Positions 1 through 37,527 of a DNA stretch of 37,527 nucleotides are shown in pieces. The notes beneath the pieces are model-generated. The model was given only the letters and a program-made list of their open reading frames with translations. It was not told the origin of the DNA and made no database searches. A program made the position numbers and the translations under genes. The first letter of the stretch is position 1; each line of letters opens with the position of its first letter. The stretch comes from an uncultured Eubacteriales bacterium (GTDB lineage Bacteria; Bacillota; Clostridia; Oscillospirales; Oscillospiraceae). The stretch spans positions 1 through 37,527 of the forward strand of contig ONCI01000013.1 of NCBI GenBank assembly GCA_900316255.1, read 5' to 3'.

Positions 1-57
1 ATGTGTGTGAAAAAACGCTGCAAAAGGGACCTTGCGGCAGGGTCAGCCGCGCGGCTC

Positions 58-1284
58 TTACTCGGCCGTCGGGTAAATGCCGAGCTCGATATCGCTCAGG
101 GGGAAGCTGACGCAGGGGTGGATCCAGTTGAACTTGATGTCGCCCAGACGCCGCCCGTCGGCCTCGGCGGGGATATAGACCCGGCCCTTGACGAGACGCG
201 AGTGGCACCAGCCGCACTCGCCGCTGCGGCAGTGCGCGGGAGCCTTGATGCCCGCGCGCTCCATGGCCCAGAGCAGGCTCTCCTCCGCCTTGCAGGGGAT
301 CACGGTCTTTTCGCCGCGGATGTCCACGGTCAGCGTATAGCTCTTGCCGATCTGGTCCTTGGGGTAATCCGGGTTGTTGACCGCGCCCATGTAGTCGCCG
401 GACATCTCCATGCGGTAGCGCCGCTTGGGCAGACCCAGCTTTTTGCATTGCTCCTCGCCAAAGACGTACATGGCCTTGGGGCCGCACATGAAGACGGAGT
501 AGTCGCCCTCCGGCGCGTATTTTTGGATCAGCTCCGCGGTGATGAAGCCGTGCTCATAGCCCGCCTTCTCCTCCTCGGACAAAACGTGGATGACCTTGAC
601 CTTGCCGCCGCTCTTTTCCGCCAGCGCCTCGATCTCCTCCTTGAGCAGGATGCCGTCCGCCGTCCGGGAGCCGTAGAGGATGGTGAGACAGAAGTCCTCG
701 ATCCCGTCCACGATGGCGGCAGCCATGGAATAGAAGGGCGTGATGCCGGAGCCGCCCGCGATGGCGATGACCTGCCTGGCGTCCCGCAGATCCTGATAGT
801 AGAAGTCCCCGAGAGGCCCGGAGATTTCCACCGCGTCGCCCTCCTTCCAGTTTTCCAGGATCCAGGCGGAGGCGTAGGCCGGCTTCGTGCGCTTGATGGT
901 GAGGGTGTAGCTGCTCCCCTCCGCAGCCAGGGCGTCCCTGGGATTGGAGCGGATGGTATAGGGCTTGCGCACCGGCGCGCCGTCGATGTTCAGCGCCACG
1001 GAGACATATTGGCTGGCCCGGAAATAGGCCAGCTTCTCCGTGCCCTTGGCCGCATCCGGGATCAGGGTGAAGCTCTTGGCGTCGCCGTGATCCTCCACTT
1101 TCTGAATGAGGCAGTGCTGCACCGCCGGGTGCAGACGCCTGGCCAGGATGTTGGCGTTGTAGATGGATTTGGGCGGCGTGGCGGGCGCGGCCTCAATGGC
1201 AGCGTTGCGGGCCTTGACCTCGCCCAGAAACGGGAATGGGGTCAGGCCTTTCAGGGCTTTTTTATCGTAATTGTATTTTGCCAT
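58..1284 (-). CDS. FAD/NAD(P)-binding oxidoreductase with C-terminal [2Fe-2S] ferredoxin domain
   Basis: 408 aa. After an N-terminal extension of about 50 residues come a ferredoxin-reductase FAD barrel (RKPYTIRSNP flavin motif near residue 110), an NAD(P)-binding fold (IAIAGGSGITPFYS near 175; MCGP near 265) and a plant-type [2Fe-2S] domain with C352, C357, C360 and C391. Family knowledge: such proteins pass electrons between NAD(P)H, FAD and a 2Fe-2S centre to a partner oxygenase or reductase. It is the last gene of a four-gene minus-strand operon; its start follows the stop of the CrtI-like gene by one base and its ribosome site (AAGGAGG) lies inside that gene, so translation is probably coupled. 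The likely role is reductase component for the neighbouring CrtI-like or iron-sulfur flavoprotein. The final substrate is unknown. Confidence 0.85.
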   Translation of the reverse strand: MAKYNYDKKALKGLTPFPFLGEVKARNAAIEAAPATPPKSIYNANILARRLHPAVQHCLIQKVEDHGDAKSFTLIPDAAKGTEKLAYFRASQYVSVALNIDGAPVRKPYTIRSNPRDALAAEGSSYTLTIKRTKPAYASAWILENWKEGDAVEISGPLGDFYYQDLRDARQVIAIAGGSGITPFYSMAAAIVDGIEDFCLTILYGSRTADGILLKEEIEALAEKSGGKVKVIHVLSEEEKAGYEHGFITAELIQKYAPEGDYSVFMCGPKAMYVFGEEQCKKLGLPKRRYRMEMSGDYMGAVNNPDYPKDQIGKSYTLTVDIRGEKTVIPCKAEESLLWAMERAGIKAPAHCRSGECGWCHSRLVKGRVYIPAEADGRRLGDIKFNWIHPCVSFPLSDIELGIYPTAE

Positions 1285-1285
1285 C

Positions 1286-2836
1286 TTACTTGCCCTCCTT
1301 CTTCATGTCCAGCAGCATGTAGCGCGCCTGCTCCGCGCCGGACAGATAGGCCTGGGAATAGCCGTCCATCTGGGTGCCGTGCCCGCCGGCAAAGCGCAGG
1401 CCATGGACCGTGTAGTCCTCGTGGTGTCCGGACTGGACGCGGGGGAACATGCCGTCCCAGGTGGCGGGCTCATAGCCGTAAACGTCCCCGCGGGGCGTGC
1501 CGAGATAGCGTGCCCAGGTGACGGGCGAAGCCACCACGATCTCCTCGATATGTCCCTGCAGAGAGCAGCCCGTGACCTCCTCATAGCGCTCCACGCACTC
1601 TCTTGCGATGCGGTCCTTGACCTTGAAATACTCCTCCTCGCTCACATCCGCAAAGGGATCGCCGGTGTAGAACTTGGAGAACTGGATGAAGGAGCGGCCT
1701 TTTCCCGCGGCGTCCGGAACGGCGTTGGTGAGCACGGTGCAGGAGAAGTCCTTGTGGGTCTCGATGCTGTCGCAGGCCAGATACTGCTTGTGGTTGTCCG
1801 GACTGGAGCGCAGGAAAGTATCGTAGCCCTTGAGGCCCAGCTCCTCCGCCGTGGCGTCCAGACCGAGGCAGACGATAAAGGCCGCCTGGGCGATCTTCTG
1901 GGCGTTCATCATCTTCAGGTTGCGCTCGGGGATCTCCTTGGGATCGACCATGCGGTCAAAGACCACGTGGGGCATCAGGTTGGAGATGACCCATTCGCAG
2001 GGGATATAGCTGCCGTCGTCCAGCTCCACGCCGCGGACCTTATTGTCCCGAATGTCGATCTTTTTGACCTCGGTGTTGTACCAGATGTCGCCGCCCAGCT
2101 CCCGGATCCTGGCGTCGAAGGCCATGGAGATCTCATGGCTGCGGCCCTTGGCCACCCAGGGCAGCTGGGTCAGGTATACGTAGGTCATGAAGGCGTAGAC
2201 GGCAAAGCTCATGTTGGTGGAGTCGGCGGAGACGTAGGTCCAGTAGGACTCGTAGATCCGCTTGGCCTTCTCGGGCACGCCGATGCGGTCCAGCATCTCC
2301 TCGGTGGTGACCGGGACCGTGCGCATCAGGTCGTAGTACTTCAGCAGCATCTCCACCTTGGCGGGGGGCGAGGGCTCGTTGTCGTGGGCGGCCAGCCAGT
2401 TGACCCCGTCCTCCAGCATCCGCGCCAGCTCCATCACCGTGGTCATGGACTCCCGGCTGCCCGGCACCTGGCGCTCCATCTCGTCAATGAAGGCCTGCAC
2501 CCCGGCGGGCATATAGACGCGGAAGCCGTCCGGGTCCGTGGCGATGGAGGCAAAGGATTCGTTTACCGGGCACCAGTCCACATTCAGCTTGTACTGATCC
2601 TCCAGGAGCTTGCGCACGGCGCCGCGGGGACGGCCCTCTTTCCCGTCGCCCATCTGGCACATCTCGTGCAGCGTGGCCTCGAACTCGTAGGCGCCGCGCC
2701 GGAAGCTGGTGGCACAGCCGCCGGGCAGGTTGTGCTTCTCCAGCACCAGCACCTTCTTGCCCGCATTGGCCAGGTATGTCGCCGCCGACAAGCCGCCGTT
2801 GCCGGCGCCGACGACAATGACATCGTATTTTTGCAT
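1286..2836 (-). CDS. NAD(P)/FAD-dependent oxidoreductase, phytoene desaturase (CrtI)-like
   Basis: 516 aa. The N-terminus has a dinucleotide-binding motif (VVGAGNGGLSAATYLANAG, residues 8-26) followed by LEKHNLPGG, as in the CrtI/retinol saturase/amine oxidase superfamily. The C-terminal flavin-contact segment is LRFAGGHGTQMDGYSQAYLSG. Family members desaturate, saturate or isomerise long isoprenoid or lipid chains; no carotenoid synthesis gene is visible nearby, so carotenoid synthesis is not supported. Start has AAAGGAGG seven bases upstream. It lies 12 bp after the HypA-like gene and one base before the 2Fe-2S reductase gene, suggesting it receives electrons from those partners. The specific substrate cannot be read from the sequence. 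Confidence 0.8.
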   Translation of the reverse strand: MQKYDVIVVGAGNGGLSAATYLANAGKKVLVLEKHNLPGGCATSFRRGAYEFEATLHEMCQMGDGKEGRPRGAVRKLLEDQYKLNVDWCPVNESFASIATDPDGFRVYMPAGVQAFIDEMERQVPGSRESMTTVMELARMLEDGVNWLAAHDNEPSPPAKVEMLLKYYDLMRTVPVTTEEMLDRIGVPEKAKRIYESYWTYVSADSTNMSFAVYAFMTYVYLTQLPWVAKGRSHEISMAFDARIRELGGDIWYNTEVKKIDIRDNKVRGVELDDGSYIPCEWVISNLMPHVVFDRMVDPKEIPERNLKMMNAQKIAQAAFIVCLGLDATAEELGLKGYDTFLRSSPDNHKQYLACDSIETHKDFSCTVLTNAVPDAAGKGRSFIQFSKFYTGDPFADVSEEEYFKVKDRIARECVERYEEVTGCSLQGHIEEIVVASPVTWARYLGTPRGDVYGYEPATWDGMFPRVQSGHHEDYTVHGLRFAGGHGTQMDGYSQAYLSGAEQARYMLLDMKKEGK

Positions 2837-2848
2837 GCTTTTCCTCCT

Positions 2849-3205
2849 TTACTCTGATGTTTTTTCCGGTACGATGATCTCCCGAACGGAGAATTCCTTC
2901 CCGCTCAGGACGGTTTTCGAAAAGCTGCCGCAGTTGGGGCAGTAGCCCTTGTGCTCGACCACGTTGAAGATCTCGTCGCAGTCCTCGCATTCGGCCAGGC
3001 CCGGGACGATGTGCACCGTGAGCCTGGCATGCTCCAGAATACTGCCCTTTACCACCGGCGGATAGAGCTCCTGCACATATTCCGGGATCACCAGGGACAG
3101 CTCTCCGCAGTCCACCACCACCTCGCGGATCTCGTCGATCCCGTTCTCCTCCGCGAAGGCTGTGACCGTCCGCAGCAGCTGGCGGACGATGCCGATCTCA
3201 TGCAT
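2849..3205 (-). CDS. HypA-like zinc/nickel metallochaperone homologue (orphan)
   Basis: 118 aa, the normal HypA length. It keeps the N-terminal Met-His-Glu (HypA uses His2 for nickel) and the zinc-finger cysteines C73/C76 and C89/C92 in CEDC and CPNC. Classical HypA delivers nickel to [NiFe]-hydrogenase or urease; no hypB-F or hydrogenase gene is present in the window. The start lies one base past the stop of the upstream iron-sulfur flavoprotein gene, with GGAGG inside that gene, so it is embedded in the redox operon. It could be a true metallochaperone working at a distance, or a HypA-fold protein repurposed as a zinc subunit of this operon's enzymes. Assignment to the HypA family is firm; nickel function is not. 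Confidence 0.82.
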   Translation of the reverse strand: MHEIGIVRQLLRTVTAFAEENGIDEIREVVVDCGELSLVIPEYVQELYPPVVKGSILEHARLTVHIVPGLAECEDCDEIFNVVEHKGYCPNCGSFSKTVLSGKEFSVREIIVPEKTSE

Positions 3206-3206
3206 C

Positions 3207-5879
3207 TCAGCCTCCGTATTTTCCGATGTGCTTCCTGACCACGCCGACGCCGATCTTCGGGACGTTTTTCACGATCCGGCCCAGGGTGTGGAAGTACTCC
3301 TGGTTGTCCGCGTCGTAGACCTTTTCCAGGTGGATGGCATCGAATTTGCACTTGGTGGTGCAGATGCCGCAGCCGACGCACATGAAGCGGTCCACCACGG
3401 CGGTGCCGCAGCCGAGGCAGCGGGCGCACTCGGTCTTGACCTGCTCCTCGGTAAGCGTCTCGCGCAGGTCGATGAAGCTGGACCTTGCCGCCGCGCCCTC
3501 CACCTTCGCGGGCTTCTGCCGCGGCGCGCTGTCAAAACCGCCCAGACCGATGCGCACCGTCTCTTTGTCGAAGGCGCGGTAATCCCGATGGTCGCGGCCC
3601 AGCGTCAGGGTCTGGCCCGCATGGACATAGCGGTGGATGGAGACCGCCGCCTCCTTGCCCGCCGCGATGGCGTCGATGACGAACTGCGGTCCGGTGACCG
3701 CGTCGCCGCCCGCAAACACGTCCGGCACCGCCGTCTGGCAGGTGACGGGGTCGACCTCCACGGTCCCCCGCTTGCCGGCAGCAAGGCCGAGGCCGCCCAG
3801 GTCCACTTGCTGGCCGGTGGCGGCCAGCACCGCCGTGACAGGCACGGTCTCATATTCACCGGTGCCCTTCACACTGCGGCGGCCGTTGGCGTCAGGCTCG
3901 CCCAGCTCCATCTTCTCCAGCTTCAGCGCTGTGACGGCGTCATCGCCCAGGATCTCCGCGGGCGCCGCCAGGAAGCGGAAGGCGACGCCCTCCTCTCTGG
4001 CCTCCGCCAGCTCGTCTCTGTCGGCGGGCATCTCCGCCTCGCTCCGGCGGTAATACACCGTGACCTCCGCACCGAGGCGGAGAGCAGCCCGTGCCACATC
4101 CATGGCCACGTTGCCGCCGCCGATGACGGCGACCTTGTCCCCGATGGCGGGACGCTCGCCCTGATTGACCGCGCGCAGGAAGTCGACGCCGCTCAGGACG
4201 CCCGCGAGCTCCTCACCGGGGATCGAGAGCCTGGCGCCCTTCGACGCGCCGACAGCCAGATAGAAGGCCTTGAAGCCGAGACCGCGGAGAGCGTCCAGGG
4301 ACAGGTCCTTTCCCACCTCGACGCCGGTTTTGAATTCCACGCCCAGCTCCCGCAGCACGTCGATCTCGGCGTTGATCACGTCCTTTTCCAGACGGAAGGA
4401 GGGGATGCCCAGAGTCAGCATGCCGCCCAGCACCCGCTCTTTTTCAAAGACCGTGACCGGGTAGCCCTTGGCCGCCAGATAGTAGGCGCAGCTCAGGCCG
4501 GCAGGCCCCGCGCCGATGACGGCGATCTTCTCGGGGTAAGGCTTGCCCAGCTGGTTGATCATGGGCGGGACATAGCGGGTGGCGCTGTCAAGCTCCCGCT
4601 CGGCGATGAACTTCTTGATCTCGTCGATGGCCACCGGGGCGTCCATCTCGCCGCGGGTGCAGGCCTCCTCGCATTTCTTGTTGCAGATCCGGCCGCATAC
4701 CGCCGGGAAGGGGATCTCCTTCTTGATAAGCTCCAGCGCCTCGGCGTAGCGGCCCTGTGTGGCCAGCTTGATATAGCCCTGCACCGGGACATGGGCGGGA
4801 CAGGCCGCCTTGCAGGGGGCCGTGCCCTCCGGCATGACGTCGGTGCGGTTCGTGCGGAAGTCCGGGTTGTAGCGCTTGCTGCTCCAGAGGGTGTTGCGCG
4901 CCGTCTCCTCCGGCCGCTCCTCGTTGGCCGGGCGGGGACACAGCTTCTGGCCCAGGCGCACCGCATTGAGCTGGCAGTTTTCCACACACTGGCCGCAGGC
5001 CACGCACTTGTCCTTGTCCACGCGGGCGATGTAGTTGGTGCGGATGGCGTCAGGCGTACGGAAGTACTCCGCGATGCGCAGGGCAAAGCAGGAGCAGCCG
5101 CAGCAGTTGCAGATAGCGGTGGTGTCGTCATAGCCCGGGGTCACGTTCAGCTCGTGCACCAGGCCGTTGTCCTCGGCGCGCTTGAGGATCTCGTAGGCCT
5201 CCTCCTTGGAGATCAGCCGGTGCGCGCCGGTCTCGGAATAATTCTTGGCATTGTCGTTGAGGTACATGCACATGTCCTCTTCCAGATGGCCGCAGCCCTC
5301 GCCCATCAGCCGGCGGGCGCGGCGGCAGGAGCAGGGCCCGACGGAGACGGCCCAGGCGTCCTCGATGAGCTTGTGCACCTCGTCGTAGCTGGCCTTGCGG
5401 GAATTGTTCTCGATGGCGCTCTGCACCGGGATCACGCGCATCAGATTCATGCCCACGTCCATAAAAGGCGCCAGCATGGACACCCGCTCGCGGGTATAGC
5501 GCTCAAAGCACTCGCCCAGCACGGGGTACTTGTCGCACTGCTCCCGGTTGGAGAGCACGCCCTCCATGATGCCCGGTACCCAGATGGGATAGTACCAGCA
5601 GAGTTTGCCGTCCACCTCGCGGGTACGGATGACGCCCGCGACCTTGAGCTTGTCCAGCTGTTTCTGGGTAAAGTCCAGATCCTTTTTCGCGCGGCGGGCG
5701 ATCTCCTCCGCCGTGCGGTTGGCCTCCAGGCGCATGTGCATCATGACGGCGCACATGTCGTCGTCCACGATGGGTTCCAGCAGCTTATACTCGGGGTCGT
5801 CGTAGGTGATGCCGGTGTATGTCAAACTCTCCAGGCTGATTTTGGTCGCCAGCTTCAATATATTGGGTCTGTGTGCCAT
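3207..5879 (-). CDS. Large GltD-like FAD/NAD(P) oxidoreductase with multiple [4Fe-4S] clusters
   Basis: About 890 aa, starting at the ATG preceded by AAAGGAGG; an upstream in-frame ATG at 5900 is less likely. Order: a winged-helix-like region (residues about 20-110), a cysteine-rich section (CSCRRARRL, CNCCGCSC), a ferredoxin motif (CVACGQCVENCQ), a GltD-type linker with CRICNKKCEEAC, an FAD fold (AVIGAGPAGLSCAYYLA), an NAD(P) fold (AVIGGGNVAMDVARAA), FAGGDAVTGP, and a C-terminal CARCLGCG...CVGCGICTTKC cluster domain. The central module matches glutamate synthase small subunit/NfnB flavoproteins that move electrons between NAD(P)H, FAD and iron-sulfur centres. It is first in the four-gene operon and probably the electron entry or hub. 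The exact reaction is unknown. Confidence 0.82.
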   Translation of the reverse strand: MAHRPNILKLATKISLESLTYTGITYDDPEYKLLEPIVDDDMCAVMMHMRLEANRTAEEIARRAKKDLDFTQKQLDKLKVAGVIRTREVDGKLCWYYPIWVPGIMEGVLSNREQCDKYPVLGECFERYTRERVSMLAPFMDVGMNLMRVIPVQSAIENNSRKASYDEVHKLIEDAWAVSVGPCSCRRARRLMGEGCGHLEEDMCMYLNDNAKNYSETGAHRLISKEEAYEILKRAEDNGLVHELNVTPGYDDTTAICNCCGCSCFALRIAEYFRTPDAIRTNYIARVDKDKCVACGQCVENCQLNAVRLGQKLCPRPANEERPEETARNTLWSSKRYNPDFRTNRTDVMPEGTAPCKAACPAHVPVQGYIKLATQGRYAEALELIKKEIPFPAVCGRICNKKCEEACTRGEMDAPVAIDEIKKFIAERELDSATRYVPPMINQLGKPYPEKIAVIGAGPAGLSCAYYLAAKGYPVTVFEKERVLGGMLTLGIPSFRLEKDVINAEIDVLRELGVEFKTGVEVGKDLSLDALRGLGFKAFYLAVGASKGARLSIPGEELAGVLSGVDFLRAVNQGERPAIGDKVAVIGGGNVAMDVARAALRLGAEVTVYYRRSEAEMPADRDELAEAREEGVAFRFLAAPAEILGDDAVTALKLEKMELGEPDANGRRSVKGTGEYETVPVTAVLAATGQQVDLGGLGLAAGKRGTVEVDPVTCQTAVPDVFAGGDAVTGPQFVIDAIAAGKEAAVSIHRYVHAGQTLTLGRDHRDYRAFDKETVRIGLGGFDSAPRQKPAKVEGAAARSSFIDLRETLTEEQVKTECARCLGCGTAVVDRFMCVGCGICTTKCKFDAIHLEKVYDADNQEYFHTLGRIVKNVPKIGVGVVRKHIGKYGG

Positions 5880-5943
5880 TGACTTCCCTCCTTTGGTCAT
5901 GTTGTCTCTCTCTCGTTGTTGATGCCGATGCCTGCTTATCTAT

Positions 5944-5972
5944 AATTTAACACAGCCCTTGGACCCGTTCAA
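5944..5972 (-). promoter_or_regulatory. Predicted promoter of the four-gene redox operon
   Basis: On the minus strand TTGAAC, a 17-base spacer and TAAATT lie about 65-93 bases upstream of the first gene. Spacing is ideal and the hexamers are moderately close to consensus. No operator was recognised. Confidence 0.5.
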
Positions 5973-6106
5973 TCAGGGAGCCGCATTTTCAGCTGCCAAA
6001 AATCATCAGGAAAAATTGGATAAAACAACGAAAGCACCGGCAAACCGATGCTTTCCGCTGCTTTTTGTTTCTGCTTGTCCCTCTGCTCCGACCCCTGCGG
6101 GCTACA

Positions 6107-6360
6107 GTGCTTCCCCCAGCGGGGGAAGTTCCCTCCAGTACGGACACTGGAGGGTGATGAGGGAGAATTCCCTGCGATTTCTGTCCTCCGGGCTTGATTC
6201 TGCCTTCTCCCTCATCCGACATCCGCCTTGCGGGAGATTAGCGGATGCGGGCGGAGGTGTGCGGCAGGGGGACAACTCCTTCTGGCAGCCGTCTCGTGGG
6301 GGATCGACGGCTGCCACCTCCCTCAGAGAGGGAGGCAAAGTCGAGCGGCCAAAGGCCGCC
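6107..6360. repeat. Cluster of GC-rich hairpin repeats in a gene-free stretch
   Basis: The region 5973-6489 holds no supportable gene. It has nested inverted repeats: CTTCCCCC/GGGGGAAG, CCCTCCAGT/ACTGGAGGG, GCAGCCGTC/GACGGCTGC and CCTCCCTC/GAGGGAGG. The opening motif TGCTTCCCCCAGCGG recurs at about 9478. A separate hairpin sits at 6030-6055. This looks like dispersed non-autonomous repeat material. Confidence 0.6.
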
Positions 6361-6419
6361 CCCGGCGAATAGACGCAAAGACAGCCCCACCAACCTGTAG
6401 CAACCAATAATACAAACAA

Positions 6420-6439
6420 GGAGGCGGATATCCGCCTCC
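6420..6439. repeat. Perfect 20-bp palindrome
   Basis: GGAGGCGGATATCCGCCTCC is fully self-complementary and lies downstream, on the minus strand, of the broken gene at 6490-6849. It may act as a transcription stop, though the T-tract is poor. Confidence 0.5.
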
Positions 6440-6489
6440 TCTCCGATATGTTTGCCAGGATCTGGTCTGTCCACTGCGTCTCCTCCATG

Positions 6490-6849
6490 TCAGCCGCTGT
6501 GGTACATGGCCTGCAGGTTCCGGACCTCTGCGGCCGCCTCTATGTGCTGCTCGTGCATGTAATCGTAGATCGCCTGCATCGCCGCAGACGGATTTCCACG
6601 CTCCCGTCGGTATTCCTCAATGATGGCCACGACGGAATTGTGCAGCATCTGCATGTGCTCCATCTCTTGGTGGGAGAGGATGTCAAATGCTCTTCGTAAG
6701 GAACACTTTCAATCTTGACTTTCCCATCAGGATATGTTAGCTTTCCAATAGAGCCGTAAGTGATTGCATCCGAGGGCAATGAGAGCCCAACGCTCTGCAT
6801 CCACTTACTGGCTCTTTTTCTGTCTTCATCTACGTAAAATGGCCTCTGT
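6490..6849 (-). pseudogene. Frameshifted remnant of an unknown small gene
   Basis: The minus strand reads FYVDEDRKRASKWMQSVG and continues to VPYEEH at about 6692, then must shift frame to continue as [18 protein letters not shown] to the stop after NLQAMYHSG. Both parts have protein-like composition (amphipathic helices, few repeats), so a one-base indel in a former gene is the simplest reading. No intact start with a ribosome site is seen: the expected upstream frame has stops near 6870. The family was not recognised; phage or conjugative-element cargo is possible. Confidence 0.5.
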
Positions 6850-6954
6850 CTCTGAATAATTGAGCTGGGCTATCAGTTTTTCCGTAAGCACTTGCAATCA
6901 GCTGCATATCCATGATTTCTCCGCCTTTGTTTATCGGCTGGAGTTCAAGGATTG

Positions 6955-7127
6955 GCTCCCCTGTGCAAGGGGTCTCGGGTCTGGCGCGTCAGCGCCTGAG
7001 GGCCCCCACTGCCTTCTCCGCGCACGGGGAAGGTGCCTGCGCAGCAGGCGGATGAGGTCCCCGCACTCTTGCCTCCCCTGCAAGGGGAGGTGTCGCCGCA
7101 GCCTGCTGCGGTGATGGAGGGGTCCCC
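6955..7127. repeat. Adjacent double-hairpin repeat elements
   Basis: Several units have one architecture: a short hairpin of pyrimidine/purine arms (CTCCCCTGTGCAAGGGG; CCTTCTCC...GGGGAAGG; CCTCCCCTGCAAGGGGAGG), then a second hairpin (GCCTGCGCAGCAGGC; CCGCAGCCTGCTGCGG), then GATGNGG. They end against the stop codon of the broken gene at 7128-7426. They are probably short non-autonomous elements; no open reading frame in them looks real. Confidence 0.6.
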
Positions 7128-7426
7128 TCAGAACCTCGCGTATTCCTCCGGGTGCTGCGTGAAGTAGTCGCTCAGCCGCTGGCTCAGCCTCTCGCAGCAG
7201 CCGGCCTTCCAGGCTTCCCCCTGGTAAGGTGTCAGATCCTCCATCGGCACTGTGCAGCCGTCCTCCTGGATCAGGAAGCCCACCACTGTGATGTTGTCCC
7301 TGCGATTTCATCCCCGTGCCTTGGATCCCCCCCTCCGGGGGAGCTGTCAGCCGCCGCCTCACGCAAGGAGGCTGACTAAAGGGCTTTCCCGCCAATGGTG
7401 ACGGAGGGGTTCTTTTTTCGTTCCAT
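7128..7426 (-). pseudogene. Small gene split by a double-hairpin repeat insertion
   Basis: An ATG preceded by AAAGAGGTGATC begins MERKKNPSVTIGGKA. The frame then runs into a repeat of about 90 bp and resumes in another frame as DNITVVGFLIQEDGCTV, ending at SDYFTQHPEEYARF. Removing the repeat would join two protein-like parts into a product of roughly 70 residues. The family is not recognised. The start signal and flanking protein parts support a once-functional gene. Confidence 0.55.
7310..7388. mobile_element. Short non-autonomous repeat inserted in a small gene
   Basis: It contains CCCCCCTCCGGGGG followed by AGCTGTCAGCC, GCCTCACGCAAGG and GGCTGACTAAAGGG. The same order of motifs forms the 72-bp tandem units at 29265-29425 (GGCTCCCCTGCC...AGCTGGCATCC...CTCACGGAAGG...GATGACTGAAGGG), so this is a dispersed family. 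Its exact ends are uncertain by about 15 bases. Confidence 0.6.
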
Positions 7427-7489
7427 AGATCTGATCACCTCTTTTCATCTTATTCCGCCCCGGCTTATCTCGATTCGCTAAACTATTTG

Positions 7490-7519
7490 TTGCCCACTCT
7501 CCGCTCGCTGTGCTATGCT
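7490..7519 (+). promoter_or_regulatory. Predicted promoter for the winged-helix membrane protein
   Basis: TTGCCC, 18-base spacer, TATGCT, ending 22 bases before the chosen ATG at 7542. Confidence 0.4.
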
Positions 7520-7541
7520 TTGCGGGAAAGGAGCTGATTAC

Positions 7542-8012
7542 ATGCTGTCTATTTCCGAACTCTCAATTCTCGAGTCGCTTTCTCACGGCGGCAAAGAGCT
7601 GAAAACCCTTTTGACGCTCGAAGATCTTTCTACGATTGCCGGCGTACCCATGGATAACAAATCAATGTATGAGGCCTTCACATTCCTTCAAAAAGAAGAG
7701 CTGCTTGTTCAGGACGCCATGAGTGGAACAGTCATTTTGACTCCCGCTGGGAAAACCGCTCTTGAAAAAGCAGATCACCAACGTCTCCTCCGGCAGAACT
7801 TCCAGATGCTCGACGGCCAGCTCAAAGCCGCCAACGAGTTAAGTGAGAGCCTGATCAAAGAACTTCACGACCAGGCCGAGCGTGCCGACAAACAACGCAA
7901 AGTCGCGGAGAAAAAACAAGAGCGCGACAAATGGATCCAACTCTTCTTGGGCTGGCTTCTTGGCATCGGCTCAACTGTTATTGCCCAGGTCATCCTAAAA
8001 TGGATTGGATGA
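7542..8012 (+). CDS. Winged-helix-like protein with coiled coil and C-terminal membrane anchor
   Basis: 156 aa from the ATG preceded by AAAGGAG; the in-frame ATG at 7515 has no ribosome site. The N-terminal 75 residues (LSISELSILESLSHGG... LTPAGKTALEKADH) resemble a winged-helix DNA-binding fold of the MarR/PadR shape. Residues about 80-130 are charged and helical (AERADKQRKVAEKKQERDK), a likely coiled coil. A hydrophobic stretch (LFLGWLLGIGSTVIAQVIL) at the end would anchor it in the membrane. The function is unknown; a membrane-tethered sensor/regulator is one possibility. It is the first of a set of small plus-strand genes in the accessory zone. Confidence 0.65.
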   Translation: MLSISELSILESLSHGGKELKTLLTLEDLSTIAGVPMDNKSMYEAFTFLQKEELLVQDAMSGTVILTPAGKTALEKADHQRLLRQNFQMLDGQLKAANELSESLIKELHDQAERADKQRKVAEKKQERDKWIQLFLGWLLGIGSTVIAQVILKWIG

Positions 8013-8066
8013 GGATGATTCCCATCACAGCGTCAATGGAGAATTCAAGGAAAAAGAATACATCTT

Positions 8067-8081
8067 TTCCGTGATATTATG
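8067..8081 (+). promoter_or_regulatory. Shared 15-bp promoter-like motif, copy 1
   Basis: TTCCGTGATATTATG is identical to bases 8573-8587. TATTAT at 8075-8080 can serve as a -10. If so, transcription would begin only a few bases before the ATG at 8094, giving a very short leader. Confidence 0.4.
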
Positions 8082-8093
8082 CTTTTAGAGGCG

Positions 8094-8429
8094 ATGCCTT
8101 TGCGCCGTTTTTCCGATATACTCCTCTACTTGCGACGCCGTGAGGGTCTATCCCAAGCACAACTTGGAGGGAAGCTCGGGATCGCCAAAAGCACCGTCAG
8201 CATGTACGAGCGCGACGAACGGAAGCCCAGTTTTGAGATGCTGGAGGCCATTGCGGACTTCTTCAATATCAACATGGACACGCTGGTCGGAAACGCAGTC
8301 AAGCCCGCTCCCCAGAAGGAGAACGAGCTTGATGAAGAGTTCATTCGTCTTTGGCGTCAGCTGACGCCGGAGCAGGCTGAACGGGAGCTTGCGTATTTGC
8401 GATCTCTCGCAGACGGGAAAGATATGTAG
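8094..8429 (+). CDS. XRE-family transcriptional regulator
   Basis: 111 aa from the second ATG; the first ATG (8079) overlaps a -10-like TATTAT also found before the next gene. The helix-turn-helix spans residues about 6-60 (FSDILLYLRRREGLSQAQLGGKLGIAKSTVSMYERDERKP...). The C-terminal part (EEFIRLWRQLTPEQAERELAYLRSLAD) is a probable dimerisation helix. These repressors usually bind operators near their own gene or neighbours. Its 3' end overlaps a possible antisense small gene at 8341-8487. Targets are unknown. Confidence 0.85.
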   Translation: MPLRRFSDILLYLRRREGLSQAQLGGKLGIAKSTVSMYERDERKPSFEMLEAIADFFNINMDTLVGNAVKPAPQKENELDEEFIRLWRQLTPEQAERELAYLRSLADGKDM

Positions 8430-8487
8430 TTTTCTCTTCCCGGCTCAACCTCTGGAAGTAAAGTGCGGCGGTTTTCTCTTTCTTCAT
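8341..8487 (-). CDS. Possible 48-aa small protein overlapping the XRE gene
   Basis: MKKEKTAALYFQRLSREEKT begins at an ATG with AGGAGG six bases upstream, a strong signal for a 48-codon frame. The product is a charged helix with an Ala/Pro-rich tail (APVQPAPASADAKDE). About 89 bp overlap the convergent XRE gene. Its LSREEKTTYLSRLREIA stretch resembles the XRE C-terminal LTPEQAERELAYLRSLAD. Coding is supported mainly by the ribosome site, so a chance ORF is possible. Confidence 0.4.
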   Translation of the reverse strand: MKKEKTAALYFQRLSREEKTTYLSRLREIANTQAPVQPAPASADAKDE

Positions 8488-8556
8488 ATCGTCCTCCTGA
8501 TTATCGCCCGAAGCGAAGATACCGTCCACTTTACTTCTTTTTCTTGTCGAATGCCG

Positions 8557-8586
8557 TTGATAATTGTTTACATTCCGTGATATTAT
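8557..8586 (+). promoter_or_regulatory. Predicted promoter of the 81-aa membrane protein
   Basis: TTGATA, 18-base spacer, TATTAT. It includes the 15-bp motif shared with 8067-8081, so the two genes may be co-regulated. Confidence 0.5.
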
Positions 8587-8631
8587 GATTATGCTGTCAA
8601 ACATTTCATTCTTTTCAGGAGGTAATCGCAT

Positions 8632-8877
8632 ATGCTAAAAGCAATCTTCTTTATGGCTGCAAACTGGATCATCGGTCTGATCTACGGCAAAGACAAAGTG
8701 GAAGAGCACAAAGGTATGCAATTTCTATGGACCATGCTGCTGCTATTCTGGATTCTCTCAATCATCGGCGTCTTCACAGCGGGCAATGATCTCGTTTTCC
8801 TCATTGTCAGCATTGTTTACCTAATCGGTCTTCCTGCTGTAATCTATGTCATCTACAAGAAAAGCCGCAAGTCCTGA
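8632..8877 (+). CDS. Small multi-span membrane protein
   Basis: 81 aa, start preceded by AGGAGGTAATCGCAT. Hydrophobic segments are around residues 3-18, 29-48 and 53-74, followed by a positive tail (YKKSRKS). No family was recognised. The neighbours are an XRE regulator with a shared promoter motif and a lipoprotein, suggesting an envelope-related accessory gene group. Confidence 0.65.
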   Translation: MLKAIFFMAANWIIGLIYGKDKVEEHKGMQFLWTMLLLFWILSIIGVFTAGNDLVFLIVSIVYLIGLPAVIYVIYKKSRKS

Positions 8878-8908
8878 TACATTATGGATGAAGTAGCTAA
8901 CCCGTAGG

Positions 8909-8926
8909 GGCCGGGCTTGCCCGGCC
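8909..8926. repeat. GC-rich hairpin between two small genes
   Basis: GGCCGGGC TT GCCCGGCC forms an 8-bp stem. There is no clear T-tract, so it may be a weak terminator or a repeat fragment. Confidence 0.45.
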
Positions 8927-8954
8927 CGCCGTTCTTTAAGTACAGGAGGCCCGT

Positions 8955-9431
8955 ATGAAGAAAACGCTTTCCCTTATTCTCGTTTGCCTGTTTCTGCTTT
9001 CTTTGCCTGCATGCGGTATGTACAGTAAGCAAGATCTGGATGATATCTGGCGCGACGCATACAACGAAGGATATGATGATGGTCTGTCCGCTGGAGAGTT
9101 CCGCTGGACCGACTATGGTCGTGATGAAGGGTATAACGAAGGTCATAAAGACGGTCAAACAGAAGGTTATGATGATGGTTATTACGACGGCCGCTCGGAT
9201 GGCTATACCGAAGGGTATCGCGATGCCTCGAACGAATCGATGGATATGGAATGTGCCGCGACAGATTATGCGTGTGAGCAAGGCGGCATGCACCCTGAAG
9301 AGGCCATGTGTGTTGTCTACGACTTTGAGAACCAGACCACACTATATTATGATACCATTCCAACCGTAGATGATTACATCACAGCTGTCCACTCCCTTTA
9401 CTGCTTTTATGAATACTATTACTCCAACTGA
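8955..9431 (+). CDS. Lipoprotein with GYxDG/EGYxDG repeats
   Basis: 158 aa, start preceded by AGGAGG. The signal peptide MKKTLSLILVCLFLLS ends in the lipobox LPAC, so the mature protein would begin at Cys20 and be membrane-anchored outside the cell. Residues about 35-95 hold roughly six degenerate GY-[DN]-[DE]-G steps (EGYDDG, EGYNEG, EGYDDG, DGYYDG, DGYTEG), regularly spaced Asp/Glu/Gly/Tyr. The C-terminal half is Tyr-rich (LYYDTIPTVDDY, CFYEYYYSN) with cysteines. Such acidic glycine-tyrosine repeats occur in surface and glycine-zipper-like proteins; the function here is unknown. Confidence 0.7.
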   Translation: MKKTLSLILVCLFLLSLPACGMYSKQDLDDIWRDAYNEGYDDGLSAGEFRWTDYGRDEGYNEGHKDGQTEGYDDGYYDGRSDGYTEGYRDASNESMDMECAATDYACEQGGMHPEEAMCVVYDFENQTTLYYDTIPTVDDYITAVHSLYCFYEYYYSN

Positions 9432-9477
9432 AAGTAGGAGCGGCTATCAGCCGCCCGCTCCCCTCGTCCCCCGTCTG

Positions 9478-9540
9478 TGCTTCCCCCAGCGGTGGAGGCT
9501 CCCGCGAATCGGGTGGTGAGGGAGAGCCCCGCCCCCCCTC
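9478..9540. repeat. Hairpin repeat related to the one at 6107
   Basis: It shares TGCTTCCCCCAGCGG and GGTGAGGGAGA with the repeat starting at about 6107. It is a partial copy with no coding content. Confidence 0.5.
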
Positions 9541-9546
9541 ACTGGC

Positions 9547-9588
9547 GCAACAGACTCGTCCCGGATCTCTCCAGGGCGAGTCTGTTGC
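9547..9588 (-). terminator. Hairpin terminating the TAC operon
   Basis: Arms GCAACAGACTCG and CGAGTCTGTTGC are perfect over 12 bp, enclosing a loop of about 18 bases. It lies 8 bases beyond the SecB-like stop codon. The T-tract is weak. Confidence 0.55.
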
Positions 9589-9595
9589 ATTAGAT

Positions 9596-9976
9596 TCAGT
9601 CTGTGAACATCTCCGCCGGATCCATGAGCGGCAGAATAATCGGAGAAGCGAGAGCGGTCGTGGTCAGGTTCGTGACCATGGTTCTTGCATACGGAAGAAT
9701 AGCACGCACGGCTTGGTACTTGAGGTATTCTTTGATTTGCTCTTCCGGAGTGTCATCGATGGTAAAAGCTCCGGTAATATCCACCGTGATATCGATGGGG
9801 AAGGCATTCTCTTCCGTATTTTTCAGTTCAACGATCAGCCGCACGAAACCGGTATTTCCGCTCTCGACCCAATAGTTCCTGGTGAATTTGGGGACAACAG
9901 AAAACTCCCCGTCTTCCAGGTAATTATTCTTGATGCTCAGTTCATTGATGATGATTTGAAATCTGATGTTTGCCAT
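9596..9976 (-). CDS. SecB-like chaperone of a toxin-antitoxin-chaperone (TAC) module
   Basis: 126 aa, close to SecB length. The C-terminal two thirds match the SecB pattern: VDITGAFTIDD, then KYQAVRAILPYARTMVTNLT, then PIILPLMDPAEMF, compared with the ILFPYAR...LAPVNFDALF end of proteobacterial SecB. Start has AAAGGAG nine bases upstream. It is the last gene of a toxin-antitoxin-chaperone operon, 12 bp after the antitoxin stop. In known TAC systems (for example Mycobacterium tuberculosis HigBA1 with Rv1957), a SecB-like protein binds the antitoxin tail, protects it from proteolysis and aids its folding. Gram-positive bacteria usually lack housekeeping SecB, so the solitary module role is favoured over export. 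Confidence 0.82.
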   Translation of the reverse strand: MANIRFQIIINELSIKNNYLEDGEFSVVPKFTRNYWVESGNTGFVRLIVELKNTEENAFPIDITVDITGAFTIDDTPEEQIKEYLKYQAVRAILPYARTMVTNLTTTALASPIILPLMDPAEMFTD

Positions 9977-9988
9977 AGTCTTTCTCCT

Positions 9989-10378
9989 TTATGCCGGTGC
10001 CAAAATGCCGGGATAGCTTCTGTATCGGTAAACATACGGCTGAGTCCTGTAACTCGTGCTCTGTCTCGTGTCGATCGTGGCGCTGCCGCGGATCTCCGCG
10101 ATTTTCTGCACGTCGATCCGCATTTCCAGCGCCTTTGCCACCTTCAGAACGGTATCGAGCCGCGGCATGGTCTGTGCGGCTTCCAGTCTGGCGATTGCTG
10201 CCTGCTTCATCCCGCACATCTCAGCAAGCTGCTGCTGTGTGAGTCCTCTCCGGATTCTTTCATCGCTCAGCTTTTTGATGATATCTGCGGTTTCCTCTGC
10301 GAGCTCCATCACTTTCTTCTGCTCTTCACCATCCAGTTTGAGTTCTTCCCAAACCGCATCAAAGCTGTTGTTGTTCAT
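9989..10378 (-). CDS. HigA-like XRE antitoxin with aromatic C-terminal tail
   Basis: 129 aa, start preceded by AGGAGGAGG. The HTH lies at residues about 35-90 (IKKLSDERIRRGLTQQQLAE, AAIARLEAAQTMPRLDTVL). After the HTH is an extra tail of about 35 residues ending SYRTQPYVYRYRSYPGILAPA, rich in Tyr and hydrophobic residues. In TAC antitoxins the segment after the HTH is the chaperone-addiction (ChAD) region, and this tail is the natural candidate. The gene overlaps the toxin gene by 20 bp and precedes the SecB-like gene. It probably neutralises the toxin and represses the operon promoter through the palindrome near 10756. Confidence 0.85.
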   Translation of the reverse strand: MNNNSFDAVWEELKLDGEEQKKVMELAEETADIIKKLSDERIRRGLTQQQLAEMCGMKQAAIARLEAAQTMPRLDTVLKVAKALEMRIDVQKIAEIRGSATIDTRQSTSYRTQPYVYRYRSYPGILAPA

Positions 10379-10733
10379 CCTTGTGCCTCCTCCTGTATTC
10401 TTTCATTTCCTTGATAGCTTTATCAATTTCACTGGGCGGAGCCTTCTGCCCCTGCTTCTTAAAGGCATGCAACAGAACAAACTTCTTTCCGGTAAAGTGG
10501 AAAAAGAAGACTCTGCTCCCGCCAGGGCGCAATTCCCATATGCCATCCGGCGATTCTTTTCGGATCGTATGCGGGAATACACTATTCACGTTCATCCCGT
10601 GATCCTTCAGACGGCCTACAAACAACCTGATTCTTTCAAGCTCTTCCGTATTATTACTATCCCGGAGTAGCTTAATGTATTCCTCTACAGGCCGTTTGCC
10701 ATTCGCTTTCTGGTACATCTCTACTTCGTACAT
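10359..10733 (-). CDS. HigB/RelE-superfamily toxin (Gp49-like)
   Basis: 124 aa. The core DGIWELRPGGSRVFFFHFTGKKFVLLHAFKKQGQKAPPSEI matches the Gp49/HigB fold, with conserved basic residues (R69, R74, K84, K92, K93, K97) of the type used for ribosome-dependent mRNA cleavage. Start has AGGAG about nine bases upstream. It is first in the operon, the toxin-first order typical of HigBA. By family it would halt translation when the antitoxin is degraded. No frame break is seen, so it appears intact. Confidence 0.87.
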   Translation of the reverse strand: MYEVEMYQKANGKRPVEEYIKLLRDSNNTEELERIRLFVGRLKDHGMNVNSVFPHTIRKESPDGIWELRPGGSRVFFFHFTGKKFVLLHAFKKQGQKAPPSEIDKAIKEMKEYRRRHKDEQQQL

Positions 10734-10755
10734 ACTGTTCTATCTCCTGAGCCGT

Positions 10756-10809
10756 ATAACGAATTTGTTATTTTTTCTATATTCTATCTTTGTTTTGAGA
10801 GATTGTCAA
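10756..10809 (-). promoter_or_regulatory. TAC operon promoter with palindromic operator
   Basis: On the minus strand TTGACA (10804-10809), a 17-base spacer and TAGAAT (10781-10786). Ten bases downstream is ATAAC-GAATTT-GTTAT (10756-10771), an inverted repeat positioned to block transcription, as expected for an HTH antitoxin operator. Confidence 0.7.
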
Positions 10810-10853
10810 GCAAGAAATCATCTTTTTCCATCCCCCCGAAAGGAGGTGCCCCT

Positions 10854-10931
10854 ATGCGCACCGCTGCTGCCTATCTCCGTGTGTCCACTGAGAAGCGGGA
10901 TGAATACAGCCTTGACTCCCAGCTGAAGCTA
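10854..10931 (+). pseudogene. Truncated 5' end of a serine site-specific recombinase
   Basis: The ATG has AAAGGAGGTGCCCCT upstream. It reads MRTAAAYLRVSTEKRDEYSL then DSQLKL, the N-terminus of large serine recombinases with the catalytic Ser in the YLRVSTE motif. After about 26 codons homology stops abruptly and the frame continues as unrelated residues. The rest of the roughly 500-residue enzyme is absent, so this is the stump of a lost integrative element. Confidence 0.75.
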
Positions 10932-10988
10932 CCGTCTCGTTTTCCACTTTCTCGGCTTCCGGCTGGCGGGAGGAAATTGCTCGAAAAT

Positions 10989-11045
10989 AAAGCAAAATCC
11001 GAACCCATCTCCAACCCGGAAGATGTGGTTCAGATTTATTTGCTT
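10989..11045 (-). terminator. Long imperfect hairpin after the tRNA-Glu-tail element
   Basis: Arms AAAGCAAA...GAACCCATCTCC and GGAAGATGTGGTTC...TTTGCTTT pair imperfectly over about 22 bp. It abuts the tRNA-Glu tail copy, as terminators abut the real tRNA genes. It may end transcription from the MFS operon. Confidence 0.5.
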
Positions 11046-11125
11046 TGGTGACCCGTACGGGACTCCCGCTGCGGGCGGGAAGGGGCGCGGCCCTGACCTG
11101 CCACTGGCAGAGAGGCGGATACCCC
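11046..11125 (-). repeat. tRNA-Glu-tail repeat element, copy 1
   Basis: On the minus strand it contains GTGGCAGGTCAGGGCCGCG, CCCGCCCGCAGCGGG, and ends in GAGTCCCGTACGGGTCACCA, the last 20 bases of the tRNA-Glu gene at 14261-14335. The rest of the tRNA is missing. It resembles the elements at 14004, 14710 and 14859. The stretch 11126-11350 shows no gene. Confidence 0.65.
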
Positions 11126-11350
11126 ATGCAAAAAAGACAGCCCTACCTTAGCGACCCGCGCATAAGACGGGTTTCCGGTTTTGCAGTGTCCCGATCCGGA
11201 GCGCCACCGCTTTTGCCATTTCCGGCTTTTGGGATCGTCCCAGACCCTGAGGATCGCACAAGAGCGAACTGCGCGTTTTCACGCTTCCGATGATTCACAA
11301 TTTTATGAAACAGGAATTCCTGTTGAGGAAAGGGAAATACGGTGCATCGT

Positions 11351-12652
11351 CTATAATGTTTTGACATGCCTGTTTGTCAAAAGCAGGACTGCTGTGATCG
11401 TGAACCCTGCCGCGCAGATGACAAGAAGCACTGTGCTGCCGAAAGCCTGAAGCGCCGCTCCCGCCAATACGGAGGCGATCGGGATCATTCCCTGTGAACC
11501 TACGCTTATGATGCTGCCGATCTTGCTGAGCTTGTTTTTTTCCACCCTGCGCTGGACGGTAGTGTTGAGAGGAATGTTGATGAAGGAGAGGAGGAAACCA
11601 ATTGCGAGGCATCCTGCACCGAAAACCAGCAAAAAGGCGTTCAAGGAGACGCCTGAGGCCACCAGCCGCCAGTATCCGATCGCCAGGGCAATCATCACGC
11701 CCGAAAAGACGCACAGCCTTTTGGCAACCTTCAGACCGCATTTCTCCTCCTGCTCTCTGGAGCTCATCATCGCCGCTCCGATCAGGGAACTGACGCCTAC
11801 GCATACGCTGAATACGGATGACCACAGTTCCGGTTTCAGAACGCTGTCGAACAGATAAGCCGGGGCAGATGCCAGGTCCGTCTTGATGAAATAGGGAATG
11901 AAATTACCGGTCACAGGCGTGAAGAAAAAGTTGATGAACAGCGCTGCTCCAATGATGGCCATGATGGCTTTCTGGCCTTTCAGATACAGTATGCCCTCTT
12001 TCATGTCTGAAACCGCGAGACGCAGCGTCATCGGTTCCGCAGAAGACGTGTGATCATAGCGGATCAGCATTTCCGAGATTCCGGAGGCTATAAAGCATGC
12101 GCCTACCGCCAGAAAAAGTACTTTTAAAGGCAGCACCGCGTACAGAACGCCGGCCAGGACGACACCCAGGATCGACTCCATGGAGTTCTTGACTGAAAAG
12201 TACGCATTCGCCTGCTGTAATTGCTGCGGCTCTACGAGATTCGGCAGCATTGCTCCGGCGGCGGGATTAAAGATGCCGCTGACCACATTGCCCATGATGC
12301 CGAGGATGAACAGGATCGCGATATGCGCTTTCGGCGATGGCAGGATCATCATAAACACTGTGGCAAGAATGATCAGCCCGCCCTTGACGGTATCACAGAC
12401 ATACATGATCTTTGCCTTGTTGAAACGGTCCCCAAGAACGCCGCCGACAGGTGTGAAAAGCAGCAGCGCAACGCCGCAAAGGGCAAGATACAAACCTTGC
12501 AGGAAGGCGTTGTTTCCGCTGACCTCCAGAATATAAAAGCCAACAGCGAAGCTGTACAGAAGCGCGCCCAATTCCGAGACCAGAGCTCCGAAAAAGACCA
12601 GTCGGTAGTTTCTGCTCGCAAATACGTTGATCGCTTTCTTTTCATCGTTCAT
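11351..12652 (-). CDS. MFS efflux transporter (MFS_3/MefA-like)
   Basis: 433 aa with about 12 hydrophobic segments. N-terminal FASRNYRLVFFGALVSELG and GGVLGDRFNKAK (the loop 2-3 motif) fit the macrolide-efflux-like MFS_3 group of proton-driven exporters. The start chosen is ATG 12652, with AAGGAG upstream, overlapping the stop region of the XRE-TPR gene by 11 bp; a longer frame begins inside that gene but is unlikely. Being co-transcribed with the XRE-TPR regulator suggests regulated export of a drug or small molecule; the substrate is unknown. The gene pair is bracketed by tRNA-Glu-tail copies. Confidence 0.82.
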   Translation of the reverse strand: MNDEKKAINVFASRNYRLVFFGALVSELGALLYSFAVGFYILEVSGNNAFLQGLYLALCGVALLLFTPVGGVLGDRFNKAKIMYVCDTVKGGLIILATVFMMILPSPKAHIAILFILGIMGNVVSGIFNPAAGAMLPNLVEPQQLQQANAYFSVKNSMESILGVVLAGVLYAVLPLKVLFLAVGACFIASGISEMLIRYDHTSSAEPMTLRLAVSDMKEGILYLKGQKAIMAIIGAALFINFFFTPVTGNFIPYFIKTDLASAPAYLFDSVLKPELWSSVFSVCVGVSSLIGAAMMSSREQEEKCGLKVAKRLCVFSGVMIALAIGYWRLVASGVSLNAFLLVFGAGCLAIGFLLSFINIPLNTTVQRRVEKNKLSKIGSIISVGSQGMIPIASVLAGAALQAFGSTVLLVICAAGFTITAVLLLTNRHVKTL

Positions 12653-13718
12653 CAGCGGCCAACTCCTTCCAGATCCCTGACAGTTCCTGATTTCCCAGCA
12701 AGGCCAGGACCGTCTCGATGCTCTCCGCCGCCGTCGCGCCAAGCGCATCATTCAAAATGACATCCGTCCGGCGCATGGGATAGCGAAGTGTCCGGATCCC
12801 ATAATCCGGCGTTGCGTCGAACTTCCGGACGGCGGCAAGGACAGCGCGCATAAAACCCTCTGCTTCTTCCGGCTGTCCTCCCAGTGTATGGATATAGGCC
12901 ATCACGGTATACATGCATGCCATGATCTTATCGGCAAAATCTGCTTTTTCTCCCTCCTTGAAGGACTCCAGATACGCGATCAGTCCGGACAGCATTCGCT
13001 TTGCGTCTGCGTATTCCCTGCGGGAGGATAAAACCAGCGCATATCCGATAACGGAATCCACGAGACCGAGTGTGTGGAGCAGTAAAGCTTCGGCGAGAAA
13101 CGGCTCCGCCTCTTCGTGCTTTTTCGGATCCAGCGCCAGCACCATGCCGATCGCATCGCTGTATACACCTCCCACATTATTTTTCTTCAACAGCTCAATG
13201 CACTTTTCGCCTTCACCAAGAAGCATCCAGGCACTCGCCATTTCACCGCTGATCGTCTGCTCGCCGATCTTTGGATCGTGATTCTGCGAAATCAGAAGCT
13301 TTGCCTGCTCATATAATTCCAGGGCTCTTCTGGTTTCAGCGTGGTTTTTGCTGCCGACGCCAAAGAAAGCGTATACCTGAGCGCAGTCATGGACAACTTC
13401 AAAGGAGTTCGGAAACTTTTTGAGCGCCTTTTCCGCTTCGACCAGCGCCTCGGGATCCCTGACCCGGCAGTATTCACGAATTCTCTCTTCCATGGCGGCA
13501 CTATGATTGTCCTTCACTCGGTAGCCCAGAAGAACATCCATTGAGATGTCAAAAAAGTCTGCGATTTCAACAAGCATGCTGAGTTCAGGCGTTGTTTGAC
13601 CCGTTTCCCATTTGTATACTGAGCCGACGGTTACACCCATGGCTTCAGCAAACTGCTCCTGAGTCAAGCGCCGTTCTTTCCGAAATGCGCGGATATTCTC
13701 TGCAAGTGTCAGTTTCAT
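12642..13718 (-). CDS. XRE regulator with TPR-like sensor domain
   Basis: 358 aa from the ATG preceded by GGAGGT; an ATG at 13742 is in frame but lacks a ribosome site. The HTH is at residues 1-60 (LAENIRAFRKERRLTQEQFAE, VGSVYKWETGQTTPELSML). The rest is helical with TPR-like repeats (about 75-300; AETRRALELYEQAKLL, EEAEPFLAEALLL, PEEAEGFMRAVLAAVRKF). Similar XRE-TPR proteins sense peptides or metabolites. It is followed directly by the MFS gene, so it probably controls that exporter. A TATAAT-like -10 lies upstream at about 13756, but no good -35 was seen. Confidence 0.8.
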   Translation of the reverse strand: MKLTLAENIRAFRKERRLTQEQFAEAMGVTVGSVYKWETGQTTPELSMLVEIADFFDISMDVLLGYRVKDNHSAAMEERIREYCRVRDPEALVEAEKALKKFPNSFEVVHDCAQVYAFFGVGSKNHAETRRALELYEQAKLLISQNHDPKIGEQTISGEMASAWMLLGEGEKCIELLKKNNVGGVYSDAIGMVLALDPKKHEEAEPFLAEALLLHTLGLVDSVIGYALVLSSRREYADAKRMLSGLIAYLESFKEGEKADFADKIMACMYTVMAYIHTLGGQPEEAEGFMRAVLAAVRKFDATPDYGIRTLRYPMRRTDVILNDALGATAAESIETVLALLGNQELSGIWKELAADER

Positions 13719-13872
13719 TCCAGTGACCTCCGGAATCATCATGATCTGCGTTTATTATACGTCGACAGACACCGGAAGGGAAGACAATTCCAATACTGAT
13801 AATAAAGATTTTTTACATATTGACAGTATGGGTTTTCTGCGGCTCGTCCGCATGATCCGGGGAAGAACAGTC

Positions 13873-13913
13873 AAAAAACGGACTGCTGCAATCAATACAT
13901 CAATCCGTTTTTT
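13873..13913. terminator. Hairpin with T-tracts on both strands
   Basis: AAAAAACGGA pairs with TCCGTTTTTT around a 21-base loop. It lies in the gene-free stretch 13719-14260, where otherwise only repeats are seen. Confidence 0.4.
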
Positions 13914-14003
13914 GCTTGCCGGTCGTGTCAGACAGATGTCTGAATCAGCTTTTGTTTCAAATCTTTCTTACGAGTCTCGGCCCTTTGGTGAAGCCGGTAT
14001 TAT

Positions 14004-14100
14004 TGGTGACCCGTACGGGCGAAGGGCTCCCCGCCTGCGGGCGGGAAGGGGAGGCTCTGACATGCCGCCGGCAGGGGGCGAATACCCGTACGGGACTCGC
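14004..14100 (-). repeat. tRNA-Glu-tail repeat element, copy 2
   Basis: On the minus strand the unit starts GCGAGTCCCGTACGGG, contains GGCGGCATGTCAGAGCC and CCCGCCCGCAGGCGGGG, and ends CCCGTACGGGTCACCA. The ends duplicate the T-arm/acceptor part of tRNA-Glu, as if the internal sequence had been inserted into it with CCCGTACGGG duplicated. Confidence 0.65.
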
Positions 14101-14105
14101 TTGCA

Positions 14106-14140
14106 TTTCGTTTTCCCTTGCGGGGGAAGGGAAAACGAAA
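14106..14140. terminator. Perfect 14-bp hairpin between tRNA-Glu-tail units
   Basis: TTTCGTTTTCCCTT pairs exactly with AAGGGAAAACGAAA across a short loop. It sits next to a tRNA-tail element. Two more inverted repeats, ACCGGTGTGCGCACCGGT (about 14152) and GAAGCCGCC/GGCGGCTTC (about 14174), follow to 14194, then another reversed T-arm fragment at about 14203-14216. Confidence 0.55.
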
Positions 14141-14222
14141 TTAAGGTATTCACCGGTGTGCGCACCGGTTCATGAAGCCGCCCCCGGCGGCTTCGGACAT
14201 GATTCGAGTCCCGTACAGATGC

Positions 14223-14260
14223 AAAACAAGAGGCCCCGCCTTTGGCGGAGCCTCTTGTTT
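14223..14260 (-). terminator. tRNA-Glu terminator
   Basis: AAAACAAGAGGC...GCCTCTTGTTTT directly follows the tRNA-Glu CCA end on the minus strand; stem about 17 bp with one mismatch and terminal T residues. Confidence 0.7.
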
Positions 14261-14335
14261 TGGTGACCCGTACGGGACTCGAACCCATGTTACCGCCGTG
14301 AAAGGGCGGTGTCTTAACCACTTGACCAACGGGCC
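14261..14335 (-). tRNA. tRNA-Glu (UUC)
   Basis: 75 nt with encoded CCA. Acceptor GGCCCGT pairs with ACGGGTC (one G-T); the anticodon arm CCGCC-CTTTCAC-GGCGG gives UUC; the T-loop is GGTTCGAGTCC. It is second in a two-tRNA unit with tRNA-Met. Its 3' end is copied in the repeat elements at 11046 and 14004. Confidence 0.93.
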
Positions 14336-14374
14336 TTATGAGAAAGGCGCAGGCGGATAGGTCTGCGCCTTTTT

Positions 14375-14451
14375 TGGTAGCGGCACCTGGATTCGAACCG
14401 GGGACACTTCGGGTATGAACCGAATGCTCTGGCCAACTGAGCTATGCCGCC
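14375..14451 (-). tRNA. tRNA-Met (CAU), elongator type
   Basis: 77 nt with encoded CCA. Acceptor GGCGGCA pairs with TGCCGCT; the anticodon arm TTCGG-TTCATAC-CCGAA gives CAU. The sequence resembles elongator tRNA-Met of Firmicutes. A CAU anticodon can also be tRNA-Ile2 after lysidine modification, which is less likely here. A small hairpin (GGCGCAG/CTGCGCC) separates it from tRNA-Glu. Confidence 0.9.
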
Positions 14452-14476
14452 ATATGCTGCCGAAACAGCATTAAGG

Positions 14477-14505
14477 ATTCTACCAGAGGAACTCCAAAAT
14501 GTCAA
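14477..14505 (-). promoter_or_regulatory. Promoter of the tRNA-Met/tRNA-Glu unit
   Basis: Minus strand TTGACA, 17-base spacer, TAGAAT, ending 26 bases before tRNA-Met. Confidence 0.75.
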
Positions 14506-14536
14506 CTCCTTTTTTGAAAAAAAGAAAAAATTCCTC

Positions 14537-14565
14537 TTGCAATATGAAAAGGGATGTGCTATTAT
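14537..14565 (+). promoter_or_regulatory. Promoter of tRNA-Val
   Basis: TTGCAA, 17-base spacer, TATTAT, ending 21 bases before tRNA-Val; divergent from the tRNA-Met promoter. Confidence 0.7.
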
Positions 14566-14585
14566 ATACAAGCTTCCGAAAAAAC

Positions 14586-14662
14586 GGAGGGTTAGCTCAG
14601 CTGGTTAGAGCGTCCGCCTCACACGCGGAAGGTCGACGGTTCGAGTCCGCCACTCTCCACCA
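14586..14662 (+). tRNA. tRNA-Val (CAC)
   Basis: 77 nt with encoded CCA. Acceptor GGAGGGT pairs with ACTCTCC (one G-T); the anticodon arm TCCGC-CTCACAC-GCGGA gives CAC, reading GTG; T-loop GGTTCGAGTCC. It is followed by a terminator and two elements that end in its 3' sequence. Confidence 0.93.
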
Positions 14663-14665
14663 AAA

Positions 14666-14700
14666 GCAACAGGCCGCCATTCAGGCGGCCTGTTGTTTTT
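14666..14700 (+). terminator. tRNA-Val terminator
   Basis: CAACAGGCCGCC and GGCGGCCTGTTG form a 12-bp perfect stem with loop ATTCA, followed by TTTTT. Confidence 0.85.
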
Positions 14701-14709
14701 GGGAAAGCC

Positions 14710-14812
14710 CCCGTGCGGACTCGAAGGGAGCGGGAGTGAATGACATGCCGGTGGCATGTCAGAGCCGCGACCCGGCCCGCCCGCAGGCGGGCGAGTTCGC
14801 CACTCTCCACCA
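14710..14812 (+). repeat. tRNA-Val-tail repeat element, copy A
   Basis: It begins CCGTGCGGACTCGAAGGG, the reverse complement of a T-arm, carries the hairpins GACATGCC/GGCATGTC and CCCGCC-CGCA-GGCGGG, and ends GTTCGCCACTCTCCACCA, a copy of the tRNA-Val 3' end without the rest of the tRNA. It is followed immediately by its own terminator. Confidence 0.7.
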
Positions 14813-14850
14813 AAGAAAACAGGCCACCCAAAAGGTGGCCTGTTTTCTTT
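14813..14850 (+). terminator. Terminator after repeat element A
   Basis: AAAGAAAACAGGCCACC pairs with GGTGGCCTGTTTTCTTT, a perfect 17-bp stem. Its inner part resembles the tRNA-Val terminator (ACAGGCC...GGCCTGT). Confidence 0.75.
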
Positions 14851-14858
14851 GGAATAGA

Positions 14859-14962
14859 CCCCGTGCGGACGCGAAGGGAGCGGGAGTGAATGACATGCCG
14901 GTGGCATGTCAGAGCCGTGGCCCGGCCCGCCCGCAGGCGGGCGGGTCCGCCGCTGGCCGCCA
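14859..14962 (+). repeat. tRNA-Val-tail repeat element, copy B
   Basis: Starts 149 bp after copy A. The body (about 14875-14917) is identical to copy A over about 42 bp. Its tail has decayed to GGTCCGCCGCTGGCCGCCA, still recognisable as a tRNA 3' end. It is followed by the hairpin at 14967-15005. Confidence 0.65.
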
Positions 14963-14966
14963 TGCA

Positions 14967-15005
14967 AGAAAGCTCTTTCGCCTTCCGGGGCAAAAGAGCT
15001 TTTTC
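14967..15005 (+). terminator. Terminator upstream of the aminopeptidase promoter
   Basis: AAGAAAGCTCTTT and AAAAGAGCTTTTT form the stem with an internal CC/GG extension and a terminal T-run. A promoter begins 3 bases later. Confidence 0.65.
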
Positions 15006-15007
15006 CG

Positions 15008-15036
15008 TTGCCTGCTTCGCCCTTCTGTGATATAAT
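15008..15036 (+). promoter_or_regulatory. Aminopeptidase promoter
   Basis: TTGCCT, 17-base spacer, TATAAT, 46 bases before the start codon. Confidence 0.65.
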
Positions 15037-15082
15037 CCCTTCACAAAACCGGAAATAAATGCTGACAAAAGGAGATCCCGAT

Positions 15083-16309
15083 ATGAAACAAACAATCCTG
15101 CGCAAATACGCCCGCCTGATCGCCCGGGTCGGCGCCAACATCCAGAAGGGCCAGGATGTCCTGATCTTCTGCGGCCTCGATCAGCCCAAGTTCGTGCAGC
15201 TGCTGGTCGACGAGTGCTACAAGGCCGGCGCCAGGAAGGTCAAGGTGGAATTCGACTACCAGCCGCTGTTTAAGCTGGACGTCCGCCATCAGACCGTCAC
15301 TACACTGGCGAAGGTCGAGGAATGGGAGAAGGCCCGCCTCCAGCACTATGTGGATACCCTGCCCTGCCGCATCATGCTCGACTCCGACGATCCCGACGGG
15401 CTGAAAGGCATCAACCAGGCGAAGATGGCGAAGGCCGACCGCAAACGCAGGCCCATCGTCAAGCCATACTGGGACGAGATGGAGAACAAGTACCAGTGGT
15501 GCATCGCTGCCGTCCCCGGCGCGGCCTGGGCGAAGAAACTCTTCCCTGAACTGCCGAAGGGCAAAGCCATCGAGAAGCTCTGGGAGGCCATCCTCTTCAC
15601 CTCCCGCGTGACCGAGGATCCCGTGGCGGCCTGGGAGGCTCACGACAAGGATCTGGATGACCGCTGCGCCTATCTCAACAGCCTGGGCATCGCGGAGCTC
15701 CGCTACCGGGGCGACAACGGCACGGATCTCACCGTCGGCATGATCCCGGAAGCCGAGTTCAAGGGCGGCGGAGACCGCACCAAGAACAGCGGCGTCTTCT
15801 TCAATCCCAATATCCCCACCGAGGAGTGCTTCATCTCCCCGATGCGCGGCAAGGCCGAGGGCATCGTCTACGCGACCAAGCCTCTTTCCTACAACGGAGA
15901 ACTGATCGAGAATTTCTCCGTCCGCTTTGAAAACGGCAAGGCCGTCGAGGTCAAGGCGGAGAAGAACCAGGCGCTGCTGGAGCAGATGATCTCGATGGAT
16001 GAGGGCGCCGCCTATCTGGGCGAGTGCGCGCTGGTGCCCGTCGATTCCCCCATCTCCGAGTCCGGCTTGCTGTTCTACAACACCCTCTTCGACGAGAACG
16101 CCGCCTGCCACCTGGCGCTTGGCATGGGCTTTGCCGACACGATCCGGGGCTTTGAGAACATGACGCTGGACGAGTGCCGTGAGCTCGGAATCAACGACTC
16201 CATGGAGCACGTGGACTTTATGATCGGCTACGAGGGGCTGGACATCGACGCTGTCACCCGCGACGGCAGCATCGTTCCCGTCTTCCGCCGGGGCAAGTGG
16301 GCCTTCTGA
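15083..16309 (+). CDS. M29-family metallo-aminopeptidase
   Basis: 408 aa from the ATG preceded by AAAGGAG; an upstream ATG (15059) lies before this site and is rejected. The sequence fits thermophilic aminopeptidase (M29/AmpS-PepS) proteins: N-terminal YARLIARVGANIQKGQDVLI, the metal-site region FISPMRGKAEGIVYATKPLS, YLGECALVPVDSPIS, FYNTLFDENAACHLALGMGF and SMEHVDFMIG. These enzymes use two metal ions to remove N-terminal residues from peptides in the cytoplasm. The length is normal. It is monocistronic, with its own promoter and a strong shared terminator downstream. The stretch 16310-16498 holds no gene. Confidence 0.88.
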   Translation: MKQTILRKYARLIARVGANIQKGQDVLIFCGLDQPKFVQLLVDECYKAGARKVKVEFDYQPLFKLDVRHQTVTTLAKVEEWEKARLQHYVDTLPCRIMLDSDDPDGLKGINQAKMAKADRKRRPIVKPYWDEMENKYQWCIAAVPGAAWAKKLFPELPKGKAIEKLWEAILFTSRVTEDPVAAWEAHDKDLDDRCAYLNSLGIAELRYRGDNGTDLTVGMIPEAEFKGGGDRTKNSGVFFNPNIPTEECFISPMRGKAEGIVYATKPLSYNGELIENFSVRFENGKAVEVKAEKNQALLEQMISMDEGAAYLGECALVPVDSPISESGLLFYNTLFDENAACHLALGMGFADTIRGFENMTLDECRELGINDSMEHVDFMIGYEGLDIDAVTRDGSIVPVFRRGKWAF

Positions 16310-16416
16310 GCGCCTGAGACCTGTGCGGGACGAGGGGACGGTTTCCCTCTTGCCTTCTTCATCATTCAGGAAAGCTCTTTTGTCCTCCATGGAATAGCGC
16401 CTTGTGCCAAGCGCAA

Positions 16417-16457
16417 AGCGAGGCTGAGGGTTCAAAGCTTGAACCCTCAGCCTCGCT
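16417..16457. terminator. Bidirectional terminator between convergent genes
   Basis: A 19-bp perfect stem (AGCGAGGCTGAGGGTTCAA with TTGAACCCTCAGCCTCGCT) around a 3-base loop, between the aminopeptidase and ABC permease genes. Confidence 0.75.
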
Positions 16458-16498
16458 CTTTCACTATTTCCGGCAAGAACGTCCGATTCCGCTGTTTT

Positions 16499-17290
16499 TC
16501 AGCTTCCCGTCGATTCATAACGACGCTCACAGGCAGTCCAGACCCACACGGCGAGGGCGAAGAAGACGGCGGCGCAGCCGATGATCGCGACGCAGAGCAG
16601 CCACGGGTTGTGCTTTCCGTAAAGCAGTGTGTCGACCGGCAGAGAAATGAACAGCCCGAAGGGCAGCACGAAGATCAAAAGCACGCGGATGAAGTCCGGG
16701 TAGATGGCCAGCGGGTATTTGGCGTAATTCGAGAAGTTGTAGATCACCTGGAGCAGCGGCCCGCTGCGCTTGAAGATGAAGGCCAGCGCTGCCATCGCTA
16801 TCTTGAGCGAGGTGATGATCGCCGCGCCGAAGAGAGCGCCGACGAACAGCACGGCGACGGATCCGAAGGTGACGGTGACAGTGAGATTCGAAGCGCAGAC
16901 GGCGATCAGCGCCGTGCCGAAGATCAGCTCGCCGAAGCCCTCCGGCTGGAAGGTTTCGGCAAAGACCTGGAACAGCACCGGCACCGGGCGCAGGAAGTGC
17001 ATGTCCATGTCCCCGTCCTTGACCCGGCGATAGGCCACCAGCCACAGCTCGTCGCTGAAAAGATGGTCGAGCGCGATCGGCAGCATCGAAAAGCCGTAGA
17101 AGAAGCCAACCTCGGGCAGCGAATAGCCCGCAAGCGCCGGAATGGACTGCAGAATGAAATAAAGCGCGGCAAGGGAACAGAGGTTGGAGAAGAAGAACGA
17201 GGACAGCGCGACGAGCGTGTCCTTTTTATATTCCAGCCGTGAGATCATGCTGCGCTTGATGCAGGTGAGATAGAGATGGACGTAGCGCAT
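16499..17290 (-). CDS. ABC-2 type permease (COG3694-like)
   Basis: 264 aa from ATG 17290, preceded by GGAGG and one base past the stop of the first permease. About six hydrophobic segments; the region SDELWLVAYRRVKDGDMDMHFLRPVPVLFQVFAETF is a cytoplasmic coupling stretch typical of this family. It is the third gene of an ABC exporter operon (ATPase, permease, permease), the COG4586/4587/3694 arrangement, for which the substrate is uncharacterised. It probably forms the channel with the other permease. Confidence 0.83.
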   Translation of the reverse strand: MRYVHLYLTCIKRSMISRLEYKKDTLVALSSFFFSNLCSLAALYFILQSIPALAGYSLPEVGFFYGFSMLPIALDHLFSDELWLVAYRRVKDGDMDMHFLRPVPVLFQVFAETFQPEGFGELIFGTALIAVCASNLTVTVTFGSVAVLFVGALFGAAIITSLKIAMAALAFIFKRSGPLLQVIYNFSNYAKYPLAIYPDFIRVLLIFVLPFGLFISLPVDTLLYGKHNPWLLCVAIIGCAAVFFALAVWVWTACERRYESTGS

Positions 17291-17291
17291 A

Positions 17292-18125
17292 TCAGCCTCC
17301 CTGCACCGTGACCTTGCGGATGGCGTGCGAGAACAGGAGCTTTGCAAAAAGCTCCAGCGCGACGATCCACGCTCCTGTCAGCGCGAGGCAGCGCAGCGAC
17401 TCGGCAAGGTCGTATTTCATCATCAGGATCAGCACCGGGTTTTGGCTCATGCCGGCGAAGGGCATCCAGCTCACGACCTCGCGCAGCCCCGCCGGGAAAA
17501 AGGCCAGGGGCAGGAGCGTGCCGGAGAGGAAGGAGATCAGGGTCTCCTTGAGCGAATTCAGACCCCAGCTCGCGGTTGTATAAAAGCAGAACACGCCGAA
17601 GATGTAGGCAATCACGTCGTTGAGGAGCGAGGCGAAGAGTCCGGCCACGAGGAAGAGCCCCAGATGCACAAAGAAGGCCGGGAAGCTCAGATCCGGCAGA
17701 AAGCCGAGGCCGCCGAGCGTCAGCAGCGCCGCGGCGTAGAACGGAATGCCGAAGAGCAGCGTCATCGTCAGCAGGCTCCCGAAGCTGGTCGCGGCAAATT
17801 TCCCGCGGTAGCTGATGGGCTTGATGAGATAGTTGCCGATCGTGCCCTTGCGGATATCGTTGTTGATGTTCCAGAGCGTGTCGTTGTTGAAGGTCACGTA
17901 GTTGAAAACCGTCGTCAGCACGACGTAGGCGATCATCTCGCGGAAGGTAAAGCCGTGGATCTCGGCGTCCATGCCGCCCGCGCTCGAGCGGTAGACCGCC
18001 AGCCACAGAAAGACCAGACAGGCCACCTGAAAGACCGTGATGACCGCCCAGATCAGAATGTTGAAGCGGTAGCTCAGCGTGTCCATCGCGCCGGCCCGGA
18101 GGAAGGGCTTATATTTTTTCAGCAT
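17292..18125 (-). CDS. ABC-2 type permease (COG4587-like)
   Basis: 277 aa, six predicted membrane spans. It starts MLKKYKPFLRAGAMDTLSYRF with AGGAGG upstream and overlaps the end of the ATPase gene by 17 bp. The stretch NNDTLWNINNDIRKGTIGNYLIKP lies in the cytoplasmic coupling region. It pairs with the following permease and the upstream ATPase to form one export system. Confidence 0.83.
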   Translation of the reverse strand: MLKKYKPFLRAGAMDTLSYRFNILIWAVITVFQVACLVFLWLAVYRSSAGGMDAEIHGFTFREMIAYVVLTTVFNYVTFNNDTLWNINNDIRKGTIGNYLIKPISYRGKFAATSFGSLLTMTLLFGIPFYAAALLTLGGLGFLPDLSFPAFFVHLGLFLVAGLFASLLNDVIAYIFGVFCFYTTASWGLNSLKETLISFLSGTLLPLAFFPAGLREVVSWMPFAGMSQNPVLILMMKYDLAESLRCLALTGAWIVALELFAKLLFSHAIRKVTVQGG

Positions 18126-19113
18126 GGGCCGCCTCCTGCTGTGCCAGGATCGTCTTTACCACGTCGCCGACGGAGATCTCGGCGAGCTTCATGTCCATCG
18201 CCCGCAGCTCGCGGAAGGCGTACTGGATTACCTCTTCGAGCGCGAGCCTGTCCGCGTCGAAGCGCAGCACAAGGCGCCCCTCCTCCTCGGAGAGGGCCAG
18301 CTCGGGCGAGAGCGGGGGCGCGGTTTCGGCCCGGATCTCCGCCGGGACGGTCAGCGTCAGGGTCTTGAGGTTGCCGAAGCGGTTTCTGAGGCTCTTCAGC
18401 GCGCCGTCGTAAAGGATCTTCCCCTTTTCAAGCAGGATGATGCGTGAGCAGAGGTCCTCGATGTCGGTCATGTCGTGCGTGGTCAGCACCACCGTCGTGC
18501 CGTAAGTTCTGTTGAGTGCGTGGATCGCCTGCCGGATCTTTTCCTTCACCAGCACGTCCAGGCCGATGGTCGGCTCGTCCAGAAACAAAATACGCGGGTT
18601 GTGGATCATCGAGGCTGCGAGGTCCGCCCGCATGCGTTCGCCCAGCGAGAGCGTGCGCACCGGCTGCGAGAGAAAGCGCGTGACGTCCAGCACCTCGCCG
18701 AGGAAGTCCATGCGCTCGGCGTAGTCGGTGTCGGAGATCTGGTAGATCTCCTTGAGCACCTTGAACGACTCGATCAGCGGAATGTCCCACCAGAGCTGCG
18801 TCTTCTGGCCGAAGACGACACCGATGTTCTGCGCGACCTGCCGCCGCTTCCGATAGGGCTCCAGGCCGTCGATCGTGACGCTGCCGGAGGTCGGCGTGAG
18901 GATGCCGCACATCATCTTGATCGTCGTCGATTTCCCCGCGCCGTTGGCGCCGATGTAACCCACGATTTCCCCGTCCGGCACGGTGAAGTTGATTCCGTCC
19001 ACCGCCCGGGTCTCCTCATATTTGCGTGAAAACAGCGTTTTCACCATCCCGGACAGGCCTTCCCCGCGGACGGGCTTTCGAAACACCTTCGTCAATTCAT
19101 TTACTTCGATCAT
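18109..19113 (-). CDS. ABC transporter ATP-binding protein (COG4586-like)
   Basis: 334 aa from ATG 19113; an in-frame ATG at 19146 has a GGA too close to be a good site. Walker A is GANGAGKST (residues 55-63), Q-loop FGQKTQLWWDIP, signature TLSLGERMRADLA (degenerate relative to LSGGQ), Walker B RILFLDEPTIGLD and switch His in LTTHDMTD. An extra C-terminal domain of about 90 residues (TLTVPAEIRAE... VGDVVKTIL) is typical of this exporter class. First gene of the three-gene operon; it powers both downstream permeases. Confidence 0.9.
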   Translation of the reverse strand: MIEVNELTKVFRKPVRGEGLSGMVKTLFSRKYEETRAVDGINFTVPDGEIVGYIGANGAGKSTTIKMMCGILTPTSGSVTIDGLEPYRKRRQVAQNIGVVFGQKTQLWWDIPLIESFKVLKEIYQISDTDYAERMDFLGEVLDVTRFLSQPVRTLSLGERMRADLAASMIHNPRILFLDEPTIGLDVLVKEKIRQAIHALNRTYGTTVVLTTHDMTDIEDLCSRIILLEKGKILYDGALKSLRNRFGNLKTLTLTVPAEIRAETAPPLSPELALSEEEGRLVLRFDADRLALEEVIQYAFRELRAMDMKLAEISVGDVVKTILAQQEAAHAEKI

Positions 19114-19158
19114 GGGAAAACGCCGCCTTTTCTGCAAGAACTGCATTCCTGCAGTACA

Positions 19159-19187
19159 TTTTTAGCATAAAAAGCCACGGTTGGCAA
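19159..19187 (-). promoter_or_regulatory. Predicted promoter of the ABC operon
   Basis: Minus strand TTGCCA, 17-base spacer, TAAAAA, about 46 bases before the ATPase start. Confidence 0.45.
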
Positions 19188-19344
19188 GCCTGGAAGCTAT
19201 TCTGTTGATGCAGTCTTTTCGCATCCAAATTGTTTCGAGAGGGAGCAGAGAGCTGTGACTGTGATGTTGAGCGTGTGGAATTGATCGAAAAGAGATAAAA
19301 AACACCTTGACAAAACGTGCGCCCAGGGCAAAAGAGCTTTTTTG

Positions 19345-19373
19345 TTGTTATCGTATCCGGTGTATGGTATACT
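19345..19373 (+). promoter_or_regulatory. Promoter of the Nudix gene
   Basis: TTGTTA, 17-base spacer, TATACT. It follows directly on a half-hairpin GCAAAAGAGCTTTTTT. Its layout is nearly the same as at 20014-20083. Confidence 0.6.
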
Positions 19374-19409
19374 CAGCACGATCAATCGGAGTACATGGAG
19401 CGATGTCAT

Positions 19410-19928
19410 ATGAGGCTTCTGTTTGAAATGGACAAAAAGGATTATGGCGGATGCACCCGCACTTTTACGCGGGATTCTGCCAGAAGCATCATTTTCCGAA
19501 ACGGAAAGATCGCCATGATCCACAGTCAGAAATACGATTACTACAAATTTCCGGGCGGCGGCATAGAAAGCGGAGAGAATCCCATAGAAGCCATGATCCG
19601 GGAGACGCAGGAAGAAGCGGGGCTGACCGTTATTCCGGAGAGCATACAGGAATACGGATATGTACATCGGATTCAAAAAAGCGATCGGGATCCTTCAGAA
19701 TGCTTTGTCCAGGACAATTATTACTACGTGTGCGACGCTGTGGGAGGCCTGGCCTCTCAAGACCTGGATGCATATGAAAAGGCGGAATCCTATCAGTTGG
19801 AATACGTAGACCCTGCGTTTGCCATAGAAAAGAACCGCAAGGTGAAGGACAGTCCCTATAACCGAATGATGTTTGAACGGGAGGCGCGAGTCCTTGAAAT
19901 GCTGCTTTCAGAAGGACTGATCGAGTGA
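19410..19928 (+). CDS. Nudix hydrolase
   Basis: 172 aa from the ATG with GGAGCG upstream. The full Nudix box is present: G-x5-E-x7-REtqEEaGL (GGIESGE, then NPIEAMI, then RETQEEAGL) at residues about 49-71. Nudix enzymes hydrolyse a nucleoside diphosphate linked to another group; the specific substrate cannot be inferred. The C-terminal half (YGYVHRIQKSDRDPSECFVQ, PSYNRM-like KDSPYNRMMFEREARVL) is ordinary for clostridial members. It is monocistronic. Confidence 0.88.
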   Translation: MRLLFEMDKKDYGGCTRTFTRDSARSIIFRNGKIAMIHSQKYDYYKFPGGGIESGENPIEAMIRETQEEAGLTVIPESIQEYGYVHRIQKSDRDPSECFVQDNYYYVCDAVGGLASQDLDAYEKAESYQLEYVDPAFAIEKNRKVKDSPYNRMMFEREARVLEMLLSEGLIE

Positions 19929-20013
19929 CGGATTCCCGTTCATCGCTGAGCCGAATGTAACTTTTCTTTGTACTTCCCTCGGTGTCGTTCCATTTTGGCA
20001 TCTTTTCACATCC

Positions 20014-20053
20014 AGGAAAGCTCTTTTGTCGGTCGGGACAAAGGAGCTTTCCT
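20014..20053 (+). terminator. Terminator before the GNAT gene
   Basis: AGGAAAGCTC-TTTTGTC and GACAAAGGAGCTTTCCT form a stem of about 17 bp with one mismatch. The next promoter begins 2 bases later. The left arm resembles hairpins at 14967 and 16369. Confidence 0.65.
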
Positions 20054-20054
20054 G

Positions 20055-20083
20055 TTGTTATCTCCATGGACGTATGCTATACT
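20055..20083 (+). promoter_or_regulatory. Promoter of the GNAT gene at 20119
   Basis: TTGTTA, 17-base spacer, TATACT, followed by CAG as at 19368-19376. Confidence 0.6.
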
Positions 20084-20118
20084 CAGTCCAACAAATCAGC
20101 CTATAGGAAGGGGTCGCC

Positions 20119-20637
20119 ATGATAAAACTGATCGAGCCGGCGGAAGCGTACCTGGCCTCTTACGAGGAAGCGTACCGGGAATATGTTGAGAAGGGTGTCT
20201 CCACCTATTCCTTTACGGACGCCTCTTCCTGCGACATCTTTGCGAAATATGAGCGTTACAGGCAGGAGCGGGACCTGCCCCCGGATCGGGTCGGGGAGGA
20301 CAAATACTGGCTTGTGGACGAGGAAAGACGGTATTTCATCGGTGAGATCGCGATCCGCCATCGGCTGAACGAGACCCTGGCCCGGCGCGGCGGACACATC
20401 GGATACGGCGTCCGGTATGGAGAGTGGAACCGCGGGTATGGGACGAAAATGCTGGCGCTGGCCTTGGAAAAAGCCAAAGAACTGCGCATTTCCCCCGTGC
20501 TCATCACCTGCAATGATGATAACCTTGCCTCCGCCAGAGTGATGGAAAAAAACGGCTTCGTCCTGGGGGATACCATCCTGGTATCCGGTGAGGGAGAGGC
20601 GCTTCTCACAAGGCGGTACTGGAAGACGATCCTGTAA
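20119..20637 (+). CDS. GNAT family N-acetyltransferase
   Basis: 172 aa, start with AGGAAGGGG upstream. The acetyl-CoA-binding region is GYGVRYGEWNRGYGTKMLALALEKAKEL (residues about 94-121), followed by ITCNDDNLASARVMEKNGF, the classical motif A/B order. These enzymes move an acetyl group from acetyl-CoA to an amine. A substrate is not apparent. It heads a run with a kinase-like gene and two more GNAT genes, perhaps small-molecule modification functions. Confidence 0.87.
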   Translation: MIKLIEPAEAYLASYEEAYREYVEKGVSTYSFTDASSCDIFAKYERYRQERDLPPDRVGEDKYWLVDEERRYFIGEIAIRHRLNETLARRGGHIGYGVRYGEWNRGYGTKMLALALEKAKELRISPVLITCNDDNLASARVMEKNGFVLGDTILVSGEGEALLTRRYWKTIL

Positions 20638-20703
20638 GCCGGCTTCCCGCCGGGGACCCGGGGCGGCGATTTGCCGTTCGACCATCAAGATGAGGGAAAA
20701 CAT

Positions 20704-21708
20704 ATGGATGCTGAGATCGAAAAGCTGTTTGCGCTGTTTTTTGACGATACCCCCATCGCCGCGCAGCGGATCGACACGAGCCGGGGCGACGCGGATTTCA
20801 GAGCGACCTTCCTCGTTGAAACTGCCTCGGGAGGCAAATTCGTCCTGAAGCTTGCCGACAATGATTTCACCTTCCCCGGGAAGATCGCGGTCTGGCAGAG
20901 GACCGTGGAAGAGTATCGGAAGCTCGGTTACTACTGCCCGCGGATCTTCTGTGACAGGGCGGGACGATTCCCATGGGTGGAGTTCGAGGGACGCCGCTGT
21001 GCGGCCTATGCCGAGGAATTTGCGCCCTACCATCCGCTGGAGGACCGGTTCTCCGAGGACTTCGGGCAGAACGAAGCGCTGTATGAAAGGTATCGGCGGG
21101 ACCTTTGGCGGATGACGGCAAGGATCGCCGCGAAGTACTTCGATTATACGGACTATCCCTCCGCCTACTGCCTGTTTGAGACCTTCTGCCCCAGCGATCA
21201 GACGGACGAGGTGCTGGAAAACGCTTTGAACTGGAAGGCCTGTGCGGATGCGCTTCCCCCTGCCTGCAGGGAACAGGTTGAGCGGATCTGGCGCCTGTGG
21301 ACGGAGAACCGGAGCGCCCTGGAGCCGATCTATCCCAAGCTCCCGGGCTCCGTTTTCCAGGCCGATCTGAACGCGTCCAATATCCTCCTGGACGAGGAGG
21401 GCGGATTCGTCGGTGTCTATGATTTCAACCTTTGCGGCAGGGAGGTTTTTCTCAACTACCTGATGCGGGAGAGCAGCGGCGTTTCCGGGATCTGCGAAGC
21501 TCTGCAGATCGCTTCCGAAGTCTATCGCTTCTCGGAGCTCGAAAAGAATACCGCGCTGCCGCTGTATCGCTGTCTGAAGCCGCTGTGGTACACCAGGGTG
21601 GAGGAACTGAAGGAAGCGGGCAGCGACCCCGCTGCGATCCGCGCCTGTCTGGAGGAGGCCGAGCACGCGCTTACGGCCCCCATCGATTTTGCGGCATACA
21701 TGGGCTGA
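20704..21708 (+). CDS. Aminoglycoside phosphotransferase-like kinase family protein
   Basis: 334 aa from the ATG with GAGGG upstream. The fold is protein-kinase-like: GGKFVLKLADNDFTF carries the putative ATP-binding Lys. The catalytic loop is FQADLNASNILLD, where the usual His of HxDxxxxN is Gln but Asp and Asn remain, and VYDFNLCGRE contains the metal-binding Asp. By family it could phosphorylate a small molecule such as an antibiotic, sugar or choline-like compound; the sequence does not say which. It lies 66 bp after the GNAT gene and upstream of two others. Confidence 0.75.
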   Translation: MDAEIEKLFALFFDDTPIAAQRIDTSRGDADFRATFLVETASGGKFVLKLADNDFTFPGKIAVWQRTVEEYRKLGYYCPRIFCDRAGRFPWVEFEGRRCAAYAEEFAPYHPLEDRFSEDFGQNEALYERYRRDLWRMTARIAAKYFDYTDYPSAYCLFETFCPSDQTDEVLENALNWKACADALPPACREQVERIWRLWTENRSALEPIYPKLPGSVFQADLNASNILLDEEGGFVGVYDFNLCGREVFLNYLMRESSGVSGICEALQIASEVYRFSELEKNTALPLYRCLKPLWYTRVEELKEAGSDPAAIRACLEEAEHALTAPIDFAAYMG

Positions 21709-21774
21709 GGAGATCCTCGCCTCAGAGAAAAAGGGATCGGAACAGGAAGGAACAGAGTCTGCGGAGGGTTTGAC

Positions 21775-22290
21775 ATGATCGAGATCAGGGAGACGGGACT
21801 TGCGGACCTGGAAAAGGTCCGGGCCCTCTGGGCCGACGGGGACGTGATGCGCTTTGTGGGATTTCCGGAGGGGCTGCGGAAAACGGAAGAAGAAATGCGC
21901 GGCTGGCTGCGCTGGATCGAGGCGAAGCGGCCGGGCCGGAACCATTATTCCATTTTCGAAGATGGGAGGTACTGCGGCGAAGCTTTTTACGACATCGACC
22001 CGGAGCACCGCAGCGCAGCCCTGGACATCAAGCTCTTTGCCTTTGCCCGGGGGAGGGGACTCGGGACAGCCGGGCTCTCCCGGGCGATCCGGGAGGCCTT
22101 CCGAAACGGCGCGGAGCGGGTCTGGGTGGATCCCCATCCGGAAAACGCAAAGGCCATCGCCCTGTATCGAAAGCTGGGCTTCCGGCAGAGTGACTTTCCC
22201 GCCTGGCTGCTCTCCGAGGGGGAAGCGCCGGGCTCGGTCTATATGGAGCTTCTCCGGGACACGTACGAGAGCCCCTCGTCGGACTTTTGA
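21775..22290 (+). CDS. GNAT family N-acetyltransferase
   Basis: 171 aa, start with GGAGGG upstream. The core LDIKLFAFARGRGLGTAGLSRAIREAFRNGAERVWVD (residues about 83-119) then PHPENAKAIALYRKLGF is a standard acetyl-CoA site and motif B, as in RimJ/RimL-like enzymes. The substrate is unknown. It is closely followed (11 bp) by another GNAT gene and likely co-transcribed. Confidence 0.86.
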   Translation: MIEIRETGLADLEKVRALWADGDVMRFVGFPEGLRKTEEEMRGWLRWIEAKRPGRNHYSIFEDGRYCGEAFYDIDPEHRSAALDIKLFAFARGRGLGTAGLSRAIREAFRNGAERVWVDPHPENAKAIALYRKLGFRQSDFPAWLLSEGEAPGSVYMELLRDTYESPSSDF

Positions 22291-22301
22291 AGGAGGAAAA
22301 C

Positions 22302-22718
22302 ATGGAATATCGGAAGATCGAGGCTTCCCAGGTGGAAGCCCTGTGGAAGCTGCAGCTTCTGTACAAAGCGGAGATCGGGGAAGAGGCGCCTGACAGCGCC
22401 GGAAAAGCGCGGCTTGCGGAGGCCATGAAGGACGGGCGCATCCTGTTCTTCGGCGCCTTTGAGGAGGAGAGTCTGGTGGGCTGCTGCTCTGTCACCGTGG
22501 GCTTTTCCACCTTCCTGTACGAGCCCAGCGGGGTCTTCGAGGATTTTTATATCCTGCCGGCATACCGGCACCGGGGCATCGCCCGGCAGCTGGTGGACTT
22601 CGCGGTGGGGGAGAGCGGCGTCTCCACCCTCACGGTGGGCTGCGCGGACTGTGACCTTCCGCTGTATCAGGCCCTGGGCTTTCGCCTTGCCCTGGGAAAT
22701 CTGCTGGCCTTCGCCTGA
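22302..22718 (+). CDS. GNAT family N-acetyltransferase
   Basis: 138 aa from the ATG preceded by AAGGAGG; an in-frame ATG at 22287 overlaps this site and is less likely. FEDFYILPAYRHRGIARQLVDFAV is the acetyl-CoA-binding motif A, followed by LPLYQALGFR. It is short for the family but complete. Its role is unknown. Confidence 0.84.
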   Translation: MEYRKIEASQVEALWKLQLLYKAEIGEEAPDSAGKARLAEAMKDGRILFFGAFEEESLVGCCSVTVGFSTFLYEPSGVFEDFYILPAYRHRGIARQLVDFAVGESGVSTLTVGCADCDLPLYQALGFRLALGNLLAFA

Positions 22719-22755
22719 GAGCTCCCACCTTGCGCACGTTGCGGAAAATCCGCAC

Positions 22756-22797
22756 AGAATCCCTGGAAATCCTTGTCATTTCCGGGGGTTCTTTCTT
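22756..22797 (+). terminator. Terminator after the GNAT run
   Basis: AGAATCCCTGGAAAT pairs with ATTTCCGGGGGTTCT, loop CCTTGTC, followed by TTCTTT. Confidence 0.65.
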
Positions 22798-22857
22798 TGA
22801 TCCCGGCAAAACGCACGGAAAATGTTGCGTTTTCGCAAAAAGAAGGCTTTGCCTGCC

Positions 22858-22886
22858 TTGTGCCTTCGGGAAGAACATGATATGCT
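22858..22886 (+). promoter_or_regulatory. Promoter of the aldo/keto reductase gene
   Basis: TTGTGC, 17-base spacer, TATGCT, 55 bases before the start codon. Confidence 0.5.
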
Positions 22887-22941
22887 GTCAGCGGAAGGTA
22901 TGTGGCAAACCGCGTCCGCATCCGAGAAAGGAAGGGTAAAC

Positions 22942-24105
22942 ATGACCGCCAACAAGAATGTGAGCTTCGGCTTCGGCACCATGCGTCTGCCGCTGCTGGA
23001 CCCCGGCGACCCCACCAGCTTTGACTTTGACCGGATCCAGGCCCTGTTCGACCGCTTCCTGGAGCTGGGCTTTCGCTATTTCGACACAGCCTACACCTAT
23101 CACGGCTATGAAGGGGAGAAGGCTGTGCGCAAGGCCCTGGTGGAGCGGCATCCCCGGGAGAGCTTCGAGTTGACCACGAAGCTGCCGCTCCGGGATTTCC
23201 GGGATGCGGAGGATATGGAGACCATTTTCAACGAGCAGCTGCAAAACTGCGGCGTCACGTATTTTGACCACTACCTGCTGCACAACATGGGCCACAACGT
23301 CTTCCCCCGCTGCGTGGCATACGACGCCTTCGGCTTCGTCCGGAAAAAGAAGGCGGAGGGGAAGATCCTTGACGTGGGGATGAGCTTCCACGACACCCCG
23401 GAGCTGCTGGAGGAGATCCTCTCCCGCTACGGCGACTGTCTGGATTTTGTGCAGCTGCAGGTGAACTATGTGGACATGGACCAGGCAAACGTGCAGTCCC
23501 GCAGGTGCCTGGAGGTGGCAGGGAAATACCATAAGCCCGTCACGGTCATGGAGCCCTGCAAGGGCGGCACTCTGGTCCGCATTCCCCCGGAGGCGGAAGC
23601 GCTGCTGAAAGCCTGCGCCCCCGAGGCGAGCGCTGCCAGCTGGGCCCTGCGTTTTGCCGCCGGCCAGCCCGGGGTGATCCGGGTGCTCAGCGGCATGAAC
23701 AGCCTGGAGCAGGTGGAGGAAAACTGCGCCGTGTTCCGGGAGCTCCGACCGCTCAGCGCGGAGGAAAACGCCGTCATCCGCAAGGTCGCGGCGCTCCTCA
23801 ACGCCAACACGGCCATTCCCTGCACCGCCTGCGAATACTGCGTCCACGGCTGCCCCATGAAGATCGCGATCCCCCAGTACTTCGCCCTGTACAACAGCCT
23901 TAAGCGCACCACGGGGAGCTGGTCCAGCCAGCGGGTCTATTTCAACAACCTGGTCCTGGCGGGTCACGGGAAGCCCGGCGCCTGCATCAAATGCGGCCGC
24001 TGCGAGCGCGCCTGTCCCCAGCACCTGCCCATCCGCTGCTATCTGGAGGAGGTCGCCGGCACCTTTGAAAGCGGCAATGCCTACCCCACCAGATGGAAGA
24101 CCTGA
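22942..24105 (+). CDS. Aldo/keto reductase with C-terminal [4Fe-4S] clusters
   Basis: 387 aa from the ATG preceded by AAGGAAGGG. The barrel part contains the catalytic residues: Asp and Tyr in FDTAYTYHGYEG, Lys in TTKLPL and His in YLLHNMGHN. The C-terminal 80 residues hold two cysteine clusters, CTACEYCVHGCP and CIKCGRCERACP, each able to bind [4Fe-4S]. This fusion is common in anaerobes, where reduction of carbonyls may be linked to ferredoxin-type electron carriers. The substrate is unknown. It is followed 13 bp later by the AlkD-like gene. Confidence 0.9.
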   Translation: MTANKNVSFGFGTMRLPLLDPGDPTSFDFDRIQALFDRFLELGFRYFDTAYTYHGYEGEKAVRKALVERHPRESFELTTKLPLRDFRDAEDMETIFNEQLQNCGVTYFDHYLLHNMGHNVFPRCVAYDAFGFVRKKKAEGKILDVGMSFHDTPELLEEILSRYGDCLDFVQLQVNYVDMDQANVQSRRCLEVAGKYHKPVTVMEPCKGGTLVRIPPEAEALLKACAPEASAASWALRFAAGQPGVIRVLSGMNSLEQVEENCAVFRELRPLSAEENAVIRKVAALLNANTAIPCTACEYCVHGCPMKIAIPQYFALYNSLKRTTGSWSSQRVYFNNLVLAGHGKPGACIKCGRCERACPQHLPIRCYLEEVAGTFESGNAYPTRWKT

Positions 24106-24118
24106 ACGGAGGGAGCCC

Positions 24119-24790
24119 GTGACACTGTATGAAAGACTCATCCGGGAACAGGATGAGGGCTACCGGGCCTTTCAGACAAAGCTGGTGCCAAACATCCCGC
24201 CGGAGACCATCCTGGGCGTGAGGACGCCCCAGCTCCGGACCATCGCCAAAGAAGTGTTTCAGAGCGGGGAGCGGGAGGCCTTTTTGCGGGACCTGCCCCA
24301 TCGCTACTATGAGGAGAACCTGATCCATTTCTTCGTGCTGTCGATGGTCAAGGACTTCGAAAGCTGCGTTCGGGAGGTGGAAGCCTTCCTTCCCTATGTG
24401 GACTGCTGGCCCGTGTCGGACCAGGCGACGCCGAAGGCCTTTCGCAAAAACCACGAAAAGCTTCTGCCCTATGTGAAGAAATGGATCGCCTCGGAGCAGG
24501 TCTATACCGCCAGATTCGGCATCCGCATGCTGATGAACGAATACCTGGGGGAGGACTTCCGGGAAGAGTATCCGGAGCTGGTGGCCTCCAAAAGGGGAGA
24601 GGACTATTATCTGAAAATGATGGTCGCCTGGTATTTCGCCACGGCCCTGGCCATGCGCTACGAGGAGACGCTCCCCTATCTGGAAGAGCACAAGCTGGAG
24701 GACTGGGTGCACAAGAAGGCGATCCAAAAGGCCCTGGAGAGCTATCGGGTCACGGACGAGCACAAGGAATACCTGAAGAGCCTTCGGTAG
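24119..24790 (+). CDS. DNA alkylation repair protein (AlkD-like HEAT repeat)
   Basis: 223 aa with a GTG start, chosen because GGAGGG lies five bases upstream; longer frames would overlap the previous gene. All-helical HEAT-like architecture with GVRTPQLRTIAKEVF near the N-terminus and PYVDCWPVSDQATPKAFRKN, ARFGIRMLMNEYL and YYLKMMVAWYFATALA, matching the AlkD/PF08713 family. These glycosylases remove alkylated purines without base flipping. The tail KKAIQKALESYRVTDEHKEYL fits the last repeat. Confidence 0.85.
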   Translation: MTLYERLIREQDEGYRAFQTKLVPNIPPETILGVRTPQLRTIAKEVFQSGEREAFLRDLPHRYYEENLIHFFVLSMVKDFESCVREVEAFLPYVDCWPVSDQATPKAFRKNHEKLLPYVKKWIASEQVYTARFGIRMLMNEYLGEDFREEYPELVASKRGEDYYLKMMVAWYFATALAMRYEETLPYLEEHKLEDWVHKKAIQKALESYRVTDEHKEYLKSLR

Positions 24791-24851
24791 ACGGCCGCCA
24801 TCCCGTTCGTCATTTTCTTCCAAAATGTCTGATCGAATGCGGGCAAAGGGT

Positions 24852-24880
24852 TTGACATTATCTTGACGATGCGCTAAAAT
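24852..24880 (+). promoter_or_regulatory. Promoter of the nfnAB operon
   Basis: TTGACA, 17-base spacer, TAAAAT. A second TTGACG lies inside the spacer. Leader of about 80 bases with no recognised riboswitch. Confidence 0.75.
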
Positions 24881-24966
24881 AATCTGTGTCCGGCTTGAAG
24901 AAACGCCCGTTTTCCCGTGCTGCGGCGCGTGGCCGTGCCGATCATTTTTACCGAATGAGGTGTAAG

Positions 24967-25833
24967 ATGTACAAAGTAGTTACCAAGCGTTTTTTGAATG
25001 ACGCGAAAACGATCTGCCTCTTTGAGATAGAGGCGCCTTTCATCGCGCGCCATGCCCGGGCGGGCCAGTTCGTGATCTTCCGGCTGGACGAACAGGGCGA
25101 ACGCGTCCCGGTATCCGTCGCGGGCTACGATCGGGAGAAGGGCACCGTCACCGTGATGGTGCAGGCTGCGGGACGCACAACCAGAATGCTGCACACCGTG
25201 GAAGAAGGGGACTATATCTCCGATATCGCCGGCCCTCTGGGCAAGGCCACCGAGATGGAAGGCCTGAAGAAGGTCTGCGTGGTGGGCGGCGGCGTGGGCT
25301 GCGCCATCGCATATCCCATCGCCAAGGAGATGCACGAGCGGGGCATCGAGGTCACCTTCATCGCGGGTTTCCGCAGCGCGGACATCGTCATCCTGAAGGA
25401 CGAGCTGAAGGCCGTGTCGGATAAGCTCATCATGTGCACCGACGACGGCAGCTACGGCCGGAAGGGCTTCACCACCGCCTTCCTCAAGCAGGAGATCGAG
25501 GGCAACATCGCCTGGAACCAGCCCCAGTTCGACCGGGTCATCGCCATCGGTCCGGACATCATGATGAAGTTTTTGGCGGACGTCACCCGTCCCTACGGCA
25601 TCAGCACCATCATCTCTCTGGACCCCATCATGGTGGACGGCACCGGCATGTGCGGTTGCTGCCGCGTGATCGTGGGGGGCGAGACCAAGTTTGCCTGCGT
25701 GGACGGACCGGACTTTGACGCGCACCAGGTGGATTTCGATTCCCTCATCAAGCGCGCCGCCTTCTACAAGGACGAGCAGGACGAGGCGGCCAAACACATC
25801 TGCCGCATGACGGGAGGAAAGAGAAATGGCTGA
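24967..25833 (+). CDS. nfnA: NfnA: NADH-dependent ferredoxin:NADP+ oxidoreductase subunit
   Basis: 288 aa from the ATG preceded by GAGGTG. The N-terminal FAD barrel has RVPVSVAGYD; the middle has VVGGGVGCAIAYPIAKEM for NAD(P); the C-terminus has CGCC...FACVDGPDFDAHQVD, the [2Fe-2S] ligand pattern of NfnA and dihydroorotate dehydrogenase electron-transfer subunits. With NfnB it couples NADPH, NADH and ferredoxin by flavin-based electron bifurcation in anaerobes. It overlaps the nfnB start by 8 bp. An alternative reading as a sulfide dehydrogenase-like SudB subunit describes the same protein family. Confidence 0.9.
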   Translation: MYKVVTKRFLNDAKTICLFEIEAPFIARHARAGQFVIFRLDEQGERVPVSVAGYDREKGTVTVMVQAAGRTTRMLHTVEEGDYISDIAGPLGKATEMEGLKKVCVVGGGVGCAIAYPIAKEMHERGIEVTFIAGFRSADIVILKDELKAVSDKLIMCTDDGSYGRKGFTTAFLKQEIEGNIAWNQPQFDRVIAIGPDIMMKFLADVTRPYGISTIISLDPIMVDGTGMCGCCRVIVGGETKFACVDGPDFDAHQVDFDSLIKRAAFYKDEQDEAAKHICRMTGGKRNG

Positions 25834-27400
25834 ACTGAATGAAAAACAGAGCCTGACCGGCGCCGCCACGAAGAATGAGATCCGCCTCGTGGAGGAAATG
25901 ATCGGTATCGACGAAAACGGCAAGATCGACCTGACCAAGCTGCAGCAGCGTCTTCCCGACCTGAAGCGCATCCTGACCAATGTGGTCGTCAAGGAAAAGC
26001 TCCTCAAGCACCCCATGCCGGAGCAGGATCCCGTGGCTCGCGCATCGAATTTCGACGAGGTCGCCCTGGGCTATGACGCCGAGACCGCCATCGCCGAGGC
26101 CAAGCGTTGCCTCAACTGCAAGAAGCCCATGTGCCGCGCCGGCTGCCCGGTGAGCGTGCGTATCCCCGAATTCATCGCCAAGGTCGCTGAGGGTGACTTT
26201 GACGCCGCTTATGAGATCATCACCTCCACCAACGCGCTGCCCGCTGTCTGCGGCCGCGTCTGCCCCCAGGAGCGGCAGTGCGAATCCCGCTGCGTCCGCG
26301 GCGTGAGAGGCGAAAGCGTGGCCATCGGCCGCCTGGAGCGCTTTGTGGCGGATTACCACATGGCCAAGAAGGACAAGCCCCCCGTGGAGGTTCCTCCCAG
26401 CAACGGGCACAAGGTGGCCATCATCGGCTCCGGCCCGGCGGGCCTGACCTGCGCCGGCGACGTGCGCAAGATGGGCTATGACGTGACCATCTTTGAGGCC
26501 TTCCACAAGTCGGGCGGCGTGCTGGTCTACGGCATCCCCCAGTTCCGTCTGCCCAAGGAGATCGTGGCCGCCGAGATCGAAAATCTGAAGGCCCTGGGCG
26601 TGAAGATCGAGAACAATGTCATCGTGGGCAAGTCCATCACCATCGACGAGCTCTTTGAGGAGGGCTACGAGGCCGTGTTCATCGGCTCCGGCGCCGGCCT
26701 GCCCCAGTTCCTGCACATCCCCGGCGAGAACCTGATGGGCGTGTATTCCGCCAACGAGCTGCTGACCCGCACCAACCTGATGAAGGCCTACCGGGACGAT
26801 TACGACACCCCCATCAAGCGCTTCAACAAGGTCGCCGTGGTGGGCGCCGGCAACGTGGCCATGGACGCTGCCCGCGTGGCCAAGCGTCTTGGTGCCAGCG
26901 AGGTGCACATCGTCTACCGCCGCAGCCGCACCGAGATGCCTGCCCGCCAGGAGGAGGTCGAGCATGCTGAGGCCGAGGGCATCGAGTTCAATCTGCTCAA
27001 CAATCCCTGCGCCATCCTGGGCGATGAGAACGGCCATGTGATCGGGCTGGAGTGCGTGCCCCAGGAGCTGGGCGATCCGGACGCCCGCGGACGCCGCACC
27101 CCCATCCCCAAGGAGGAAGAAAAGTGGGTCATGGACGTGGACACCGTCATCATCGCCATCGGCACCAGCCCCAACCCCCTGATCCGTTCCACCACCCCCG
27201 GCCTGACCACCACCCGCAAGGGCGGCATCGACGCGGACGACATGGCCCATACCGAGAAGGTCGCTGTCTTTGCCGGCGGCGACGCGGTCACCGGCTCCGC
27301 CACCGTCATCCTGGCCATGGGCGCCGGCAAGAACGCCGCCTACTGGATCGACGAATACATCCGGCGGATCCACGGAGAGCCGCCTCCTCCCCCGCAATGA
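25826..27400 (+). CDS. nfnB: NfnB: GltD-like iron-sulfur flavoprotein subunit
   Basis: 524 aa, start with GGAGG upstream. N-terminal cysteines CLNCKKPMCRAGC and CGRVCPQERQCESRC bind two [4Fe-4S] clusters. FAD fold: AIIGSGPAGLTCAGDVRKMG; NADPH fold: AVVGAGNVAMDAARVAKRLG; then the C-terminal FAGGDAVTGSATVILAMGAGK. This is the NfnB/GltA arrangement. In isolation it would resemble a small glutamate synthase subunit, but the partner nfnA upstream and the absence of a large glutamate synthase gene favour the transhydrogenase. It ends in a strong terminator. Confidence 0.9.
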   Translation: MAELNEKQSLTGAATKNEIRLVEEMIGIDENGKIDLTKLQQRLPDLKRILTNVVVKEKLLKHPMPEQDPVARASNFDEVALGYDAETAIAEAKRCLNCKKPMCRAGCPVSVRIPEFIAKVAEGDFDAAYEIITSTNALPAVCGRVCPQERQCESRCVRGVRGESVAIGRLERFVADYHMAKKDKPPVEVPPSNGHKVAIIGSGPAGLTCAGDVRKMGYDVTIFEAFHKSGGVLVYGIPQFRLPKEIVAAEIENLKALGVKIENNVIVGKSITIDELFEEGYEAVFIGSGAGLPQFLHIPGENLMGVYSANELLTRTNLMKAYRDDYDTPIKRFNKVAVVGAGNVAMDAARVAKRLGASEVHIVYRRSRTEMPARQEEVEHAEAEGIEFNLLNNPCAILGDENGHVIGLECVPQELGDPDARGRRTPIPKEEEKWVMDVDTVIIAIGTSPNPLIRSTTPGLTTTRKGGIDADDMAHTEKVAVFAGGDAVTGSATVILAMGAGKNAAYWIDEYIRRIHGEPPPPPQ

Positions 27401-27414
27401 TCCCAAGATAGCAG

Positions 27415-27453
27415 AAAAACCCCATGCGCCCGGAAAAGGCGCATGGGGTTTTT
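27415..27453. terminator. Strong bidirectional terminator after nfnB
   Basis: AAAAACCCCATGCGCC and GGCGCATGGGGTTTTT are perfectly complementary over 16 bp with a 7-base loop. Confidence 0.9.
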
Positions 27454-27483
27454 ACGCATGTCATTCGCTTTGTCTGTCCACCA

Positions 27484-28077
27484 TCAGGAATCGGACGGAT
27501 CCTCCGTCTCCTCATAGAGCTCCGGGTAGTTGCTCTCGCAGAAATAAAAGCTGCCGTAGTGCATGTCCCGGAAAACGGAGTGGACCTTGCCCTGCACCGC
27601 GTGACCGGAAAAGACCACCCGGGGCTGGAGGATCCGCTCTCCCAGCAGCAGGCGCAGGGCGGCGTCTGTGCATGCAGCATCGGGCTGCAGCTCGTCCCGA
27701 AAGGCCGGCGTGTCCGCGCCCACATACTGGCCGTACTGGTAAACCACCTCTTCCAGCGTGTCCGGGAATTCGGGCGAAGCCACCCGGTTCAGCGCCACCT
27801 CGCCCACACCCAGGCGCAGCTCGTCGGTGAGCCAGTGACTGCCCGCCTCCCAGGTGATGAGCTTGGCAAGCAGCCGCAGCTCGTCATAATCCAGGGGCGG
27901 GCGGCTCTCGTCGGCGTTCCAGCCCTCCGCCGCGGCGAGGCCCGCTTCCCTGTCATCCGCCAGCACCGCCTCCCGCAAAAGCCCCAGCCAGTCCGGCTCC
28001 GGCTCCTCAGCCCAGGCGCCGGCGCCCAGACTCAGCCACAGGAACAGCGCCGCCAGGGTCAAAACCATTCGTTTCAA
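27484..28077 (-). CDS. SleB-like cell wall hydrolase, secreted
   Basis: 197 aa. The start is TTG, chosen because GGAGGT is eight bases upstream; the first in-frame ATG is three codons later and further from the site. Signal peptide MKRMVLTLAALFLWLSLGAGAWA. The catalytic domain begins LRLLAKLITWEAGSHWLTDELRLGVGEVALNRV (residues about 67-99), matching the PF07486 (SleB) family with Glu as the likely active residue, and continues to VFSGHAVQGKVHSVFRDMHYGSFYF. These lytic enzymes cut peptidoglycan, often for spore germination or wall turnover. A membrane peptide gene lies 83 bp upstream. Confidence 0.82.
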   Translation of the reverse strand: MKRMVLTLAALFLWLSLGAGAWAEEPEPDWLGLLREAVLADDREAGLAAAEGWNADESRPPLDYDELRLLAKLITWEAGSHWLTDELRLGVGEVALNRVASPEFPDTLEEVVYQYGQYVGADTPAFRDELQPDAACTDAALRLLLGERILQPRVVFSGHAVQGKVHSVFRDMHYGSFYFCESNYPELYEETEDPSDS

Positions 28078-28160
28078 AACAGAACACCTCCCTCTGCGCC
28101 TCAGTATACGCAGGGGGAGGTGTGGATTTTGTCACAAGCCGCCGGGAAATAGAAAAAGGG

Positions 28161-28304
28161 TCAGGAATCGGTATCCGTATAGACGATGGTGGCGGGGATA
28201 TCGCCGGCGCCGGGACCCTGAAGCTGATAGAGCCGGACGCAGGAAAAGATCAGCACCAAAAGGGCAAGGATGATCCCGGCCAGCAGCAGTCGTTTTTGTG
28301 TCAT
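28161..28304 (-). CDS. 47-aa single-span membrane peptide
   Basis: ATG with AAGGAGG seven bases upstream. MTQKRLLLAGIILALLVLIF is a basic start plus a hydrophobic span of about 20 residues, then SCVRLYQLQGPGAGDIPATI and VYTDTDS. The Cys at position 22 could also be a lipid-anchoring site. Convincing start signals and membrane-protein composition make it a likely small gene. Function is unknown. Confidence 0.65.
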   Translation of the reverse strand: MTQKRLLLAGIILALLVLIFSCVRLYQLQGPGAGDIPATIVYTDTDS

Positions 28305-28399
28305 GGGAGTCCCTCCTTCAAAACCGTGTTCACAGAAAGAAACGCGAAAACACGGCGTCTGGTTTCATGGGAAAAGAAAAATCAGCACAGCGCCCAAAA

Positions 28400-29254
28400 T
28401 CAGGGGCGCATTTTTGTGGAAGTTGCCAGGGCCCGCAGGGGCTCCAGCCAGGCGGCGGGGACACAGAGCTGTCCGGTGCCGCTGCCCAGGGCCAAATGGG
28501 GCTTGTTGGCGCCATGGTAGTCGCTGCCGCCGGTGGGGACCAGGCCGTATTCTTTGGCAAGGGCCAGCAGATACTGGCTCTGTTCCTCGTCATAGAGGGA
28601 GTAGCGGCACTCCATGCCCAGCAATCCGTGGTCCATGCAGTGCTCGATGAGCTGCCGCAGCGCGCTCTCCTCCAGCTTGTACTGGAAGGGATGGGCCAGC
28701 ACGGGAACGCCGCCCGCCTCCCGGATCACCTCCACCGAGCGCTCGATGGAGAGCATCCACCGGGGCAGGTAGTAGCGCTGCCCCTTCTCGATGTAGCGGT
28801 CAAAGGCGTCCTGGACACTTTCCGCCAGGCCCTGCTCCACCAGGACCCGGCCGAAGTGGGGCCGGCCGATGGAGCTGCCGAAGCGGCTTTTCATCTCGTC
28901 ATAGTCAATGGCGATGCCGTCGGCGGCCATCATCCGGGCCATCTTCCGGTTGCGCTCGTCCCGTTCGGAAATGATGCGGTCCAGGGTCCGGGTCAGGACA
29001 GGGGAGTTGGTGCGCAGGTAGTAGCCCAGGATGTGGATGGTGCGTCCGTAGCGGCTGGTGAGCTCCACGCCGGAGACGGCTTCCACGCCCAGCTTCTGGC
29101 CCTCCGCCGCGGCCTCCGCGCAGCCGGCCACGGTGTCGTGGTCGGTGATGGCCACGGCGGCCAGGTCAAGCGCGCCGGCCTTGCGCACCACCTCGGCGGG
29201 GCTGTCCGTCCCGTCAGAGGCGGAGGAATGAATATGCAGATCGATCTGTTTCAT
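28400..29254 (-). CDS. PHP-domain phosphoesterase (RNase AM/TrpH-like)
   Basis: 284 aa. Metal-binding motifs of the PHP fold occur in order: DLHIHSSASDG (residues 5-15), AITDHDTV (35-42), SGVELTS, IHILGYYL, LAHPFQYK and GGSDYHGANKPH. Family members hydrolyse 3',5'-nucleoside bisphosphates or trim RNA 5' ends. Length is typical. The ribosome site is weak (AAGGAAG, about 11 bases upstream). It stands alone between the membrane peptide and the repeat array. Confidence 0.88.
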   Translation of the reverse strand: MKQIDLHIHSSASDGTDSPAEVVRKAGALDLAAVAITDHDTVAGCAEAAAEGQKLGVEAVSGVELTSRYGRTIHILGYYLRTNSPVLTRTLDRIISERDERNRKMARMMAADGIAIDYDEMKSRFGSSIGRPHFGRVLVEQGLAESVQDAFDRYIEKGQRYYLPRWMLSIERSVEVIREAGGVPVLAHPFQYKLEESALRQLIEHCMDHGLLGMECRYSLYDEEQSQYLLALAKEYGLVPTGGSDYHGANKPHLALGSGTGQLCVPAAWLEPLRALATSTKMRP

Positions 29255-29264
29255 TACAATAAAT

Positions 29265-29425
29265 CTTCCTTATAGGCTCCCCTGCCTAAGGGGAGCTGGC
29301 ATCCGCCGTCTCACGGAAGGCGGATGACTGAAGGGTCTTCCTTACAGGCTCCCCTGCCTAAGGGGAGCTGGCATCCGCCGTCTCACGGAAGGCGGATGAC
29401 TGAGGGGTCTTCCTTACAGGCTCCC
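29265..29425. repeat. 72-bp tandem repeat, two copies plus a partial third
   Basis: Unit begins TCTTCCTTA(C/T)AGGCTCC, has CCCCTGCCTAAGGGG, AGCTGGCATCCGCCGTCTC, ACGGAAGGCGGATGACTGA and GGGG/AGGG. GGCTCCC occurs at 29275, 29347 and 29419, giving an exact 72-bp period. The units are of the same double-hairpin family as 7310-7388. Confidence 0.85.
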
Positions 29426-29426
29426 G

Positions 29427-29535
29427 GAATCGTGAATAGAGAAGAAAAAACAAGAAAGGTATCGCCTTCGGCGATGATTTCAGTCTGTCCGCAAAGCGGA
29501 CACCACATCTCTTCTCTTTTCACTTTTCACGATTC
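29427..29535. repeat. Palindromic insertion-like block
   Basis: Outer arms GAATCGTGAA and TTCACGATTC are exact. Inside are AGAGAAGA/TCTTCTCT and two hairpins, ATCGCC/GGCGAT and GTCCGC/GCGGAC. It resembles a non-autonomous mobile repeat lying next to the 72-bp array. The span 29255-29537 has no gene. Confidence 0.6.
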
Positions 29536-29537
29536 TC

Positions 29538-30263
29538 CTAAATTCTTTCCGCCATCTCGTCGTGGGCGGCCAGCTCCGCGGCGTCGTCCAACGGGCTGAG
29601 CTCTGCCGCGCCGTACTTGCGCTGCAGTGCGGTGAGCAGGATGAAGTCGCAGAGGGCGGGATTTTTCGGCAGCAGGGGACCGTGGCTGTAGGTGCCGAAG
29701 ACGTTGCGGTAGCGCGCACCCTCGGTGCCGTCCTCGCCGTTGTTGCCAAAGCCTGCCAGCACCTGCCCCAGGGGCTGCACGCCGCCGCCCAGCCGGGTCT
29801 TGCCGCTGTGGTTTTCAAAGCCCACCACCAGACTCCCGCCGCTCTCGGCGCCGCAGAGGAATTTGTAGTTTCCGATCATGCGCTGTTTGCTGCCCACGGT
29901 GTAAAGGTCCAGGGCACCGATAAAGTCGCAGCGCTGCCCGTCGTAGGTCTCGTAATAGTGGCCCAGCATCTGGTAGCCGCCGCAGATGGTCAGGAAGGGG
30001 ACCCCGTCCTCGATGGCGGCGCGGATCTCCCGATCCTTGCCCCGGTGCAGATCCTCCAGCAGCACCTGCTGCTCAAAGTCCTGCCCGCCGCCGATGAAGA
30101 CCAGATCGAAGTCTCCAAGTCGGGCTTGCGTCCCGATGGGGAGGCGTTCCACCGTAGAGTCGATGCCCCGCCAGCGCAGCCGCTGCTGCAGGCATTTCAC
30201 ATTGCCCCGGTCGCCGTAGAGGTTCAGCACGTCCGGATACATATGGCAGATCTTCAGTTCCAT
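29538..30263 (-). CDS. gatD: Lipid II isoglutaminyl synthase, glutaminase subunit GatD
   Basis: 241 aa. Class I glutamine amidotransferase fold with the nucleophile C94 in TICGGYQMLG and the catalytic His194 in FGTYSHGPLLPKNP; oxyanion region FIGGGQDFEQQ. With MurT it converts D-Glu to D-isoGln in the lipid II stem peptide. It starts 9 bp after murT with GAGGTG upstream, the usual order in Gram-positive bacteria. The length is close to known GatD. Confidence 0.93.
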   Translation of the reverse strand: MELKICHMYPDVLNLYGDRGNVKCLQQRLRWRGIDSTVERLPIGTQARLGDFDLVFIGGGQDFEQQVLLEDLHRGKDREIRAAIEDGVPFLTICGGYQMLGHYYETYDGQRCDFIGALDLYTVGSKQRMIGNYKFLCGAESGGSLVVGFENHSGKTRLGGGVQPLGQVLAGFGNNGEDGTEGARYRNVFGTYSHGPLLPKNPALCDFILLTALQRKYGAAELSPLDDAAELAAHDEMAERI

Positions 30264-30272
30264 GTTTCCACC

Positions 30273-31649
30273 TCAGTTCTCCCAGAATTCCCGTCCGCCC
30301 ACCTTGTGGACCACGGTCTGCCGCAGCTCCAGCATGGCGGTGTAGGTGGGCATCAGGAATACGGGCAGGGTCTGCTCCGCGGCCCAGTCCACCAGGCGGG
30401 CGTAATCCCGCTCCACGCGGATCCTGTCGTCGGGGATGCCCGCGTATTTGATGCGAACGCGCATGTCCTGGGCACGGTCGCCGGAGACGACCACCTGTTT
30501 GAGCCGGCCGGAGAGAGCCTCCAGCCCTTCAAAATCCGCGTCCCAGATCCAGGAGATGTCCTTGCCGTCTGCGTCCCGGTCGTTGAGACACACCGCCAGC
30601 ACGAAGTCCTCCTTCACGTTCTGCAGAAACTCGATCACCTGGTTGCAGCCCGCGGGGTTTTTCACCAGCATCATCTTGGTGCCGGCCTTGCCCAGGGGAA
30701 ACTGCTCCATGCGGCCGAAGCCGCAGTGGAAGCTGCCCACGGCGTCGATGGCCGCCTGCAGGGGCAACCCCATGGCGGTCACCGCTGCCACGGCGCCGAC
30801 GGCGTTATAGATGTTGTACATGGCGGGGAGATTGACCTCCACCAGCTTCTTTTCGCCCTCCGCTTCCAGGACGATGCTGCTGCCGTCCAGCCGCTGCTCG
30901 ACTACGGAAGTGACGGCCACGTCCGCCTTGTGCCGGCGGTAGCCGCACTTGGGGCAGCGGAAGCCGCCCAGGTGCCCGTAGCTCACATAGTCATATTCGT
31001 AGGCGGTCTTGCAGCGGATGCAGTGGGTGGCGTCGGAGATCTCCGGCAGCGGCCGGGAGGGGACGGCCCCCTGCTCCACGCCGAACCAGCGCACCGGATT
31101 GGGCAGATCCAGGGCCAGAGAAGCCGTCAGGGAGCAGTCCGCGTTCAGGCAGAGCACCGCCTCCGGGGCGCCCTGGATGCCGGCGCGGATGTTCTCCAGG
31201 GTGTGGGTCACCTCGCCGTAGCGGTCCAGCTGGTCCCGGAACAGATTGGTCACCACGATGACCCGGGGCTTGATGCGGCCGAAGACCGTGCGGGCCGCCG
31301 CCTCGTCGCACTCCAGGATGGCGTATTCCTTCTTCGACCTGCCCGTAAGCGTGGCGTTCATCACCAGCTCCGTCACCAGGCCGCTGGCCAGGTTTGCGCC
31401 GGAGCGGTTGGCCACAAAGGACAGGCCCTCCCGGGTGAAGGCTTCTTCGATCATACGGGCGCTGGTGGTCTTGCCGTTGGTGCCGGTGACGGCCAGGATC
31501 TTCAGGTCCTTCGCCAGGATCTGCAGCAGATCGGGGCAGACCTTCAGCGCCCAGCGGCCGGGCATGGCGGTGCCGCCGCGATGCAGCAGACGGGACAGGC
31601 CCCGCAGCAGGCGGCAGAGCAAAATAGCGAAAACGGCACGGATCTTCAT
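30273..31649 (-). CDS. murT: Lipid II isoglutaminyl synthase, Mur ligase subunit MurT
   Basis: 458 aa, starting at the ATG nine bases after AAAGGA. ATP-binding P-loop TGTNGKTT (residues 55-62). It carries the MurT-specific zinc ribbon with C210/C213 and C232/C235 (CIRC, CPKC). The end domain has MLVKNPAGCNQVIEFL and FLMPTYTAMLELRQ, typical of the DUF1727 region. It activates the stem-peptide D-Glu carboxylate for amidation by ammonia from GatD. A good promoter lies upstream. Confidence 0.93.
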   Translation of the reverse strand: MKIRAVFAILLCRLLRGLSRLLHRGGTAMPGRWALKVCPDLLQILAKDLKILAVTGTNGKTTSARMIEEAFTREGLSFVANRSGANLASGLVTELVMNATLTGRSKKEYAILECDEAAARTVFGRIKPRVIVVTNLFRDQLDRYGEVTHTLENIRAGIQGAPEAVLCLNADCSLTASLALDLPNPVRWFGVEQGAVPSRPLPEISDATHCIRCKTAYEYDYVSYGHLGGFRCPKCGYRRHKADVAVTSVVEQRLDGSSIVLEAEGEKKLVEVNLPAMYNIYNAVGAVAAVTAMGLPLQAAIDAVGSFHCGFGRMEQFPLGKAGTKMMLVKNPAGCNQVIEFLQNVKEDFVLAVCLNDRDADGKDISWIWDADFEGLEALSGRLKQVVVSGDRAQDMRVRIKYAGIPDDRIRVERDYARLVDWAAEQTLPVFLMPTYTAMLELRQTVVHKVGGREFWEN

Positions 31650-31721
31650 GCGTTGCATTCCTTTCCATTCGATACGGGATTCTATGCGGCAGCGGCTTCA
31701 ATAAGAAACCACCGAATCAAT

Positions 31722-31750
31722 ATTATAACATGTTTTTGACGGGATGACAA
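31722..31750 (-). promoter_or_regulatory. Promoter of murT-gatD
   Basis: Minus strand TTGTCA, 17-base spacer, TATAAT, about 72 bases before the murT start. Confidence 0.75.
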
Positions 31751-31792
31751 TTCCCGCCCGCGGGGAAAAGGGAAGATTCGGGGGAGCCGGAG

Positions 31793-31835
31793 CATAGAAA
31801 AAGCGGAGCGTTTTCGGCCGCTCCGCTTTTCTATG
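31793..31835. terminator. Bidirectional hairpin in the murT upstream region
   Basis: CATAGAAAAAGCGGAGCG and CGCTCCGCTTTTCTATG form a stem of about 17 bp with A and T tracts. The stretch 31836-32069 shows no gene or recognisable RNA; it contains a GC-rich palindrome CTGCGGCGCCGCAG near 31990. Confidence 0.65.
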
Positions 31836-32069
31836 AAATGAGGACAAAATGAAAAAGATGAATACTCTGCTTGCGAGTCTTATAGTAAAGGAAAGATGTT
31901 TCGGAAGTAACCGATTTTCTGTTACAAGAATGTAAAATAGAAAGGCACACCTGACAAAATAAAACCCGGGGCGGGAGCGATCGAAAAGCTGCGGCGCCGC
32001 AGCGGAGAGAGTGCTGTCCCACCGGCCCTTTTCCGCGGTACGAAAAAGCGCGGGAAACGGGCGAATTCG

Positions 32070-32098
32070 TTGACAAATCCGATTCACCACTTTATACT
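32070..32098 (+). promoter_or_regulatory. Promoter of the first secreted paralogue
   Basis: TTGACA, 17-base spacer, TATACT, 47 bases before the start codon. Confidence 0.75.
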
Positions 32099-32145
32099 GA
32101 AAAAGAAGAGCGACCCTGAAAAAACAGACAGAAAGGAGCACAGAT

Positions 32146-33810
32146 ATGAAAAAACTTTTATCCTGCCTTTTGCTTGCGGCAATGTTTCTCTCCCTGAGTC
32201 TCACCGGCGCCTGGAGCGGCCGCGCCCTGGCCGAGGCCCCGGCGGATCAGGCCGGCGCTGAGGACGCTGTCGGCGTCTGGATCGGCCTTGTGGACATGCT
32301 GCCTATCCTGGAGGAAGAGGACGCTGATCTGGCCAAACACCTGGGCTCCGTTTTTGCCAGCGTGACCCTGGAACTGCTGGAAGACGGCAGCTACGACCTG
32401 GAGGTAGACTCGACATCCATGATCTCCGCATTTCGTGTCGGCATGGTAGGCTACATCGAGGAGGTCTGTGAGCAGTTCGGTCTTACCGTGGAAGAGTTTG
32501 AACAGATGAACGGCAAGACTGTGAGCGAAACCATTGAGGAAAGCATCGCGCAGATGGAGACCGGGGATCTCGTCATCCACGAGACCGGCACCTATGTGCA
32601 GGAGGGTTCCGAGATCACCTTCGACGGATCGGACAGCTGCACCTTTACCGGCGACGCGCTTCTGATCGAGCTTGACGAATACGGAACGGTGGAGCTGACC
32701 CGGGCGGGGACCGTGGGCCTTTGGAGTGCCGAGGTCCGGCTGGGCGACGTGGAGGGGAGCGAGGAGCTGCCCGCCGCGCTCCAGGACGTGACCTTCAACC
32801 GCATTCTGGAGCTGCGCTCGGACGACAGCTTCATCCTGTCCATGGATCTGGAGAGCTTCTATCGTTCCTATCGGAACGCGGTCAAGGTCACATTTCTCGA
32901 GAGTCTGGAGGAGAGCGGCGTGACCGCTGCGGATGTGGAGAAGGTTTACGGCAAGACGGTGGAAGAGGTCGTGGACGGGCTCATCGCCGAAACGGACCTT
33001 TCTCCCCTGGAGCAGGTGCTCACCGGCAGCTATACCGAGAAGGACGGAGAACTCACCGGCACAGGCGATGACGGCACCAAGCTGGAAGGCAGCTGGAGCC
33101 GCAACAAGATGACCCTGAAGATCGAGGATTACGCTACCCTGCAGTTCACCCACCTGAGCACCGAGGACGTTCTGGCCAAGGGCGAGGGTGCCATGAGCTA
33201 TGCGGAATATGCCGCTGCCGAGATGGACACGGAGGTGGTCATCGAGGCCTATGTGCAGGCCCACCAGGATTGGTGGCAGGACAAGGTCACCGTCTATGCC
33301 CGGGATGCGGACGGCGCCTATTTTCTCTATGAGATGGCCTGCTCCGAGGAAGATGCCGCGCTGCTGCTCCCCGGCCAGAAGATCCGCGTCACCGGTGTCA
33401 AGTCCGAGTGGTCCGGAGAGGTGGAGATCGTGGACGCCAGCTTTGAGATCGTAAGGGGCAGCTATCTTTTCAATCCGGTGGACCTGACGGAGCTGCTGGG
33501 AGAGGAAGAACTGATCGACTATCAGAACCAGCTGGCCTCCTTCCGGGGCCTGACCATCGAGGCCTATGACGACACCGGCGCCGCCTTTGCCTACAAGGAC
33601 TCGGACGGCAAGACCGATGATCTGTACTTCAAGGCATCCAAGGACGGCAAGACCTATGATTTCTGCGTGGAGTTCTATCTCTGCGGCAAGGACACCGATG
33701 TTTACAAGGCGGTGGAGGCCCTGCAGGTGGGCGACGTGGTGGACCTGGAGGCCTTCCTCTACTGGTATAACGGCGCCAATCCCCATGTGACGGCGATCAT
33801 TGTGAAGTAA
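32146..33810 (+). CDS. Secreted protein with internal duplication and OB-fold-like C-terminus
   Basis: 554 aa, start with AAAGGAG upstream. Signal peptide MKKLLSCLLLAAMFLSLSLT then GAWSGRALA. Two repeated N-terminal units, residues about 42-125 and 190-285, each follow VG-(V/L)-W ... L-E-L-x-D-x-S-(Y/F) ... V ... NGKTV/YGKTVEEVV. The C-terminal about 180 residues (VVIEAYVQAHQDWWQDKVTV, GQKIRVTGVKSEWSGEVEI) resemble an OB-fold domain, followed by a second similar half. It is acidic, with no catalytic motif seen. The paralogue follows downstream. Likely exported or surface-bound; function unknown. Confidence 0.75.
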   Translation: MKKLLSCLLLAAMFLSLSLTGAWSGRALAEAPADQAGAEDAVGVWIGLVDMLPILEEEDADLAKHLGSVFASVTLELLEDGSYDLEVDSTSMISAFRVGMVGYIEEVCEQFGLTVEEFEQMNGKTVSETIEESIAQMETGDLVIHETGTYVQEGSEITFDGSDSCTFTGDALLIELDEYGTVELTRAGTVGLWSAEVRLGDVEGSEELPAALQDVTFNRILELRSDDSFILSMDLESFYRSYRNAVKVTFLESLEESGVTAADVEKVYGKTVEEVVDGLIAETDLSPLEQVLTGSYTEKDGELTGTGDDGTKLEGSWSRNKMTLKIEDYATLQFTHLSTEDVLAKGEGAMSYAEYAAAEMDTEVVIEAYVQAHQDWWQDKVTVYARDADGAYFLYEMACSEEDAALLLPGQKIRVTGVKSEWSGEVEIVDASFEIVRGSYLFNPVDLTELLGEEELIDYQNQLASFRGLTIEAYDDTGAAFAYKDSDGKTDDLYFKASKDGKTYDFCVEFYLCGKDTDVYKAVEALQVGDVVDLEAFLYWYNGANPHVTAIIVK

Positions 33811-33823
33811 ATAACGCCCTGAC

Positions 33824-33859
33824 GGGGGCTGTGAAGAAGCGTGCCTTTTTCACAGCCCC
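33824..33859 (+). terminator. Terminator between the secreted paralogues
   Basis: GGGGCTGTGAA and TTCACAGCCCC form an 11-bp perfect stem. The T-tract is weak. Confidence 0.6.
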
Positions 33860-33880
33860 TTCCGCTTTCCGGCTGGGGCG

Positions 33881-33909
33881 TTGACAAAAGGCCGCGGGGC
33901 CGTTATATT
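33881..33909 (+). promoter_or_regulatory. Promoter of the second secreted paralogue
   Basis: TTGACA, 17-base spacer, TATATT, 34 bases before the start. Confidence 0.75.
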
Positions 33910-33943
33910 GGATGCTCAGAACGTACAAGAGAGGAACCGACCC

Positions 33944-35407
33944 ATGAAAAAGACTTTGTCCTGCGTCCTGGTCCTGGCGCTGTTTTTGACCCTGAGCTTG
34001 ACGGGCGGCAGCGGCATCCCGGCTTCGGCCGACGCGCCGGAGGACCTGCCCGGCGCCTACGAGATGATCGGCATGCTCCTGCGGGGCGTGCCCTACCCGG
34101 AGCAGCAGCGGGACGCCCGCTCGGCCTTCCGCCTGCTGGTGAATGAGGACGGGACCGCGGCCCTCACCACGCCCGACGGGGTCCGCTCCTTCACCTGGGA
34201 CGGGGAGAATTTCACCGCCGAGGACGGGCTGCAGATCCCCTACAGCTTCGAGGACGGCGTCCTCATGCTGCTGGAGGATGACTTCACCATGACCTTCCAG
34301 AAGATGGAGGGCGTCGTGGGTCGTTGGACCACGGCGGTGAACCTGGGAAGTCTGCTGGAGACGGAGATCCCGGCAGCCCTGAGAACTGTGACGGGCGAGC
34401 TGGCCATGGAGCTGCGCTCGGACATGAGCTGCACCCTCTCCCTGGAAAGTGACAGCGTGCTCCCCAGCCTGCGGCAGGCGGTGAAGGAGCTCTACGCGGC
34501 GAACCTGGAGGCCAGCGGCTCCAGCACGGAGGACGCGGAGGAGGCCTACGGCAAGAGCCTGGATGACATTGTTGCGAGCCTGGTCGAGTCCATGGATCTC
34601 ACCGGCCTGGACGACAGCCAGACCGGAACCTATATGCTGCGGGACGGGAATATCGCCATCCGGCTGGAGAGCGGCAATGCGCCGGGCAGCTGGGACAGCA
34701 GCACCATGAGCCTGACGCTGCCGAGCTATGGCGAGCTGTGTTTTACCCATGTGAGCGGGGAGGACACCCTGGCCAAGGGCGAGGGCGCCATGAGCTATGA
34801 GGATTATGCCGCGGCGGAGTCCGGCGCGCCGGTGGTCATCGAGGCCTATGTGCAGGCTTGCCAGGAATGGCGGCAGGACACTATCACCGTCTATGCCCAG
34901 GACGGCGCGGGCGGCTATTTCATTTGTGATATGGGTTGCTCCGAGAAAGAGGCGGAGCGCCTGATCCCCGGACAGAAGATCCGTGTCACCGGCGTCAAAT
35001 CCATGGCAGGCGGCGAGGCCCAGATCCTGGACGCAAGCTTTGCGTTCCTGAAAGGCAACTATCTCTTCCCGCCTGCGGACGTCACGGAGCTGCTGGATCG
35101 GGAGGAGCTGATCGCGTATCAGAACCAGCTGGTCTCCTTCAAGGGCATGACCATTGAGCCCTGGGACGGATCCGGCGCCGCCTTTGCCTACAAGGATCCC
35201 GACGGCATGACCGACGACCTGTACTTCAAAGCCTCCAGGGACGGCAAGACCTATGAATTTCGCGTGGAGTTCTCTCTTTGCGGCAAGAGCACCGGCGTCT
35301 ACAAGGCGGTGGAAGCGCTGAGAGCGGGGGACACCGTGGATCTGGAGGGCTTCCTCTGCTGGGAGGAAGGCGCCAGACCCCACATCATCTCCGTCACCGT
35401 GAAGTAA
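33944..35407 (+). CDS. Secreted paralogue with OB-fold-like C-terminus
   Basis: 487 aa from the ATG preceded by GAGG; an ATG at 33881 lies inside the promoter and is rejected. Signal peptide MKKTLSCVLVLALFLTLSLT. Residues about 30-110 differ from the first paralogue, but from about 120 it aligns: one copy of the unit (VVGRWTTAVNL... LAMELRSDMSCTLSLES ... AYGKSLDDIV), then GEDTLAKGEGAMSYEDYAA, VVIEAYVQACQEWRQDTITV and GQKIRVTGVKSMAGGEAQI. The C-terminus (FAYKDPDGMTDDLYFKASRD) is about as conserved. The pair arose by duplication, with independent promoter and terminator. Function unknown. Confidence 0.75.
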   Translation: MKKTLSCVLVLALFLTLSLTGGSGIPASADAPEDLPGAYEMIGMLLRGVPYPEQQRDARSAFRLLVNEDGTAALTTPDGVRSFTWDGENFTAEDGLQIPYSFEDGVLMLLEDDFTMTFQKMEGVVGRWTTAVNLGSLLETEIPAALRTVTGELAMELRSDMSCTLSLESDSVLPSLRQAVKELYAANLEASGSSTEDAEEAYGKSLDDIVASLVESMDLTGLDDSQTGTYMLRDGNIAIRLESGNAPGSWDSSTMSLTLPSYGELCFTHVSGEDTLAKGEGAMSYEDYAAAESGAPVVIEAYVQACQEWRQDTITVYAQDGAGGYFICDMGCSEKEAERLIPGQKIRVTGVKSMAGGEAQILDASFAFLKGNYLFPPADVTELLDREELIAYQNQLVSFKGMTIEPWDGSGAAFAYKDPDGMTDDLYFKASRDGKTYEFRVEFSLCGKSTGVYKAVEALRAGDTVDLEGFLCWEEGARPHIISVTVK

Positions 35408-35424
35408 AGGACCACACATATCGC

Positions 35425-35451
35425 ATCCCCTCGGAAAACCGAGGGGATTTT
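35425..35451 (+). terminator. Terminator after the second paralogue
   Basis: ATCCCCTCGG and CCGAGGGGAT with loop AAAA and following TTTT. Confidence 0.88.
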
Positions 35452-35488
35452 TGATCGGAAAAGGAAAAAACGTATCCCCCCGGGGGGC

Positions 35489-35517
35489 TTGCGGGGGCCG
35501 GGACCTGCCGCTATAAT
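35489..35517 (+). promoter_or_regulatory. Promoter of the cbiM operon
   Basis: TTGCGG, 17-base spacer, TATAAT, 41 bases before the GTG start. No cobalamin riboswitch could be placed in this short leader. Confidence 0.6.
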
Positions 35518-35558
35518 GAGCGCAGATGCATCAAATATTCGAAATATGGGGTGATCTT

Positions 35559-36614
35559 GTGCATATGGCAGACGCGCTGCTGGCTCCCGCCGTTGCAGCC
35601 ACCATGTATGTTGCCTCCGGCACCGCCGCGGGCATTTCCATCCACAAGCTGAAAAAAGAGGACGATCCCGCGAAGCTGCCCACCATGGCCGTCACGGCCG
35701 CCCTGGTCTTCGCCGGACAGATGATCAACTATACCATTCCCGGCACCGGCTCCTCCGGACACATGTGCGGCGGCATGCTGCTCTCGGCCCTGCTGGGACC
35801 CCAGGCGGGCTTCCTGTCCATGGTGGTGATCCTCACCATCCAATGCCTGCTCTTTGGCGACGGGGGGCTGATGGCCCTGGGCGCCAATATCTGGAACATG
35901 GCCTTCTACGGCTGCTTCGTGGGCTATTACCTGCTCTGGCGGCCCATCATGCGGAGCAAGCTCTTCTCCGGCATGGGCGCCAAGGCCGGTCAGCGGGCCA
36001 GGATCATTCTGGCCTCCATCCTGGGCTGCGTGATCACCCTGCAGCTGGGCGCCTTCTCCGTGGTCATCGAGACCAGCTTCTCCGGCATCACGGAGCTGCC
36101 CTTCGGCGCCTTCCTGGCCCTGATGCAGCCCATCCATCTGGCCATCGGCCTGGTGGAGGGCCTGATCACCGCGGCGGTGCTGGTCTTCGTGTATGAGTCC
36201 CGGCCCGAGCTTCTGCGGGACGTGGACACCTCCGACAAGGCCGTCTCCGCCAAGCGCAGCCTGAAGGCAACCATCGCGATCCTGGCGGTGGTGGTGCTCC
36301 TCGTGGGCGGCGGCCTGAGCTTGCTGGCCTCCGGCAATCCGGATGGACTGGAGTGGGCGCTCTTCGGCAATGCCGAGGAGGGCTACAGCGAAAACATGGG
36401 TCTGGATGAGGAGGACTTCGGCGTCGCCAGCGCCGCGGCGGACACCGCCGGTGCCATCCAGGAAAAGACCGCCCTGCTGCCGGACTATGCCTTCCCCGAG
36501 AGCGAAAGCGCCGCGGGCACCAGCTTCTCCGGCGTGGTGGGCTCCGCCCTGGTGGCGGGCGTGGCGGTGCTCATCTGTCTCGCCGGCGGCTTCTTCCGTA
36601 AAAAGAAAGCCTGA
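35559..36614 (+). CDS. cbiM: ECF cobalt/nickel transporter substrate-binding subunit CbiM with CbiN-like end
   Basis: 351 aa from a GTG start. This start puts His at position 2 (MHMADALLAP); in CbiM/NikM the N-terminal Met-His are metal ligands, and GGGGTG lies five bases upstream. The longer frame from ATG 35526 would bury this end. Seven or so membrane spans, with GTGSSGHMCGGMLLSALLGPQAGFL and GANIWNMAFYGCFVGYY. The C-terminal about 120 residues carry PDGLEW and LPDYAFPE and a final span (SALVAGVAVLICLAGGFF), as in CbiN/PDGLE domains, so CbiM and CbiN are fused. Cobalt versus nickel is not decided by sequence. Confidence 0.87.
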   Translation: MHMADALLAPAVAATMYVASGTAAGISIHKLKKEDDPAKLPTMAVTAALVFAGQMINYTIPGTGSSGHMCGGMLLSALLGPQAGFLSMVVILTIQCLLFGDGGLMALGANIWNMAFYGCFVGYYLLWRPIMRSKLFSGMGAKAGQRARIILASILGCVITLQLGAFSVVIETSFSGITELPFGAFLALMQPIHLAIGLVEGLITAAVLVFVYESRPELLRDVDTSDKAVSAKRSLKATIAILAVVVLLVGGGLSLLASGNPDGLEWALFGNAEEGYSENMGLDEEDFGVASAAADTAGAIQEKTALLPDYAFPESESAAGTSFSGVVGSALVAGVAVLICLAGGFFRKKKA

Positions 36615-36620
36615 GTACAA

Positions 36621-36651
36621 TAGTTTTTAGTTTTTAGTTTTTAGTTTTTAG
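36621..36651 (+). repeat. Four TTTTTAG tandem repeats
   Basis: TAG followed by TTTTTAG four times, just after cbiM and 57 bases before cbiQ. A hairpin (GGGCAGGGA/TCCCTGTCC, about 36665-36687) follows. Confidence 0.8.
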
Positions 36652-36708
36652 AAAAGCGGAAACGGGCAGGGAAAAACTCCCTGTCCGCGTCCGCGTTTTG
36701 CTGCGTTT

Positions 36709-37512
36709 ATGAACAAAATGGAAAAGGCGCTGCACGAGCTTGCCGAAATGGACGAGCTGGCAGCGGGCACTTCGCCCATCCACGGCCTCTGCGCCCCGGC
36801 GAAGCTGCTGACCACAATTGCATATATCGCGGTGGTGCTCTCCTTCGGCAAGTACCAGCTCAGCGGGCTCATCGTCATGGTCCTCTACCCGGTGCTGCTT
36901 TTCCAGATCAGCGGCGTCTCCGTGGGCAGCTTTTTCTACAAGCTGCGGATCGTGCTGCCCCTGGTGATGGCGGTGGGGCTCTTTAACCCCATCTTCGATC
37001 GGCAGATCCTGCTGCGCATCGGCTCGGTGGGGGTCTCCGGCGGCGTCATCAGCATGCTCACGCTGATGATGAAGGGGGTCTTCTGCCTGATGGCCTCCTA
37101 TCTGCTCATGGCCACCACCCCCATCGACGTGCTCTGCGCCGCGCTGCGGAAGTTCCACGTTCCCGCCACCCTGGTGACCCTGCTGCTGCTGACCTATCGC
37201 TACATCGGCGTGATGACGGAGGAGCTTGCGGTGATGACCGAGGCCTATGCCCTCCGGGCCCCCGGGCAGAAGGGTATCCACGTGTCCGCCTGGGGCAGCT
37301 TCCTGGGCCAGCTGCTGCTGCGCAGCATGGACCGGGCGGAGGAACTCTATAACAGCATGCTCCTGCGGGGCTATCACCAGCATTTCCATTACGCCCCGGT
37401 GAAGAAATGCACCGGGAAGGACGCCGCCTTTTTCCTGGGCTGCACGGCGGCTTTCCTGCTGCTGCGCTTTGTGGATCTGGCCCAGCTTCTGGGCTCTCTT
37501 GTGGTGAGGTGA
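36709..37512 (+). CDS. cbiQ: ECF transporter transmembrane subunit CbiQ
   Basis: 267 aa, with about five hydrophobic spans. N-terminal DELAAGTSPIHGLCAPAKLLTTIAY is the CbiQ-type start, and AYALRAPGQKG and MDRAEELYNSMLLRGY contain the coupling helices that touch the ATPase (ARG-like motifs). No good ribosome site is seen before ATG 36709 or 36718, so the start is uncertain. It follows cbiM and precedes a probable ATPase gene, matching a cbiMNQO-type operon. Confidence 0.82.
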   Translation: MNKMEKALHELAEMDELAAGTSPIHGLCAPAKLLTTIAYIAVVLSFGKYQLSGLIVMVLYPVLLFQISGVSVGSFFYKLRIVLPLVMAVGLFNPIFDRQILLRIGSVGVSGGVISMLTLMMKGVFCLMASYLLMATTPIDVLCAALRKFHVPATLVTLLLLTYRYIGVMTEELAVMTEAYALRAPGQKGIHVSAWGSFLGQLLLRSMDRAEELYNSMLLRGYHQHFHYAPVKKCTGKDAAFFLGCTAAFLLLRFVDLAQLLGSLVVR

Positions 37513-37517
37513 GAAGG

Positions 37518-37527
37518 ATGATCGAAT
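37518..37527 (+). CDS. Probable start of cbiO (ECF ATPase), cut by the window
   Basis: ATGATCGAAT follows the cbiQ stop by five bases, with GAGAAGG just upstream. Only Met-Ile-Glu is visible. The identity rests on operon order alone. Confidence 0.45.

Follow-up and report, generated by a model that had tools for sequence, protein, structure and literature searches.

A putative HigBA-type toxin-antitoxin-chaperone operon with a SecB-like gene in an uncultured member of the Clostridia

Does the SecB-like gene at this locus belong to a toxin-antitoxin-chaperone (TAC) operon, in which it would be dedicated to the antitoxin, or does it encode an export chaperone lying beside a toxin-antitoxin pair? 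We addressed this question in a stretch of 37,527 nucleotides from an uncultured Eubacteriales bacterium (contig ONCI01000013.1), called the window below. The first-pass annotation had placed the locus in a Clostridia-like genome, and the host, whose genome is 96% complete, indeed falls into the same class as Mageeibacillus, which NCBI puts in Clostridia. It had also described three minus-strand genes in the order toxin, antitoxin and SecB-like chaperone with a 20-bp overlap, a consensus promoter and an inverted-repeat operator. The genes and the promoter were recovered as described, and the features of the locus are as follows.

10781..10809, minus strand, sigma-70-type promoter TTGACA-17-TAGAAT, agreeing with the consensus at 11 of 12 positions
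10756..10771, no strand assigned, predicted palindromic operator ATAACAAATTCGTTAT, with its core kept in relatives and unique in the window
10359..10733, minus strand, toxin of the Gp49/HigB (RelE-like) type, 124 aa, PF05973 at 53.9 bits
9989..10378, minus strand, antitoxin of the HTH_3 (HigA) type, 129 aa, PF01381 at 52.3 bits
9992..10108, minus strand, C-terminal extension of the antitoxin, 39 residues past the HTH end, from length comparison with other antitoxins
9596..9976, minus strand, SecB-like chaperone, 126 aa, PF02556 at 37.9 bits
9547..9588, minus strand, hairpin with a 12-bp outer stem, a possible transcript end judging by its arms and fold energy

Gene order, promoter and operator

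The three frames are intact and run from 10733 to 9596 on the minus strand, with 12 bp between the antitoxin stop and the chaperone start and a ribosome-binding site recognisable by eye upstream of each gene. All three products score above the curated Pfam cut-offs (23.9 bits for Gp49 PF05973, 23 for HTH_3 and 26 for SecB PF02556), and frames, families and a promoter scan place the toxin, antitoxin and chaperone genes in one predicted operon. Because of this order with its overlap and of the three family matches, we read the locus as a type II TAC operon of the HigBA-SecB kind. We consider this reading very probable, and the earlier claim of a complete TAC operon is thus supported by gene anatomy, families and the chaperone fold described below.

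The promoter scan of the region gave four promoter-like sites against 1.8 expected. The operator ATAACAAATTCGTTAT follows the -10 box and precedes the toxin start. Taken alone it is weak, because shuffling the 110-nt upstream region 1000 times gave an arm of at least 5 in 693 cases. By comparison with relatives, the predicted operator is real: its core occurs once in the window with 0 expected, and the modules of genome UBA6976 and of a viral contig (L111) carry TTGATAACAAAnATGTTATCAA 5' of their toxins, with 9-bp arms around the same core and a distance to the toxin start of 22-25 nt, similar to that in the window. The earlier claim of an inverted-repeat operator therefore stands on the comparison and not on the repeat itself. 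The exact core TAACAAANNNGTTA was present in 17 of 113 loci, which are copies of the three TACs (window, UBA6976 and L111) and five two-component HigBA loci (L035, L036, L040, L041 and L053), where it lies ahead of the toxin in each case; the other 23 of the 28 two-component loci are devoid of it. Because the core is common to the TAC relatives and these five loci, the window antitoxin probably keeps an operator that predates its link to a chaperone. The hairpin 3' of the chaperone stop has a fold energy of -36.5 kcal/mol (z -5.1), and it is not a classical intrinsic terminator because no T-run follows it.

The toxin and the extended antitoxin

The only solved chain matched by the window toxin at E <=0.1 was the HigB toxin 6af3 (E 3.3e-13), and we take 6af3 and 6af4 to be HigB of S. 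pneumoniae. Their residues agree with PMC9098466, which names E66, R68, R73, F90 and K92 of that protein as catalytic or core positions. In the alignment to 6af3, counted by hand, these correspond to E67, R69, R74, F91 and K93 of the window toxin, which is expected to act as a ribosome-dependent mRNase. Relatives of the toxin were found in 60 of 391 genomes of the class (own genome included), and all 30 toxin-relative loci among the matches listed have an HTH partner. Of the toxin tree little was resolved: the window toxin is on a long branch and the TAC toxins are not united, forming a single clade in 12% of the bootstrap trees.

Among the same 30 listed loci, only the window and UBA6976 are chaperone-linked and 28 are chaperone-less. 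Together with the solitary SecB-like genes present in the order and the class (neighbourhoods read by eye), the frequency of chaperone-less HigBA in the class would fit an ordinary two-component HigBA, whose antitoxin works alone while the adjacent SecB-like gene has another job. This explanation appears improbable in view of the 12-bp spacing between antitoxin and chaperone genes, of the gene order, which is repeated completely in UBA6976 and L111 and as an antitoxin-chaperone pair in RGIG2707, and of the antitoxin ends, which are long only where a chaperone gene follows. The same recurrence of the module in UBA6976 and L111 and of the antitoxin-chaperone pair in RGIG2707 argues for the TAC reading.

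The extension comprises 39 residues past the HTH end in the window antitoxin and 40, 43 or 48 in the three other chaperone-linked antitoxins (UBA6976, RGIG2707 and L111). The 28 chaperone-less antitoxins have 2-28 such residues with a median of 5, including two loci where the absence of a chaperone is unsure because the contig stops shortly past the antitoxin (155 nt in L043, 328 nt in L036). The difference in length gives P 0.0007, a value that serves as a guide only because the compared rows are related. The chaperone-linked antitoxins of all four loci cluster in a tree built from the HTH part, with a support of 80/88 and in 86% of the bootstrap trees; this grouping and the long extensions are a further argument for a TAC. 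Aside from aromatic residues and uncharged ends, reading by eye revealed no clear common motif in the four extensions. A predicted structure of the antitoxin was discarded at a pLDDT of 42.

In M. tuberculosis, the chaperone dependence of HigA1 is attributed to its C-terminal extension in PMC5105189 and PMC6377645, and the latter gives the chaperone-binding stretch as WHRLSSYRG, with residues including W108, R110 and Y114. The window antitoxin contains VYRYRSYPG, in which R110, S113, Y114 and G116 are matched and W108 is unmatched, in a comparison made by eye for this antitoxin only. Among 24 TAC antitoxins of different kinds, 22 end in two uncharged residues, compared to 3 of 28 chaperone-less HigA proteins and 115 of 214 background frames, and an AA end occurs in 9 of the 24 against 5 of the 214. 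The window antitoxin ends in -APA, which is uncharged and neither AA nor VA; such an end appears compatible with those of TAC antitoxins and is not a classical signal. This uncharged end, together with two matches to the ClpP family (PF00574) in the own genome, is also in line with the TAC reading.

The chaperone and the question of export

As claimed at first pass, the chaperone contains both SecB-type patterns, ILPYAR and LPLMDPAEMF. A structure unlike SecB would have spoken against the TAC reading, and the comparison with SecB and Rv1957 instead gave a predicted fold that is SecB-like and also resembles Rv1957, with 16% identity in the structural alignment. This predicted fold and the five conserved toxin positions together argue for a TAC. 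The chaperone is also matched by the PD-T4-9_C profile (E 1e-9).

By Z score, the predicted fold is closest to export SecBs, and a sentinel role has been proposed for Rv1957 (PMC4257090). Both points would suit an export SecB acting for SecA as well, with the toxin-antitoxin pair monitoring export. We regard this explanation as very improbable, because the score of 29.2 bits against the NCBIfam secB model TIGR00809 lies far under the cut-off of 102.8 for export-SecB equivalogs, and because of the distribution of SecB and SecA domains. The search for a second secB proposed at first pass returned no further PF02556 match in the own genome, and there was none in 98 relatives. In the order, 13 of 394 genomes have a match and in the class 17 of 391, the own genome being counted in both and 5 (order) and 2 (class) of the positive genomes scoring under the family cut-off.

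SecB docks on SecA at the SEC-C domain, and structure 1ozb is SecB with the SecA C-terminus. Among genomes of the order outside the window's family, 22 of 23 carry this domain in a frame of 910-974 aa, the length by which these frames were assigned to SecA. In 37 genomes of the window's genus it occurs in no frame of that length, and two of them have it in shorter frames (250-510 aa). The own genome gave no PF02810 (SEC-C) match, and its SecA is truncated by a contig end. A loss of the domain by which SecA docks SecB may thus have occurred in the genus of the window. Because PF02556 matches are scarce (none else in the genome or in the 98 relatives) and SEC-C is absent from SecA-length frames of the genus, an export role of the chaperone seems unlikely. 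From the antitoxin extension and the missing SEC-C we infer that the chaperone would instead be dedicated to the antitoxin, and the absence both of another PF02556 match and of SEC-C in SecA-length frames of the 37 genomes favours the TAC reading.

In the TAC model, the antitoxin would bind the operator and repress the operon, judging by its HTH domain and the conserved palindrome. The toxin would be a HigB-type, ribosome-dependent mRNA-cleaving enzyme, which the antitoxin could neutralise only after the dedicated SecB-like chaperone has bound its labile C-terminal extension. If the chaperone were diverted or lost, the antitoxin would aggregate or be degraded, and the toxin would halt translation. 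We infer toxicity, chaperone dependence, proteolysis and trigger in this model.

Relatives, mobility and known systems

UBA6976 carries the same three-gene module, with identities of 38, 44 and 38% for toxin, antitoxin and chaperone, and has a Panacea/MqsA-type antitoxin, a ParE toxin, a Fic gene and an Abi_2 gene among its neighbours. A named genome scan returned two loci, one of which is the UBA6976 record. The order toxin-antitoxin-chaperone recurs in L021/L062 and in L111, and in RGIG2707 the contig starts within the antitoxin gene, so that antitoxin and chaperone but no toxin were seen. In a tblastn search of 50,697 records of phages and 72,556 of plasmids, neither the window chaperone nor that of L111 had a match. 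Searching viral contigs with the window chaperone alone or with L061 gave nothing, and searching with a three-row alignment led to L111; the L111 and L062 proteins find the same contig again. The module on L111 is flanked on one side by a RusA-like resolvase and a transcription regulator, and on the other by a gene of 136 aa that weakly matches a transposase family, two terminase subunits and a portal gene. For the antitoxin of L111, 11 phage records gave matches covering 54-72% of its length, and the same collection contained no relative of the chaperone. The location of this relative on a phage-like contig suggests that the module moves between bacteria.

In the host, the module occupies a variable slot, as seen by comparing stretches with G033 and G051: G033 and the window have only 11183-13986 in common, at 90% identity, and the outer genes of the window (those as far as 5879 and those from 11436 on) are present in G051 with different genes in between. 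The module was likely gained horizontally. Adjoining it on the plus strand (10838-10930) is a 5' gene start with a ribosome-binding site, which we take, from its sequence, to be that of a serine recombinase and which is cut where a dispersed repeat (10930-11110) begins. This fragment, the dispersed repeats and the lack of PF02556 matches in the 98 relatives could point to an inactive remnant of a mobile element, an explanation that is extremely improbable given three intact frames and the preserved promoter, operator and toxin residues. As for the repeats themselves, 9470-9532 and 10930-11110 are common to many genomes of the genus, and 14003-14087 and 14642-14971 recur inside the window around tRNA genes.

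TAC switches are already a known kind of system. According to PMC4257090, 44 of 70 SecB genes outside the alpha-, beta- and gammaproteobacteria are linked to toxin-antitoxin genes, with more than 90% of those genomes lacking a solitary SecB; Firmicutes are among the phyla with SecB sequences, and TACs outside M. tuberculosis are published. The TAC of M. tuberculosis consists of HigB1, HigA1 and Rv1957. The window toxin finds 6af3 HigB and not the mycobacterial toxin at E <=0.1, the W108 and VA end of the HigA1 ChAD have no counterpart in the window antitoxin, and the operator core is common to clostridial two-component HigBA (5 of 28 loci). This shared core suggests an origin separate from the M. 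tuberculosis TAC. By description, the HigBA TAC of Geobacter lovleyi (PMC5105189) likewise combines HigBA, a SecB-like chaperone and a C-terminal extension. CmdTAC/PD-T4-9 (PMC11618068) likewise has a SecB-like chaperone and an antitoxin with an uncharged end, but it pairs an ADP-ribosyltransferase toxin with an antitoxin described as two helices and an unstructured part, whereas the window toxin matches Gp49/HigB only and the window antitoxin is an HTH protein. Two-component HigBA (6af3/6af4) provides the closest solved toxin, with the five compared positions kept, but has no chaperone gene and a short antitoxin end. A search by title and abstract, mostly outside the subscription literature, found no published account of this module.

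Further TAC-like loci are present in the Bacillota genomes examined here. A second, distant Gp49-HTH-SecB set of the class (L029, 540-1827) has a SecB match of 25.0 bits, slightly under the cut-off. L092 and L026 are MqsA-type TAC-like sets, the SecB of L026 also being slightly under the cut-off. ADP-ribosyltransferase-like, small and SecB-like genes, by eye similar to CmdTAC, occur together in L002, L016, L027, L093-L095, L097-L102 and L107; profile tests of two sets gave support for L027 and weak support for L016. L014 (1489-2921, minus strand) may be a TAC whose toxin is an acetyltransferase, with a GNAT acetyltransferase (2355-2921), a 143-aa gene without Pfam match (1921-2352) and a SecB-like gene (1489-1899) of 24.2 bits, under the Pfam cut-off. 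In L009 (255-1839) and L028 (1468-3076), a SecB-like gene follows two genes without Pfam match above cut-off, the middle one ending in AA in both, which may represent a TAC with an undescribed toxin. L106 (652-2606) contains a SecB-like stretch inside a 404-aa frame, and in L108 and L110 (441-2581) the SecB-like gene is flanked by genes for 333 and 267 aa.

A more far-reaching idea, which we offer tentatively and consider rather unlikely, is that the module would serve Clostridia as an immunity cassette borne by phages and islands. In it, an ordinary HigBA pair would have become addicted to the chaperone and the SecB-like protein would be an infection sensor, as CmdC senses capsid; with host SecAs devoid of the SecB docking domain, the SecB fold would persist in these hosts solely for sensing, with no part in export. 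To the known TACs, this analysis adds a module carried by a phage-like contig, an operator that recurs in some chaperone-less HigBA and the observation on SecA. A predicted intact HigBA-type TAC in a lineage without other secB, where the docking domain of SecA is apparently missing, would allow chaperone addiction to be studied apart from export, and the phage-contig relative and the presence of this operator at some chaperone-less HigBA loci would offer natural before/after pairs for how an ordinary pair becomes chaperone-addicted.
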